The position numbers and the translations under genes are program-made. From positions 868,001 to 932,000 of the forward strand of contig JANSXV010000001.1 of NCBI GenBank assembly GCA_024742735.1: DNA of 64,000 nt, read 5' to 3'. A model generated the notes under the pieces. The model was not told the origin of the DNA and ran no database searches. It saw nothing but the letters and a program-made list of their open reading frames with translations. This DNA comes from Alphaproteobacteria bacterium. Lineage in GTDB: Bacteria > Pseudomonadota > Alphaproteobacteria > Caulobacterales > Maricaulaceae. How positions within the stretch are numbered: the stretch's first letter is position 1; each line of letters starts with the position of its first letter. Below are positions 1 through 64,000 of this stretch, piece after piece.

Positions 1-416
1 CCGGCCTCGAACACGTCTGTCTGGCGCTCGACGATGGCCCAGGTCTCCTCGGCGCTGTCCTTCAGCGCCATGCGCCCGTGGGCTTCAGCGGCGAGATAGT
101 TCCAGGTCGGCACCACCTTGCCGGTCGGCTTCGATGCATAGCTCGACGGCGAGATATAGGCGCTCGGCCCTGAAAACACAGCCGTTCCGGCCGCCTCTCC
201 GCCCGCTTCCTGCAGCGCGGCGAACACCCTGTTCGCCCGCGCCAGATGGCCTTCGAAGGCGACAACTTCACCGCCTGCGCCGATCACCGGTATGATCGGC
301 GCTTGCACCGTCTCGACGCGTCCTCCCACCGCGACGGAAAGGGTCGCAAACGGGTACCGGCGCGCCAGAACCAGCGCGCGAGCCGCTCCGCCATGGAAGG
401 CCGCGCTCGGGTGCAT
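1..416 (-). CDS. PaiB-family FMN-binding (flavin reductase-like split-barrel) protein, 3' end beyond the window
   Basis: About 138 codons are visible, starting at 416 and open to the left edge. The translation begins MHPSAAFHGGAARALVLA and carries FEGHLARANRVF, FSGPSAYISPSSY and KVVPTWNYLAAEAHG. These are the hallmark segments of the PaiB family (FMN-binding negative transcriptional regulators with a pyridoxamine-oxidase-like split barrel). The start lies only 2 bp after the gcvH stop, and a GGAG inside the end of gcvH can serve as its ribosome site, so it is probably co-transcribed and coupled with gcvT-gcvH. The family is well recognised, but its role here (repressor, or flavin-dependent enzyme) cannot be told from sequence. 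In the usual order a glycine decarboxylase gene (gcvPA) would follow gcvH. Confidence 0.85.
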   Translation of the reverse strand, partial: MHPSAAFHGGAARALVLARRYPFATLSVAVGGRVETVQAPIIPVIGAGGEVVAFEGHLARANRVFAALQEAGGEAAGTAVFSGPSAYISPSSYASKPTGKVVPTWNYLAAEAHGRMALKDSAEETWAIVERQTDVFEA

Positions 417-418
417 CG

Positions 419-787
419 CTACTCCACGTGGGCTTTGTATGCAGCCTCGTCCATGAGGCCTTCCAACTCGCCCTTGTCGGCGATCTTGATCTTCACGAAC
501 CAGCCGTCGGCGTCGGGCGCCTCATTGACCTTGCCCGGCTCACCGTCCAGCGCGTCGTTGACCGCGACGATCTCACCAGAGACCGGGGCGTAGACTTCCG
601 AGGCCGCCTTCACGCTTTCAACGACGGCCATTTCATCGCCCTGCTTGAAGCTCTTGCCGACCTCGGGCAGCTCCACAAACACCACGTCGCCCAGCTGATC
701 GGCGGCGTAGGACGTAATGCCCATCACGCCTTCCTCGCCTTCGATGCGGATCCATTCATGGTCCTTGGTGTAACGGGTCTCGCTCAT
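419..787 (-). CDS. gcvH: Glycine cleavage system H protein (lipoyl carrier)
   Basis: A 122-aa protein of normal H-protein length. The lipoylation motif [14 protein letters not shown] is clear, with the modified lysine at about residue 60, and the N-terminal KDHEWI and C-terminal GWFVKIKI segments are typical. GcvH shuttles the aminomethyl group of glycine on its lipoamide arm between the P, T and L proteins of the cytoplasmic glycine cleavage complex. It lies 23 bp downstream of gcvT on the same strand, with an AGGAG site 7 bp before its ATG. It should fall under the glycine riboswitch upstream of gcvT. Confidence 0.97.
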
Positions 788-810
788 GGGATGTCTCCTG
801 CCCCTATTGA

Positions 811-1911
811 TTATGAACCGCGGAAGAAGCGGTGCGCCGAGAACGGCGTCTTGACCACTTCAGCTTCGCGCGCCTTGCCGCGCACCATCAGATCGACGCT
901 CGTACCTGGAACGGCCAGGTCGGTGCGCACATAGCCCATGGCGATCGGACCGCCGACCGTGGGTCCGAATCCGCCGGACGTCACAACGCCGACCGGCTCT
1001 CCCTCGTGATGAATCTCCGTGCCTTCGCGGGCCGGCGCGCGATCCTTCAGCGCCAGGCCGACACGGTTCTTTTCCGGCTTGTCCTCGATCTGCTTCAGTA
1101 TCCGGCGGGCGCCGGGGAAGTCGGCGCGCTCGCGGCGGGACTTGGCCACCGCCCAGGTAAGCCCAGCCTCGACCGGCGTGGTCGTCTCGTCCATGTCATG
1201 GCCGTACAGGCACAGCCCGGCTTCCAGGCGCAGGGAGTCCCGCGCGCCCAGCCCGATCGGCGCCACGCGCTCATCGGCCAGCAGCTTGCGCGCCAGAGCG
1301 TCGGCTTCAGCCGCGGAGACGGAAATCTCGAACCCGTCTTCGCCGGTATAGCCCGAACGCGAAATGAAGACGTCATGGCCGGCCATGTCGAACCGGCCCG
1401 CCGTCATGAAGGTCATCCCGTTGGCCTGCGGGCAGAGCTCTGTCATGACGTCCTTGGCCATGGGCCCCTGCAGCGCCAGCAGGGCGCGGTCATCGAGCTC
1501 GATCAGCTCGGCGCGGCGCCCGAACCGGTCGCGCATATGGGCGAAGTCCTGGCCCTTCACGGCCGCGTTCACCACCAGAAACAGGAAGTCCTCTTCGGGA
1601 CGGGAGACCATGAGGTCGTCCATGATCCCGCCCTCGTCATTCAGCAGCAGCGTGTATTTCTGCTGGCCGGTCTCCAGCGCGCTCAAATCCGCCGTGATCA
1701 GCGCCTCCAACGCTCCGGCCTCGCCGGTCACGCGCGCCTGGCCCATGTGGGAGACATCAAACAAGCCGGCCTTCTCGCGGGTGTGATTGTGCTCGCCCAT
1801 GACGCCCTCGAACTGGACGGGCATTTCATAGCCGGCGAAGGGCACCATCTTGGCGCCGAGCTCCACGTGGAGATCAAAAAGCGGGGTTCTGTGGAGCGGC
1901 TGATCGGCCAT
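811..1911 (-). CDS. gcvT: Glycine cleavage system T protein (aminomethyltransferase)
   Basis: About 366 aa. It starts [20 protein letters not shown] and holds FDVSHMGQ and [12 protein letters not shown], which are family signatures of the folate-binding T protein, plus a C-terminal barrel ending near [12 protein letters not shown]. It moves the methylene group from GcvH-bound aminomethyl-lipoate to tetrahydrofolate. I chose the ATG at 1911 because homology begins there and a GAGAG lies upstream; a TTG six codons further up is less likely. It is first in the operon and directly follows the riboswitch. Confidence 0.96.
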
Positions 1912-1985
1912 GGAGCGTCTCTCGATCAAAGGTGCGAATGAAGCGTGGTCCGGCGATGCAGCGCCCGGTGCCCGGTCCGCCGCTT

Positions 1986-2195
1986 CGCGCCCCCGCTGTC
2001 TTCAAACCTGAGAGATTCCCGCGCTCCGTCCGGCCGTCAGTCGGCGTGCGCATTGCTCCTTCGGTGGGATCGAAACGGCAAACCGCTCCGTCCGCTTTCC
2101 AGCGTCGGCCTTATCCCTCGCGGTCCTGTCGCCTGAGCGTTTCCGGGGCGGTTGCGCCTTCGGCGCCGGCCTGTTCGCCGGTCTCTCCCGCAAGG
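1986..2195 (-). promoter_or_regulatory. Tandem glycine riboswitch upstream of gcvT
   Basis: Read on the minus strand, the leader holds two glycine-aptamer-like blocks. The first runs from CGGGAGAGACCGG through GCCGAAGGCGCAAC to GAAACGCTCAGGCGACAGGA. The second contains CACCGAAGGAGCAAT, then AATCTCTCAGGTTTGAAGAC and AGCGGGGGCG. These match the known glycine riboswitch pattern (GGAGAGA, CCGAAGGxGCAA, CUCUCAGG, GGACAG), and tandem aptamers before gcvT are classical. It ends about 75 nt before the gcvT start. I infer that glycine binding turns on the operon. The stretch from 2196 to the NYN gene stop at 2277 shows nothing else. Confidence 0.88.
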
Positions 2196-2276
2196 GGGCC
2201 GTCATTTAGTCTCACACCAACGCGTCTCCCGACGCTTTGCTGCGCGGGCGCAAAACTAGCCAAGACGCGAGTCGAG

Positions 2277-2879
2277 TCAATCAGTCGATCCCTCATCAGG
2301 CTGCGGGAATGCGACCTCCCGCACAATATCAGCATGGACTACCAATTCGTGAGGCGGGGTCTGGTTCGCAAGTTTGCCAAGCACCAGTTGGAGCCCTGCT
2401 TTTCGGACGTGCTTCATGGCGGGGACGCAGTCCGTGTCGTTCGAAATGAGAATAATTCGGTCGACGGATCGATTTGCGGCGAGAACCGCCATATCGAGAC
2501 CGATACGCATATCTACGCCTTTCTGCTCGAAAGAGGGTTTGAAGTCTCCGTCGCTCAGCGCGCGAGGAGAGACTGGAATTTTCTTGGGAACAAAACCTCT
2601 GAACTTCAGAACGCCGCGCCGAACAGCGAACAAATTCCTGCGGGCGAGTTCATCAAGCCATTGGCCCGAAGCGTTGAATTCCTTCTCAACGCCGCTGACC
2701 GGGAGCGGCAGCGTGCCGTTATAGGGGGCGCAATCATAGTAGAGCACCCGATGCAGGACTTCCGGCGTCTCAACCGCGCAGTCCGCCAGCGCAACAATGA
2801 AATCGGGATTGTACTGATAGCCCGCCGCGCGCCCCATCACCCGGGTGAAGCCGCCATCCATCAAAATTGCAACACGCAT
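2277..2879 (-). CDS. NYN-domain (LabA/DUF88-like) putative RNase
   Basis: A 200-aa protein with the layout of NYN (PIN-like) nucleases. An early acidic motif (VAILMDGGF), a central RIGLDMAVLAA and a late ISNDTDCVPAMKHVRKAG give the expected Asp triad. Such proteins are Mg-dependent ribonucleases or RNA-processing factors, though the substrate is unknown. No signal peptide or membrane segment is visible. It lies downstream of argS on the same strand, but its ATG directly abuts the T-run of a strong terminator hairpin. The only purine-rich ribosome-site candidate (GGGGG) is part of that hairpin's 3' arm, so expression may depend on read-through or on hairpin melting. Confidence 0.8.
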   Translation of the reverse strand: MRVAILMDGGFTRVMGRAAGYQYNPDFIVALADCAVETPEVLHRVLYYDCAPYNGTLPLPVSGVEKEFNASGQWLDELARRNLFAVRRGVLKFRGFVPKKIPVSPRALSDGDFKPSFEQKGVDMRIGLDMAVLAANRSVDRIILISNDTDCVPAMKHVRKAGLQLVLGKLANQTPPHELVVHADIVREVAFPQPDEGSTD

Positions 2880-2910
2880 AAAAAACCCCCAAGCTTTCGC
2901 TCAGGGGTTT
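2880..2910 (-). terminator. Rho-independent terminator between argS and the NYN gene
   Basis: On the minus strand AAACCCC, a short AGC-GAAA-GCT inner hairpin, GGGGG and six T form a GNRA-capped stem with a U-tract. The T-run touches the ATG of the NYN gene at 2879, so the terminator is also that gene's leader. Confidence 0.8.
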
Positions 2911-2918
2911 ATATACAT

Positions 2919-2952
2919 GCCCGCCTACGGGCGTATCGGATATATCGGATAT
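2919..2952. repeat. Small hairpin plus 9-bp tandem repeat in the argS-NYN spacer
   Basis: GCCCG-CCTA-CGGGC (2919-2932) is a perfect 5-bp hairpin. It is followed by two exact copies of ATCGGATAT (2935-2943 and 2944-2952). The position upstream of the terminator-leader of the NYN gene suggests an operator or promoter element, but no function is shown. Confidence 0.5.
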
Positions 2953-2995
2953 GTGCGGGTCGTCTGCGAAAAACGCAAGGCGAAAGTCATGACCG

Positions 2996-4765
2996 CTACA
3001 TCCGCTCGGGCACGTCCAGTCCGATCAGGCCCAGCACCAGCTCCAGCTGGCGCAGGGTCGTCGCGGCGAGCTGCAGGCGGGAGGCGCGGATGGCGGCGTC
3101 TTCTTCCGGCAGGATCGGACAGGCGGCGTAGAAGCTGGAGAACGCCTGGGCCAGGCTGTAGGCGTGCTCGCACAGGATATGGGGCGCCCGCCCCGCCTCG
3201 GCCCGCGCGGCGGCGAGGTCAAACCCGTCCAGGCGCCGGATCAGCGCAGCTTCAGCCGCGTCGGTCACCTGCACAGGGCCGGGCTCCAACCCCTTCTCCG
3301 CCGCCTTGCGCATCACCGATTTGATCCGCACGGCCTGATACAGAAGGTAAGGGCCGGTCTTGCCCTCGAAGCTGACGAAGCGGTCCAGATCGAAGATGTA
3401 ATTGGTCGTGCGAACATTGGAGAGGTCGGAGAACTTGATCGCGGCGTTGGCCACGGCGCGGGCCACCGTCTTGAACTCCGCCATCGACAGCTCCGCGCCA
3501 AGCCCGGCCTCGTTCAGGCGAGCTTCGGCCCGCTCGTAAGCCTGACCGATCAGATCAGCAAGCTTGAACGTGCCGCCCGCACGCGTGCGCAGGCGCTTGC
3601 CGTCCGCGCCGTTCACAGTGCCAAACTTCACATGCTCCAGACCGTCCGGCTCGGCCAGACCGGCCTTCACTGCGGCGCGGAAGACCTGTTCGAAGTGATC
3701 GCTCTGGGCCAGATCGACGACATAGAGGATCAGGTCAGGATCCTGCTCATTCCGGCGGTCCAGAATGGTCGCCAGATCGGTTGTGGCGTAAAGCGCAGCG
3801 CCCGTGCGCGAGACCAGGATCAGCGGCGCCAGCTCCTTGTTGTCGCCCTCTTCCGCCACCCGGACGATCCAGGCGCCCTCGCTCTCCTCGGCCACGCCGC
3901 GCGCCTTGAAGTCCTCGACCAGGCCGGGGATCAGGCCGTCCACATCGCTTTCGCCCTTCCACAGGTCAAAGTGGACGCCCAGCGCCTCATAGTCGGCCTT
4001 CAACGCCTTGATCGACACGGCGATGAAATGGGCCAGCAGCGCGCGATAGCCGGGCCGGCCGGCCTGCAGCTCCGCCGTCGCCTTCTGGGACCGCTTGTTG
4101 CGCTCGGCGTCTTCCTTGGCTTTCGCGGATGCCTGCGGATAGAGCCGCGAGAGGTCATCGATCGTGACCGGACTGTTCTCAGGATAGGGCCCGGTGAAGC
4201 CGGCGTCGAAATACGGCAGGCCCGGCTGCTCGTCTTCCAGCTCGGTGATCAGATGGCCCATCTGCAGGCCCCAGTCGCCCAGATGGACGTCGGAGATCGT
4301 CTTGTGGCCCCGAAAGGCCAGCAGGCGCTGCAGGCTGTCGCCGATCACAGCCGAGCGCAGATGGCCCACATGCATGGGCTTTGCGACGTTTGGCCCGCCG
4401 AAATCGAGCAGGATGGTCTTGGGCTCAGCGACCTGGCGCGCGCCGGTGCGATCGTCCTTGCTGAGCGCGTCGGCGCGCAGCTCGTAGGCCTGCGCGGGCG
4501 GCGTCAGGTTCAGAAAGCCCGGACCGGCGATCTCCACGGCCATATCCGGCGCCTGCGCCTTCAGGTGTTCGGCCACCGCTTCCGCCACCGCACGCGGAGG
4601 CTTCTTTGCGATCTTCGCCGCCGCCATGGCGCCGTTGCACTGATAGGGGGCCAGATCGGGCCGGTCGCTTTCGATGACCGAGCCCAGCTCGGCCGGCAAC
4701 CCTTGAGCGGTGAACGCCGCGCCAAGCTGTTCAGACAGCGCGTCGAGCAAGGAAGGCATGAGCAT
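2996..4765 (-). CDS. argS: Arginyl-tRNA synthetase
   Basis: A 589-aa class I aminoacyl-tRNA synthetase that charges tRNA-Arg. The N-terminal Add-1 domain is followed by the HIGH-type motif MHVGHLRS at residues 131-138 after FGGPNVAKP. Mid-protein GKRLRTRAGGTFKL takes the place of KMSKS, as is usual in ArgRS. The C-terminal third (FDLAAARAEAGRAPHILCEHAYSL onward) is the DALR anticodon-binding domain, ending VPERM. The start ATG at 4765 has AGGA close upstream; an ATG two codons later is possible. It follows a lipoprotein gene on the same strand. Confidence 0.96.
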   Translation of the reverse strand: MLMPSLLDALSEQLGAAFTAQGLPAELGSVIESDRPDLAPYQCNGAMAAAKIAKKPPRAVAEAVAEHLKAQAPDMAVEIAGPGFLNLTPPAQAYELRADALSKDDRTGARQVAEPKTILLDFGGPNVAKPMHVGHLRSAVIGDSLQRLLAFRGHKTISDVHLGDWGLQMGHLITELEDEQPGLPYFDAGFTGPYPENSPVTIDDLSRLYPQASAKAKEDAERNKRSQKATAELQAGRPGYRALLAHFIAVSIKALKADYEALGVHFDLWKGESDVDGLIPGLVEDFKARGVAEESEGAWIVRVAEEGDNKELAPLILVSRTGAALYATTDLATILDRRNEQDPDLILYVVDLAQSDHFEQVFRAAVKAGLAEPDGLEHVKFGTVNGADGKRLRTRAGGTFKLADLIGQAYERAEARLNEAGLGAELSMAEFKTVARAVANAAIKFSDLSNVRTTNYIFDLDRFVSFEGKTGPYLLYQAVRIKSVMRKAAEKGLEPGPVQVTDAAEAALIRRLDGFDLAAARAEAGRAPHILCEHAYSLAQAFSSFYAACPILPEEDAAIRASRLQLAATTLRQLELVLGLIGLDVPERM

Positions 4766-4800
4766 CTGTTCCTGGCGAAAGGACGCTGGGGCCGCGTCGC

Positions 4801-5373
4801 TTAATTCTGACCGGCGCTGACCCGGAACCGCAAGCCTTCGCGGTTGAACTGAAGCTGCTCTTCCGTCAGCTCGAATCCCAGCAGCACTTCGAAGTTCGAG
4901 CCGGACGTCGTCGCTGTCGCCCGCGGTATGGTGATGGGGTCAAACTCCTCGACGACCTCGACTCGGTCCTGTCCGGGCTCGAAACGGACGGTGACCGGGA
5001 AGACCTGGCGATCAATCACGACGCTGTCGGTCCGGGTGACGGCGACAAAGAGCTGATAAGTCTTCTCCGTCCCGACCGCGGCAGGGCCGCGCCCGAAGGC
5101 CATGCGCACCCCGACCTGCATGTCGATCGGGCTGACGCGCGCATCGGTATAACGGCAGCGTCCGACGACATTTAGAATTTCGGCGGTGAACCCGACATTG
5201 TCGTAATCGAGCGCCTCGCCATTCAGCTCCACCAGGCGGTGCGCGTCATAGAGCGCGAGCGCGTTCGGGCACGGGCCTGGATTGGGCTCCGGGTCACCCA
5301 GCGTGTCGCGCACGGACTGGCAGCCGGTGATCACGAGCGCGGCGGCGAGGACGCTGGCGGCGGAAAGGCGCAT
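4801..5373 (-). CDS. Putative lipoprotein of unknown function
   Basis: About 190 aa starting [19 protein letters not shown], a lipoprotein signal with cysteine at about residue 18. The mature part is mainly beta-rich ([41 protein letters not shown]), with no enzyme motif that I recognise. I placed the start at 5373, where the signal peptide begins and an AAGGA lies upstream; the frame stays open further upstream but without protein-like sequence. It sits upstream of argS with a 35-bp gap, so the two may share a transcript. It is divergent from ispH. Confidence 0.75.
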
Positions 5374-5508
5374 GGCGGATCCTTCAAGACGTCGGTAGTT
5401 TGCATGTCCACCCTGAGCCTTGTCGCCAAGGCCGGGTCTGTTACACCGGTGTCTACGACGCAGGCGCGGGCTCCGCAACGCCCGCCCGCTTCAACGAACG
5501 GAGATTTC

Positions 5509-6453
5509 ATGCCCGCACCGCAGGATCTCACGCTGCTTCTGGCGAGCCCGCGCGGTTTCTGCGCCGGAGTGGACCGGGCGATTCAGATCGTCGAGCAGGC
5601 CCTGGCCCGCTATGGCGCGCCGGTCTATGTCCGCCATGAGATCGTGCATAACAAGCATGTGGTGAACCGGCTGAAGACCATGGGCGCGGTCTTCGTCAAG
5701 GAACTGGACGAATGCCCGAGCGATCGTCCGGTGGTCTTCTCCGCCCACGGCGTGCCCAAGCGCGTGCCCGCCGAGGCCGAACGGCGCCAGATGCTCTATG
5801 TCGACGCGACCTGCCCGCTGGTCTCGAAGGTTCATGTTGAGGCTCAGCGTCACCACCGGGCTGGAAAGCACATCCTGCTGATCGGTCATGAGGGCCATCC
5901 CGAAGTCATCGGCACGATCGGGCAGTTGCCTGACGGTGCGGTGACGCTGATCGAGACCGTTGAGGATGCGGAAAGCTTCACGCCCGAGGACCCGGAAAAC
6001 CTCGCCTTCGTCACCCAGACCACGCTCTCGGTCGACGACACCGCGGCGATCGTTGACGCGCTTCAGGCGCGGTTCCCGGGCATGGCTGCGCCGCACAAGG
6101 AAGACATCTGCTATGCCACCACCAACCGGCAGGCCGCTGTGAAGGCCATCGGCGCCAAGGCGGACCTGGTTCTGGTGGTCGGCGCGCCCAATTCCTCAAA
6201 CTCGGTGCGCCTGGTGGAGGTCGCCAAGCGCGCCGGCGCCAGGGCCGCCTACCTGGTGCAATCGGCTGATGACGTGGACTGGACCTGGTTTGGCGGCGCA
6301 CTGCGCGTCGGGATCAGCGCCGGCGCCAGCGCACCGGAGGAGCTGGTCGAGGACCTGATGGCGGCGATCGCTGAGCGCCATCCGGTCACCGTTGAAGAGG
6401 TGCGCGTCGCTGAAGAGGACGTGATCTTCAAACTGCCCAAGGAAGTGGCCTGA
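5509..6453 (+). CDS. ispH: 4-hydroxy-3-methylbut-2-enyl diphosphate reductase
   Basis: A 314-aa IspH (LytB), the last step of the MEP isoprenoid pathway, making IPP and DMAPP. The three iron-sulfur cysteines are visible at C18 (PRGFCAGV), C102 (DATCPLV) and C201 ([10 protein letters not shown]), together with HEIVHN and the diphosphate-binding SSNSVRLVE. The ATG at 5509 is supported by GGAG upstream and by homology; the longer open frame upstream overlaps the divergent lipoprotein promoter region and is not coding-like. A MarR gene follows after 45 bp. Confidence 0.97.
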
Positions 6454-6498
6454 CACCGAATTCTTTCACGCGCGAAGGAATCGAGCCATACTACTCAA

Positions 6499-6939
6499 AT
6501 GGCTCGTGTTCGCGCCGTGGACCGGCGGCTTTACCTGTTGATCGAGATCGCCGCCCGGCGCCTGCACCGGGACGCCGATGCGCGCCTGTCGGCTGAAGCC
6601 GGCGTGACGGCGAGTCAGGCCGCCGTGCTGTTCCTGCTGCTGCGCCGGGGCGAGCGGCGCATGGGCGCCATCGGCGAGGTGCTGGCGCTCGGCGCGCCGG
6701 CGGTGACCGGGCTGGTGGGCCGCATGGAGAAGGCGGGCCTGGTTTCCCGCCGCAAGGACGCCGCCGACCGCCGCGGGGCGCTGGTCGACCTCACTGAAAC
6801 CGGACGCCGCGCGGCGGAACGCGCCGATCAGACCCTGCGCGCCTTCAACGCGGAGCTCGACGAGCGCCTTGGCGAAGAGCAGTCCGAGATCGTGTATCAG
6901 GCGCTGACCCGCCTGGCGGTTTCCGACGAGGACCGGTAA
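6499..6939 (+). CDS. MarR-family transcriptional regulator
   Basis: A 146-aa winged-helix protein. VTASQAAVLFLLLRRGERRMGAIGEVL and APAVTGLVGRMEKAGLVSRRKDAADRRGALVDLTETG form the MarR helix-turn-helix and wing, with the typical D-x-R-D/R wing tip. MarR proteins are dimeric, often ligand-responsive repressors. The target is unknown; nearby ispH is co-directional and the downstream redox genes are candidates. Confidence 0.88.
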   Translation: MARVRAVDRRLYLLIEIAARRLHRDADARLSAEAGVTASQAAVLFLLLRRGERRMGAIGEVLALGAPAVTGLVGRMEKAGLVSRRKDAADRRGALVDLTETGRRAAERADQTLRAFNAELDERLGEEQSEIVYQALTRLAVSDEDR

Positions 6940-7017
6940 GCGCCGCGTTTACGCTTCCCTAACCGCCTCTCCGGATTCGGCGTGCAATTTCAGGCGATGC
7001 CCGCCATCTTCCTGGTC

Positions 7018-7347
7018 ATGAACACGGTCTTCGCATCCGGCGTGAACGCCTTCCAGAACGCCGCAGCGCGTCTCGAGCAGGCGTCAGGACAGATCGCGCG
7101 TGTTCGTGCATCGACCATCCCTGCCGCGTCCCCCCAAGACGCACTTGCTCCTAGCGCGGCCGCCGGGCGAAGCCTCGCCCCCCCACCACCCGCCGAGCCT
7201 GGCGGCCGCGCACCTTCTTCCTTCGACGCCTCCATCATCGAGGCGCAGGTGGAGATGATCCGGGCTAATCAAGAGGCGGCCCTGGCGGCCACTTCGATCC
7301 GCGCCGCAAGCGATATGGTCGGCGAAATTCTCGATGTGAGCGCTTAA
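7018..7347 (+). CDS. Orphan flagellar rod/hook (FlgC-like) terminal-domain protein
   Basis: About 109 aa. The N-terminus NTVFASGVNAFQNAAARLEQASGQIARV resembles the N-terminal helix of flagellar axial proteins. The C-terminus EAQVEMIRANQEAALAATSIRAASDMVGEILDV resembles the rod/hook C-terminal helix (usually EMI.AQ.AY.AN). An Ala/Pro-rich low-complexity linker joins them. The start at 7018 is picked from the family pattern; an ATG at 6997 and a GTG at 6982 are alternatives and no strong ribosome site separates them. No other flagellar gene lies nearby, so it may be a remnant or a specialised rod component. Confidence 0.5.
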   Translation: MNTVFASGVNAFQNAAARLEQASGQIARVRASTIPAASPQDALAPSAAAGRSLAPPPPAEPGGRAPSSFDASIIEAQVEMIRANQEAALAATSIRAASDMVGEILDVSA

Positions 7348-7409
7348 ACGGACTTGTTTCCCAATTCAGACATTTGACCGACTCAGCGGCTGGGCTAGCC
7401 TTGCCCGCC

Positions 7410-8069
7410 ATGAGCCCTGTTCAAGTCGATCTCGTCTCCGATCCGGTCTGCCCGTGGTGCTGGCTGGGCCTGCGCTACTGGGATGAGGCGCGCCGTCTCG
7501 CGCCGGAGGTGGAGACGATCACGGTGCTGCGCCCTTACCAGCTTGACCCGGCCGTTCCGCAAGGCGGCATGGCCTATCGCGACTATATGCGCGCAAAGTT
7601 CGGCGACGGCGGCTCTGACCGGTTCAAGGCCATGCGCACCCATCTGGAGGACGCGGCTCCGGATGTCGGGATCGTCTTCAACTTCGATGAAATCCCCATG
7701 CGGCCCAACACGCTGGACGCCCACCGCCTGGTGCGCTGGGCGCAAGGCCAGGATCTGGGCGAAGCCGCGCTCGATGCGCTGCACAAGGCCTTCTTTGAAG
7801 AGCGGCGCGATATCGGCGACAGGGCCGTGCTGGCGCAGATCGCCGCCGAGATCGGGCTGGACGGCGACCTGGTTGCTGAGCTGCTGGCCACAAACCGCGA
7901 CGCCGGGGAGGTCCTGAACGAGGAGCGCTTCTACCGCTCGCTGGGCGTTCAGGGCGTGCCCTGCTTTATTTTCAACGGGCGCTTCGCCGTCTCCGGCGCG
8001 GAAAGTCCGCAGACGCTGGCCGGAGCCATCAAGAAGGCGGCGAGCCAGCCGCCGCCCGAAGACGCCTGA
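7410..8069 (+). CDS. DsbA-family (FrnE-like) thiol oxidoreductase
   Basis: A 219-aa protein with a thioredoxin-fold CPWC motif at C14-C17 (SDPVCPWCWLGLRYW), and VQGVPCFIFNGRFAVSGAESPQTL at the end, the family's cis-Pro region. This is the FrnE / 2-hydroxychromene-2-carboxylate-isomerase-like branch of DsbA proteins. It lacks a signal peptide, so it acts in the cytoplasm, probably in redox stress or small-molecule disulfide chemistry. The start ATG at 7410 removes a non-homologous TTG extension. A MAPEG protein follows 25 bp later. Confidence 0.88.
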   Translation: MSPVQVDLVSDPVCPWCWLGLRYWDEARRLAPEVETITVLRPYQLDPAVPQGGMAYRDYMRAKFGDGGSDRFKAMRTHLEDAAPDVGIVFNFDEIPMRPNTLDAHRLVRWAQGQDLGEAALDALHKAFFEERRDIGDRAVLAQIAAEIGLDGDLVAELLATNRDAGEVLNEERFYRSLGVQGVPCFIFNGRFAVSGAESPQTLAGAIKKAASQPPPEDA

Positions 8070-8094
8070 TCAACAACGCGGGGGAGGCTGCGTC

Positions 8095-8496
8095 ATGGAC
8101 CATACATTCGAAATTCTCTCGGTCGGCTTGTATGCCGGCCTGAATATTCTGCTGCTCATGGCGTTGGGCCTGAACGTGTCGATGAACCGGCGCTCCACCC
8201 AGACCAGCCTGGGCGATGGCGGCCATGAAAAGGTCGCCTGCGCGGTACGCGCTCACGGCAATCACGCAGAGTGGTTCCCCGGCTTCATCGTCGGCCTGCT
8301 GATCGCCGCGCTTATGGGCGTTCCGGCCTACGCCATCCATGTGCTGGGCGTCGCGTTCACGCTGGGGCGCGTTCTTCACGCCTGGGGCATGCTGAGCACC
8401 GCCGGCGTCAGCTTCGGCCGGTTCGCAGGCTCTTTGGCGACCTTGCTCTGCTATCTGATTCTGGGCGCCGGTCTCGTCGTCCACAGCCTGGTCTAG
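8095..8496 (+). CDS. MAPEG-family membrane protein
   Basis: A 133-aa protein with four hydrophobic segments. It shows the MAPEG signatures RAHGNHAEWFP and LGRVLHAWGM. The family covers membrane glutathione transferases and related eicosanoid enzymes; bacterial members are usually glutathione-dependent but mostly uncharacterised. It follows the DsbA-like gene on the same strand, which fits a thiol theme. Confidence 0.85.
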   Translation: MDHTFEILSVGLYAGLNILLLMALGLNVSMNRRSTQTSLGDGGHEKVACAVRAHGNHAEWFPGFIVGLLIAALMGVPAYAIHVLGVAFTLGRVLHAWGMLSTAGVSFGRFAGSLATLLCYLILGAGLVVHSLV

Positions 8497-8607
8497 AGGC
8501 GAATTTGAACCCGTTCGGCGAGTAGAGTGTAGCCTCTGCCCTTCCTATCGAGTCGGTGCGCCCTACTTCCCGACCAAGCATTCTTTTGATCACTCAGGAT
8601 TGACGCC

Positions 8608-9033
8608 ATGGAAGACGCCGGCCACTGGACCTGGATCCTCGCCGCGATCGCTGCCTGCGTGGGTACGATCATGGGCCTTTTGAGCCTCATCAACCCGCGC
8701 TGGGGCGCAAGCGTCGTGCGCCTCGCGCCCGACCCGCGCTGGAAGGGCGGCTGGGCGGAGTTCCGCGCCAGTTATGGCGGCGCGCTGGTGCTGCTGCACG
8801 GCGCGGTGCTGCTGACGCTCGCCATGAGTTTTCAGGCCGGCGCCGGCGCGGTCATGGGCGCGAGCTTCGCGGCCAGCTGCTACTGGCTGGGCATGGCGAT
8901 CGGACGGATCGTGTCCATCATCGCCGACCGCGAGAAGGAAACCGCCACCGGCTACAATATCGGCGGCGTAGCGTTTGAGCTCGTGCTGGCCGGTGCGCTG
9001 GGTTCGCCGTTTTTGGCGCATCTGGGCGGTTAG
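8608..9033 (+). CDS. Small integral membrane protein, DUF4345-like
   Basis: A 141-aa protein with about four membrane helices (WILAAIAACVGTIMGLLSL, GALVLLHGAVLLTLAMSF, GASFAASCYWLGMAIG, GGVAFELVLAGALGSP). The GWAEFRASYGG loop resembles DUF4345 proteins. No function is known for the family. It converges on the phosphotransferase gene with a 6-bp gap. Confidence 0.65.
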   Translation: MEDAGHWTWILAAIAACVGTIMGLLSLINPRWGASVVRLAPDPRWKGGWAEFRASYGGALVLLHGAVLLTLAMSFQAGAGAVMGASFAASCYWLGMAIGRIVSIIADREKETATGYNIGGVAFELVLAGALGSPFLAHLGG

Positions 9034-9039
9034 ATCCGC

Positions 9040-10104
9040 CTACAATTCCGCGTTCTCTGCAATGCTCCAGGCATACTCCGCCATGGGCGCCACCAGCGCG
9101 CCCAGCTCCTTGGCGCGTTCGTTCGAGGCGTTGCCCTGCTGGGAGCGCGCATAGACGCCCTGGGCGATGCCGGCCAGGCGGAAGATGTTGTAGGCGAAGT
9201 AGAAATCGAGCTTCGGGATGCCCTCCCGGCCCGTGCGTTTGCAATAGGCCGCCACGTATTCGCCCTCGGTGGGGATGCCCATGGCCTTCAGGTCCACGCC
9301 CAGGAAGCCGGAGCGGATGTCCTTGGGCGTGCGCCATTGCATGAGCTGATAGGTGAAATCCGCCAGCGGATCGCCGAGCGTTGAGAGCTCCCAGTCCAGC
9401 ACCGCGATGACCTTCGGTTCGGTGGGGTGGAAGATCATATTGTCCAGGCGGTAATCGCCATGGACGATGCTCGTGCGTTCCTGCTCCGGCGCATTGGCGG
9501 GCAACCACTCGATCAGCCGGTCCATGGCCGCAATGGGATCGGTTTCGGCGGCCTTGTACTGCTTGGTCCAGCGTCCGATCTGGCGGTCGAAATAATTTCC
9601 CGGCTTGCCGTAATCGCCCAGGCCGGCGGCTTCGAAGTCAATGCTGTGCAGAAGGGCGAGCGTGGCGTTGGACGCATCATAGATCGCCGCACGCTCGGCC
9701 GGCTCCAGATCCGGCAGATACGGATCCCAGAAGATCCGCCCCTCCACGAAGTCCATGACGTAGAACGCCGTGCCGATGACGCTGTCATCCTCGCACAGGC
9801 CATGCATTTTCGGCGCAGGAAAGCCCGCTCCGCCAAGCGCATTCATCACCCGGAACTCCCGGTCCACCGCGTGCGCGGACGGCAGAAGCTTGCCCGGCGG
9901 CTTGCGGCGCAGCACGTACTGCCGGCCCGCCGTGACGAGCTTGTAGGTCGGGTTGGACTGGCCGCCCTTGAACTGCTCGACGGTGAGCGGGCCGGCGAAA
10001 ACGTCAACGTTCGCATCCATCCACGCTTCCAGCGCGGCCTGGTCGAATTTCAGCGCGTCAGCGACCGGCTTGGTGCCGGAAAAGGCGTCGTCGAGTTGGG
10101 ACAT
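9040..10104 (-). CDS. APH-fold phosphotransferase family protein
   Basis: A 354-aa aminoglycoside-phosphotransferase-like kinase. The catalytic loop is TSIVHGDYRLDNMIFHP and the Mg-binding segment is AVLDWELSTLGDPLADF; QYVLRRKPPGKLLPSAHAV is the N-lobe with the ATP lysine. This subgroup is usually found with acyl-CoA dehydrogenase (ACAD10/11-type) genes and is thought to act in fatty-acid catabolism, but no dehydrogenase lies in this window. The start ATG at 10104 gives the expected N-terminus. Confidence 0.85.
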   Translation of the reverse strand: MSQLDDAFSGTKPVADALKFDQAALEAWMDANVDVFAGPLTVEQFKGGQSNPTYKLVTAGRQYVLRRKPPGKLLPSAHAVDREFRVMNALGGAGFPAPKMHGLCEDDSVIGTAFYVMDFVEGRIFWDPYLPDLEPAERAAIYDASNATLALLHSIDFEAAGLGDYGKPGNYFDRQIGRWTKQYKAAETDPIAAMDRLIEWLPANAPEQERTSIVHGDYRLDNMIFHPTEPKVIAVLDWELSTLGDPLADFTYQLMQWRTPKDIRSGFLGVDLKAMGIPTEGEYVAAYCKRTGREGIPKLDFYFAYNIFRLAGIAQGVYARSQQGNASNERAKELGALVAPMAEYAWSIAENAEL

Positions 10105-10142
10105 GAGTTCCTGCGATTTCTGAAACCTTGGACGTGCAGTTC

Positions 10143-10281
10143 ACCCCACCCCGGCCCTCCCCTCAAGGGGAGGGTGGGACGCAGCCGACCGAGATTGCAG
10201 TCATTCACTGTCGAGGTCAGACTATAGCGGCTAGCGAGATGGCGTTCTCCCTCCCCTCCCAGGGGAGGCTCGGGGTGGGGT
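10143..10281. repeat. Palindromic intergenic element (REP/MITE-like)
   Basis: The outer arms, 10143-10163 and 10261-10281, are inverted copies matching at 19 of 21 positions (ACCCCACCCCG... on the left). Each arm also adjoins its own small palindrome (CCCTCCCCTCAAGGGGAGGG at 10155-10174). The middle is about 97 bp of non-coding sequence. It sits between two minus-strand genes. The nested inverted-repeat structure is that of a dispersed extragenic palindrome; no transposase is present. Confidence 0.7.
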
Positions 10282-10289
10282 TACGCCCC

Positions 10290-11597
10290 CTACTCCTCGT
10301 TCTTCACCACCGCGCCGCGGGCCATGACGAAGTCCACGTCCAGCAGCTCGGCGATGTCGGCCAGCGGATCACCGTTGACCGCGACGATGTCGGCGGAAAA
10401 GCCCGGCGCGATGCGGCCGATCTCGTCTTCCAGCTGGACATGGCGGGCACCGATGGTGGTCGCCGTCGCGATGGCCTCTTCCGGCGTCATGCCGGCCTCC
10501 ACATAGAGAACGAACTCCTGGGCGTTGTCGCCGTGGGCGGAGACGCCTGAATCGGTGCCGAAGGCGATCGTCACCCCGCCCTCATGGGCGCGGCGGACCA
10601 TGTCGATCATCTGCGGGCCGACGACGCGGGCCTTGGCGGCCTGGAAGGGCGTCATCCAGCCCGCGTCGGCCTGTTCGGCGACCCAGACCCCGGCCATGAC
10701 GGTGGGCACCAGAACCGCGTCATTGTCACGGAACAGGCGGATGCTTTCCCGGTCCAGGTAGGTGCCGTGCTCAATGGAATCTCCCCCGGCGCGCAGGAAG
10801 GCGTTGATGCCGGTGACGCCATGGGCGTGGGCGGTCACCCGCCGGCCCATCATGTGCGCAGCGCCCACGATGGCTTCGAGTTCCTCCTGGAAGAATTGCT
10901 GCTCGACCCCTGCGCCGGTGGAGGACAACACGCCCCCGGTGGCGGTGATCTTGATCACGTCGGCGCCTTCCTGGACGAGCTGGCGCGTGGCCCGCGCGCA
11001 ATCGTCCGCGCCGTTGCAGGCATAGGGGCTGCCGTTTTCTCGCAGCACCTCCACCGACCAGCCATTGGCGTCGCCATGGCCGCCCGTGGGCGTCACCGCG
11101 CCCCCCGCGATGCGCATGCGCGGGCCGATGAAGTCGCCATCCTCGATCCCATCGCGCAGGGCGCGCAACGCTTCCATGTTACCGCCGACATCCTGGATAG
11201 TGGTGAAGCCCGCGCGCAGCGTGCGGCCCGCATACAGAACACCGTCGATGGCGCGGTCCGCAGGACCTTCGGTGAAGGCGGCGATGCGCCGCCCCGGGCC
11301 CTGCTGGTTGGTGATGTGCACATGGGCGTCGATGAAGCCCGGCATCACGAAGGCGCCGGACAGGTCGACGATCTCCGCGCCATCCGGCGTCACGTAACCG
11401 CTCTCGACGGCCTCGATGCGGTCGCCGCGCACCAGGATGGACACCTCGCGGCGCACCCGCTCCTCGCCCGGCGCGGCGAGCAACTGGCCGGCGTGGATCA
11501 CGGTCAGAGCTTCATCGCCGTCCTGAGCGACTGCGGGCGCAGCCACGGTCATCGCCAGCGCTCCGACCCCAATCGCGAACATCGAACGATCAAACAT
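10290..11597 (-). CDS. Secreted amidohydrolase (prolidase / Xaa-Pro dipeptidase-like)
   Basis: A 435-aa protein. An N-terminal signal peptide ends near VAAPAVAQD, so the enzyme is likely periplasmic. The metal motif FIDAHVHI, the later TAHAHGVTGINAFLRAG and SIEHGTY, and AFGTDSGV give the amidohydrolase superfamily ligand set. The C-terminus (IGRIAPGFSADIVAVNGDPL) is the typical closing beta sandwich. Members of this branch hydrolyse dipeptides or cyclic imides. It is third in the lspA-DUF3035-amidohydrolase run. Confidence 0.9.
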   Translation of the reverse strand: MFDRSMFAIGVGALAMTVAAPAVAQDGDEALTVIHAGQLLAAPGEERVRREVSILVRGDRIEAVESGYVTPDGAEIVDLSGAFVMPGFIDAHVHITNQQGPGRRIAAFTEGPADRAIDGVLYAGRTLRAGFTTIQDVGGNMEALRALRDGIEDGDFIGPRMRIAGGAVTPTGGHGDANGWSVEVLRENGSPYACNGADDCARATRQLVQEGADVIKITATGGVLSSTGAGVEQQFFQEELEAIVGAAHMMGRRVTAHAHGVTGINAFLRAGGDSIEHGTYLDRESIRLFRDNDAVLVPTVMAGVWVAEQADAGWMTPFQAAKARVVGPQMIDMVRRAHEGGVTIAFGTDSGVSAHGDNAQEFVLYVEAGMTPEEAIATATTIGARHVQLEDEIGRIAPGFSADIVAVNGDPLADIAELLDVDFVMARGAVVKNEE

Positions 11598-11678
11598 GAA
11601 AACGGCCTCCCCGAATTGTTTTGCCGACCTTTGTCGGGCGGCGGGAAGGCCGTGTCAAATCAGCGCTGTGAGGCGGGC

Positions 11679-12221
11679 TCAGAGCCCGGGAAGCTTCGGG
11701 CGCACATCGCGCCGGCGCACGATCTCCACATCGCCGCCGCCGGTGACGGCCTCGATGCGCTCACGCTCCACTTCCGGATCGATGGGTTCAGGATCACCGC
11801 CCTGCACCACCACCGTCTCGCCCTCGCGCCAGAACAGGATGCGGTCGGCGAAACTGCGATCCTTGCGCACCAGCGCAGCGGTTTCCCCATCGATCAGGGC
11901 GCGCACGTCCGGATTGGCGTCCGCCGCGCCGGCCCGGGCCGCGAAGAGGATTTCAGCGTCGGTGGCGTTGGAGCCTTCCAGATCGCCGAACAGGGCGCGC
12001 TGAGCCTGGCGGTCCTGGAAAACGTCTTCGGCCCGAAGCTCACCGGGCTGGGGCGGACGCAGGGCGTATTCCGGCGGCACGCTCAACGGCGCGATGGTGA
12101 CGACACGGAACTCGTCCGGCGTCGTGCGTTCCGCGCCCAGCGCCTGGCGGACGCCGGAGGTGCAGGCGCTGGTTCCGATCAGAGCGGCCATCGAAACGGC
12201 GAAAACGGCGCTGGCTCTCAT
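11679..12221 (-). CDS. DUF3035 lipoprotein
   Basis: About 180 aa. The signal MRASAVFAVSMAALIGTSAC ends in a plausible lipobox cysteine. The DUF3035 hallmark TTPDEFRVVTIAPLSVPPEY...LRPPQPGE follows. The family is restricted mainly to alphaproteobacteria and is often beside lspA; its function is unknown, presumably in the cell envelope. The ATG at 12221 is chosen because it begins the signal peptide and has GGAAGG upstream; an ATG five codons earlier is possible. lspA lies 83 bp upstream. Confidence 0.85.
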   Translation of the reverse strand: MRASAVFAVSMAALIGTSACTSGVRQALGAERTTPDEFRVVTIAPLSVPPEYALRPPQPGELRAEDVFQDRQAQRALFGDLEGSNATDAEILFAARAGAADANPDVRALIDGETAALVRKDRSFADRILFWREGETVVVQGGDPEPIDPEVERERIEAVTGGGDVEIVRRRDVRPKLPGL

Positions 12222-12304
12222 GGCGAGACCTTCCATGGTTCGTTTGCAATCAACCTTGTAACAGAGGGCTGAGCCGTCTGACCAGCACGCAGGGCGCCCT
12301 GCCT

Positions 12305-12814
12305 TCAGGCGCGACTGCGTTCATCTGCGTTCAAGAACGCGTCGAGCAGCAGGATCGCCACCCCGACCGAGATGCCCGCGTCTGCGATATTGAACACATA
12401 AGGGAAGTAAAGCCCTGAAAAGTCGAGAAAGTCCGCCACCGCGCCGTAGGCGAAGCGGTCCACGACATTCCCGATGGCGCCGCCGATGATCATGCCGAAG
12501 CTCAAGGCCTGGAGCCTGCGCTCCGCCTTCATCATCCAGATCGCCAGAAAGCCCGAAATCACCAGCGACACCGCGATCAGGATATAGCGCTGCCAGTCGC
12601 TGTCGGCCTGGAACAGGCCGAAGCTGACCCCGCGATTCCACACCATGGACAGGTTGAACCACGGATCGAGGACCTGGATCTGACCGATCCTGTCCAGATC
12701 GACGACGCGCAGGATGACATGCTTGCTGATCTGATCGGCGATGAAGATCACAGCCGCGATCACAAAACCGAACACCGGCAGACCGCGCGGACGGCGGCGA
12801 AACAACTCACGCAT
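12305..12814 (-). CDS. lspA: Lipoprotein signal peptidase (signal peptidase II)
   Basis: A 169-aa, four-helix inner-membrane aspartyl protease that cleaves prolipoprotein signal peptides. FIADQISKHVIL, NRGVSFGLF, GGAIGNVVDRF and VADFLDF are the conserved boxes, with the catalytic aspartates in the last two. It processes the many lipoproteins predicted in this window. The start is the ATG at 12814; a TTG just before it is less likely. The gene lies 97 bp downstream of the rpoD terminator. Confidence 0.96.
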   Translation of the reverse strand: MRELFRRRPRGLPVFGFVIAAVIFIADQISKHVILRVVDLDRIGQIQVLDPWFNLSMVWNRGVSFGLFQADSDWQRYILIAVSLVISGFLAIWMMKAERRLQALSFGMIIGGAIGNVVDRFAYGAVADFLDFSGLYFPYVFNIADAGISVGVAILLLDAFLNADERSRA

Positions 12815-12911
12815 CAACCCACTCCATGAAGCCGGGCTCCAGCTAGCAAGGGGGCGTGCGCCGGTCCAGTGAAAGCGGCGTCAGGCTATTCCATTCCCGG
12901 CGCCTGCAAGG

Positions 12912-12939
12912 AAAAAGCCCCGGCGTTTGCACCGGGGCT
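12912..12939 (-). terminator. Rho-independent terminator after rpoD
   Basis: On the minus strand AGCCCCGG, an 8-nt loop, CCGGGGCT and a T-run form a perfect 8-bp stem 28 bp past the rpoD stop. It insulates rpoD from lspA. Confidence 0.88.
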
Positions 12940-12966
12940 CTTCAGATCAGGGGGCTTGGGTCGCCC

Positions 12967-15012
<2,046 letters not shown>

Positions 15013-15074
15013 GCAGTGTTCTTTCGCTCTTGGCGTATGTGTGCGGCGCGCTTCGGCTTCAGCACGTAGCGGCG

Positions 15075-16916
15075 TCAACGCTTCCTGCCCCGCCGCACTG
15101 CGGCGAGGAAACTCTGAAAGGCTTGCGGATCGCCCTGTTCGAATACATGGGCCTGGCGTGCGCGCTCCTCGGCGATACGGGCGTCATCCGCGACTCGTTC
15201 CATATAGGTGCTGGCGAGCCGGCGCCAAGACTCATCACGGGTCTTCGCATCGGCGTCCTCACCCCCAAGACTGGCCCGCATCGGCCCGCGATCGGGCTCG
15301 AGACGGGCAAGTTCGGCTCTGTAGCCCCGCCGGCCCAGCACATCGCGCAGTCCGCCATCGGGCCATACGTCCCCAGAAGAGGACGCGTCTAGTATCGCGT
15401 CGCGCAGGCTGTCAAGCGGCCCGAAGCTTATTTCCGCGAGCATTTCGGCGTGGGACTCCGCAATCTCGGGAAAGTCCAGGCACGCCGCGATGAGCTGTCG
15501 CGCCATGGGATGGGCGTGATCGCCCTTGCGGGCCTTGCGCAATTCCCCGCTCGGTCCCGGCGGAGGCCCGAATTTTCCGCCCCGGCCCGCCCCGGCCCGC
15601 CAGGCGCCGGCGCCTGACCGGGTGGCGGGCCGCGCTCGAGCGAACAATTGCTCAAGGCGCAGGTCGAACTCGGCGCGGTATTCCGCCTTCACGTCGGGAT
15701 CGGTGATTTTCGCCGCCAGGGCCCGCAGACGCTTTCTGAAGCCCGCGCGGCGGTCAGGATCATCCAGCGGCTCCACCGCCAGCTCGCGCTCCCAAAGCAC
15801 ATCGATGAGCGGCTTTGCGCCCGACACCGCGTCCTTCAGCGCCTGGACGCCCTTCTCGCGCAGCAGATCGTCCGGGTCGGCCCCTTCGGGCAGGAACACA
15901 AAGCGCAGCGTCTTGCCCGGCTCGAGCAGCGGCAGGGCGCGCTCGGCCGCCGTGGCCGCGGCCCGCGTGCCGGCGCTGTCGCCGTCCAGGCAGATCACCG
16001 GCTCAGACCCGGCGCGCCAGAGCAGTTTGAGCTGGTTCTCCGTCAGCGCCGTGCCCAGCGGCGCCACGGCCTGGGCCAGCCCTGCGCGCGCGAACGCGAT
16101 GACGTCCATATAGCCTTCCGCGACGATCAGGCCACGCGCCTTGACCTTGGGATCGTTGGCGTGGGCGCGCGCCTGGGGATAGCGGTAGAGCAGCGAGCCT
16201 TTGTGAAACAGGCTGGTCTCGGGACTGTTGAGGTATTTGGCGCGCACATCCTTTGACAGGGCCCGGCCGCCGAAAGCCACCAGCCGCCCGCGCGCATCCT
16301 CGATGGGAAACATCACCCGGCCGCGGAACCGGTCATAGGCCGCTCCGCCGTCTTCAGGGACGATGACCAGGCCGGCCTCTTCCAGGTCGGCGATCTCGGC
16401 GCCTTTCTGGGTCAGCGCATCAACGAGACCCCGGCGCCGGTCCGGCGCAAAGCCCAGACCGAAGGTCTCCATGTCCTTCGCCGACAGCCCCCGCCGCTCC
16501 AGATAAGCCCGCGCCTCTTCCCCCGCAGGAGTCTGCAGCTGGCGCACGAACCAGGCCTGAGCCGCCTCGATCCATTCCAGCGCGCTCTTGCGCCGGGCCT
16601 GGACCTCTTCGGAGACCGGCTCGGACTTGGGAACCTCCATACCGGCCTCGGCGGCGAGCGCCTCGACCGCCTCCATGAAGCTCAACCCCTGCGTCTTCTG
16701 CAGCCAGGTGATGACGTCGCCATGCTCCTGGCTGGCGAAGCAGTGATAGAAGCCCTTCTCGTCGTTGACGAAAAAGCTGGGCGTTCGCTCCTTCTTGAAC
16801 GGGGACAGCCCGGCGAACTCGCGGCCCTGACGCTTGAGCGCGACCGTCCGTCCGATCAGATCGGACGGGCGGATGCGGGTCTTGAGTTCCTCGAGAAAGC
16901 CGTCGGGCAGCGCCAT
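15075..16916 (-). CDS. dnaG: DNA primase
   Basis: A 613-aa replicative primase that makes RNA primers for the replisome. The N-terminal CHC2-type domain is present, but the zinc ligands are mostly replaced: [13 protein letters not shown] stands where GLCPFHNEKTPSF is usual, and [11 protein letters not shown] keeps only one of the later cysteines. The TOPRIM catalytic part is intact ([26 protein letters not shown]), followed by a DnaB-binding C-terminal domain. I recall similar zinc loss in other alphaproteobacteria, so this is not a sign of a dead gene. It sits between yqeY and rpoD. Confidence 0.96.
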
Positions 16917-16933
16917 GGCGCCAGCTTAGCGCC

Positions 16934-17401
16934 TTACGCCCGGTTCTGCAGCAGGGTCTTCACGGTTTCCCCGGCGCGGGAAAAATCCATTCGCCCGGTA
17001 TAGCGCTGCTTCAGCGCGCCCATGCACTTGCCCATGTCCTTCAGGCCAGCCGCATCAAGCTCGTCGACGACCTGGCGTGCGGCTTCTGCGATCTCGCCCT
17101 CGCCCATGGGTTCAGGCAGGTACTCGCGCACGATCTCCGCCTCGCGCCGCTCGCGCTCGGCCAGATCAAGGCGGCCGGCGGACTCATAGGTGTCCGCACT
17201 TTCCTCGCGCTGTTTGACCAGCTTTTGAAGGATCGCCTGGATCTCGCCGACATCGCAGCCCTCGCACCGGTCGGCGGCGCGCGCGGCGATATCACGGTCC
17301 TTCACGGCGGCCTGGATCAGCCGCAGCGTGGAGACACGCACCGAGTCCTTGGCGCGCATGGCGTCCTTCAGGTCGGACATGATCTGATCACGAAGTGTCA
17401 T
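16934..17401 (-). CDS. yqeY: GatB/YqeY domain protein
   Basis: About 155 aa, starting MTLRDQIMSDLKDAMRAKDS. It is the stand-alone YqeY domain, related to the tRNA-binding tail of the amidotransferase subunit GatB; its exact role is unresolved. The family's usual place is next to dnaG-rpoD, as here (17 bp before dnaG). The ATG at 17401 is taken from homology; the frame is open upstream but not protein-like. It is divergent from carA. Confidence 0.92.
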   Translation of the reverse strand: MTLRDQIMSDLKDAMRAKDSVRVSTLRLIQAAVKDRDIAARAADRCEGCDVGEIQAILQKLVKQREESADTYESAGRLDLAERERREAEIVREYLPEPMGEGEIAEAARQVVDELDAAGLKDMGKCMGALKQRYTGRMDFSRAGETVKTLLQNRA

Positions 17402-17475
17402 TCGGCGCCTTCCATGGGGCTCTTGAAAGCCCCTAAGTTCTTGAAACTCCTTGCAAGGACAGCCGCCCTGTCTCC

Positions 17476-17504
17476 TTGACCAGGGACGGGTGCTCGCATA
17501 GGTT
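17476..17504 (+). promoter_or_regulatory. Possible carA promoter
   Basis: TTGACC (17476-17481), a 17-bp spacer and TAGGTT (17499-17504) lie about 55 bp before the carA start. The -35 is good, the -10 weak. A 10-bp palindrome CCTTGCAAGG lies just upstream. This is prediction only. Confidence 0.35.
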
Positions 17505-17559
17505 CCGCGCGTTTGTCCGCAGCCCATACCGGACGCGGCGCGACAGGAGGCGAGGACGT

Positions 17560-18753
17560 ATGCCGGACACGATCAAGAATCAAGTGAAAGCGGCGACCGA
17601 GGCTCCTGACTGGGCGACCGCCGCCCTCGCCCTGGCGGACGGAACCGTCCTGTTCGGGCGCGGCGCCGGAGCATCCGGGACGGCGGTCGGCGAGCTCTGC
17701 TTCAACACCGCCATGACCGGACATCAGGAAATTCTCGCCGACCCCTCCTATGCCGGTCAGATCGTCTGCTTCACCTTCCCCCATGTAGGAAATACCGGCG
17801 CCAATGCTGACGACGAGGAAGCCGTGGGCGAGCGCGCTCGTCGGGCCGCTGTCGGCATGGTCGCACGCGCCGAGCTGACCCCGCCGGCGAACTGGCGAGC
17901 GGAAGGCAGCTTTCAGGAATGGCTGGCGGCCCGCAACATCGTCGCGATCACTGGTGTTGACACCCGGGCCATAACCCGGCGCATCCGCGATCACGGCATG
18001 GTCATGGCCGCCGTCCAGCATGCCGCCGACGGACGGTTCGATCTTGACGCGCTCAAGGCCGCCGCCGCCGATGCGCCCTCGATGGAGGGCGCAGAGCTGG
18101 CCGGCGCGGTCGCCAGCGAAACCGCGAGCGACTGGCGCGAAAGCGGCTGGGCCTGGCCGTCCGGCTATGAAACCGGACCGGAAGATGGCCCCCTGGTGGT
18201 CGTGCTGGATTACGGTGTGAAGGCCAACATCCTGCGCCGCCTGGCTGCGGCCGGCGCGCGCGTCAAAGTCGCTCCCGGCCGCTCCAGCACCGAAGACGTG
18301 CTCGCCCTGAAACCGGCCGGCGTGCTGGTTTCCAACGGTCCGGGCGACCCGGCGGCCACGGGTGCCTATGCGCTTGACACTATAAGGGGCGTCATCGACG
18401 CCGGCGTGCCGACGCTGGGGATCTGCCTGGGGCACCAGATGCTGGCCCTGGCCCTGGGGGGGAAGACCGTGAAAATGGATCAGGGCCACCACGGCGCGAA
18501 CCATCCGGTGAAGAACCTGAGGACCGGCCAGGTGGAGATCGTGTCCATGAACCACGGGTTTGCGGTCGATCGTGATTCGCTGCCTGAAGGCGCGGTGGAG
18601 ACCCACGTGTCCCTGTTCGACGGCACCAATTGCGGATTTGCGCTGACCGACAGGCCGGTCTCGGCCGTCCAACATCACCCCGAAGCCAGCCCGGGGCCGC
18701 AGGACAGCTTCAACGTCTTCGAAACCTTCGTGGCCACTTTGGCGGACCGTTAG
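17560..18753 (+). CDS. carA: Carbamoyl-phosphate synthase small subunit
   Basis: A 397-aa glutaminase subunit that feeds ammonia to CarB for arginine and pyrimidine synthesis. The N-terminal CPSase domain (ALADGTVLFGRG, FNTAMTGHQEI) is followed by a class I glutamine amidotransferase domain with the nucleophile in LGICLGHQMLALALGG and the His-Glu pair in VQHHPEASPGP. The start ATG at 17560 has AGGAGG upstream. Unlike many genomes, carB is not adjacent but about 4.9 kb downstream on the same strand. Confidence 0.97.
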   Translation: MPDTIKNQVKAATEAPDWATAALALADGTVLFGRGAGASGTAVGELCFNTAMTGHQEILADPSYAGQIVCFTFPHVGNTGANADDEEAVGERARRAAVGMVARAELTPPANWRAEGSFQEWLAARNIVAITGVDTRAITRRIRDHGMVMAAVQHAADGRFDLDALKAAAADAPSMEGAELAGAVASETASDWRESGWAWPSGYETGPEDGPLVVVLDYGVKANILRRLAAAGARVKVAPGRSSTEDVLALKPAGVLVSNGPGDPAATGAYALDTIRGVIDAGVPTLGICLGHQMLALALGGKTVKMDQGHHGANHPVKNLRTGQVEIVSMNHGFAVDRDSLPEGAVETHVSLFDGTNCGFALTDRPVSAVQHHPEASPGPQDSFNVFETFVATLADR

Positions 18754-18855
18754 CCGCACGGACGCTTGGCCGCCTCATCCGATGCGGTCTAACCTCGCGT
18801 ATTGAGCTATATCCAGAGGACACGGCTCAACGCTACGAGGGAGAGACAGGTGGCC

Positions 18856-21159
18856 ATGACCTTCAAGAAGGCGCTTTTGGGGGCGGTTTTTCTTGGCGCT
18901 GCAGCGGCCATGACGGCCTGCAGCGGCGGCGGAGGCGGCGGGGCAGGCTCGCCGGTCACCCCGGTTCCGCCGCCCCCGCCTCCGCCACCTCCCCCGCCGC
19001 CTCCTCCTCCGCCGCCACCGCCGCCGCCGCCGCCGGCATCGTTCGAAACGCCGGAGTATTTCGGTACAGACCCGGACACGGGCCGGCCCAGGACCGGGCT
19101 CGGCCTGCTCAACGCATCAGCGGCCTACGGCGCCGGAGCGACCGGCCAGGGTATTGTCGTCGCCGTGGTCGATACCGGCCTGAATGAAAGTCATCCCGAG
19201 TTCACAGGCCGCATCGCCGCTTCAAGCGTCGATATCGCCGGTGATCGCGGGTTTGATGACCTGGACGGGCATGGCACCGGCGTGGCCGGCGTTATCGCGG
19301 CCAACAAAGACAATTTCGCCATGCACGGCATCGCATTCGACGCGCAGATCATGGCGATTCGCGCCGACACGGTCGGCTCTTGCGAAATTGATGGCGGGGA
19401 GGGCTGCACGTTCTCGGATGCAAACACCGCCCGGGCCATTGATCACGCCGTAGCGAACGGGGCGAGCATCATCAATCTGTCCCTCGGACGCGACGCTGAA
19501 CTGGGCGATGGCTCGAGCCTGACCTTCGGGGCCATGCGCCGCGCCGCCGACGCTGGCGTGCTGATGGTCATCTCCGCCGGCAATCAGGATGAGGACGAGG
19601 ATGCGCCGGACCCCAGCCCCGGCTTCCCCGCCACCTTCGCAGCCGATCCCGGAGCCGACGGTCTTGCCGTCGCGGTCGGCTCCGTAACGCTGGACGGTGT
19701 GATCTCCAGCTTTTCAAGCCGTGCTCAGGGCGCCGAGAACTTCTTTCTCGTCGCTCCCGGCGAACGGGTCATTGCGCCTGGCGAGGACGATGACGATGGC
19801 GATCCCCTGTATTTTCTGTTCAGCGGAACCAGCTTCGCCGCGCCGTATGTCGCCGGCGCCCTTGCGCTTCTGCTGGACGGTTTTCCCAATCTGAGCGGGG
19901 CGGACGCCCTGTCCATCCTGTTCGACACGGCGGTTGATCTAGGCGACCCCGGCCCGGACGCGATCTACGGCCGCGGCCTGGTGGACCTGGAAGCGGCATT
20001 CCAGCCCGTTGGAACATCCAGCGTGCAGATGACCAGGACGTCGCAGGCCGTCCCGGTTTCGGTGATGCTTTCCGCACCGACGGGGCCCTATGGCGACTGG
20101 CTCTGGGCATCTGGGTTGCTGGACGATGCGATCCTGCGCGACGGCTATGACCGCGGCTTCACCTTCACACCGCAAGCGCCTGACGCCCGGATCGTGTCCG
20201 GCGGTCTTGACGCCATGGAGAGCGCGGCGGCCTCCGGCCTGGCGCGCACCGCGCGCGTCACCGCCGGGCCGGCGCAAGTCGACATGCGTCTGACGCCTGA
20301 TCAGCCGCACGCCCTGACCAACCTGCCCGAAGAGATTTACCAGACCGAGCCGGATATGAGCTTCAGCTTCACCGATGGCGGTCTGACGGTCTCGGCCGGG
20401 CGCGGCTTCACCGCGCCGGCGCCTGCGGGATCAGCGGGCGTTTCAGTTCTTTCGGAGACGGCGTTTTCCGGCGCCGTGTCCCGCTTCGCCGCCCAGCGTG
20501 AGTGGGGCGCCTTGCGGTACGAAGCCGGCCCCGTCGCCCTACAGATGCGCTTCTCCGGCTCAGGCGAAGACAGCTTTCAGGCCGCCGCCGCCACCTATTC
20601 GATTGAAGGACAGACCTTCGGCTTCGAAGTGGGGACCGGCTCGGAAGAGGGCCGAACGCTCGGCGGGCTGTTCGCCTATCGCTTCGGCGAACGCGACGCG
20701 GCCGACAGCCGCTTCACCGCCGCCCTGTGGTCCGGCGCCCTGCCCATGGGCTGGCGCGGCGCCGCGCGCTTCGAGGCTGTCGACACCGATCTCAGCTTGC
20801 CGGCCGGCATGCGTTTGACAGAAGAGATTCGCGCCACCGCCTGGACCATCGGCGCGGACCGGGCGCTCGCCGGCGGACGGTTCGGCCTGACCCTGTCCCA
20901 GCCCTTGCGAGTCGAAACCGGCGCAGTATCGGCGATCGTGCCGACCGGGCTCGACGCCGACCATCGCACGATCTTCGAGCGCCGCAGCGCCTCCCTGGCG
21001 CCGTCCGGCCGCGAAGTGTCGATGGAGGCCAGCTGGCGCGTGGCGCTGGACGCGCGCACGTCGGCCAGCTTCGCAGCGCGCTTCACCGATGCACCTGGCC
21101 ATGTCATCAAGGCTGAAGACGAGGGCCTGCTGTGGGCTGGCGTCAGAACCACATGGTGA
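18856..21159 (+). CDS. Lipoprotein subtilisin-family (S8) serine protease with a poly-proline linker
   Basis: A 767-aa protein. A lipoprotein-like signal (cysteine C22) is followed by a Gly-rich stretch and then 23 consecutive prolines (residues 38-60). The S8 domain holds the triad D106 (AVVDTGLNESHPEF), H139 (DLDGHGTGVAG) and S326 (FSGTSFAAPYVAG), with the oxyanion region ISAGNQ. A C-terminal region of about 370 residues, beta-rich and ending in RTTW, does not clearly match a classical autotransporter barrel, though a terminal aromatic residue fits an outer-membrane part. It is presumably surface- or periplasm-anchored. The start ATG at 18856 begins the signal peptide. Confidence 0.85.
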   Translation: MTFKKALLGAVFLGAAAAMTACSGGGGGGAGSPVTPVPPPPPPPPPPPPPPPPPPPPPPPASFETPEYFGTDPDTGRPRTGLGLLNASAAYGAGATGQGIVVAVVDTGLNESHPEFTGRIAASSVDIAGDRGFDDLDGHGTGVAGVIAANKDNFAMHGIAFDAQIMAIRADTVGSCEIDGGEGCTFSDANTARAIDHAVANGASIINLSLGRDAELGDGSSLTFGAMRRAADAGVLMVISAGNQDEDEDAPDPSPGFPATFAADPGADGLAVAVGSVTLDGVISSFSSRAQGAENFFLVAPGERVIAPGEDDDDGDPLYFLFSGTSFAAPYVAGALALLLDGFPNLSGADALSILFDTAVDLGDPGPDAIYGRGLVDLEAAFQPVGTSSVQMTRTSQAVPVSVMLSAPTGPYGDWLWASGLLDDAILRDGYDRGFTFTPQAPDARIVSGGLDAMESAAASGLARTARVTAGPAQVDMRLTPDQPHALTNLPEEIYQTEPDMSFSFTDGGLTVSAGRGFTAPAPAGSAGVSVLSETAFSGAVSRFAAQREWGALRYEAGPVALQMRFSGSGEDSFQAAAATYSIEGQTFGFEVGTGSEEGRTLGGLFAYRFGERDAADSRFTAALWSGALPMGWRGAARFEAVDTDLSLPAGMRLTEEIRATAWTIGADRALAGGRFGLTLSQPLRVETGAVSAIVPTGLDADHRTIFERRSASLAPSGREVSMEASWRVALDARTSASFAARFTDAPGHVIKAEDEGLLWAGVRTTW

Positions 21160-21166
21160 GGCCTGA

Positions 21167-21919
21167 ATGCCCGATCTGAACGTCCCGCCCTCCACGCTTG
21201 AAGAACGCCTGAAGCGCGCGATCGTCCCGGCCCGTCTGGAACTCAAACGAATCGTGCGGCGCGAGCTGAAGAAGGGCGAGCCGGGTCTGAAGCTTGTGCC
21301 GCTGCTGACTGATCCGGGCCGCGCAGCCCTGGATATCGGCGCCAATCGCGGGATCTGGGCCCATGAAATGGCGCGCTTCAGCAAGGCTGTTCTTGCGTTC
21401 GAGCCGAACCCGAAGCTTTTCGCCGTGCTCCAGCGCGCCGCGCGCAAGCCGGTCCTGTGCCGGCGCGAGGCCCTGTCGGATGCTGAGGGCGAAGCCGAAC
21501 TGCTGATCCCTGGCCGCGACGGGCGCTTCTCCAATCAGGGCGCCTCGCTAAACCCGGACAAGGTCGGCGGCGCCGCCCACATGCGCGTCACTGTGCGCAC
21601 CGCTAGGCTGGATGACCTCGACCCGCCGCCGGTGGGCTTCATGAAGATCGACGTGGAGGGCCATGAGCGCGCGGTTCTGGAAGGCGCTCGCGGGGTGATC
21701 GCCCGGGACAAGCCGGCCATGATCATCGAGCTTGAGGAGCGTCATACCGGCCGGGACATCAATGACGAGCTCGACCATGTGGAGAGCTTCGGCTACCGCA
21801 CCCTGGCGCTGGTCCGCGGCCAGCTGATCGAGCGAAGCCGGTTTGACCCGGACAAGGATCACCGCGCCCTCGCCGGCAAGCCGGGCTACGGCAACAACTT
21901 CGTCTTCCTGCCGGTCTAG
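21167..21919 (+). CDS. FkbM-family SAM-dependent methyltransferase
   Basis: A 250-aa protein. LDIGANRGIWAHEMARF is the SAM-binding motif I, AFEPNPKLFAVLQRAA is motif II, and FMKIDVEGHERAVLEGA is the FkbM signature. FkbM enzymes typically O-methylate sugars or natural products. It starts 7 bp after the protease stop and is followed 18 bp later by a solute-binding protein, so the three may share a transcript. The substrate is unknown. Confidence 0.9.
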   Translation: MPDLNVPPSTLEERLKRAIVPARLELKRIVRRELKKGEPGLKLVPLLTDPGRAALDIGANRGIWAHEMARFSKAVLAFEPNPKLFAVLQRAARKPVLCRREALSDAEGEAELLIPGRDGRFSNQGASLNPDKVGGAAHMRVTVRTARLDDLDPPPVGFMKIDVEGHERAVLEGARGVIARDKPAMIIELEERHTGRDINDELDHVESFGYRTLALVRGQLIERSRFDPDKDHRALAGKPGYGNNFVFLPV

Positions 21920-21937
21920 GGAGGGAGAGAAGCGGAC

Positions 21938-23482
21938 ATGGCGACCCTGACCCGACGCGCCGCGCTCGCCGGCTCCGCCGCCGCCGTACTGGCCGCCTGC
22001 GGTTCGCGCTCAAACGCGCCGGACGCCCTGTTGCGGGTCGCCATCGATTCTGAACCCGACAGCCTGAACCCGCTGCGCGGTCAGTTCGCCTCCTCCGCCC
22101 TGCTCTACAAGCAGCTGCACGCCCCGCTCACCGAGTATTCGCCCTCCGGCGGTCTGGCGCCGGGGCTCGCGTCCAGCTGGCGCAGCGCCGATGCGCGCAC
22201 CTGGCGCTTCATCCTGCGCGAGGGGCTCGTCTGGTCGGACGGGACGCCGCTCACCGCCGAGGACGTGGTCTGGACCGCCCAGCGCGCCGTCGACCCCGCC
22301 TCGGGGTTTGCGGACCTCGGCGACTTCTTCGCGGTGCGCAATGCACGCGCCGCGCTGCGCGGTGAGGTTTCCCCGGAAGCCATAGGGGTCAGCGCGCCCG
22401 ACCTGCGCACCGTCATCTTCGAGCTGGACCAGCCGGTCGCTCTGTTCCCGGTGCTCATGCGCGAATTCTACCCCCTGCCCCGCCATGCGCTTGAAGCTTC
22501 GCCGGAGGCCTGGATTCGCCCGGAAGGCTGGGTCTCCGCAGGCGCCTATCTGCTGAGCGAACGCAGCGCGCTGTCGTTCACGCTGGACCGGAACCCGCGC
22601 TTCCACGCGGCCGGCAGCGTCGCGATCGAGCAGGTCCAGGTGCAGGTGATCGAAGACGCCGCCGCCCGCGCACGCCGGTTCCGGGCCGGTGACCTGGACC
22701 TCGCCGATCGGCCGCCGAGCGACCAGATCGGATTCCTGCGCGGCGAACTCGGCGACCTTCTGCGCGCCTATCCCGCCCCGATCCTGACTTATATCAAGGT
22801 CAACTGCGCCAAGCCGCACCTGTCCGACCCGCGCGTGCGCCAGGCCCTGTCGCTGGCCATCGGACGGCGCCGGCTCAATAACCAGTTCTTCAATGGCGAA
22901 GCTGCGCCCACAGCGCTCGTCATTCCCGACGAGGACCATGCAGCGCCCGCCCGCGCGCCCGATTCCGCCCGCGCCCTGCTGGCGGAGGCCGGCTTCGGTC
23001 CGGACACGCCCTTGAGCGTCAATCTGCGCGCCACCGCCGGCGACCGGGACCGGGTCGCGGTGGCGATCATGGACGACTTCGCCGAAGCGGGCATCCAGAC
23101 CACGCTGACCGCCACTTATCCCAACGACCTGTATCAGGCCGTCGATGGCGGCGATTACGACCTGGCGCTCGCCCGCTTCGACCGCGGGCTGAAATCCGAT
23201 CCGGAATTCATGATCCAGCCCTTCGCCAGGGACGGCTTCGCCGACAACACCAACTGGACCGGACCGCAGCGCGCCGCCTTCGACGCCTTGATCGATGCGG
23301 CCAGCGAAGCGCTTGAAGCCGCCGACCGCCTGAACCTGCTGCGCGAGGCCGAGCGCATCTTCATCGCCGAGATGAGCTCGATCCCCCTGCTGCACGAACG
23401 CGCCTACTGGATGGTCTCGGACCGGGTCGAGGCGCCGGACCGCATCCAGCCCCAGCTCTGGCGGGATCTGGTGTTGGGATAA
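21938..23482 (+). CDS. ABC transporter substrate-binding protein, family 5 (peptide/nickel type), lipoprotein
   Basis: A 514-aa protein. The twin-arginine-like TRRAALAGSAAAVLAACG ends in a lipobox cysteine. SEPDSLNPLRGQFASSALLYKQLHAPL and LVWSDGTPLTAEDVVWT are signatures of the family that binds oligopeptides and other ligands. No permease or ATPase gene accompanies it here, so it is an orphan or works with a transporter encoded elsewhere. A terminator lies about 70 bp past the stop. Confidence 0.9.
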   Translation: MATLTRRAALAGSAAAVLAACGSRSNAPDALLRVAIDSEPDSLNPLRGQFASSALLYKQLHAPLTEYSPSGGLAPGLASSWRSADARTWRFILREGLVWSDGTPLTAEDVVWTAQRAVDPASGFADLGDFFAVRNARAALRGEVSPEAIGVSAPDLRTVIFELDQPVALFPVLMREFYPLPRHALEASPEAWIRPEGWVSAGAYLLSERSALSFTLDRNPRFHAAGSVAIEQVQVQVIEDAAARARRFRAGDLDLADRPPSDQIGFLRGELGDLLRAYPAPILTYIKVNCAKPHLSDPRVRQALSLAIGRRRLNNQFFNGEAAPTALVIPDEDHAAPARAPDSARALLAEAGFGPDTPLSVNLRATAGDRDRVAVAIMDDFAEAGIQTTLTATYPNDLYQAVDGGDYDLALARFDRGLKSDPEFMIQPFARDGFADNTNWTGPQRAAFDALIDAASEALEAADRLNLLREAERIFIAEMSSIPLLHERAYWMVSDRVEAPDRIQPQLWRDLVLG

Positions 23483-23553
23483 GCAGCCCAGCCCCCTCGC
23501 CAAACCCGCCGCGCCGCGTTAAAGACGGCTTTCAGCACAGATAACGAGTCGCC

Positions 23554-23586
23554 GCCCGCCCTGCGCCGTTTGCAGGGCCGGGTTTT
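23554..23586 (+). terminator. Rho-independent terminator (or attenuator) before carB
   Basis: GCCCTGC, a 7-nt loop and GCAGGGC, extended by CCC/GGG with a bulge, are followed by five T (23582-23586). It ends the solute-binding gene and lies 37 bp before the carB start, so carB needs its own promoter or read-through. The double position makes attenuation of carB conceivable. Confidence 0.75.
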
Positions 23587-23622
23587 TGCGCGCGCTCCGG
23601 ACAGACAAGAAGGCTTACCGCC

Positions 23623-26934
<3,312 letters not shown>

Positions 26935-26992
26935 GTTCTATTCCCTTCAGGTCCGACCGGCCGAGAAAAAAGACAAGAGATACCGGATTTCA

Positions 26993-27466
26993 ATGCAGAA
27001 GATTCCCATGACCGCCGAGGGCCATCAGGCGCTCGACGAAGAGCTGAAGCATCTCAAGACCGTGGAACGTCCCGCGGTGATCGCCGCCATTTCCGAGGCG
27101 CGCGAGCATGGCGACCTGTCTGAGAACGCGGAGTATCACGCCGCGAAGGAACGCCAGGGCTGGATCGAAGGCCGGGTGCAGGAGCTCGAGGACAAGATCG
27201 CGCGCGCCCAGGTGATCGACACCTCCAAGATGAGCGGCGACACCGTCAAGTTCGGCGCGACCGTGACCATCGTGGACGAAGACACCGATGCGGAAAGCAC
27301 CTATCGCATCGTCGGCGACGACGAGGCCGACGTGAAGGCCGGCAAAGTCTCCCTGTCCTCCCCCATCGCGCGTGCGCTGATCAACAAGGAAGTCGGCGAC
27401 GTGGTGGAGGTGAACGCCCCCGGCGGCGCGAAGAGCTACGAGATCCTGAAAGTTCAGTGGAAGTAG
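26993..27466 (+). CDS. greA: Transcription elongation factor GreA
   Basis: A 157-aa protein with the GreA N-terminal coiled-coil ([25 protein letters not shown], then [20 protein letters not shown] with the tip acidic residues) and the C-terminal FKBP-like domain ([18 protein letters not shown]). It rescues backtracked RNA polymerase by stimulating transcript cleavage. The ATG at 26993 is fixed by homology. It follows carB by 58 bp and overlaps the next gene by 10 bp. Confidence 0.97.
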
Positions 27467-28398
27467 GCGCCGGCGCACAACTCCTGCAGCAGCGCGCGCT
27501 TGTCGTCTCCGACGGCCGCCGCGGCATTGAAAACCAGGCGCTCGGCCTGGCTGAACGGCTCGCCGGCCTGGTTCCGCTGACGATCGAGACCCTGCACCTG
27601 CCGCGCTCCGGCGCCGTGCCTTCTCCCCCAGAACAGGTCGACCTTTGGATCGGCTGCGGGCGGGCGGCCGTACGGGCGGTCCAAACCCATCGCAAGGCCC
27701 TGCCCCGCGCCCGCTTTGTCTATGTCCAGGACCCGCGCGCCGATCACGCCCTGTTCGACCTGATCATCGCCCCGCGTCATGACCGGCTGTCAGGTCCAAA
27801 CGTGTTCAACATCATCGGCTCGCCCAACCGCATCACGCCTCAGCGCCTGAAAGAGGGCGAGGCGGAGTTCGCCGAACGCCTCGCCGCCCTGCCCGGTCCG
27901 CGCGCGGCGATCCTGATCGGCGGCGACAGCAAACATCACCGCTTCACTGACCCGGCATGCGCACATCTGCTGAACACCGTCGACCGCATCCGAGCCCAGG
28001 CCGGATCCGTCATGATCACGCCGAGCCGGCGCAGCCCGCAGGCCTTGCGCCAGGCGCTGAGGGAGCGTTTCGGCGGCGATCCGGCCGTCTGGCTGCATGA
28101 GGGCGACGGGCCGAACCCCTATTTCGCCTTCCTGGCGGCGGCCGACTGGATCTGCGTGACGGAAGACTCCACCAACATGCTGTGCGAGGCGGCGAGCGCG
28201 GGAAAGCCGGTCTATCGCCTGCCGGTGGACGGCGCGCCGGGCAAGTTCCGCTATCTCTACGCCGCGCTGGAGGGCGAAGGCGCGGTGCGTCCGTTCCTGG
28301 GGCGATTGGAAGCCTGGCCGGCGCCGGGCCTGGACGAGACCGGGCGAGCGGCGGCGCGGATGGTTGAAATACTTCGTCTGCGCGCCGATCTTGAATAG
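27457..28398 (+). CDS. ELM1-like (DUF1022) nucleotide-sugar-transferase-fold protein
   Basis: About 313 aa. [19 protein letters not shown] at the start and [24 protein letters not shown] near the end are the marks of the DUF1022 family, which includes plant mitochondrial fission protein ELM1. The fold resembles GT-B glycosyltransferases. The bacterial function is unknown. The GTG at 27457 overlaps the end of greA; a later start is possible but would remove the family N-terminus. Confidence 0.85.
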
Positions 28399-28424
28399 TC
28401 AACCCATCACGCCGGAGCCGCCTC

Positions 28425-28874
28425 ATGATATCCATCACCGCAGCTGCGCTTGTCGTGTTGATTCAGAGTCAGGCCGAGGTGGTCGCCTTGGCCGGAGAGC
28501 CCGATCAGGCCCAAATCGAGGCTTGGAGCGCTGAAGGCGTGGACAAGATCATCACTCTGCAGACAGCCGACGAGGTTTCGGGAATAGACTTTGATCTCGG
28601 CGACGCCGTGGCCGGACAGGGCGTGATACATGCCTGGGTTCCAACCACCGGACAATCCGGTCCGATGACCGCTGACCAGCTGGCGGCGGTGCTCGCAGAC
28701 AGCTCGGGCCAGGTCGTCATCCATTGCCGGTCCGGCAATCGGGCGCGCCATCTTTACGCCGCCGCTCTGATACGTTCCGGTCAGCTGGACCGGCAGGACT
28801 ATCGCAGCGTCGATCCTGAGGGGCCCTGGAATATCGAGCTCCTGGATCGATATATCGGCGCTGAAACTGAATGA
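28425..28874 (+). CDS. Exported dual-specificity-phosphatase-like (DUF442/Blh-type) protein
   Basis: A 149-aa protein. A hydrophobic N-terminus (MISITAAALVVLIQSQAEV) suggests export. VVIHCRSGNRARHLY is a CX5R phosphatase loop, and the upstream TADEVSGIDFDL and HAWVPTTGQSGPMTADQLA fit DUF442-type phosphatases, often linked to sulfide or beta-lactamase-like hydrolases. It lies 26 bp after the ELM1-like gene. The substrate is unknown. Confidence 0.7.
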   Translation: MISITAAALVVLIQSQAEVVALAGEPDQAQIEAWSAEGVDKIITLQTADEVSGIDFDLGDAVAGQGVIHAWVPTTGQSGPMTADQLAAVLADSSGQVVIHCRSGNRARHLYAAALIRSGQLDRQDYRSVDPEGPWNIELLDRYIGAETE

Positions 28875-28941
28875 GAGAAGTCGCCGACTCACGGTTCAAT
28901 CGCGCGACGTTATAAGCACGCAAGCTACGAGAGACCCCGCC

Positions 28942-29967
28942 ATGGCCGAGACCCGTCACGCCAAGCTTGTCATCATCGGTTCGGGCGCGGCCGGTTACAC
29001 CGCCGCGATCTACGCGGCGCGCGCCATGCTGGAGCCGGTCCTGATCTCCGGCATGCAGCCCGGCGGCCAGCTGACCATCACCACCGAGGTGGAGAATTAT
29101 CCCGGCTTCGCCGACGTCATCCAGGGCCCCTGGCTCATGGAGCAGATGAAGGCCCAAGCGGCCCATGTCGGCACGGACATCGTCGATGACCTCGTGGTCA
29201 AGGCCGACCTGTCCCAGCGTCCCTTCACCCTGACCTGCGACAGCGGCAAGGTCTTCACGGCCGATGCGGTCGTCATCGCCACCGGCGCCAGTGCGAAATG
29301 GCTGGGCCTTGAGTGCGAACAGACCTTCGCAGGCGGGGGCGTGTCAGCGTGTGCGACCTGCGACGGGTTTTTCTATCGCGGCAAGCAAGTCGTCGTGGTC
29401 GGCGGCGGCAATACCGCCGTGGAGGAAGCGCTGTACCTGGCCAACATCGCCTCGAAGGTGACGCTTGTGCATCGCCGCGACAGTTTCCGCGCGGAAAAGA
29501 TCATGCAGGACCGGCTTTTCAACAAAGCCAATGTCGAGGTGGTCTGGGACAGCGTGCTGGAGGACATCTCCGGCCAGACCAAGCCGTTCCCGGTCGTGGA
29601 GACGGTCCACCTGAAGAACGTGAAGACCGGCGAGGTCACCGAGCGAAAGGCGGACGGCGTGTTCATCGCCATCGGCCATGCGCCCGCCACCGAGTTGTTC
29701 AAGGACCAGCTGGAGACCAAGGCGGGCGGCTATCTGGTCACCGCGCCGGATTCCACCGCCACGTCGATCCCTGGCGTGTTCGCGGCCGGCGACGTGACCG
29801 ACGACCGGTACCGCCAGGCCGTCACTGCGGCGGGCATGGGCTGCATGGCCGCCCTGGAAGCTGAGCGGTACCTGGCCGAACAGGAAGCCCTCAACGGCCC
29901 CGACGAGAGCAAGGCCGAGGGCGTGAAGGGCGAAGAAGACGCCGACAAGGCCACCGACGCGGCCTGA
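28942..29967 (+). CDS. trxB: Thioredoxin-disulfide reductase
   Basis: A 341-aa flavoenzyme that reduces thioredoxin with NADPH. The FAD site (IIGSGAAGYTAAIYAARA), the redox pair in SACATCDGFFY (C137 and C140), the NADPH site (VVVGGGNTAVEEALYLA) and the late FAD motif (GVFAAGDVTDDRYRQAVTAAGMG) are all visible. The C-terminus has an extra charged tail of about 25 residues (ESKAEGVKGEEDADKATD). Confidence 0.97.
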   Translation: MAETRHAKLVIIGSGAAGYTAAIYAARAMLEPVLISGMQPGGQLTITTEVENYPGFADVIQGPWLMEQMKAQAAHVGTDIVDDLVVKADLSQRPFTLTCDSGKVFTADAVVIATGASAKWLGLECEQTFAGGGVSACATCDGFFYRGKQVVVVGGGNTAVEEALYLANIASKVTLVHRRDSFRAEKIMQDRLFNKANVEVVWDSVLEDISGQTKPFPVVETVHLKNVKTGEVTERKADGVFIAIGHAPATELFKDQLETKAGGYLVTAPDSTATSIPGVFAAGDVTDDRYRQAVTAAGMGCMAALEAERYLAEQEALNGPDESKAEGVKGEEDADKATDAA

Positions 29968-30086
29968 ACGAGCTAATTGCGTACAGCGAGAAGATTACAC
30001 CGGTTTCACTGGAGTTGCGCCCGGCGCAGCGCTAATTCACCGCGATCCGGTCGCAGACTGACCGGGCTGGTTTCGGAGGGGGCGAT

Positions 30087-31223
30087 ATGACCACGTTGAA
30101 ATCCTTGCTGGGCGCGGCCGCCATGAGCGTGCTCGCCGCTGCTGCGGGTCAGGCTCAGACGCTGACGCAGCAACAGGTCGCTACGTTCGCCGACCACGAT
30201 CCGCAAAGCCAGTTGTCGGTGGATTACGACGCCTTCACGATGATCCTGGGCCATATCATCTTCAATGTGGGGCCCAGCGACCGGCGCATTGAGAGCGTGC
30301 GCATCGTCACGACCGGCAGCCGCCTGAACCGGGCCAACAACTCGCGCTACCGCACCGAGTCGAACCGGATCTGGTTTCATACCCTGGACGACATTCACAA
30401 GGAGTCCGTCAGCGACTACCGCCGCGAGCTCGAGGCCTTGTACGCTTCCGCCCCGGTTTCGGCGCTCAACCGTGACGAACAGCTGGCGTATTGGCTGAAC
30501 CTCCACAACATCGTGATGCTCGATGAGCTGATCCGGGAGTATCCGCTTGGCCGCGTTGATCGCGTTTTCATAGATGGCGTACGCCTGACGGAAGCGAAGA
30601 TCATCGAAATCGAGGGCGGACCGATCTCTCTGGATGACATCCGCACCCAGATCGTACCCGCGCTGTCCGACGATCCGCGCCTTATGTACGGCTTCTATAC
30701 CGGCGCCATCGGTGGACCGTCCCTGTCGCCGCGCGCGTTCGATGCGTCAAACCTGTGGGGCCGGCTTGATTCAATCGGCAGCGAGTTCGTGAACGCGCTG
30801 CGCGGCGTGGACAGCTCGGAAGACCCCGTGCGGATCTCGCCGCTCTATTTCGAGGCCAGAGAGCGATATTTCCCTGACTGGCCGCATGATCTGAATCGTC
30901 ACCTGCGCCGCTACGCCGATCCGGATGTCCTCACCATCCTCAGCCGCTCCGACGACTATCGCCCGCTGCGCTTTGAATACAGCGTCGCCGACATGTCGAA
31001 CGGCTCGCTATGTGGCGGCGGCTCGTATCTTTATGTCCGCTCGATCGGTGACGGTCCGCAGTCGCCGAGCTCGGCCTGCAACCCGCTGCCGCGTGAAACC
31101 CGCCAGCTGATAATCGACGTCCAGGAGCGCCGGCTTCGCTTGTTTGAACGTGGCGAGCTTGGCGAGGTGACGGTTTACGACATCCCGACCGAGGACCCCG
31201 ACGAGCAGGACGGATCACGCTGA
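30087..31223 (+). CDS. Secreted DUF547 protein
   Basis: A 378-aa protein with a signal peptide ending near AAAGQAQ. DEQLAYWLNLHNIVMLDELIREYPLG matches the DUF547 core, which is commonly YW.NLYNA. DUF547 proteins are exported and have no established activity. A strong GGAGGGGG site supports the ATG at 30087. The C-terminal SLCGGGSYLYVRS holds two cysteines with ACNPLP. It is not clearly linked to its neighbours. Confidence 0.8.
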   Translation: MTTLKSLLGAAAMSVLAAAAGQAQTLTQQQVATFADHDPQSQLSVDYDAFTMILGHIIFNVGPSDRRIESVRIVTTGSRLNRANNSRYRTESNRIWFHTLDDIHKESVSDYRRELEALYASAPVSALNRDEQLAYWLNLHNIVMLDELIREYPLGRVDRVFIDGVRLTEAKIIEIEGGPISLDDIRTQIVPALSDDPRLMYGFYTGAIGGPSLSPRAFDASNLWGRLDSIGSEFVNALRGVDSSEDPVRISPLYFEARERYFPDWPHDLNRHLRRYADPDVLTILSRSDDYRPLRFEYSVADMSNGSLCGGGSYLYVRSIGDGPQSPSSACNPLPRETRQLIIDVQERRLRLFERGELGEVTVYDIPTEDPDEQDGSR

Positions 31224-31304
31224 CCTGCCCGGTCCACAGTCCTTGTTGCGTCCGGTCGAATGTATCGGTTTGGCGGAGGTTCGGCGACGCGGTAAGTCTG
31301 AGTC

Positions 31305-32012
31305 ATGATTGAATCTGCGCCCGCGCTGCAAATCGCCGATCTCCGTTTCAACTACCGCCATGGCGATGATGTGCTGGCGATTGCCCGGTTCGATGTACGC
31401 GCCGGAGAGCGCCTGTTCCTGCGCGGCGCGAGCGGCTCGGGAAAGTCGACGCTGCTTGGTCTGATTGCAGGCATCCTCTCCCCCCAGGCCGGACGCATCG
31501 AGGTGCTGGGCGAGGACCTGACCACCATGGGTGCGGCGAAGCGGGATGCGTTCCGCGCCGCGCGCCTGGGCGTCATCTTTCAGATGTTCAACCTGCTGCC
31601 CTACCTGCCGGTGGGCCGCAACATCACCCTGCCTTGCCGCTTCTCTCCTGAGAGGGCGCGAAACGCGGCGGACGCGGGCGGCGCGGACGCCGAAGCCCGC
31701 CGCCTGCTTGACCGGCTGGGCCTCGACCCGGCGGAGTTCTGGTTGAAACGCTCCTCCGCCCTGTCGGTGGGTCAGCAGCAGCGCGTGGCCGCAGCGCGCG
31801 CGCTGATCGGGCGTCCGGGGCTGATCCTGGCCGACGAGCCCACCAGCGCGCTGGACGCCGACAGCCGCGACGCCTTCATCGATCTTCTCAAGGAAGAATG
31901 CGCCGCCTCCGGCGCCGCGCTCATCTTCGTCAGCCATGATTCAAGCCTCGCCGATCATTTCGACCGCGCGCTCGACCTGTCTGATCTCAACACCGCGAGC
32001 GTGACGGCATGA
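31305..32012 (+). CDS. ABC transporter ATP-binding protein (LolD/MacB type)
   Basis: A 235-aa ATPase. Walker A is GASGSGKSTLL, the signature motif LSVGQQQR, Walker B LILADEPTSALD, and the H-loop FVSHD. This subfamily pairs with FtsX/MacB-like permeases and drives mechanotransmission, lipoprotein or drug transport. Its stop overlaps the next gene by 4 bp (ATGA), so the two are translationally coupled. Confidence 0.93.
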   Translation: MIESAPALQIADLRFNYRHGDDVLAIARFDVRAGERLFLRGASGSGKSTLLGLIAGILSPQAGRIEVLGEDLTTMGAAKRDAFRAARLGVIFQMFNLLPYLPVGRNITLPCRFSPERARNAADAGGADAEARRLLDRLGLDPAEFWLKRSSALSVGQQQRVAAARALIGRPGLILADEPTSALDADSRDAFIDLLKEECAASGAALIFVSHDSSLADHFDRALDLSDLNTASVTA

Positions 32013-33274
32013 GCGGCGCCCGTTTCCCGATCCTGTCCCTGGCCTTGCGCTCGATCTTGAACCGGGCGGGCACGGCGCTTCTGACCATCCTGACCGTCGC
32101 GATCTCGGTGACGCTGTTTCTGGGCGTGGAGAAGATCCGCCACGGCGCACGGGCCAGCTTTGAGAACACCATCTCCGGCGTCGACCTCATCGTGGGCGCG
32201 CGTTCAAGCCCGGTGAATCTTCTGCTCTACTCGGTCTTCCATATCGGGGACGCGACCAACAACATCACCTGGGAAAGCTATCAGGCCGTGGCCGGCGCCC
32301 CGAACGTGGCGTGGACCGTACCGGTGAGTCTGGGCGACTCCCACCGGGGCTATCGCGTCGTCGGCACGACGCCGGGCTATTTCGAGCACTACGAGTACGG
32401 CTCAGGCCGCAGCCTGACCTTCGCTGAAGGCGCATCCTTCGCTGATCTGTTCGACGCGGTCGTCGGCGCCGAGGTCGCCCGCGAACTGGGCTATGAGACC
32501 GGCCAGGAGATCGTCGTCGCCCACGGCATGGGCTCGGTCAGTTTCGTCGAGCATGACGCCAACCCGTTCACCATCACCGGAGTGCTCGCGCCCACCGGCA
32601 CGCCCGTGGACCGCTCGGTCTTCGTCACGCTGGAAGCCATCGAAGCCATCCACCTGGAAGGCTCGACCGGACGGGGAACCGCTCTGCCCGCCGACCAGCT
32701 GCGCGCCATGGATCTCGCGCCGGAGCAGATCACGGCCTTCTTTGTAGGGCTGGACACGCCGGTCGCGGCCCTGCGCCTGCAAAGGCAGGTGAACACCTAT
32801 CCCGAGGAACCGCTGCAGGCCGTGATTCCAGGCGTCGCCCTGGCCCAGCTGTGGAGCGTCATCGGCGCGGCGGAGCGGACCCTGGCCGCCGTCGCGGCCT
32901 TCGTGGTTCTGACCGGCCTTGTGTCCATCCTGACCGCCATTCTGACCAGCCTGAACGAGCGCCGGCGGGAAATGGCGATCCTGCGCGCCCTGGGCGCACG
33001 GCCCCATCACGTCTTCATCCTTCTGGTAGCCGAAAGCGCGCTGTTGGCGCTGGCCGGCGCGGTGATCGGGACCGGGTTGACCTATGCGGGTCTTGCCGGG
33101 TTCTCACCCCTGCTGGAGGCCCGGTTCGGAATTCTCATTCCCCAATTGCTGCCCGGTCTCTACGATCTGGCCATTGTCGGGCTTGTGACCGCCGCTGCGG
33201 CGGTGCTGGGCGCTGGCCCCGCCTGGCGGGCCTATCGCCATTCGCTGGCTGACGGCATGACGATCCGGGTTTGA
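32009..33274 (+). CDS. FtsX/MacB-family ABC permease
   Basis: A 421-aa protein. One N-terminal helix (LTILTVAISVTLFLGVEKI) is followed by a large periplasmic domain, then three C-terminal helices around LAAVAAFVVLTGLVSILTAILTSLNERRREMAILRALGA. The NERRREMAILRALGA coupling helix is the FtsX-domain signature. With the ATPase it likely makes a four-helix transporter or effector; I see no partner adaptor protein, so its cargo cannot be named. Confidence 0.92.
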   Translation: MSGARFPILSLALRSILNRAGTALLTILTVAISVTLFLGVEKIRHGARASFENTISGVDLIVGARSSPVNLLLYSVFHIGDATNNITWESYQAVAGAPNVAWTVPVSLGDSHRGYRVVGTTPGYFEHYEYGSGRSLTFAEGASFADLFDAVVGAEVARELGYETGQEIVVAHGMGSVSFVEHDANPFTITGVLAPTGTPVDRSVFVTLEAIEAIHLEGSTGRGTALPADQLRAMDLAPEQITAFFVGLDTPVAALRLQRQVNTYPEEPLQAVIPGVALAQLWSVIGAAERTLAAVAAFVVLTGLVSILTAILTSLNERRREMAILRALGARPHHVFILLVAESALLALAGAVIGTGLTYAGLAGFSPLLEARFGILIPQLLPGLYDLAIVGLVTAAAAVLGAGPAWRAYRHSLADGMTIRV

Positions 33275-33290
33275 GGACAGGCGCGCTGGG

Positions 33291-34190
33291 ATGGACTGGG
33301 ACAAGCTGAAGACCTTTCACGCCGCCGCCGAGGCCGGCTCGCTGACGGGCGCAGCAGATCTGCTGCACCTGTCGCAGTCGGCGGTCAGCCGTCAGATCAG
33401 CGCTCTGGAGACCGATCTTGGCGTGAAGCTGTTTCACCGTCACACGCGCGGCCTGCTGCTGACCGAGCCGGGCCGGGTCCTGTTCGAAGCCGCCGGAGAA
33501 ATCCATGCCCGCGTGACGCTGGCGGATGCGTCCCTGCAGGATCTGCGCGACGAGCCGAGCGGGACCCTTCGGGTGACCGCGCCCACGGCGCTGGGCGCCA
33601 TCTGGCTGGCGCCGCGCCTGGCGCGCTTCTACGCGGCCTACCCGCAGATCCGCATCCGGCTGCTGTTGCTTGATCATGAGCTGGACATCTCCAACCTGGA
33701 GGCCGACGTCGCCATCCGGCCCTGGGCGTCCAGCCAGAACGACGTCATCCAGCGCAAGCTGATGCAGGTCGACCAGCACCTCTACGCCTCGGCCTCGTAT
33801 CTTAAGCGCAAGGGTGAACCGGACGGGCTGGATGATCTCGACCGCCACGACTATGTCGCCTATGGCCCGCGTCATCTGGCGCCCATCCCGAACCTGAACT
33901 GGCATCTGGCGCTCGGCCGCAAGGAGGGCGAGCGTCCCCGCGAGCCGCTGATCGAGGCCAATACGATCAACGGCATGATGAAGGCGGCCGAGGCAGGGCT
34001 GGGTCTGGCAGGACTGCCGGATTACGTGGCGCGGGAAAACGACCGTCTGATCCGGGTCATGCCTGAACAGGCCGGCCCGCCCTTCGAGGTCTATCTGCTT
34101 TATCCTCAGGAGCTGCGCGGCTCGCGCCGGGTCGCCGCCTTCGGCGAATTCCTGAACGACGAAGTGAAGGCCTGGCGCGAGGAAGCCTAG
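33291..34190 (+). CDS. LysR-family transcriptional regulator
   Basis: A 299-aa protein. The winged helix-turn-helix (MDWDKLKTFHAAAEAGSLTG, LLHLSQSAVSRQISALE) is followed by a type 2 periplasmic-binding effector domain. It starts 16 bp after the ABC permease. Its stop overlaps the stop of the convergent gene in a CTAG. No divergent target is adjacent. Confidence 0.9.
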   Translation: MDWDKLKTFHAAAEAGSLTGAADLLHLSQSAVSRQISALETDLGVKLFHRHTRGLLLTEPGRVLFEAAGEIHARVTLADASLQDLRDEPSGTLRVTAPTALGAIWLAPRLARFYAAYPQIRIRLLLLDHELDISNLEADVAIRPWASSQNDVIQRKLMQVDQHLYASASYLKRKGEPDGLDDLDRHDYVAYGPRHLAPIPNLNWHLALGRKEGERPREPLIEANTINGMMKAAEAGLGLAGLPDYVARENDRLIRVMPEQAGPPFEVYLLYPQELRGSRRVAAFGEFLNDEVKAWREEA

Positions 34191-35182
34191 CGCTCCTCGT
34201 CGTCCCGGCTGCGGTCGGCCGCCGCGCGGGCAGCCAACGCCTCGCCATCGGTCAGCGCTGCGTTGGCCGCGCGCTCGTACAACTGCGCCGCCTCCTGACC
34301 GCGCCCCTGAGCCTCGCGAATGCGCGCCAGGCCGATGGCCGCGCGAAAGTGCGTCGGATCGAACGCCAGCACCCGCTCATAGAGCCCCGCCGCGTTGTCA
34401 CGAGCCGCCGGTCCGAGGCCGGCCAGACAATCGGCATGCCGGGTCAACGCATCGAGATCCCACGGGCTCTCCTGCACCGCCGCCGCTGTGGCGTCGCACG
34501 GGCCGGATTGCTCGGGACCGGCCCCGACGCCAGCTTCCGCAGAACCGGCGTCGGCGCGCCCGTCATCTCGACCCGCTGGCGGCGGAAGATCGGGCATCGA
34601 GGCCGGTTCGAGAGTCGAGGGCGCGACGTCACGAGCCGCCCAGGCCTGAGCGCCGTGCTGTCCGTCCGCAGCCTCCTCCGGCATCGGCCCTGACGCCGCA
34701 TCGCCGATACCATGACCGGACGCCGTGCGGCCGTCTGCGCTCGACGGTGTCGAGGAACGGCGACTCTCGCCGTCATAAGCAACCGCATGGGGGGCGCGCG
34801 CAGGGGTGTCGCCGCTCAGCCGGCCATCCAGCGCGATCCAGACCCCGCCTTGGCGCAGCTCGGCCTCGGCGCTTGCAAAATCACCCTCCAGGATAAGCTG
34901 TGCGCCGGTCTCTCCCGGCGTCGCCGTCACCCTCCGCAAGGGCCCGCCATTGACCGGAATGATCCGGCGCGCCTCGTCCAGCGATACGCCGGCGAGCATC
35001 AGGGAGAGCCGTCCCGGGGCGCTCAGCGCCTCGATCCCTTGCGGCGCCGCGTCCAGCGCGATCCAGACATGGGGACCGCCCCGATCCACGATCATTACAT
35101 CGCGTACGCCGTCAGCCTGGGCCGCAGCCAGGGGTGCGGCGGCGGCAAGCGCGGACGCCATGAGGAGATCGCGAACGGTCAT
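34187..35182 (-). CDS. Exported AMIN-like and TPR-repeat protein
   Basis: A 331-aa protein. A signal peptide is visible (ASALAAAAPLAAAQA). The N-terminal part (VRDVMIVDRGGPHVWIALDA) resembles an AMIN domain (peptidoglycan or secretin-associated). A Pro/Ala/Asp-rich disordered middle of about 130 residues follows, then TPR-like helices near the C-terminus (AAGLYERVLAFDPTHFRAAIGLARIREAQGRGQEAAQLYERA). It probably acts in envelope assembly. It is 34 bp downstream of a lipoprotein gene on the same strand. Confidence 0.65.
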   Translation of the reverse strand: MTVRDLLMASALAAAAPLAAAQADGVRDVMIVDRGGPHVWIALDAAPQGIEALSAPGRLSLMLAGVSLDEARRIIPVNGGPLRRVTATPGETGAQLILEGDFASAEAELRQGGVWIALDGRLSGDTPARAPHAVAYDGESRRSSTPSSADGRTASGHGIGDAASGPMPEEAADGQHGAQAWAARDVAPSTLEPASMPDLPPPAGRDDGRADAGSAEAGVGAGPEQSGPCDATAAAVQESPWDLDALTRHADCLAGLGPAARDNAAGLYERVLAFDPTHFRAAIGLARIREAQGRGQEAAQLYERAANAALTDGEALAARAAADRSRDDEER

Positions 35183-35216
35183 GGCCGAATGTCTGGCGCG
35201 AGTCGGCCCGTGCCGC

Positions 35217-36086
35217 CTAGCCGAACGGGGCTTCGCCCGGTTCTCCGGCCATCCCGCCTGAGCAGACGTCCTGGCCCAGCGCGCCGATCAGCGCACCGTC
35301 AGGCGTCTGGACCCGCTCATAGAGATAGCAGCCGTCGCCGGCCGAGGGCATGCGTCCCGGCGCGAAGACCGGATCGCCTTCGCCGGCCTGAGGTTCGGCC
35401 CGTTCCGGCACGACGCTCCAGCGTACGCGCTCGCCGCTGACCGCGCAGTCCCAGCGCCCGCGCTCCTCGAAGCGATAGCGCAGCACCTGCACGCCATCCT
35501 CGGTGCGCGCATGAATGACATGCCCCCCGCCCCGGCGCACGAAGGCCATGGACGAACTGGCGGCATCGGCCTGACAGGCTTCAACGGCGCCCAGATAGCG
35601 CGGCAGGCTCTCGCTCCAGCTGATGACCGGACCGGTCTCGCGCGCGCAGCCCTGATAGACCGTGCGCCCGGCCTGAACGCGCGCGAAGCGGGCATGCATC
35701 CGTCCGCCGGCTTCACAGGGGCCTGAGGTAAGCGCCACTTCCATGTCGACGCCGCGATCGGACAGGCCTTCGAAGCGCTGAACCCCGTCTGCGAGCCATT
35801 CTGCTTCCAGATCGAGCTCCGCGATCAGCATCGGCGCCCCGTCCACGGCGTGGCGGTAGGTCACGATCGGCCGGCCCGCGCGCTCTTCAAAGACCAGATC
35901 CCCGGAAAACTCCATGCCGTTGATCTGATAGCCCGGCGGCTCTGCGCGCGTGGCGGCCGGTGCAGGCGCGCTGGCCGTCGCAGCCCCGAAGTCAGACGCG
36001 ACCGGACCGGGCCCGGTCGAAGCGCACGCGGCGGCGAAACCAGCCAGCCCGGCGGCGGCGAGAAGTCTTGTGACACGCGGCGTCAT
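35217..36086 (-). CDS. Putative lipoprotein, unknown function
   Basis: A 289-aa protein with an export signal ending LAGFAAACAS (lipobox-like). After a Pro/Ala linker comes a region with several cysteines (SGPCEAGG, YQGCARE, VEACQADA, RWDCAVSG, GDGCYLYE, GQDVCSGG), which suggests disulfides in the periplasm. I recognise no family. It is probably co-transcribed with the AMIN/TPR gene and divergent from the methyltransferase. Confidence 0.65.
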   Translation of the reverse strand: MTPRVTRLLAAAGLAGFAAACASTGPGPVASDFGAATASAPAPAATRAEPPGYQINGMEFSGDLVFEERAGRPIVTYRHAVDGAPMLIAELDLEAEWLADGVQRFEGLSDRGVDMEVALTSGPCEAGGRMHARFARVQAGRTVYQGCARETGPVISWSESLPRYLGAVEACQADAASSSMAFVRRGGGHVIHARTEDGVQVLRYRFEERGRWDCAVSGERVRWSVVPERAEPQAGEGDPVFAPGRMPSAGDGCYLYERVQTPDGALIGALGQDVCSGGMAGEPGEAPFG

Positions 36087-36161
36087 CGATACAGGCTCCA
36101 GCTCTCAACGAAGACAGCCTACTCGCAGGCGCACGCCTGCAAAAGCGGCTATGCTCACGCG

Positions 36162-37325
36162 ATGGCGATTGATTCCCGATACGGCTTTTACGAGTTCTTC
36201 TGCGGCGGCGGGATGGCGCGGCTGGGGCTCGGCCCGCGCTGGCGCTGCGACTTCGCCAACGATATCGATCCGGCCAAGCTCGCCGCCTACGCCGGGAATT
36301 TCGGGAGCGGCGATCTGCGCGCCGGCGACATCGCCAGCGTCACGCCGGACGAACTGCCCGGAGAGGCCGATCTCGCCTGGGCGAGCTTTCCCTGTCAGGA
36401 CCTGTCGCTGGCCGGTCCGCGATCCGGCCTGAAGGGCGAGCGCTCCGGCGTGTTCTACCAGTTCTGGCGCCTGATCGAGGCCTTGAACGAACAGGGCCGC
36501 GCGCCGCGCCTGATCGGAATCGAGAACGTCACGGGGCTGCTGACCTGCTCGGGCGGGGCTGACTTCACCGCCCTGTGCGAGGCGCTGGATGCGGGCGGCT
36601 ATCGCTTCGGCGCGCTGGAGATCGACGCGCGCTGGTTCCTGCCGCAAAGCCGGCCCCGGCTGTTCGTGACCGCCCTGCGCAAGGACATCCCGATCCCGGA
36701 CGACCTGGTTCTGGAGTCAGCGCCCGACAGCCTGTCGCCCTTCCACACGAGGGCCGTGCACCGCGCCGCTCAAAGCCTGCCTGAGCCCCTGAAGAGAAGC
36801 TGGGTCTGGTGGGCCCTGCCTGTTCCGCCCATCCCCAATCGTCAGCTGGAAGACGTGCTGGAGCCGCCGCGCCGCGTCGCCTGGCACAGCCCGGAAGAGA
36901 CCCGGCGCTTCATCACGCTCATGAGCAAGGCGAACAGCGAGAAGCTCTCCGAGATCAAGCGCAGCGGCGAAGCGAAGGTCGGAGCGCTCTACCGCCGGAC
37001 GCGAGTGGAGAAAGGCGAGAAGGTCCAGCGCGCCGAAGTGCGCTTTGACGGCCTGGCCGGATGCCTGCGCACCCCCGGCGGAGGATCCTCGCGCCAGTTC
37101 ATCATGACCGTGAAGGGCCGCCGGGTGCGCACACGCTCCCTGACCGGACGCGAGTATGCCCGCCTGATGGGCCTGCCGGACGAGTACCGCCTGCCCACTC
37201 GAGAGAGCGCCGCCCTGCACCTGTCCGGGGACGGCGTGGCGGTGGATGTGGTCAGCTTCCTGCGGTCCCACCTGTTCGAACCGGTGCTGGAGCACGCGCG
37301 CAGCACGGCGGTCGCGGCGGAGTAG
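36162..37325 (+). CDS. C5-cytosine DNA methyltransferase
   Basis: A 387-aa enzyme. Motif I is GFYEFFCGGGMARLGLG, the catalytic SFPCQDLSLAG puts the nucleophile at C78, motif VI is GIENVTG and motif VIII is QSRPRLF. The recognition region follows near residues 220-310. It methylates cytosine at C5 in a specific DNA sequence that cannot be read from the protein. No restriction endonuclease gene is seen. The ATG at 36162 is chosen by homology. A Vsr gene is two genes downstream. Confidence 0.93.
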   Translation: MAIDSRYGFYEFFCGGGMARLGLGPRWRCDFANDIDPAKLAAYAGNFGSGDLRAGDIASVTPDELPGEADLAWASFPCQDLSLAGPRSGLKGERSGVFYQFWRLIEALNEQGRAPRLIGIENVTGLLTCSGGADFTALCEALDAGGYRFGALEIDARWFLPQSRPRLFVTALRKDIPIPDDLVLESAPDSLSPFHTRAVHRAAQSLPEPLKRSWVWWALPVPPIPNRQLEDVLEPPRRVAWHSPEETRRFITLMSKANSEKLSEIKRSGEAKVGALYRRTRVEKGEKVQRAEVRFDGLAGCLRTPGGGSSRQFIMTVKGRRVRTRSLTGREYARLMGLPDEYRLPTRESAALHLSGDGVAVDVVSFLRSHLFEPVLEHARSTAVAAE

Positions 37326-37329
37326 AGCG

Positions 37330-38511
37330 ATGCGCATCGCGGTCATCGGCAGCGGGATTGCGGGCCTGGCCAGCGCGACGCACCTCTCCCGGGCCGGTCA
37401 TGACGTCACGATCTTCGAACGCTTCGAAACGCCCCAGCCCGTCGGCGCCGGACTGCTGCTCCAGCCCTCAGGCCTCGCCGCGCTCGAGACGCTAGGCCTG
37501 CGCAGCGAGGCCGAGAGGCGCGGGGCACGCGTTTCCCGACTGATCGGACGCACGCCGAAGGGACGGCCGGTGCTGGACCTGCGCTATGCCGACGGCAAGC
37601 CCGGCGATATCGGCATCGGCATTCACCGCGCCAGCCTGTTCACCCTGCTCCATGACGCCGCCCGGGACAGCGGCGCGGCCTGGCGGGCCGGTTCGGGCGT
37701 GGCGGAGATCGCCGACATGGAGGGCGCCCCGCGCCTGATCCTGGAGACCGGCGAGGAGACCGAGGCGTTTGATCTGGCCATCGTGTCGGACGGCGCGCAC
37801 TCGCAGCTGCGCCATGCGGTCTGTCCGAGCACGCGCGAGCACCTCTATCCCTGGGGCGCGGTCTGGGCGATCCGGCCGGATCCCGACGGGTTGCGCGATG
37901 GGGAGCTGGATCAGGTCTATGACGGGTGCCGCATCATGATCGGCCTCCTGCCCGTGGGCGATAACCCGGCTGATCCGCAAGGCCGACCCGGAGTGAGCTT
38001 CTTCTGGTCGCTGCGCACCGACGCCCTGCCCGCCTGGCGCGCCGCGGGGCTTGAGGCCTTCAAGGCGGAGGTGGCGCGGTACTGGCCGCGCGCGGGCGCG
38101 GCGATCGCGGATGTGGAGGACGCCGACGCCTTTGCGCCGGCGAAGTATCGCGACGGGGTCTGCCCGACCTGGCGGCGCGGAAACACGATCCTGATCGGGG
38201 ACGCCGCCCACGCCATGAGCCCGCAGCTGGGCCAGGGCGCGAACCTGGCGCTGTGCGACGCCGCCGCCCTGGCTGACGCGCTGAGAGACCACGCACCGCT
38301 GACCCGCGCTCTGCCCGCCTTCGAGGCGGCCCGCAGCCCGGCGACGACCTATTACACCCTCATGAGCCGGGCGCTGACGCCGGTCTTCCAGTCCGGCTCC
38401 CGCGTGATCGGCTGGCTGCGCGATCTTTTGATGCCGCTGGGCTGCCGCCTGCCGGGGATCCGGAACTGGATGGCCTGGACGCTGGCCGGGCGCGGCCGGG
38501 TTCCATGGTGA
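37330..38511 (+). CDS. FAD-dependent monooxygenase (UbiH/PHBH-like)
   Basis: A 393-aa flavoprotein. The Rossmann FAD site is VIGSGIAGLASATHLSRAGH, the middle DLAIVSDGAHSQLR is the DG motif, and IGDAAHAMSPQLGQGANL is the GD motif of the class A hydroxylases. It starts 4 bp after the methyltransferase stop and overlaps the vsr start by 7 bp, so it lies inside the same operon. What it hydroxylates is unknown, and a DNA or base substrate is only a thought prompted by context. Confidence 0.9.
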   Translation: MRIAVIGSGIAGLASATHLSRAGHDVTIFERFETPQPVGAGLLLQPSGLAALETLGLRSEAERRGARVSRLIGRTPKGRPVLDLRYADGKPGDIGIGIHRASLFTLLHDAARDSGAAWRAGSGVAEIADMEGAPRLILETGEETEAFDLAIVSDGAHSQLRHAVCPSTREHLYPWGAVWAIRPDPDGLRDGELDQVYDGCRIMIGLLPVGDNPADPQGRPGVSFFWSLRTDALPAWRAAGLEAFKAEVARYWPRAGAAIADVEDADAFAPAKYRDGVCPTWRRGNTILIGDAAHAMSPQLGQGANLALCDAAALADALRDHAPLTRALPAFEAARSPATTYYTLMSRALTPVFQSGSRVIGWLRDLLMPLGCRLPGIRNWMAWTLAGRGRVPW

Positions 38512-38945
38512 GCCGCAAGGCCGCCACCCCTGCGTCCTCCACCGACGTGTTCACGCCCGAACAGCGCTCGCGCGTCATGGGCCGGGTGAAGGGCAAGAAT
38601 ACGGAGCCGGAGATGACGGTCCGCCGGCTGACCCACGCGCTCGGCTACCGCTTCCGCCTGCACAGGACGGAGCTGCCCGGCTCGCCCGATCTGGTGTTTC
38701 CCGGCCGCCGGAAAGTCATCTTTGTCCATGGCTGCTTCTGGCACGGCCATGACTGCCCCCGAGGCTCCCGCCAGCCCAAGCAGAACGCGGACTACTGGCG
38801 CGCCAAGTTCGCCCGCAATGTCGAGCGCGACCGCCAGGCCGTCGCAAAGCTGGGCGATCAGGGCTGGGAAGCGCTGACGCTCTGGGAATGCGAGCTGAAG
38901 GATGTCGAGGCGCTGAAAGAGAGGCTGGAGGGGTTCTTGTCCTAA
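38505..38945 (+). CDS. vsr: Very short patch repair (Vsr) mismatch endonuclease
   Basis: A 146-aa protein of usual Vsr length. RSRVMGRVKGKNTEPEM and RTELPGSPDLVFPGRRKVIFVHGCFWHGHDC carry the Vsr core with catalytic Asp and zinc-binding Cys/His residues. Vsr nicks T:G mismatches made by deamination of 5-methylcytosine, so it normally accompanies a cytosine methyltransferase, as here. The ATG overlaps the monooxygenase by 7 bp, and its end overlaps the convergent LysR stop by 4 bp. Confidence 0.95.
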   Translation: MVSRKAATPASSTDVFTPEQRSRVMGRVKGKNTEPEMTVRRLTHALGYRFRLHRTELPGSPDLVFPGRRKVIFVHGCFWHGHDCPRGSRQPKQNADYWRAKFARNVERDRQAVAKLGDQGWEALTLWECELKDVEALKERLEGFLS

Positions 38946-39838
38946 AGCCCGTCCCTGAACCAGACCGCCAGGTGGTCGACGAAAAGGCGGACGCGGTGGG
39001 CGAGATAGCGGTTGGAGGGGAAGAGCGCCCACATTTCACGACCGTCCGGGGTCCAGTCCTCCAGCACCTTGACGACCCGTCCATCCTTCACCGCCGGATC
39101 CGCCGCCCAGGCGGGAAGACACGCCATCCCGGCCCCGGCGCAGGCCGCCGCCACGGCGGCGCGCGCGCCGTTGAGGCTCAGCCGGCCATTGATCTTGACC
39201 TCGGCGGTCTCCTCGCCGCGATGGAAACGCCACAGGTTCGGCGCAGGCCGGTTGCGGTCCACGACGCAGTCATGGCGCGACAGGTCGGACGGATGCGCCG
39301 GCGCGCCGGCGGCCTGCAGATACGCTTCGCTCGCCACCAGCGCCATGGGCGCGTCGGCGAGCTTCTTGGCGATCAGGCTGGAGTCGGTCAGCGCGCCGAT
39401 GCGCACGGCCACATCAAACCCCTCATCGACCAGATCGACCATGCGGTCGGCCAGCTCCAGGCGCACCTCCACGCTCGGCCACCGCTCCATGAAGGCGGTG
39501 ACCGGGGCGAGCAGGCGCTCCGCGCCGAAATCCACCGGCGCGGCGACGCGCAGCACGCCCGCAGCCGCAGCCTGCTCCGCCACCAGCCCGTTCTCGATCA
39601 CCTCATATTCCGACAGCCAGGGCCGCACCCGCTCCAGCAGGGCGCGGCCGGCGTCGGTCAGGCGCACCGAGCGCGTCGTGCGCTCCAGAAGTCGCGCCTG
39701 CATGCGGTCCTCAAGCGCGGAAATCTGTTTCGAGGCCGCGCCGGGCGTGAGACCCTGACGATCGGCGGCCTTGGTGAAGCTTTCCAGCTCGGCCACGGCG
39801 GAAAACAGGCGCAGGGCGTCGATGCGGTCCATACTCAT
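38942..39838 (-). CDS. LysR-family transcriptional regulator
   Basis: A 298-aa protein starting MSMDRIDALRLFSAVAELESF, with the helix-turn-helix GLTPGAASKQISALEDRMQ and an effector domain (VDFGAERLLAPVTAFMERWPSVEVRLEL). This subgroup (CrgA-like) includes regulators of efflux and catabolism. The target is unknown; instead of a divergent gene, its promoter faces the hairpin-rich region described below. Confidence 0.9.
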   Translation of the reverse strand: MSMDRIDALRLFSAVAELESFTKAADRQGLTPGAASKQISALEDRMQARLLERTTRSVRLTDAGRALLERVRPWLSEYEVIENGLVAEQAAAAGVLRVAAPVDFGAERLLAPVTAFMERWPSVEVRLELADRMVDLVDEGFDVAVRIGALTDSSLIAKKLADAPMALVASEAYLQAAGAPAHPSDLSRHDCVVDRNRPAPNLWRFHRGEETAEVKINGRLSLNGARAAVAAACAGAGMACLPAWAADPAVKDGRVVKVLEDWTPDGREMWALFPSNRYLAHRVRLFVDHLAVWFRDGL

Positions 39839-39875
39839 CTTTCCGTATGGGAAATATTACTCGTGCGTCTCCGCT

Positions 39876-39902
39876 ATTATATTCCAAGCAAGCCTGTGTC
39901 AT
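39876..39902 (-). promoter_or_regulatory. Predicted promoter of the 38.9-kb LysR gene
   Basis: On the minus strand a perfect TATAAT (39876-39881) is preceded, with a short 15-bp spacer, by ATGACA (39897-39902). It lies about 40 bp before the LysR start. Confidence 0.5.
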
Positions 39903-40091
39903 CTCCTTTCCTGACGGCCTTGAAGCCAAGGCCGCGCGCGGAAACGTCGGATGCGGCGGTGAGCAGCCTCGCCTTCCCGGACTGAGCGGCCCGCCCGGCA
40001 GACCGCAGCGTGCAGGAATGGAGGGGCCTTCGTCGACGAAGACGCAGGCATCTTGAATATAGGGAAAGTAAAAGGCGCACATGCCTACCGC

Positions 40092-40317
40092 CCGTCCCTC
40101 CACCCCGAGGGATGGAAGCGGCGGGCGGCGGCTTTGCTCCGGGGGCGAACCATCTCTGGCGCGATCCCTTTGCCTAGCGTCGGACTCTACCAGTCCGATC
40201 AGTACGTTCGGTCTCCCGACCGCACTGCCCGGGACGGCGGGTCTGCGTGCGCGACCCTCGAGCCCGGCTGTCTCCGGTTCGCCGTCCTTCCGCGTTTCCG
40301 CGCCGGGGCGGCTCCCC
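40092..40317 (-). ncRNA. Candidate structured RNA (six hairpins) in a 580-bp gene-free region
   Basis: Between the LysR start (39838) and the next gene (40421) I see no convincing coding sequence. The part 40092-40317 holds six hairpins: 40092-40115 (9 bp, one wobble), 40179-40199 (8 bp), 40209-40222 (5 bp), 40239-40257 (5 bp), 40291-40302 (4 bp) and 40305-40317 (4 bp). Read on the minus strand, two loops are GNRA tetraloops (GGGA and GAAA), which favours a minus-strand RNA. A weak promoter, TTGACC-N17-TTAACG (40331-40359), lies upstream on that strand. I could not match RNase P, tmRNA, 6S, SRP RNA or a known riboswitch. Ends are unknown. Confidence 0.4.
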
Positions 40318-40420
40318 TTCGACACTTGAACGTTAACGAATTGCTTACGGCCCGGTCAAGAACAGTTCCGTCTATCTTGTGGATATCTCCGATTTCTCTT
40401 TGATATCAACGCTTGACGAA

Positions 40421-40837
40421 TCACGGCTCACCCGGTCTCACCGGCGGCGGATCGGAAGCGGGGAAGGTTTGATCCATCGCCTCGTCGATCTTTTCATCCT
40501 TGTCGAGCGTTTCATCCCCGTCCTCATCCGCGTCCGGATCATCGGGCGCGCGACGCTTGCCTGGCTTGGGTCCGGCGGGGATGCCGTCGGATCGCGCCTG
40601 ATCGGCCGCGACCTCGCGGCGGCGCATGGGCTCGTCGTCGTGGACGGTTTCCCCGAAGCGCTCGCCCGTGTCGCCGTCGATTGCTTCGTCGACGGGCTGC
40701 ACAGGCCCGTCGGCGTCCGCCTTGTCACGGTCGGGCCGGCGCTGATCAGCGTCCTTGGGTGATTTGTCTTCGTCGAACGCCTCAGAAAAGGCCTGATCAT
40801 CGGCCGGAGCGGCGTCGGGGCTGCGGTGGGAGGCCAT
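40421..40837 (-). CDS. Small acidic hydrophilic protein with an MDQTFPASDPPP tail
   Basis: A 138-aa protein, very rich in Asp, Glu, Lys and Pro, with no signal or membrane segment. The ending EAMDQTFPASDPPP is a motif I have seen in small alphaproteobacterial proteins of unknown function. The ATG at 40837 has a near-perfect AAAGGAGG site. Likely intrinsically disordered; a stress role is a guess. Confidence 0.65.
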   Translation of the reverse strand: MASHRSPDAAPADDQAFSEAFDEDKSPKDADQRRPDRDKADADGPVQPVDEAIDGDTGERFGETVHDDEPMRRREVAADQARSDGIPAGPKPGKRRAPDDPDADEDGDETLDKDEKIDEAMDQTFPASDPPPVRPGEP

Positions 40838-40925
40838 GAGGTCCTCCTTTCGGTTGCTGCCGTAGCCCATGGACATGGGCGCCGCACGCTCAATGACAAC
40901 CCTCCACCTCAAGCCTGGAAAGCGG

Positions 40926-41192
40926 CTAGACGCGTGAGCGAAGCATGAAGGCGCGCAAGCCGAACAAGGCGCAGACCACAGCCGCCACCCAGAGGGCCCA
41001 ATCGACCGGGATTTCAGCTCCCCGCCTGCGCGAAAGCATGGCCGTGTCGGGCACGAAGACCGAAGCGAGGGCGATCAGCAGCCCGACGGCGCCAAGGACG
41101 ATCGCCAGCTTCGTGGCCGCCGCCCTGGCGGTCTGCTTCCCGCTGATGGCCCTGATGCTCCGCGCAAGACTGTCATCTATACGCTTCAGCAT
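40926..41192 (-). CDS. Small two-helix membrane protein
   Basis: About 88 aa starting MLKRIDDSLARSIRAISG. Two membrane helices are seen (AIVLGAVGLLIALASVFV and WALWVAAVVCALFGLRAFM). GAGGAG lies 7-8 bp before the ATG at 41192. An in-frame ATG at 41291 would overlap the upstream gene and add residues with no clear support. It is 88 bp upstream of the acidic protein gene. Confidence 0.6.
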   Translation of the reverse strand: MLKRIDDSLARSIRAISGKQTARAAATKLAIVLGAVGLLIALASVFVPDTAMLSRRRGAEIPVDWALWVAAVVCALFGLRAFMLRSRV

Positions 41193-41283
41193 GGCAGGCT
41201 CCTCGATCACCGTTCGCAGGCGCTTATGCCATCGGCTCAGACCCCGGGCACCGGCCCCGAATAGGGGTACATCCTGACGGGTC

Positions 41284-42336
41284 TCAGTCATGGAGAACCG
41301 CATCGACGCTGACGAGTTCAATGTCGTGCATCTGATCCAGATAGGCGTCGAAATAGGGTTTGTGGGAGGCGCCCACGATCACGAGGACCCGGGCGCCAGG
41401 CTGGTTGCCCGCCGCCTCGATCACATTGGCGGCCATACGAAGACCACGCGCCTGCCACCAGGCCACGTACTGACGCGCCACGGCGTTCTCGTCCGGCGCC
41501 GCAGCCGCAGCGCCGAAATCGGCGGCGATGACGGCGGCCTGGTAGGCCGGTGCGTTCAGGTATCGATAGCCCGCAAGCACGCTCTCGGCCGAGCCCAGAT
41601 AGGCCTGCGCTCCATCGCGCATCTCAATCGACTCAGCGGGCGGATTGCTCCAGATCGACTGGATGACCGGCCCAAGGCTTTCCGGCGAGCGCGCATAGAC
41701 TGCGTCGGCGGTGTGATCATCCATGGCCGCCAGGGTCTCCAGACCGAGCCGGGCGGCGAGCTGGACACCGATCAGATTGTTCTCGTTTCGCGAGTTGAGC
41801 ATTCGATCCAACTGGTCGGCCAGCTGGGCGCTGACGCCGTCTCCGGCGGTACGCTCGCTTTGGGCCAGATGCGCCCACTGCACTGCGGCTGACCATGGCT
41901 CGCCCGCCCCGTACAGCAGCGCGGCGCGGCGGCGCCGGTCTGAGGCTGCGGGATCCTGTGGCCAATCCGCCTCCAGCGCGAAGGCCGCCGCTGCGGCTTC
42001 AGGCTGGGTCATGCCCAGCTCATCCAGCGCCGGCTCAGGGTTCCGGCAGTATCGGTCATAGACGCCCTCATGGAGATGGGCGAAGCGCCGGATCTGGTCA
42101 CACCCGCGCCCGTCGATGGCTTCGATCGCAATGATATCCGGCGCAAAAGCCTCCAGCCGGTCCAGCACCAAAGCGAGGTGGGCGGGGTCAAACGCCTCCT
42201 CCGGCAGCTGGTTCAGGTGGGTCGTGCCCAGAACCAGCACGCGTGTCGGCTCCCCGCCGAGCGGCTCCTGCACGCCCGAGAAGTCCACCGCGGGCTCAGC
42301 GGCCTGCACCGATAAGGCGGCGAGAAGAGTCAGCAT
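41284..42336 (-). CDS. DUF5694 / TraB-like exported protein
   Basis: A 350-aa protein with a short signal (MLTLLAALSVQAA). VLVLGTTHLNQLP near the N-terminus, SRNENNLIG in the middle and VLVIVGASHKPYFDAYL near the end place it in the DUF5694 group. This group shares the GTTH/GASH metal-binding pattern of the TraB/TIKI/ChaN-like proteins. Function unknown, probably a periplasmic metallohydrolase. Confidence 0.75.
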   Translation of the reverse strand: MLTLLAALSVQAAEPAVDFSGVQEPLGGEPTRVLVLGTTHLNQLPEEAFDPAHLALVLDRLEAFAPDIIAIEAIDGRGCDQIRRFAHLHEGVYDRYCRNPEPALDELGMTQPEAAAAAFALEADWPQDPAASDRRRRAALLYGAGEPWSAAVQWAHLAQSERTAGDGVSAQLADQLDRMLNSRNENNLIGVQLAARLGLETLAAMDDHTADAVYARSPESLGPVIQSIWSNPPAESIEMRDGAQAYLGSAESVLAGYRYLNAPAYQAAVIAADFGAAAAAPDENAVARQYVAWWQARGLRMAANVIEAAGNQPGARVLVIVGASHKPYFDAYLDQMHDIELVSVDAVLHD

Positions 42337-42516
42337 GGCGGGTCTCCATCAAGGCTGCGTTCAGGCGAAAATCAACGCCTCACACAGGATGCCGGCCAGG
42401 CTGCAGTCAGATGCGCTCCCGCCTTCAAATGCCGCAGCCGCATCGTCCCTGCCCTTCCCCATCCTCCTCCCCCTGCGCTAAGGTCCCCAGCGGGGTTGTT
42501 TGAGAGGGGGCGGGCC

Positions 42517-42981
42517 ATGCAGGTCGACGCCAAAGGCATTCTGTCCGGACTGATCATCGCGCCGGCTTTCGGAGCTGCAGCGTGCGTTTTCGGCATGATG
42601 GTTCATTTCGTGACCACGGATCCGGCTGGAGCGGATATGACGCTGGGCCAGCTCATGCCGGTCGCCGGAGCAGTCTGGTTCTCCGCATTGATGTTCGCCT
42701 ATCCCGCCGCCATCGGCTTTCTGGTGATCTGGCTGGCGCTGCGCGCGGCTGGGCTGGGGGGCGCGGGGCTCTGGATCGGCGGGATCATCGCCGGATTCGG
42801 CGCCATGGCGGCCTATCTCCAGCGAATCCATGAGGGCGGCCTCACCGTCGCGCTGGCCGGCGGGCGCGACCTGGCGACGCTGACCGTCCCCGAACTGCCG
42901 GGCGTCTTCGCCCTGCCCCTGATCGGCGCGGCGGCGGGACTGCTGGCGGCCTTTCTCTTCGCCATTCTCGCAAGACGCTAG
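42517..42981 (+). CDS. Integral membrane protein, unknown function
   Basis: About 154 aa, starting MQVDAKGILSGLIIAPAFG. It has four membrane helices (near GLIIAPAFGAAACVFGMMV, LMFAYPAAIGFLVIWLALR, GGIIAGFGAMAAYL and GVFALPLIGAAAGLLAAFL) and no enzyme motif. The ATG at 42517 follows GAGAGGGG. The 180 bp before it show nothing else. Confidence 0.65.
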   Translation: MQVDAKGILSGLIIAPAFGAAACVFGMMVHFVTTDPAGADMTLGQLMPVAGAVWFSALMFAYPAAIGFLVIWLALRAAGLGGAGLWIGGIIAGFGAMAAYLQRIHEGGLTVALAGGRDLATLTVPELPGVFALPLIGAAAGLLAAFLFAILARR

Positions 42982-43064
42982 ACCCGCATCGCCCGGCGCT
43001 TTGTTCACGCGCCGGACCGGGTTAAGGTGGCGTGAGGGGACGCTTGAAAGAAGGGACCGCCGAC

Positions 43065-43568
43065 ATGCGTCCAGCATTGATATTCGCCACCCTGGCTGCA
43101 GCCACGCTCGCCGCCTGCGCCACTGCGCCCTCCACGGTCTATGCCCCTGCGTCAAGCACGGCCAACGGGACCGGTTATGAAGACATCCGTATTGAAAGCG
43201 ACCGCTGGCGGGTGAGCTTCACCGGCGCTGGTGAGGCGAGCGAGGCCCAGGTCGAGCGTCTGGCCCTGCGGCGGGCGGCGGAACTGGCGCTCACCAACGG
43301 CTATGACTGGTTCGAGGTCGTCGACCGCCGCGTCGGCGAGGAAGGCTCGGACCGCTCTCCGGTGCGGGTTGGCGGCTCGGTCGGGCGCAGCTGGGGCTCG
43401 GGCGGATTTTCCGGCACGGGTGTCGGGATCGGCGTGTCCCTGAGCCCCGGTCAGCAAGCCCGGCGCACCGTCAGCCTTGAGATCATCGCAGGCACTGGCG
43501 AACCGCGCCCCGATCGCGCCTATGACGCGGTCACCGTCGCAGGCGGCATGGGCGCGCCGCAGCCCTGA
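43065..43568 (+). CDS. CC0125/CC1285-family lipoprotein
   Basis: A 167-aa protein. The lipoprotein signal MRPALIFATLAAATLAACAT is followed by YEDIRIESDRWRVSFTGAGEASEAQVERLALRRAAELAL and GYDWFEVVDRR, the typical block of this lipoprotein family, known in Caulobacter and relatives. The role is unknown. The C-terminal half is Gly/Ser-rich. A ribosome-site candidate (AAGGGA) precedes the ATG at 43065. Confidence 0.85.
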   Translation: MRPALIFATLAAATLAACATAPSTVYAPASSTANGTGYEDIRIESDRWRVSFTGAGEASEAQVERLALRRAAELALTNGYDWFEVVDRRVGEEGSDRSPVRVGGSVGRSWGSGGFSGTGVGIGVSLSPGQQARRTVSLEIIAGTGEPRPDRAYDAVTVAGGMGAPQP

Positions 43569-43607
43569 TGCTTGCCAGGGCGGTCAAAGCGCGGTGATCT
43601 GCCGCCC

Positions 43608-44588
43608 ATGAACGCGCCTGTTCCCGCCGACCTCGCCGACCGCCTAATCTCGGGCGACCGCGCCGCCCTTGCGCGCGCGATCACGCTGGTGGAATCCACG
43701 CGCGCCGATCACCAGGCCGCCGCGCGCGATCTGCTCACCGCCGTCATGGACCGCACGGGGAAGGCCTGGAGGATCGGCCTGACCGGCGTGCCCGGCGTGG
43801 GTAAATCCACCCTGATCGAGAGCTTCGGCGGTCACCTGACAGCCGCTGGCCGCAAGGTCGCGGTGCTCGCCGTCGATCCGTCTTCCTCGCGCTCGAGGGG
43901 CTCCATCCTCGGCGACAAGACGCGCATGGGCGCGCTGGCCGTCGATCCCGACGCCTTCATCCGCCCCTCCCCCAGCGCCGGGACACTGGGCGGCGTGGCG
44001 CGCAAGACCCGCGAGAGCATGCTGCTGTGCGAAGCGGCGGGCTATGACGTGGTGATCGTGGAGACCGTCGGCGTAGGCCAGTCCGAAACGGTCGTCGCCG
44101 ACATGGTCGACGTGTTCGTGGCCCTGATGCTGCCCGGCGCCGGAGACGAGCTGCAGGGCATCAAGAAGGGCTTGCTGGAGATCGCGGAGATCCTGTTCGT
44201 CAACAAGGCCGATGGCGAGAACGAAACCCGCGCCCGTCGCGCCGCGCGGGATCTGGAGGCCGCCCTGCACTTGTTCGCCCCGGTCTCGCCCCACTGGAAC
44301 CCGGCGGTGCTGACGGGCTCCGGCCTGACCGGCGACGGCATCGACACGCTCTGGGAAACCATGGCCGCGCACCGCAAGGCGCTGGAGGCCGCTGGAGCGC
44401 TGGACGAGAAACGGCGTGGACAGCAGGTGCGCTGGCTGTGGTCCATGGTCGAGGCCCGCGTGCTGGAGGCCTTCCATACCGATCCGAAGGTCAAGGCCGC
44501 CGCCGCGGAACTGGAGCAGGCCGTGGCGCAGGGCCGTCTGCCCGCAAGCGAGGCGGCGGAGCGGCTGTTGAAGACCGACAGGTCTTGA
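43608..44588 (+). CDS. meaB: Methylmalonyl-CoA mutase-associated GTPase MeaB
   Basis: A 326-aa G3E GTPase. The P-loop is GVPGVGKST (residues 60-68), followed by AVDPSSSRSRGSILGDKTRM, ETVGVGQSE and FVNKADGE. MeaB protects or reloads the B12 cofactor of methylmalonyl-CoA mutase. The mutase itself is not in the window. The ATG at 43608 is set by homology. Confidence 0.95.
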   Translation: MNAPVPADLADRLISGDRAALARAITLVESTRADHQAAARDLLTAVMDRTGKAWRIGLTGVPGVGKSTLIESFGGHLTAAGRKVAVLAVDPSSSRSRGSILGDKTRMGALAVDPDAFIRPSPSAGTLGGVARKTRESMLLCEAAGYDVVIVETVGVGQSETVVADMVDVFVALMLPGAGDELQGIKKGLLEIAEILFVNKADGENETRARRAARDLEAALHLFAPVSPHWNPAVLTGSGLTGDGIDTLWETMAAHRKALEAAGALDEKRRGQQVRWLWSMVEARVLEAFHTDPKVKAAAAELEQAVAQGRLPASEAAERLLKTDRS

Positions 44589-44646
44589 TCTTCCAGGCCC
44601 GGCCCTCCCCTATGACGTCCTGACCGATTTGGGGGATGACCACCTG

Positions 44647-46053
44647 ATGGCCGAGACAAGCCAAGCCACGCCGCGCAAGCCCTGGCTGCGCATTCCGCAC
44701 ACCCTGGTCCTGATGGTCCTGATGATGGCCGCCGCTCTCATCATGACGTGGATCCTGCCCGCCGGCAGCTTCGAAATGGAGCCCAACGAGGCCGGGCGCA
44801 TGATGGTCGTGCCGGGCACCTATGCCGAAGTCGAGGACGCGCCGACCCTGCCGGTCTGGCATCTGCTGAGCGTGGTGCCGAGGGCCATGGCGTCGGCCTC
44901 GGACGTGATCTTCTTCGTCTTCCTGATCGGCGGCGTTCTGGGGGTGGTGCGCTCGACCGGCGCCATCAACGCGGCGATCGGCGGCATGCTGGATCAGTTC
45001 CGCGACCGTCTGGCGCTGTTCGTGCTCGCCTCCATGTTCATGTTCGGCGTGTTCTCCTCCGCCTTCGGCATGGCGGCGGAGTATCTGGCCTTCGTGGGGA
45101 TGCTGGTCGTGCTGTGCGGCGCGCTGAGGCTGGATTCCATGACCGCCATCGGGATCATGGTGGTCGGCTATGGCGTGGGCTACGGGGTCTCGTTCATGAA
45201 CCCCTTCACCGTCATGGTGGCCCAGGACATCGCCGAGCTGCAGCCCCTGTCCGGCTGGTGGTATCGCCTGGTCATCGCCGTGCCGATCTTCGCCATCGGG
45301 TTTCACCATGTTTACAGCTACGCCCGGAGGGTGAAGGCCGACCCGTCAAAAAGCCTCGTCGCCGGCGTGAAATCTGCTCAGGCCCCGGCGCCGGAGACCT
45401 ATCCGCCCATGACCTGGCCGCGCCGTCTGGTGCTGCTGGCCATGGGCGCGACCATCGTCATTCTGGTGCTCGGCGTGACGCTTCAGGGCTGGTGGCTGAC
45501 CGAGCTGGCCGCCGTGTTCCTCGGCCTCGCCGTCGCGACGATCCTGATCGCCCGGCCGCAGCTGGACGAAGCGGCCGAAAGCTTCATCGAGGGCGCAGCC
45601 CAGCTCACCGCGACCGCGCTGCTGGTCGGCTTCGCGCGCTCCATCTCGCTGATCCTGGAAGATGGCCAGGTGCTGCACACCATCGTGAATTCGCTCGCCG
45701 CGCCGCTGAGCCAGGTCCCGGCGTCCCTGTCGGCGGTAGGCATGTTCCTGCTGCAGTCGCTGCTGAACCTCTTCGTGCCGTCGGGAAGCGGCCAGGCCTT
45801 CGCCACCATGCCGATCATGGCGCCCATCGGCGATCTGGTGGGCGTGAGCCGCCAGGTGGCGGTGCTCGCCTACCAGTTCGGCGACGGCTTCTCGAACATG
45901 ATCGTGCCGACCAATGCGGTTCTCATGGGCATTCTGGGCCTGGCCGGCATCCCATATGATCGCTGGTTCCGCTTCATCCTGCCGCTGATGATCAAGCTGA
46001 CCATCGCCGGCTCGCTGGCGCTGATGATCGCGGTCTGGATCGGCTACAGCTAG
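44647..46053 (+). CDS. YfcC-family (C4-dicarboxylate / basic amino-acid type) carrier
   Basis: About 468 aa with 10-12 membrane helices. IPHTLVLMVLMMAAALIMTWILPAG and FLIGGVLGVVRSTGAI are close to YfcC/ArcD-like permeases, and NLFVPSGSGQAFATMPIMAPIGDLVG is a diagnostic motif. The substrate could be dicarboxylates or arginine/ornithine. The ATG at 44647 follows GGGGGA. It converges on the HhH gene. Confidence 0.8.
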   Translation: MAETSQATPRKPWLRIPHTLVLMVLMMAAALIMTWILPAGSFEMEPNEAGRMMVVPGTYAEVEDAPTLPVWHLLSVVPRAMASASDVIFFVFLIGGVLGVVRSTGAINAAIGGMLDQFRDRLALFVLASMFMFGVFSSAFGMAAEYLAFVGMLVVLCGALRLDSMTAIGIMVVGYGVGYGVSFMNPFTVMVAQDIAELQPLSGWWYRLVIAVPIFAIGFHHVYSYARRVKADPSKSLVAGVKSAQAPAPETYPPMTWPRRLVLLAMGATIVILVLGVTLQGWWLTELAAVFLGLAVATILIARPQLDEAAESFIEGAAQLTATALLVGFARSISLILEDGQVLHTIVNSLAAPLSQVPASLSAVGMFLLQSLLNLFVPSGSGQAFATMPIMAPIGDLVGVSRQVAVLAYQFGDGFSNMIVPTNAVLMGILGLAGIPYDRWFRFILPLMIKLTIAGSLALMIAVWIGYS

Positions 46054-46060
46054 AGCCGCT

Positions 46061-46585
46061 CTAGCCCTTGCTGAGCGCCTTGGCCTGGCCGACCCAGTCG
46101 TCGCGGGCGATGCGGCCGCGCGCGTTGAGCGCCTCATCGTACTTCTCGATGTCGGCGGCCTTCCAGCCGGCGATCTGGGAGAACCGGGTCACGCCGGCTG
46201 CGGTCAGCTTTTCGGCCGCCTTCGGGCCCAGGCCCTTGATGGCGGTCAGATCATCGGACGCAGCGTCCTTCGCAGGAGACGGATCCGCTGCAGGCGCGGG
46301 CGCCGGCTCCGGGTCCCGGGACACCGACGGCTCCGGTGCGCTGAAGGCGGCGGCCACGCGCGGACTGTTCCCGGCTGCAGTCTCGCCGCCGTCCGCCTTC
46401 GGCTCGGGCGCGGGCACGTGGGGCGCGGGCGGCGCCGCTTCAGGTTCGGGCGCAGCTGCAGGCGCCGCAATCGCCGCAGGCTCGGGCGCATCATCAGAGC
46501 GTGAGCGCAGGATCCAACCGGCGATGACGCCGCCGGCGAACGCCAGCAGCAGCAGGACCCACATATGCCAGACCAGCCAGAGCAT
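46061..46585 (-). CDS. Membrane-anchored helix-hairpin-helix protein
   Basis: A 174-aa protein. One N-terminal membrane helix (HMWVLLLLAFAGGVIAGWIL) is followed by an Ala/Pro/Glu-rich linker of about 80 residues. It ends in a helix-hairpin-helix domain (LTAIKGLGPKAAEKLTAAGVTRFSQIAGW, then IEKYDEALNARGRI), like those fused to NuoE or ribosomal protein L21 in alphaproteobacteria. It starts 4 bp after the BON gene, so the two are probably coupled. Confidence 0.75.
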   Translation of the reverse strand: MLWLVWHMWVLLLLAFAGGVIAGWILRSRSDDAPEPAAIAAPAAAPEPEAAPPAPHVPAPEPKADGGETAAGNSPRVAAAFSAPEPSVSRDPEPAPAPAADPSPAKDAASDDLTAIKGLGPKAAEKLTAAGVTRFSQIAGWKAADIEKYDEALNARGRIARDDWVGQAKALSKG

Positions 46586-46589
46586 CAGC

Positions 46590-47723
46590 CTATCCCTCTA
46601 TTGCGTCGCCGGGAGTTTCAGTTTGCGCCGGTGCGGATTCGCCGCCGGCGCCCTGTTCAGTTTCAGATGGCGTTTCAGCCGCTTGCGCCGTCGCCTCCAC
46701 GCCCAGCCGGAAGGCGGAGCCGGCATCGGCCGGCGCGCTTTCAGCCAGAAAGCGATCGCGATCCGAGCCTGCCTCGGACATGGCCGCGATGATGGACTCA
46801 GCACGCTCCAAAGCGAGTGCTTCAGCGTCCTCGCCGCCGCTCTCGGCGCGCACCGCCACGACCAGCGGCTCGACCGTACAGGCTTCAAACACACGGCCGG
46901 CGCGGCGCAACACGCTTTGAGAGCCGGCCGCCAGCGTGGGGCGTCCCGGCGTGAAGCTGACCCGGCCTTCGCCCATGGCGGCCTCGATCAGCAGGTCGCA
47001 CAAGCGGGCATCGTCCACGCTCTCTTCGAAGTCCCCGCCATCGACGCGCACCAGGGCCGAGGCCAGAAAGCCCGCGGGCGGCGCCTCGAATGCAGCGCGC
47101 ACCGTGTCCAGCGTCTGGGCGCTGGAGGCGAGCCCGGTCAGGGCGATCCGCCCGTCGGCCACGCGGCCGCCGCCATGGTCAAGGCGGGCGAGTTCGGCGA
47201 GCATGAAACGCACCGCGCCGTCCCAGCCGTCCCGTGCAGAACCTGGCGCGATGCGCAGGTCCACGTCGGCCCGGCCGGGGAAGAGCCGCTCGGCCCGGGC
47301 CCGGACCTGTTCGGCGGCCTCAGCGTCCGGGGCGAAGCCGGCCACCACCAGGCGCCCGCCTGACAGATCGGCGCGCAGGCGCACGTCCTCGCCCTCATGG
47401 GCGAGGCGGATTTCATCAATGACCCGGGTGACCCCGCCTGCAACAGCCCCGCCGGCCCAGCTGGCGCGGCTGACCGCCTGGATTGCGGCGTCCTTCGCGG
47501 CGCGCGACGGCGCCTGGCCGGACAGGATGATCGTCTGGCCGTCAGCCTCCATCTGCACCCAGCCGTCTGCGCGGACGGCGTAGAGCGCATCTTCGGCGGC
47601 CAGAGCGAGGCGGCGTTCCAGGGAATGGGCCGAGAGCGGGCTGGCGTAAATCGCCAGCGTGCCCAGAACGAGCAGCAATGCGGCGATGATCAGGGCGGCC
47701 TTGCGTCGAGGAGAAAGATTCAA
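46590..47723 (-). CDS. BON/OmpA-like inner-membrane protein
   Basis: A 377-aa protein. An N-terminal membrane anchor (AALIIAALLLVLGTLAIYAS) precedes a first BON-like segment (VQMEADGQTIILSGQAPSRAAKDAA) and a second (ADLSGGRLVVAGFAPDAEAAEQV). The end (FTPGRPTLAAGSQSVLRRAGRVFEAC...VAVRAESGGEDAEALALERAESI) is OmpA-like. The arrangement recalls ArfA of mycobacteria. Perhaps it ties inner membrane to peptidoglycan. Confidence 0.65.
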   Translation of the reverse strand: MNLSPRRKAALIIAALLLVLGTLAIYASPLSAHSLERRLALAAEDALYAVRADGWVQMEADGQTIILSGQAPSRAAKDAAIQAVSRASWAGGAVAGGVTRVIDEIRLAHEGEDVRLRADLSGGRLVVAGFAPDAEAAEQVRARAERLFPGRADVDLRIAPGSARDGWDGAVRFMLAELARLDHGGGRVADGRIALTGLASSAQTLDTVRAAFEAPPAGFLASALVRVDGGDFEESVDDARLCDLLIEAAMGEGRVSFTPGRPTLAAGSQSVLRRAGRVFEACTVEPLVVAVRAESGGEDAEALALERAESIIAAMSEAGSDRDRFLAESAPADAGSAFRLGVEATAQAAETPSETEQGAGGESAPAQTETPGDAIEG

Positions 47724-47794
47724 CGGAGTTCAGCGTCCCTTCGCCGCGATCGGTACACCCTCACCATAACGAATTCTGCTGCAGACGCGAACGG

Positions 47795-49201
47795 CTAATC
47801 GCCGCGAAAGGTGAACGGAGCGGCGCCGCGCACGTGAGGCTCTGGGTCGAGGCTGCGCTGCAAGGGCGGGAAAGCGCGCTCGGCGCAGTCAGTCCGCTCG
47901 CACAGGCGGCAGGACAGACCGACGGGCGTATAGCGCTCTCCGGACTCGTAAATCAGGCGTCCCGCCTCGCTCGCCTCGCACCCCACCGCCACCGCATGCA
48001 TGGCCGCACCGCCCGCCGCCAGCGGGCGGGCCACGGCGCGGGCGACCGACACGAATCGCGACCCGTCCGGCAGTTCGAGGCCCTGAACATGAATGCGCTC
48101 CGGCGCGCGAAAGGCGTCGAACAGCCGCCAGCGCGCGCATCCGCCGCCGGACCGGGCGAAGGCCAGCACCCCGCCGCCGAACCGCTTGGAGATGTTCCCC
48201 GCCTGATCGACCCGGATCATGAAAAAAGCGACGCCCCGCTCGCCGGGACGGTTCAGCGTGGTCAGCCGGTGGCAGACCTGCTCGAAGCTGACATTGAAGC
48301 GCCGGCGCAGGGCGTCGATGTCGTAACGGGTCTTCTCCGCCGCCTCGTAAAACGCGCCATAAGGCATGAGCAGCGCCGCTGCGGCGTAGTTCGCAAGGCT
48401 CGCCCGGTAAAGCGTCGCAGCGTCCGCGCTGAGCCCTGAGGCCCGCGCAGCCTCCGCGTCCAGCGCCGCGCCAAGCTCCAGATTCACGATGGAGGCGGCG
48501 ATGTGGAAGCTGCGCTGGGCCGGCTCCAGCAGGTCGGACAGCAGGAGCTTGCGCGCGTGAAAGTCGAACCGGCGCAGCGCCCCGCCCATGACCTCGTCGT
48601 CATAGGTGCGCACCGCTGCGCCGTGATTGCGGCGCAGATGCTGGCTGAGGGAGGCTTCGAAAGCATCGGCGTCGGGCAAACCGGCGCGGATCTGGTCAGC
48701 CGCTTCCTCAAGCGCGGGAAAATAGTTCTGGGCCGCATCCAGCGCGTCGCGCACTTCTTCGAGCGGCGACAGCGCGGCGCCCCCTGCCCCGCCCTCAGCC
48801 GCGCGCAGAGCGAGATCAGAGGCCGCCGCGCTGGTGTCGCGATAGGCCTGGTAGAGGCGGGCGAAGGCTTCAGCGGCGCGCGGATGGGCGTCGGCGAGGT
48901 CCTGTACGTCGCGGGCGTCAAGATCGACGCCCTTGAGGACGGGATCGCCGGCGGCCGCCTTCAGGTCGGCGACCAGCTGCCGGTCGCTTTCGGCGGCGAA
49001 GGCGCGCACGTCAATGTCGAAGGCCTCCGCCAGCGCCAGCAGGACGCGTGCGGTCACAGGGCGCTGATTGCGCTCAAGCAGGTTGAGATAGCTGGGCGAC
49101 ACCGCCAGGGCGTCGGCGAACTGGGCCTGGGTCTGGCCCAGATCCTTGCGCAGCCTGCGAAGGCGCGCCCCCGCGAAAAGCTTATCCTGTCCAGCCGCCA
49201 T
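47795..49201 (-). CDS. ScfR/RamB-type XRE regulator of acyl-CoA/acetate metabolism
   Basis: A 468-aa regulator. The N-terminal XRE helix-turn-helix ([37 protein letters not shown]) is followed by an ImmA/IrrE-like domain and the DUF2083 C-terminus with [21 protein letters not shown]. Proteins of this type sense short-chain acyl-CoA and control glyoxylate-shunt genes (for example RamB in Corynebacterium). It is divergent from aceA and has a palindrome just before its start codon, so it likely controls both itself and aceA. Confidence 0.88.
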
Positions 49202-49207
49202 GACTAT

Positions 49208-49222
49208 TGTAAATTATTTACA
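49208..49222. promoter_or_regulatory. Perfect 15-bp palindrome between the ScfR-type gene and aceA
   Basis: TGTAAATTATTTACA is a perfect inverted repeat, 6 nt before the regulator's start codon. I infer an operator for autoregulation and for aceA. The 49202-49345 spacer also carries the promoters but no clear second site. Confidence 0.6.
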
Positions 49223-49345
49223 CCACGACAAAACAACAACACTCATTCGTGTACGCCGTTTCCCCTTTCTGTGCAAGGGGCTCTCGACGCGGAGCAGCAA
49301 GCCTGTATCTATGTTCACAACACGCGAACACGAAGGACCTGCGTC

Positions 49346-50641
<1,296 letters not shown>

Positions 50642-50657
50642 GCGCCGGCGACGTGTT

Positions 50658-50816
50658 CGGTCCGCACCGCTGGATGTGCGGACCGTCTGAGGGACGGCGC
50701 GATGCGCACCGCTGGATGTGCGTAAGCGCCCCCTCGCCGAAGTGATCGGGACCGCTGGAAGTCCCGATCCCAAGAGCGCCGGGCCGGACCGCTGGAAGTC
50801 CGTTCCCGGCGCTCTT
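50658..50816 (+). promoter_or_regulatory. Array of four hairpins with a common CGCTGGAW octaloop, between aceA and rraA
   Basis: Four hairpins follow one another: 50658-50685 (10-bp stem), 50696-50730 (7 bp with a wobble, plus an outer 5 bp), 50744-50769 (9 bp, perfect) and 50772-50816 (5 bp inside an outer 12 bp). The stem sequences differ, but each loop is CGCTGGAT or CGCTGGAA, closed by AC/GT. Paired changes in the stems with a fixed loop imply an RNA-level function. The shared core CTGGAWG is one base from the CsrB repeat CAGGAWG bound by CsrA. The last hairpin ends in a short TTT and may terminate or stabilise transcripts. Confidence 0.7.
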
Positions 50817-50841
50817 TACATCCAACACCTGGTATTTCGCC

Positions 50842-51324
50842 ATGATCCCAGTCTGCGACCTTTGCGATGCGCACCCCGACACGGTGCAGGTGTTCGAGCC
50901 GGTTTTTCACAGCTTTGGCGGCCGGGACGCCTTTTTCGGCCAGGCCGAAACCATCCGCACCCATGAAGACAATAGCCGTGTGCGCGAAGCGGTCAGCGAG
51001 CCCGGCGAGGGGCGCGTCCTGGTCGTCGACGGCGGAGGGTCGCTGAAGCGCTCCCTGCTCGGCGGCGATCTGGCGGGCAAGGCGGCGAAGAACGGCTGGG
51101 CCGGCGTGATCGTCCATGGCGCGGTCCGTGACGTGGCGGAGCTTGAAGCTGAAGATATCGGCGTGTTCGCCCTGGCGCTGATCCCCATGAAGACCGAAAA
51201 GCGGGGCCTGGGCGAACGCGGCGTGACGGTTGCGCTGCCAGGCGCGGTCATCCATCCCGGCGACTGGATTTATGCTGACCGCGACGGCGTCGTCGCCGCG
51301 CGCGAGGCTCTGCACGACGTTTGA
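50842..51324 (+). CDS. rraA: RraA-family protein
   Basis: A 160-aa protein of RraA length. The typical GGDLAGKAAKNGWAGVIVHGAVRD and DGGGSLKRSLLG loops are present. In E. coli RraA inhibits RNase E; other family members are aldolases or oxaloacetate decarboxylases. The stop overlaps an ATG of the next frame (TGATG), and the malate synthase start follows within 30 bp, so it is in one operon with it. Confidence 0.92.
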   Translation: MIPVCDLCDAHPDTVQVFEPVFHSFGGRDAFFGQAETIRTHEDNSRVREAVSEPGEGRVLVVDGGGSLKRSLLGGDLAGKAAKNGWAGVIVHGAVRDVAELEAEDIGVFALALIPMKTEKRGLGERGVTVALPGAVIHPGDWIYADRDGVVAAREALHDV

Positions 51325-51350
51325 TGCAAACAGAAGAAGGAGCGCGGCTG

Positions 51351-52949
51351 ATGCGCGATCTGCCCGAAGGCGTTCAAATCCTGGGTCCGATGCGGCCCGG
51401 CTATGAGACCATCCTCACGGCTGAGGCGCTGTCCCTGCTGGCCGACGTGCACCGGCGCTTCAACGCCGAACGCCTACGCCTGCTGGCCGAGCGCGACGCC
51501 CGCCAGAAGCGACTGGATGCCGGCGAGGAGCAGCTGGACTTCCCCGCGCAAACCGCTGCCATCCGCGCAGGCGACTGGACGGTCCCCGAGGCGCCCGCCG
51601 ACCTGCAGGACCGCCGGGTCGAGATTACCGGACCAGTGGACCGCAAAATGGTCATCAACGCCCTGAACTCCGGCGCGAAATGCTTCATGGCCGATTTCGA
51701 GGACGCCTCCACCCCGTCCTGGACCAACATGATCGAAGGCCAGATCAATCTGCGCGACGCCAATGCGCGCACCATCGATTTCACCGATGAGACCTCCGGC
51801 AAGTCCTATGCGCTGAAAGACGATCCTGCTGTGCTGATCGCCCGGGCGCGCGGCCTGCATCTGGATGAGGCCCACGTCCTCATCGATGGCGAACCCATGG
51901 GCGGCGGCTTCTTCGACTTCGTGCTCTACCTGCTTCACAATCACGCCACGACTGCGAAAAACGGTTCGGGTCCGTACTATTACATCCCCAAGCTGGAGAC
52001 CCGATTCGAAGCCCGCCTCTGGTCGCTGGTGATCCGCCATTGCGAAGAGACGCTGGGGCTGAAGCGCGGCACGGTGCGCATCACGGTGCTGATCGAGACG
52101 CTGCCGGCCGCGTTCGAGCTGGACGAGATCCTGTATGAGCTGCGCGAGAACATCACCGCGCTCAACGCCGGGCGCTGGGACTATATCTTCAGCTATATCA
52201 AGCGTCAGAAGACCGACGCCTCGAAGATCCTGCCCGACCGGGCCCAGGTCACCATGACCGCGCCCTTCATGGCCGCCTACGCCGAGCGGGTCATCGCGGT
52301 CTGCCACCGACGCGGCGCCCACGCCATGGGCGGAATGAGCGCCTTCATCCCGGTGAAGAACGACGAAGCGGCGAACAAGGCGGCGGTGGACAAGGTCCTG
52401 GCCGACAAGACCCGCGAAGCCTCCATCGGCCATGACGGCGCCTGGGTCGCGCACCCGGCGCTGGTTCCGGTCGCGCTGGAGGCCTTCGACAAGGTCATGC
52501 CGGGCGCGAATCAGCTCGCCAAAAAGCCCGAGGTGAAGGAAGACCGCGACGCTCTGGTCACGCCCAACGAAGGCACGGTCACGGAAGCGGGCCTCTACGG
52601 CAACGCCGATGTGGCCATCCGCTATATCGCCAGCTGGCTGCAGGGCCGCGGCGCAGCGCCGATCCATAACCTCATGGAGGACGCCGCGACGGCGGAAATC
52701 TCCCGCGCCCAGATGTGGCAGTGGCGGGTCCATGGGGCGACGACCGAGGACGGGAAGGCGATCACGGCGGAGCGCATCACGGCCGTCATCGAGAAGGCCG
52801 CCGCCGACATCAAGGCGGAGGTCGGCCTGAACGCCTGGACCGCCGGGCGCTTTGACGAAGCCCAGGAGATCCTGACGGCCATGGCGCTGTCCGATGAATT
52901 CGAGGAGTTCCTGACGCTCCCCGCCTATACCCGCATCGCTGAACGCTAG
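51351..52949 (+). CDS. aceB: Malate synthase A
   Basis: A 532-aa enzyme joining glyoxylate and acetyl-CoA to malate. MADFEDASTPSWTNMIEGQINL, LPAAFELDEILYELRENITALNAGRWDYIFSYIK and PNEGTVTEAGLYGNADVAIRYIASWLQG are diagnostic of malate synthase A. The ATG at 51351 is preferred because AAGGAG precedes it; an ATG at 51324 overlaps the rraA stop but lacks such a site. A strong terminator follows. Confidence 0.96.
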   Translation: MRDLPEGVQILGPMRPGYETILTAEALSLLADVHRRFNAERLRLLAERDARQKRLDAGEEQLDFPAQTAAIRAGDWTVPEAPADLQDRRVEITGPVDRKMVINALNSGAKCFMADFEDASTPSWTNMIEGQINLRDANARTIDFTDETSGKSYALKDDPAVLIARARGLHLDEAHVLIDGEPMGGGFFDFVLYLLHNHATTAKNGSGPYYYIPKLETRFEARLWSLVIRHCEETLGLKRGTVRITVLIETLPAAFELDEILYELRENITALNAGRWDYIFSYIKRQKTDASKILPDRAQVTMTAPFMAAYAERVIAVCHRRGAHAMGGMSAFIPVKNDEAANKAAVDKVLADKTREASIGHDGAWVAHPALVPVALEAFDKVMPGANQLAKKPEVKEDRDALVTPNEGTVTEAGLYGNADVAIRYIASWLQGRGAAPIHNLMEDAATAEISRAQMWQWRVHGATTEDGKAITAERITAVIEKAAADIKAEVGLNAWTAGRFDEAQEILTAMALSDEFEEFLTLPAYTRIAER

Positions 52950-52971
52950 GGCGAGGGTCGCCCTCGGAGAC

Positions 52972-53004
52972 AAAGGCGGCGCCGGAATCGGCGCCGCCTT
53001 TTTT
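52972..53004 (+). terminator. Rho-independent terminator after malate synthase
   Basis: GGCGGCGCC, a 6-nt loop, GGCGCCGCC and six T (52999-53004) form a perfect 9-bp stem. Confidence 0.93.
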
Positions 53005-53037
53005 ATGGTCTTTAGTCCCGAAGGGCGCTGGACAAGC

Positions 53038-53070
53038 AAAAGGCCGGGTCTGTCGCCAGACCCGGCCTTC
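53038..53070 (-). terminator. Rho-independent terminator after the TonB receptor
   Basis: On the minus strand GGCCGGGTCTG, GCGA, CAGACCCGGCC and TTTT form an 11-bp GNRA-looped terminator facing the aceB terminator. The plus strand has only a weak T-run. Confidence 0.9.
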
Positions 53071-53119
53071 GCTCCTCCCTGACTGGCCGCGGCGCGGTCG
53101 TCAGGTCATGCGTCCGAGT

Positions 53120-55678
53120 TTACCACTCGGTGCGCAGGGTCACGCCCCAGGTGCGCGGAGCACCCAGGAAGGCCATGTAGCTGGCCGTCGCACGCGGATC
53201 GTTCGACGTGCCAGCCCCGCCACGACGGCCCTGGGCGAAGGCGTCGAAAGCCACCTGAGCGTAGGTCTCGTCGGTCAGGTTACGGCCCCAGACCTCAATC
53301 GACCAGGAGTCGGTTTCGCTGCCGATGCCCAGCCGGGCGTTGATCAGGCCGAAGCCGTCCTGAACCTTTTCCGGATCGAGGTCAGAACCGGTGTTGTATT
53401 CAGACACCCAGCGGCCATCGATCGCGGCGGTGAACAGCAGGGAGTCGAACACCGGACGCTCATACAGCGCCTGCCCGGTCAGGAAGTGTTCCGGCGAGAG
53501 CGAATAGCTCTTGCCCTCGATGGCGTCGACAAGCGGGTCGCCCGTGTTCACCTCGGAGTACTCCGTGTTCACGTACGCGTAGCCGGCCGAGAGGTCGAGA
53601 CCCGGGATCGGAGTGGCCCAGAACGCGTCGAGCTCAAGCCCCATGGACTCCGACTCATCCACGCTCTCCACCACAAAGGCCAGGCCATTGAAGGTATTGA
53701 GCTGGAAGTCCTCGATCTGCTGCAGGAACACGTTGCCGTTCAGCTGGACGACATTGCCGAACAGCTGGGACTTGAAGCCAATCTCGTAGGCGTCGATGAC
53801 TTCCGGCGCAAACGAGCTGTCCGGATTGGTGTAGCCGCTCGCATCGGTCGGACCGTTCAGCTGACGGTCCAGATTGAAGCCGCCGGCCTTGAAGCCGCGC
53901 GAGTAGCCCGCATAGACCATGACGTCGTCGTTCACGTCGTAGGTCAGACGCAGCGTGCCCGACAGCTCCTCATCCGAGCGCTCCCGGTCATAGCCGTTGG
54001 CGTCCAGACCCGAGCGCGCATAGGGCAGGCAAAGCGTCGGCGCGAGCCCCGCAAGCGGCGAACCGGCGAAGGCCGCTACCGGATTCCACGCAGTGGCAGG
54101 GTTGGCGTTCGCATAGGCTTCCAGAATCGAGCAGCCCGGCGTCGGCGATGTGTCGAACGTGGCGAACACGTCCTTGTTCTCGTTCGTGTAACGCAGACCC
54201 GCCGTGACCGAGAGCGCGTCGGTCAGCTGATAGGTGTTGTGGGTGAACAGCGCCCAGCTGGTCGCCGTCTGATCATACACGTCCTGGTTCACGCCAGAGC
54301 CGTTCGGGAAGAAGGAGCCCGGAGCGAGCGGCGTGTAGCCCGGCAGGGCCGGAACGCCCAGGAAACCGAGGGCCAGACCGTTCAGCGTCGACGAGACGAA
54401 GTTCGGGTTCGTGCCGCCGGACGCGATAAGACCGAGATAGGTTTCCCAGTCAGCGCCGTACCGGATGGCGTCGCCCAGGCGCAGTTCTTCATGGGAGAAG
54501 AAGCCGCCAACCAGCCAGTCGAGATTGTCGGTCTGGCCCGTCAGGCGGATTTCCTGGCTGAAGCGCGTCAGGTCGGTGTAGTTGTTCTCGGCGTCGCGGA
54601 ACGCGATGTCAGCCGCCGAATAGTCGATGTCCTGGCTGCGCGAGTTGGTCCAGTTGCGGAACGCCGTCACGGAAGTCAGCGTACCGATCGGCAGGTCGAT
54701 ATCCACCTCGCCGGACACGCCCCAGTCATCCACGTTCTGGTTATAAAGCCGGTTGGAGTAAGCCACGCGGGCGTCAGGGTCGGCCGGGAAGACCACGCCG
54801 CCTCCGGCGGCCGGCGGCGTCACTGCGCCGACGAGGCCTGCTGCCGCTGCCGTGTAATCCCAGGACACCGCAGAGCAGCACACTTCGCTTCGGGTCGTGC
54901 TGTCAACGATGATACGCGCCTCAACCGACGGCGTCGGCGTGAACAGAAGCTGGCCGCGAACCGTGGTGAAATCCCGGGTTTCAGAATCTGCGGTCTGCAA
55001 TGTGCCGCCCTGCTCGACGATCAGGTCGGTGAAGCCGTCACGGTGACCGTCCGCAGCGAACAGCCGGAAGGCCAGCACGTCATCGATGATCGGGCCGGTG
55101 ATGGCGCCGGCGATGCGCTGGTGGCCGTAATCGCCAAACTGGAATTCCAGATTGCCGCCATATTCGAACTCGGGCCCGACGGTGATCACGTTCAGAACGC
55201 CGGCGGAGGTGTTCTTGCCGAACAGCGTGCCTTGGGGACCGCGCAGCACCTCGATCCGCTCGATTTCACCGAGATCGCCGAAGCCCACCCCGTTGCGCGA
55301 ACGGAACACGCCGTCAATGTAGACGCCAACCGAGCTTTCCAGGCCGAAATTGTCGCCGACCGTGCCGATACCGCGAATACGCGCAGTCGTGATCGTCTCG
55401 GACTGGGTCGAGGTGACCATCAGGCCCGGCGCGATGGAGATCAGGTCCTTGATGTCCTGGACGCCAGCCGCAGCCAGCGCTTCGGAGTCGTAGGCGCCGA
55501 TGGAAATCGGCACGTCCTGCGCGCTCTCCTCGCGCTGCTGGGCCGTGACGGTGATCACGTCGATGGTGCGGCGCTCGCCGCCGCCGACCTGATCAAACAC
55601 CTGGGCGCCGGCGGCCGAGCCGATGGCGAGCGATGAAGCGGCGGCGAACAGGGCGGTGCGGGTGAAACGGGACATCAT
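53120..55678 (-). CDS. TonB-dependent outer-membrane receptor
   Basis: An 852-aa receptor. The signal ends near AIGSAAGAQV. A plug domain follows (DVITVTAQQREESAQDVPISI, then LRGPQGTLFGKNTSAGVLNVIT), and then a 22-strand barrel ending AFLGAPRTWGVTLRTEW with a terminal aromatic. The TonB-box candidate is near the start of the mature protein. Such receptors bring in siderophores, sugars or other large nutrients; the neighbouring S9 peptidase may hint at peptides but is no proof. ATG codons at 55678 and 55675 are both possible; GGAGGA lies upstream. Confidence 0.95.
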   Translation of the reverse strand: MMSRFTRTALFAAASSLAIGSAAGAQVFDQVGGGERRTIDVITVTAQQREESAQDVPISIGAYDSEALAAAGVQDIKDLISIAPGLMVTSTQSETITTARIRGIGTVGDNFGLESSVGVYIDGVFRSRNGVGFGDLGEIERIEVLRGPQGTLFGKNTSAGVLNVITVGPEFEYGGNLEFQFGDYGHQRIAGAITGPIIDDVLAFRLFAADGHRDGFTDLIVEQGGTLQTADSETRDFTTVRGQLLFTPTPSVEARIIVDSTTRSEVCCSAVSWDYTAAAAGLVGAVTPPAAGGGVVFPADPDARVAYSNRLYNQNVDDWGVSGEVDIDLPIGTLTSVTAFRNWTNSRSQDIDYSAADIAFRDAENNYTDLTRFSQEIRLTGQTDNLDWLVGGFFSHEELRLGDAIRYGADWETYLGLIASGGTNPNFVSSTLNGLALGFLGVPALPGYTPLAPGSFFPNGSGVNQDVYDQTATSWALFTHNTYQLTDALSVTAGLRYTNENKDVFATFDTSPTPGCSILEAYANANPATAWNPVAAFAGSPLAGLAPTLCLPYARSGLDANGYDRERSDEELSGTLRLTYDVNDDVMVYAGYSRGFKAGGFNLDRQLNGPTDASGYTNPDSSFAPEVIDAYEIGFKSQLFGNVVQLNGNVFLQQIEDFQLNTFNGLAFVVESVDESESMGLELDAFWATPIPGLDLSAGYAYVNTEYSEVNTGDPLVDAIEGKSYSLSPEHFLTGQALYERPVFDSLLFTAAIDGRWVSEYNTGSDLDPEKVQDGFGLINARLGIGSETDSWSIEVWGRNLTDETYAQVAFDAFAQGRRGGAGTSNDPRATASYMAFLGAPRTWGVTLRTEW

Positions 55679-55810
55679 ACTGATGCGTCCTCCTCCAGAG
55701 TTGACTCAGGCGGTCGTGGGCGACGCCGCCTTTTTGCTGCAGTGCACAAAGCACATCGTTGATAAGACTGACTGATTTGAGGCCGCCGATGAAGCGCGCA
55801 ATGCACGTGC

Positions 55811-55926
55811 GAGGGTCGGCGCTTCGCTTCGCAGCCGCCAAATTTCTGCTTTTCACAAAAGTGTTGCAGGCAAAACACGCCCTTCGCAGCGAAGGGTTTT
55901 GCTGCGCCTGCGAAGCGCCGACCCTC
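55811..55926. repeat. Inverted-repeat element between the TonB receptor and a GGDEF/EAL-like gene
   Basis: The arms GAGGGTCGGCGCTTCGC (55811-55827) and its exact reverse complement (55910-55926) are 17 bp each, 82 bp apart. Inside lies a smaller hairpin, CCCTTCGCAGCGAAGGG, followed by TTTT. The whole looks like an extragenic palindrome or a long stem-loop terminator; no transposase is present. Confidence 0.65.
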
Positions 55927-55959
55927 AAACGCTTACCTCTTTACAATAAAGCGTCCTGT

Positions 55960-57174
55960 ATGATGGCCCCAATCAAGCTGGAGCCACTTTCCATGCCCGA
56001 CCCAGTCCTGGTCGAACTCAAGCGCCGTCTGGCTCAGGCCGATCAGGTCGACATGAGCCGGCACCAGTTCGTGAACATGGAACGGGTCCGCGAAGCTGCG
56101 GGCGATCTTTGGCCGTCTTTGCGCGAACGGGTCTTTGTCGCGACACGGACGATCATTGAGCGAAAGGTCGCCGAGGACGACCTCATCATTCCATGCGCCA
56201 CGGGCTTTCTGGTCGTGTTCTCCGGCCTTTCCGGCGACCCGGCGGCGAAGCTGACAGAGAAAATCCGCCACGACATGGAACGCTTCTTTCTCGGAGACGC
56301 CGATCTGGCCGAGCTGTCGGTCGAAAGCTCCAGCGAGCGGCTTTCGGTTGAGGAGTTCCGCGCCGCTCTGGCGGCCGCTGACGCTGTCGACGAGGGCTCC
56401 GCGCCCATCGAGCCTCACAAGCCTGCGCCGCAAGGTGCTTCCGACGCGATCTCCCTGGCCGCGCTGTCCTTTGAAGCGGCCTGGGACGCCCATCGCGAGG
56501 CGGTCGCGAGCTTTCTCGTGCGCCCTCGCACCGTGGCCGAGCGGGACGGCGGCTGGACGCCCGATCTCGACGGGCAGCTTAAGCGGGCCGATGACCGTTT
56601 ACAGTTTGACCTTGCGGTGCTGCGGGCCGTATCCAGCCAGCTCGAAGCGCTGCTGGCGAAGGGGACCCGCTGCGGTCTTATCACGCCGGCCGGCTTCTCC
56701 AGCCTGTCCCAACCGCGTACGCGGTCGGCCTACGTCACCGCGCTGTCCGAGCTTCCGGCCGAGCAGCGCCAGCTGATCTGGATATGCATTTACGGCGCGC
56801 CGGCTGATGCGCCCTCCGCAACTCTGTCAGAGACCGGCCGCATCGTTCGCACCCATTCTCCGCACCTGTTCATCAAGGCGCCGCTCGGCGCAGCCACCTT
56901 GGAGCGCTACGCCCAGGCCGGGGCGGGATGGATCGGCGCACAGCTGCCGGCCCGCCTCACCGGCGCCGCCCGGGCGGACATCGACAGCTTCATGGCCAAG
57001 GCCCGCCGCCACAAGGTGAAGGTCTTCCTGAGCGGGTGCAACGACTGGGAGACCGCGCGCGGCGCCTCACGCCGGGGCGCGGACCTGATCATCGGGCGGG
57101 CCAGCGGGATGTACGAAGGGCCGACCGCTCCCTTCCGCCTCAGCCGCAACAAGCTCCTGGCTCGCGCGGCCTGA
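55960..57174 (+). CDS. Protein of unknown function, perhaps a degenerate GGDEF/EAL protein
   Basis: About 404 aa. The first third (VAEDDLIIPCATGFLVVFSGLSGDPAAKLTEKIRHDMERFFLG) has the shape of a GGDEF domain lacking the GGDEF motif. The last third (DSFMAKARRHKVKVFLSGCNDWETARGASRRGADLIIGRASG) resembles the end of an EAL domain without its catalytic residues. This resemblance is weak and my own reading. No signal peptide is visible. The ATG codons at 55960 and 55963 are both possible. Confidence 0.5.
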   Translation: MMAPIKLEPLSMPDPVLVELKRRLAQADQVDMSRHQFVNMERVREAAGDLWPSLRERVFVATRTIIERKVAEDDLIIPCATGFLVVFSGLSGDPAAKLTEKIRHDMERFFLGDADLAELSVESSSERLSVEEFRAALAAADAVDEGSAPIEPHKPAPQGASDAISLAALSFEAAWDAHREAVASFLVRPRTVAERDGGWTPDLDGQLKRADDRLQFDLAVLRAVSSQLEALLAKGTRCGLITPAGFSSLSQPRTRSAYVTALSELPAEQRQLIWICIYGAPADAPSATLSETGRIVRTHSPHLFIKAPLGAATLERYAQAGAGWIGAQLPARLTGAARADIDSFMAKARRHKVKVFLSGCNDWETARGASRRGADLIIGRASGMYEGPTAPFRLSRNKLLARAA

Positions 57175-57185
57175 CCGGCTTGCGA

Positions 57186-57204
57186 AGGGCGGCGATCCCG
57201 CCCT
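57186..57204. other. Small perfect hairpin before the S9 peptidase
   Basis: AGGGCGG-CGATC-CCGCCCT, a 7-bp stem with a 5-nt loop and no following T-run. It may be a weak terminator or mRNA stabiliser. Confidence 0.35.
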
Positions 57205-57236
57205 ACCCTCCCTGCAATTAATCGGGGAGAAGCTTC

Positions 57237-59288
57237 ATGATTGTTCGATTCACGGCTGCGGTCGTCGTTGCGGCCGCGAGCGCGAACGCCCTCGCCCAGC
57301 CCGTCGAGGGCGGCCCGCTGCAGGCGATAGACGTGTTCGCGTTCGACTATGCGACCGATCCGCAAATCTCTCCGGACGGCGAACGCATCGCCTATCAGCG
57401 CCGTACCAACGACATCATGACCGACTCCACCCGCTCCGGGCTCTGGGTCATCGATTATGACGGCGAGGGTCACCGCCCCATCGCGGCCGAGGACGGGTCT
57501 GCGAGCGGGCCGGCCTGGTCGCCGGATTCAAGCCGCGTCGCCTACGCCTTCTCCAAGGACGGGGAGAGCAGCCTGCGCGTCGCCTGGCCGGGCGAAGCGC
57601 GCAGCGCGGTGATCGCCAGCCTGCCGGCCGGCCCCTCCCAGATCGCCTGGTCCCCGGATGGGGAATGGATCGCCTTCATCATGTTCGAAGCCGGCGAGGA
57701 GCCTCAGGTCGATATCGGCCTGCCCGACCAGCCTGAAGGGGCGGACTGGGCGCCGCCGGCCATGATCGACGAGGACCTGCGCTACCATGCCGACGGGATC
57801 GGCGAAATCCCGGCGGGGTCCCAGCAGGTTTATGTAGTCTCCTCCGACGGCGGCACGCCGCGCCGGCTCACCTCCATCACCAGCGGCGGAATCTCCGGGC
57901 TCAGCTGGGGCGCGGATTCCGTGACGCTCTATTTCTCCCATGGCGCACTCGCCGAGACCGGGTGGGACTTCCGCGAGGCCGACATTGTCTCGGTCACGCT
58001 GGGCGGGGAGATCGCCCAGGTCACCGACTATCCCGGCGGTGAATACAACCCGCAGGTCAGCCCGGATGGTCAGACTCTCGCCTTCACCCACGGTCCGCGC
58101 AGCGAGCTCTCCAACATGGACGCCCAGCTCATGGTGCGCGCCCTTTCCGGCGGCGAGCCGCGCCAGCTTCTGGCCGATCTCGACCGGCCGGTGGCGGGCT
58201 TCGCCTGGGACGGAAACCGCGACCTGTTCGTGCAGATCGAGGATGCCGGCCACATGGTGCTGGGCCGCACCTCGGCGCGCGGCGGCGACTTCGACCGCCT
58301 GACCGACGCCATAGGCGGCACGACGACGGGACGTCCTTACACCTCTGGCTCCTTCTCCGCCTCAGACAACGGCCGCTGGGCCGCGACGCTCGCCAGCCCC
58401 TACAAGCTTGCTGATGTGGGCGTGGGGACAAGGCGCGGCGTGCGCGGGGAGATCACCGCCCTGAGCGCGGACACGCTGGGCCGCCGCGAGCTGGCGCAGA
58501 TTGAACGCTTCACCTGGGAAAGCTCGGCCGACGGGCTGGAGATCGAGGGCTGGATCGCCTACCCGCCGGGCTTCGATCCCGACGGCTCCTATCCCATGAT
58601 CCTGGAGATCCATGGCGGCCCCCACACCGCCTACGGCCCGCAATTCTCCGCTGAAGTCCAGCTCATGGCCTCAGCAGGCTATGTGGTGTTCTACACCAAT
58701 CCGCGCGGCTCCACGTCCTACGGCATGGAGTTCGCCAATCTCATCGACGACGATTATCCCGGCCAGGACGTGGATGATCTGTTGTCCGGCATCGACGCCC
58801 TGGTCGCGCGCGGCTTCATCGACGAGGACCGCCTGTTCGTCACCGGCGGGTCCGGCGGCGGGGTGCTGACCGCGGAGCTCATCGGCAATGACGAGCGCTT
58901 CGCCGCCGCCGCCGTGGGCAAGCCGGTCATCAACTGGACCAGCTTCTTCCTCCACGCCGATCTGGCGCCGATCATGAACTACTGGTTCGAGCGTCCGGTC
59001 TGGGAGGACCCGCAGGAATACTGGCGCCGCTCGCCGCTGGCCGATGTCGCCAACGTTACGACGCCGACGCTGGTGTTCGTGGGATCAGAAGACCGCCGCA
59101 CGCCAGTCTCGGAATCTGAACAATACTTCCAGGCGCTCCAGCTGCTGGGCGTGGAAAGCCGCTTCGTGCGCATCCAGGGCGCCCCCCACGGAATCGCCAG
59201 CGCGAGCCCGGTGCGCCTTTTACAGAAGGTCGGGCATATCCTGGCCTGGTTCGAAGAGCACGATCCGGGGGCGGAAGCGGAGGAATAG
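57237..59288 (+). CDS. Secreted S9-family (prolyl oligopeptidase / acylaminoacyl-peptidase-like) peptidase
   Basis: A 683-aa protein with a signal peptide (ending near ASANALAQ). WD40-like beta-propeller repeats (TDPQISPDGERIAYQRR, SQIAWSPDGEWIAF, NPQVSPDGQTLAFTHG) are followed by an alpha/beta-hydrolase domain. The nucleophile elbow is FVTGGSGGGVLTAELIG, the Asp is near VFVGSEDRRTPV and the His near GAPHGIASAS. It hydrolyses short peptides in the periplasm. GGGGAGA lies before the ATG. Confidence 0.92.
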   Translation: MIVRFTAAVVVAAASANALAQPVEGGPLQAIDVFAFDYATDPQISPDGERIAYQRRTNDIMTDSTRSGLWVIDYDGEGHRPIAAEDGSASGPAWSPDSSRVAYAFSKDGESSLRVAWPGEARSAVIASLPAGPSQIAWSPDGEWIAFIMFEAGEEPQVDIGLPDQPEGADWAPPAMIDEDLRYHADGIGEIPAGSQQVYVVSSDGGTPRRLTSITSGGISGLSWGADSVTLYFSHGALAETGWDFREADIVSVTLGGEIAQVTDYPGGEYNPQVSPDGQTLAFTHGPRSELSNMDAQLMVRALSGGEPRQLLADLDRPVAGFAWDGNRDLFVQIEDAGHMVLGRTSARGGDFDRLTDAIGGTTTGRPYTSGSFSASDNGRWAATLASPYKLADVGVGTRRGVRGEITALSADTLGRRELAQIERFTWESSADGLEIEGWIAYPPGFDPDGSYPMILEIHGGPHTAYGPQFSAEVQLMASAGYVVFYTNPRGSTSYGMEFANLIDDDYPGQDVDDLLSGIDALVARGFIDEDRLFVTGGSGGGVLTAELIGNDERFAAAAVGKPVINWTSFFLHADLAPIMNYWFERPVWEDPQEYWRRSPLADVANVTTPTLVFVGSEDRRTPVSESEQYFQALQLLGVESRFVRIQGAPHGIASASPVRLLQKVGHILAWFEEHDPGAEAEE

Positions 59289-59297
59289 GGAAAACCC

Positions 59298-60005
59298 CTA
59301 AACCTCCATCACCTTCGCGCCGTCGTCGTCGCCGACGATGAGCAGTCGGGCGAGGCCTATGAACAGGCCGTGCTCGACCACGCCGGGTATGTTCGCCAGG
59401 CGCTCGGCGGCGTCCTCGGGGTCGGGGATGCGCTCGCACGCGCAGTCCAGAATGTAATTGCCGCCATCGGTGAGAAGCGGCTCCGTGCCGTCGCCTCGCC
59501 GGCGCAGGGTCACGTCGGGCGATTTCACACCAGAGGCGCGCAGGGCGTCGAAGACCTTCTTGGCGGTGATCGTGAAGGCGAAGGGATCGACCTCTACCGG
59601 CAGGGGGAAGGCGCCGAGCTCGCGGACCAGCTTGGTCTCGTCCACGATGACCGCCATCAGGTCAGACGCGTTGGCGATGATCTTTTCGCGCAGAAGACAG
59701 GCGCCGCCCCCCTTGATCAGGCGGAACTGGCCGTCGACTTCGTCCGCGCCGTCGACCGTCAGATCGATGCGCTGGACATGGTCGACCGGGATAAGGGGCA
59801 CGCCCACGTCCAGGGCCAGATCGGCGGTGGCCTTGGAGGTCGGCACGCCCTGGATGTCGGACAGCTCGCCGGATTTCAGCATTTCGCCCAGCGCCTTGAC
59901 GAACAGCTCGGCGGTGGAGCCGGAGCCCAGCCCCAGCGTCATGCCGCTTTCCACCAGCTCCAGCGCCGCTTCGGCGGCGGCCTGTTTTTGCTGCGCAGCG
60001 CTCAT
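59298..60005 (-). CDS. rpiA: Ribose-5-phosphate isomerase A
   Basis: A 235-aa enzyme that interconverts ribose-5-phosphate and ribulose-5-phosphate. LGLGSGSTAELFVKALG, IPVDHVQRIDLTVDGADEVDGQFRLIKGGGACLLREKIIA and YILDCACERIPDP are conserved. Its ATG overlaps the stop of the dehydrogenase gene by one base (TGATG), so translation is coupled; a TTG just upstream is less likely. It converges on the S9 peptidase gene. Confidence 0.95.
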   Translation of the reverse strand: MSAAQQKQAAAEAALELVESGMTLGLGSGSTAELFVKALGEMLKSGELSDIQGVPTSKATADLALDVGVPLIPVDHVQRIDLTVDGADEVDGQFRLIKGGGACLLREKIIANASDLMAVIVDETKLVRELGAFPLPVEVDPFAFTITAKKVFDALRASGVKSPDVTLRRRGDGTEPLLTDGGNYILDCACERIPDPEDAAERLANIPGVVEHGLFIGLARLLIVGDDDGAKVMEV

Positions 60006-61477
60006 CAATCGACCCCGCCCAGAAGCACGAATTTCATCTCGGTGAATTCCTCAACGCCCCACTTGCCGCCTTCGCGGCCGATACCGCTTTCCTTCACCCC
60101 GCCAAAGGGCGTCGCCGGGCTGCCGACCATGGGCGCGTTCACCCCGATCATCCCGAAGTCGAGGCCTTCGGACATGCGGTGCACGCGGTTCACATCGCTT
60201 GTGTAGAGATAGGCCGCCAGGCCATAGGGCGTGTCATTGGCCAGACGAAGGATTTCGGCTTCGTCGTCAGCCCGGTACACCGATGCCACCGGCCCGAAGA
60301 TCTCGAAGCAGGCCAGCTCCAGCGCGTAATCATTCCCGCCATCGATGAGGGTCGGGGCGTAGAAGGCGCCGCCCAGCTCATCGACCAGAGGCGAACCGCC
60401 GGTGAGGATTTTCGCGCCGCGCTTCTTCGCGTCCTGGACCAGCTTGTCGACGCGCGCGACGGCCTCTTCGTGGATCAGCGGGCCGATCTGCACGCCCTTG
60501 TCGAAGCCGGAGCCCACTTTCAGCTTCCCCATGCGCGAGGCGATCGCCTCGACCAGCTGATCAGCGATCGCCCCTTGCGCGATGATGCGGTTGGCCGACA
60601 CGCAGGTCTGGCCGGCGGCGCGGAATTTCGAGGCGATGACGCCCTCAGCGGCCTTTTCGATGTCCGCGTCGTCCATGACGATGAAGGGCGCGTTGCCGCC
60701 GAGTTCCAGCGAGACCCGCTTCACCGTGTCGGCGGCCTGCTTCATCAAGAGCTTGCCGACCTGGGTGGAGCCGGTGAAGCCGATCATGCGCACCACGTCG
60801 GAGCCCGTCAGGACCGGACCGATCTTCTGAGCATCGCCGCAGATCACGTTGAACACGCCTTTGGGAATGCCCGCGCGATCGGCCAGCTCAGCCAGCGCCA
60901 GCGCGGTCAGCGGCGTTTCGGGCGCAGGCTTGACCACCATGGTGCAGCCCGCCGCCAGCGCCGGGGCGCATTTGCGCGTGATCATGGCGGCGGGGAAGTT
61001 CCACGGCGTGATGCAGCCCACGACGCCCACAGGCTGACGAAGGGTCCAGCCGCGCGAGCCCGGGAACGGCGTCTGCAGGGTTTCGCCGTGCAGGCGCTTG
61101 GCCTCCTCGGCCGACCAGGCCACGAAGCCCGCGCCGTAGATCACCTCACCCTTGGCCTCGCCGAAGGGTTTGCCCATCTCCGCCGTGATGAGGGTTCCCA
61201 GATCGTCGGCATGCTCCAGGATCAGATCATTCCACTTCTGGATCAGCCGGGCGCGCTCATAGACGCTGGTCTTCTTCCAGCTCTGGAAAGCCTGGTCGGC
61301 GGCGTCGACCGCCTTGCGCGCGCCCGCCTCGCCCACATCGGCGACCTCGGCCAGTACCGAGCGGTCTGCGGGGTTGGTCACCGCGAACCGGTCCTCGCCG
61401 GCGATCCAGGCGGCGTTCACATAGGAGTCGGTGCGAAGAAGGCTCTTGTCCTTCAGGCGGTCGATCAGATCAGTCAT
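60005..61477 (-). CDS. gabD: Succinate-semialdehyde dehydrogenase (aldehyde dehydrogenase family)
   Basis: A 490-aa enzyme. The catalytic Glu is in VSLELGGNAPFIVMDDADIE and the Cys in AGQTCVSANRII; TGSTQVGKLLM is the NAD-binding turn. It oxidises succinate semialdehyde to succinate, most like GabD. The substrate is inferred from overall similarity. GAGGAG precedes the ATG at 61477. It is coupled to rpiA. Confidence 0.88.
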   Translation of the reverse strand: MTDLIDRLKDKSLLRTDSYVNAAWIAGEDRFAVTNPADRSVLAEVADVGEAGARKAVDAADQAFQSWKKTSVYERARLIQKWNDLILEHADDLGTLITAEMGKPFGEAKGEVIYGAGFVAWSAEEAKRLHGETLQTPFPGSRGWTLRQPVGVVGCITPWNFPAAMITRKCAPALAAGCTMVVKPAPETPLTALALAELADRAGIPKGVFNVICGDAQKIGPVLTGSDVVRMIGFTGSTQVGKLLMKQAADTVKRVSLELGGNAPFIVMDDADIEKAAEGVIASKFRAAGQTCVSANRIIAQGAIADQLVEAIASRMGKLKVGSGFDKGVQIGPLIHEEAVARVDKLVQDAKKRGAKILTGGSPLVDELGGAFYAPTLIDGGNDYALELACFEIFGPVASVYRADDEAEILRLANDTPYGLAAYLYTSDVNRVHRMSEGLDFGMIGVNAPMVGSPATPFGGVKESGIGREGGKWGVEEFTEMKFVLLGGVD

Positions 61478-61500
61478 GGGGAGCTCCTCGGGAAGGGTCT

Positions 61501-62859
61501 TCAGCCCTTCTTCTGCTTGTCTTTCTTGGCCTGCATGGCCTTGCGGAAGCGGGCCGCCCAGCCCTCTTTCACCGCCATCTCGCCGCGCGCCAGCGCCAGG
61601 GCGTCATCAGGCACGTCGCGGGTGATCACCGAACCGGAACCCGTCATCGCGCCCTTGCCGATGGTGACCGGCGCGACCAGCGCCGAGTTGGACCCGATGA
61701 AGGCCCCCTCGCCGATGATCGTCTGGTTCTTGAAGTAGCCGTCATAGTTACAGAAGATCGTGCCCGCTCCGATATTGGCCTTCGCGCCGACCACGCCGTC
61801 GCCGATATAGGACAGGTGGTTGGCCTTGGCCCCTTCGCCAAGGCGGGCCTTCTTCACTTCCACGAAATTGCCCACCTTCGCGCCGGTCTCCAGCACGGCG
61901 CCGGGACGCAGGCGCGCATAGGGCCCGACCTCGCAGCCGCCCGCGATCTCGCAGCCCTCCAGATGGGAGAAGGCCCGGATCACCGCGCCGGAACCGACCG
62001 TCACGCCGGGACCGAAAACCACGTTGGGCTCGATCACTGTATCGGCCTCGATGACCGTGTCATGGCTGAAGAAGACCGTCTCCGGCGCGACCAGCGTGAC
62101 GCCGTTCGCCATGGCCTGCGACCGGACGCGGACCTGAAAAGCAGCCTCCGCGGCCGCCAGATCGGCGCGGGAATTCACCCCCAGCACTTCGGCTTCGTCT
62201 GCGCGCACCGCCCTGGCGGAGAGGCCGCGCCCGCGCGCGAGCGCGACCACGTCGGTCAGATAATATTCGCCCTTGGCGTTGTCGTTGGTGACCTCATCCA
62301 GCAGGTCGAACAGGAGTGAGGCGTCAGCGGCGAGAACCCCGGAATTGCACAGGCGGACGGCCAGCTGCTCCGGCGTGGCCTCCCTGGCTTCCACGATGGC
62401 GTCGAGATCGCCGTCCACCGTTTCGATCAGGCGGCCATAGGCGCCCGGCTCGTCCGGCTCAAAGCCCAGCACGGACACCGCGGCGCCCGTCTCCAGCGCC
62501 TGAAACACCGCCGCCACGGTTTCGGGGCGGATCAGAGGCGTGTCGGCGTAGAGCACGATGGCGTCGCCCTCAAAGCCGGCCAGAGCCTCCCGCGCCTGCT
62601 TCACCGCATCGCCGGTGCCCATCGGGGGATCCTGCAAGGCGGTGGCCACGCCGGCGGCTTCGGCCTTGTCACGCACGGCCGGACCATGGGCGCCCCAGAC
62701 CACGACGGAGCGTTCGACCCCGCAGGCCGCCGCCAGATCCAGGCTCCAGTCCAGCATGGACCGGCCGGCCACAGCATGCAGCGGCTTGGCGAGCGCCGAC
62801 TTCATGCGGCTGCCATGTCCGGCGGCGAGAATCACGGCGGCGCAGGGGCGATGGGTCAT
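61501..62859 (-). CDS. glmU: Bifunctional GlmU: N-acetylglucosamine-1-phosphate uridyltransferase / glucosamine-1-phosphate acetyltransferase
   Basis: A 452-aa enzyme making UDP-GlcNAc for peptidoglycan and LPS. The N-terminal nucleotidyltransferase (AVILAAGHGSRMKSALAKPLH, then ALQDPPMGTGDAV) is followed by a left-handed beta-helix acetyltransferase (LRPGAVLETGAKVGNFVEVKKARLG, AKANHLSYIGDGVVG, GTIFCNYDGYFKN). The ATG at 62859 matches the family start; the longer frame is not supported. It lies 23 bp upstream of gabD and diverges from the HAD gene. Confidence 0.96.
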   Translation of the reverse strand: MTHRPCAAVILAAGHGSRMKSALAKPLHAVAGRSMLDWSLDLAAACGVERSVVVWGAHGPAVRDKAEAAGVATALQDPPMGTGDAVKQAREALAGFEGDAIVLYADTPLIRPETVAAVFQALETGAAVSVLGFEPDEPGAYGRLIETVDGDLDAIVEAREATPEQLAVRLCNSGVLAADASLLFDLLDEVTNDNAKGEYYLTDVVALARGRGLSARAVRADEAEVLGVNSRADLAAAEAAFQVRVRSQAMANGVTLVAPETVFFSHDTVIEADTVIEPNVVFGPGVTVGSGAVIRAFSHLEGCEIAGGCEVGPYARLRPGAVLETGAKVGNFVEVKKARLGEGAKANHLSYIGDGVVGAKANIGAGTIFCNYDGYFKNQTIIGEGAFIGSNSALVAPVTIGKGAMTGSGSVITRDVPDDALALARGEMAVKEGWAARFRKAMQAKKDKQKKG

Positions 62860-62975
62860 GGGCGAACGGGGCTCCCGGCATGGGACAGGCGGTCGAAAGA
62901 CGGATCGAGACCGGCTATAGCCCAACTGGACTGCGCACGCGACCACCGCCGCAGCGTCCGTGAAGGAGCCGTCCC

Positions 62976-63662
62976 ATGCCCCTTGCCTCGTTGAAAGGCG
63001 CGCGCATCGCTTTCGATCTGGACGGGACGCTTGTCGACACCGCGCCGGATTTGGTGCGCGCCCTGAACGCGGCGATTCTTCCGGCTGGTCTGGACCCGGT
63101 TCCGCTGGCGGCGGTGCGGGCCATGGTGGGCCGAGGGGCCAGGGCGCTGATCCAGCGCGCCCATGAACGCGCCGGCGTTCCCGTGCCCGATGAGGAGACG
63201 CTGACTGCGAGGCTGGAGCATTTCCTGACCAGCTATCGCAGCGGCATCGCCGACCAGTCGGCGCCGTTCGACGGGGTCGAAGCCGCGCTCGACACGCTGA
63301 TCGAAGCCGGCGCGCAATTGTCGGTATGCACCAACAAGCCCACCTGGCTCGCCGTTCCGCTGCTGGAGGCGGTCGGCCTGAGCAACCGATTCGTCCGCAT
63401 CATCGGCCCGGAAGACGCCCCGGCGAAGAAGCCCGACCCTCGCCATCTGGAGACGGCGCTCGGCGGACCGGCGGACCGAACCTGCGTACTGGTCGGCGAC
63501 TCGGAGCCTGATGTGCTGGCTGCGAAAGCCGCGGGAGCCTGGTCTGTGATTTTTGAGGACGGCTACAGCGAAAAGCCGGCCGGCGCTCTGGGCGCCGACC
63601 GGCTGTTTCGTCGCTTTGATGAGTTGCCCGGCATTCTGGCCGGGCTCGTCGCAAACGCCTAG
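62976..63662 (+). CDS. gph: Phosphoglycolate-phosphatase-like HAD hydrolase
   Basis: A 228-aa protein. IAFDLDGTLVDTAPDLVRALN is the nucleophile motif, SVCTNKPTW motif II, and CVLVGDSEPDVLAAKAAGAW motif IV. It is closest to Gph, which removes phosphate from 2-phosphoglycolate formed in DNA repair, though HAD specificities vary. AAGGAG precedes the ATG at 62976. Its stop overlaps the convergent gene in a CTAG. Confidence 0.85.
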   Translation: MPLASLKGARIAFDLDGTLVDTAPDLVRALNAAILPAGLDPVPLAAVRAMVGRGARALIQRAHERAGVPVPDEETLTARLEHFLTSYRSGIADQSAPFDGVEAALDTLIEAGAQLSVCTNKPTWLAVPLLEAVGLSNRFVRIIGPEDAPAKKPDPRHLETALGGPADRTCVLVGDSEPDVLAAKAAGAWSVIFEDGYSEKPAGALGADRLFRRFDELPGILAGLVANA

Positions 63663-63877
63663 GCGCTGCGGCGCTCAGCCGTGCGGTCATTGGCGGGCTT
63701 GGGCATGCCGTTGACCATGTTGGAGCGCACATCGGTGCGCGCCGAACGCATCGCCGGCATGAAGCCGGCTTCGGTAAGCTCGATATTCACGTCGTAGCCG
63801 CGCTCTTTCCAGTAGGACTCGATACGTTCCTTCAGACGAAGCGCGCCTTCACGGGTGCAGAAATCGTTGCTGGCCAT
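63659..63877 (-). CDS. Small conserved alphaproteobacterial protein
   Basis: A 72-aa protein beginning MASNDFCTREGALRLKERIE. FMPAMRSARTDVRSNMVNGMP is a block I recognise from short proteins of Caulobacter relatives, with unknown function. It has a GAGG before its ATG at 63877; the frame continues upstream without support. The last 120 bp of the window hold no gene that I can support. Confidence 0.65.
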   Translation of the reverse strand: MASNDFCTREGALRLKERIESYWKERGYDVNIELTEAGFMPAMRSARTDVRSNMVNGMPKPANDRTAERRSA

Positions 63878-64000
63878 GGGGAGAAACCTCCTTCGACCGC
63901 GCGCACCAGCGCACGCGGGCGGGACATTTGGTGTTACGGATTCAAGCGCACTGCACCGAAGCGCCATGTGCGTCTGACGCCCCTATAGGTGAGTTTTCTG

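Follow-up and report, generated by a model that had tools for sequence, protein, structure and literature searches.

Tandem hairpins with a conserved octaloop follow the isocitrate lyase gene in a lineage of Maricaulaceae

Sponge RNAs of the CsrB/CsrC and RsmX/Y/Z type carry several stable hairpins with GGA loops in a row, in a copy number that depends on the species, and the CsrA consensus A-N-GGA-N is displayed in a hexaloop. Cuckoo-type (CcsR) RNAs of alphaproteobacteria consist of tandem hairpins with C/U-rich anti-Shine-Dalgarno loops. In REP elements the stems are conserved and the copies are dispersed in the genome, and the iron-responsive element is defined by the loop CAGUGN. In Caulobacter, according to the available text of PMC12559287, the RNA CrfA sequesters SisA-D, with a link to carbon starvation, and pairs with the SisA-D/alphaR8 core UUUCCUCCCU, helped by Hfq.

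Here, an array of hairpins was analyzed that lies in the glyoxylate operon of a Maricaulaceae bacterium (GCA_024742735.1), within a stretch of 64,000 nucleotides referred to as the window (contig JANSXV010000001.1, positions 868,001 to 932,000). Profile matches on the plus strand gave the order aceA, hairpin array, RraA-family gene and aceB:

49346..50641, plus strand: aceA, isocitrate lyase, first gene of the operon, stop codon at 50639-50641
50658..50685, plus strand: hairpin 1, 10-bp stem, loop CGCUGGAU at 50668-50675, -19.0 kcal/mol, z -4.2
50688..50736, plus strand: hairpin 2, 7-bp inner stem and outer GC stem, loop CGCUGGAU at 50710-50717, -29.4 kcal/mol, z -3.1
50744..50769, plus strand: hairpin 3, 9-bp stem, loop CGCUGGAA at 50753-50760, -15.8 kcal/mol, z -3.8
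50772..50816, plus strand: hairpin 4 (terminal), 5-bp inner and 12-bp outer stem, loop CGCUGGAA at 50790-50797, -32.6 kcal/mol, z -5.5
50842..51324, plus strand: RraA-family gene (RraA-like aldolase / RNase E regulator family), from profile matches
51348..52949, plus strand: aceB, malate synthase A, TIGR01344 with 716 bits (cut-off 594.5)

Scanned from 49349, the aceA product exceeded the cut-offs of NCBIfam NF011645 with 733 bits and of TIGR01346 with 553 bits, and the RraA-family gene matched NF006875 (209 bits, cut-off 136) and PF03737 (152 bits). Its match to the enterobacterial model TIGR02998 (RraA_entero) stayed below the cut-off (163 versus 241 bits), so that the RraA name is no proof of RNase E control. 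The start codon of aceB is uncertain; the list of open reading frames begins this gene at 51321. The neighbors are thus those given in a preliminary description of this DNA, namely isocitrate lyase followed by an RraA-family protein and malate synthase A. Judged from the gene order, aceA, rraA and aceB would be co-transcribed together with the array. Between 49200 and 51500, promoters were absent from the scan results, as were terminator-like sites on the plus strand; the minus strand gave two such sites, which corresponds to the rate in shuffled sequences. A gene for an ScfR-type regulator lies divergently upstream of aceA (47795-49201, minus strand). Its product has an IrrE-like domain and, at the C-terminus, a short-chain fatty acyl-CoA domain, and is likely a regulator of the aceA operon, whose expression may therefore track the use of acetate or fatty acids. 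The window further contains a DcuC-family C4-dicarboxylate carrier near the glyoxylate operon (44629-46053, plus strand) and a glycine riboswitch (2111-2200, minus strand, 66.8 bits), with which alone the window reached an Rfam gathering score. Among aceA loci with a genus name, those of Glycocaulis, Oceanicaulis, Alkalicaulis, Marinicauda and Maricaulis are nearest.

As read from the sequence and from single folds, the array (50658-50816) comprises four hairpins in which the octaloop CGCUGGA(U/A) is presented on differing stems. In DNA letters the loops are, in array order, CGCTGGAT, CGCTGGAT, CGCTGGAA and CGCTGGAA, each closed by AC/GT, and hairpins 2 and 4 are compound structures with a short inner stem on top of a long outer GC stem. 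When hairpins 1 to 4 were folded singly, 0, 3, 0 and 0 of 200 shuffled sequences folded equally well; a fold of 201 nt had a z of -4.7, with none of 200 shuffles as stable, and all four octaloops were formed when the spacer of the window was folded whole. The four tandem hairpins of the preliminary description were therefore found again in place, whereas the closure by AC/GU that it regarded as constant applies to the window hairpins and does not extend to relatives, in which the same loop is also closed by GC/GC, AU/AU, UC/GA or CC/GG. Hairpin 4 (17 pairs, -32.6 kcal/mol) has the strong GC stem of an intrinsic terminator, and the U-run of such a terminator was not found behind it in the terminator scan of 49200-51500. 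With one mismatch allowed, the 12-mer ACCGCTGGAWGT had four matches in the window, compared to a mean of 0.54 and a maximum of two in shuffled sequences.

Among the 15 genomes of the genus, aceA was detected in 13 and its 3' flank was readable in 12 (in G091 the locus stops at a contig edge). Seven of these 12 have the array at the same place after aceA, with 1 to 8 hairpins: four each in G000, G097 and G087, eight in G095 and, together with the others, 23 in total. G084, G086 and G096 each possess one canonical hairpin, preceded by one whose loop is the related UGGUGGAC (5312-5345 in L051 and L052; on the reverse strand in L177). This loop has G2, U4, G5, G6 and A7 in common with CGCUGGAN, and the common bases are a possible sign of which loop positions matter. 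Judged by eye from position and outer stem, a counterpart of the terminal hairpin 4 exists in all seven array genomes. In G095 (L058, 5312-5682) a unit of two hairpins occurs three times with a loop-spacing period of 114-115 nt, further hairpins lying between the units; with these repeat units, the array is still growing.

An RraA-family gene follows in all seven array genomes and in none of the five array-less genomes of the genus (G085, G089, G090, G093 and G094), in which aceB comes next. Since these five form one clade together with G091 (support 100/100), they represent one event and not five, and array-less loci followed by rraA are found outside this clade (L048, L049, L053 and L057). 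One of them, L049 of Oceanicaulis sp. HLUCCA04, has a different set of GC-rich inverted repeats in the aceA-rraA spacer. The aceA tree, with its poorly separated deep branches, is compatible with one origin of the array as well as with several.

For covariation analysis 21 of the 23 hairpins were aligned, leaving out the copy of G086, which is nearly identical to that of G096, and the copy of G084. All seven inner pairs covary with double changes. In the inner stems 93.2% of the cells were paired versus 67.1% after shuffling, a proportion that none of 500 shuffles attained, and the covariation score was 0.70 versus 0.20 in shuffles. Four of five covariation measures were matched by none of 500 shuffles and the fifth by one, and controls with slid partners paired 20-42% of the cells. 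Loop positions 1-7 were identical in 146 of 147 cells, position 8 was U in 16, A in three and C in two hairpins, and GGA was present in 20 of 21 loops (AGA in the remaining one), a conservation that is partly by construction because the rows were picked by the loop pattern CGCT[GA]GA[TAC], which leaves the pairing unaffected.

The claim that the loop is selected therefore rests on position-matched hairpins of G000, G097 and G087, in which all four array positions carry the loop. Positions 1-7 of the matched loops were identical in 28 of 28 cells between G000 and G097 as well as between G000 and G087, while 13 of 48 and 14 of 48 letters of the inner stems differed, respectively, and five double compensatory changes were found in either comparison. 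Fourfold sites of aceA, compared for G097 and G087 (G095 was left out because of its different length), agreed at 70% and 62% with G000. If sites were neutral and independent, a loop agreement of 28/28 would have a probability of about 5e-5 (G097) and 2e-6 (G087). One of the six inner pairs fails to form in hairpin 4 of both G000 and G097, as well as in hairpin 3 of G087. Between the terminal hairpin of G084 and those of G086 and G096 there is an A-U to G-C swap, the loop being unchanged. In minimum-energy folds of the whole spacers, octaloops were formed in 4/4 cases in G000 and G087, in 3/4 in G097 and in 7/8 in G095. Template-switch mutation can yield perfect inverted repeats without selection, and as it makes compensated stems, mutation could account for some of the stem covariation; it leaves the loop unexplained. 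The comparison shows that the predicted hairpins form and that selection keeps the loop and not the stem sequence. It bears out the selected RNA structure proposed earlier, together with a selected loop: the stems covary, and in close relatives, where a failure of loop conservation had been named as evidence against the proposal, the loop is kept while the stems change.

It had likewise been foreseen that the hairpins might turn out to be scattered over the genome. In the 3.2-Mb genome the 12-mer has exactly four copies, all of them forward and inside the array, and the reversed 12-mer, used as control, had no match in the whole genome. Elsewhere, single 12-mers are at background level (of 137 family genomes, 63 contain one or more, and the reversed control is about as frequent). 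A covariance model, a step suggested in the preliminary description, was built, and a search of the 15 genus genomes, in which the best 150 of one to three thousand first-look candidates per genome were scored, yielded at least 117 matches at E <=5, of which 23 were the aceA hairpins. Fifty-one of the 94 out-of-array matches were read, including all with E <=0.73 and some weaker ones. By mechanical calling of open reading frames, 49 of the 51 lay in such frames compared to 963 of 1000 random positions from 20 stretches, indicating no more than that they are spread like chance. Of the other two, one (L185) is a weak hairpin with a different loop and one is a match in G096 with E 0.22, which is part of a ~178-nt non-coding element described below. 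No second array was found among the matches read in the genus, and the model detected no further array in 44 sources (the window and 43 loci).

Scans for the tandem pattern revealed no stemmed tandem array outside the genus in 398 genomes of the order, 289 genomes of the class and viral contigs, although single or diverged hairpins would escape these scans, which demand two exact cores. The pattern itself was present in 12 of 398 order genomes, four of them in the genus, and in six of 289 class genomes, of which one is the source genome and three were already in the order scan; the out-of-genus matches (eight in the order, five in the class) have stems of at most 4 bp. A phage or mobile origin was rejected: 72 viral stretches match, but only two of 385 loop motifs have a stem of at least 5 bp, one per locus and never in tandem. 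A 12-bp hairpin with CGCTGGAT in Robiginitomaculum (L075) was discarded since it lies within coding sequence. Taken together, sequence comparison indicates that the element is a real, selected and lineage-restricted RNA.

At cut-off, no Rfam family matched the array, and the best match of the spacer in a permissive scan was Ms_AS-8 (23.1 bits, E 0.01, cut-off 48). Among the titles and abstracts listed in searches of open-access PubMed Central literature, none reports the element. It had been suggested that the array could bind a CsrA-like protein and that csrA should be looked for. This suggestion was not upheld, as PF02599 had no match in the source genome and none in any of the 15 genus genomes; it did match in two of 137 family genomes and in the positive controls E. 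coli, B. subtilis and T. maritima. CsrA is thereby excluded as partner as far as the Pfam model reaches. The array displays GGA repeatedly in loops like a sponge of the CsrB/RsmZ type, and its loop of 8 nt with C-U before GGA departs from the A-N-GGA-N hexaloop. A reading as iron-responsive element, with its link to aconitase, was rejected because the CAGUGN loop is absent from the array. A likeness between the loop and the 3'-terminal part of 16S rRNA in alphaproteobacteria was not borne out, the pattern used having no match in the assembly. As to kissing of loops with each other, CUGG is self-complementary only in part.

A conserved loop, free stems and a variable copy number are what is expected of a loop that is read by a partner, and the loop is probably read by such a candidate. 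As best explanation, held tentatively and with less than even confidence, we propose that the array is an RNA platform in the 3'-UTR of aceA whose octaloop is recognized by a putative trans factor and which protects or punctuates the aceA 3' end. The aceA-rraA spacer would be transcribed within the aceA-rraA-aceB mRNA and would fold into a row of GC-rich hairpins, each showing the octaloop CGCUGGA(U/A/C). The reader of the loop would be a trans-acting factor, most likely a non-CsrA RNA-binding protein, and a copy number of 1 to 8 may tune the amount of bound factor. The main effect would be exerted in cis, in that 3' exonucleases would be blocked and transcription would partly stop at the long terminal hairpin, and aceA would consequently be expressed above rraA and aceB.

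A role at the aceA operon is favored by the finding that no second array was present among the genus matches read. Moreover, a strong fold just after aceA was obtained in 16 of 22 array-less loci (-27 to -50 kcal/mol for the best fold of up to 60 nt), and six Hyphobacterium-like array-less loci with very short spacers gave -18 to -24 kcal/mol, all of these being raw energies without shuffle comparison from a stretch that extends slightly into the next gene. It thus appears that the array arose on an older hairpin, located at the 3' end or between the cistrons, which most array-less relatives have too, and the partner would then act first on the aceA mRNA. Several observations speak against this explanation: hairpin 4 is without a proper U-run, octaloops remained unformed in whole-spacer folds of G097 (one of four) and G095 (one of eight), and up to eight copies exceed what a cis role alone explains.

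The main rival, which we consider possible but rather unlikely, is a CsrB-like sponge acting in trans, in which a stable RNA of ~160 nt, derived from the 3'-UTR while the glyoxylate shunt is on, would titrate a putative non-CsrA RNA-binding protein and so keep it from other RNAs. Identical loops on unrelated stems in 1 to 8 copies between species fit such a sponge, as do the high stability of the hairpins and the divergent ScfR-type gene, through which expression may follow acetate or fatty-acid use. On the other hand, CsrA was not found, and the one canonical aceA loop in three genomes would make a poor sponge. The same three genomes, G084, G086 and G096, carry a separate conserved non-coding element of ~178 nt (L312 in G086, L313 in G096 with 88% and L314 in G084 with 79%; about 1501-1679 each). 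By blastn it was not detected in the remaining 12 genomes of the genus, and its G086 and G096 stretches had no Rfam match at E <=0.1. It contains several hairpins, one with CGCUGGAUG at its tip, unchanged in the three genomes, and several of its other loops are G-rich; its match in G086 was counted as coding by the open reading frame rule. An additional RNA with this tip would suit a trans role, but the folds place CGC wholly or partly in the stem, so that its loop differs from the octaloop, and apart from this RNA no other convincing genus site emerged from the 51 of 94 matches read. The same factor may bind the ~178-nt element as a further ligand, or the likeness may be coincidental.

It is improbable that a base-pairing sRNA with UCCAGCG in its seed is captured by the array as a sponge or decoy. 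The loop is short, exposed and invariant in sequence, and RNA sponges are known from the same order, as the available text of PMC12559287 describes for CrfA and SisA-D in Caulobacter. By eye, however, the SisA-D/alphaR8 core given there is complementary to CGCUGGAU by a few bases only, and the pairing is limited to UUCC:GGAA with the A-type loop. In G086, the complete aceA locus of 9.3 kb (L052) does not contain TCCAGCG; hence there is no complementary operon site common to all array genomes, G084 being outside this comparison. Even less probable are plain intercistronic stabilizers of the aceA mRNA that have no sequence-specific partner and share the loop through tandem duplication and template switching that spares it. 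Array-less relatives also have a strong fold at this place, and the 114-115 nt period over three two-hairpin units in G095 demonstrates that duplication occurs, but a neutral loop should drift, and it was kept in 28/28 cells in two comparisons against 70% and 62% at fourfold sites. It is very improbable that the array is itself a CsrA/RsmA ligand: GGA does lie within hairpin loops, but CsrA was unmatched in all 15 genus genomes, and a C instead of the consensus A stands two bases before GGA. An ordinary dispersed repeat such as REP/BIME, to which tandem inverted repeats within a spacer would conform, can practically be dismissed, as all four 12-mer copies are confined to a sole locus and the stems differ between copies with compensated variation of all seven inner pairs, the opposite of REP.

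A protein that reads the loop would probably be a bacterial RNA-binding protein with sequence specificity that has not been described before, and for its capture the array is a ready bait. Sister species with one, four and eight loops offer a natural dosage series. The glyoxylate shunt would then be tied to post-transcriptional control in bacteria where CsrA was not found. A farther-reaching reading, which we regard as distinctly doubtful, would place the array in a new class of RNAs that display loops, in which a metabolic 3'-UTR presents 1 to 8 octaloops to a putative sequence-specific RNA-binding protein and serves as a Csr-like switch that reports two-carbon metabolism in alphaproteobacteria without detectable CsrA.

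With CsrB/CsrC and RsmX/Y/Z the array shares stable tandem hairpins, exposed GGA loops and a species-variable copy number; it differs in that CsrA was not found, in the octaloop CGCUGGAN as opposed to their ANGGAN and in its position between aceA and rraA. Like the Cuckoo (CcsR) RNAs, which also occur in alphaproteobacteria, it repeats a loop sequence over hairpins in tandem, but the loop CGCUGGAN contrasts with their C/U-rich anti-Shine-Dalgarno loops. Intercistronic stabilizer or REP hairpins of metabolic operons are resembled in that the hairpins lie directly 3' of the first gene of the glyoxylate operon, whereas variable stems, a fixed loop and a single locus set the array apart from REP, with its conserved stems and dispersed copies. 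CrfA belongs to the same order and is a regulator-sequestering RNA tied to carbon starvation; tandem identical octaloops are a feature of the array and are not described for CrfA in the available text of PMC12559287. In predicted folds, the G/A-rich loops of the ~178-nt element resemble this Caulobacter sponge. Among the multi-hairpin RNAs that display a ligand, the array is a lineage-restricted variant.
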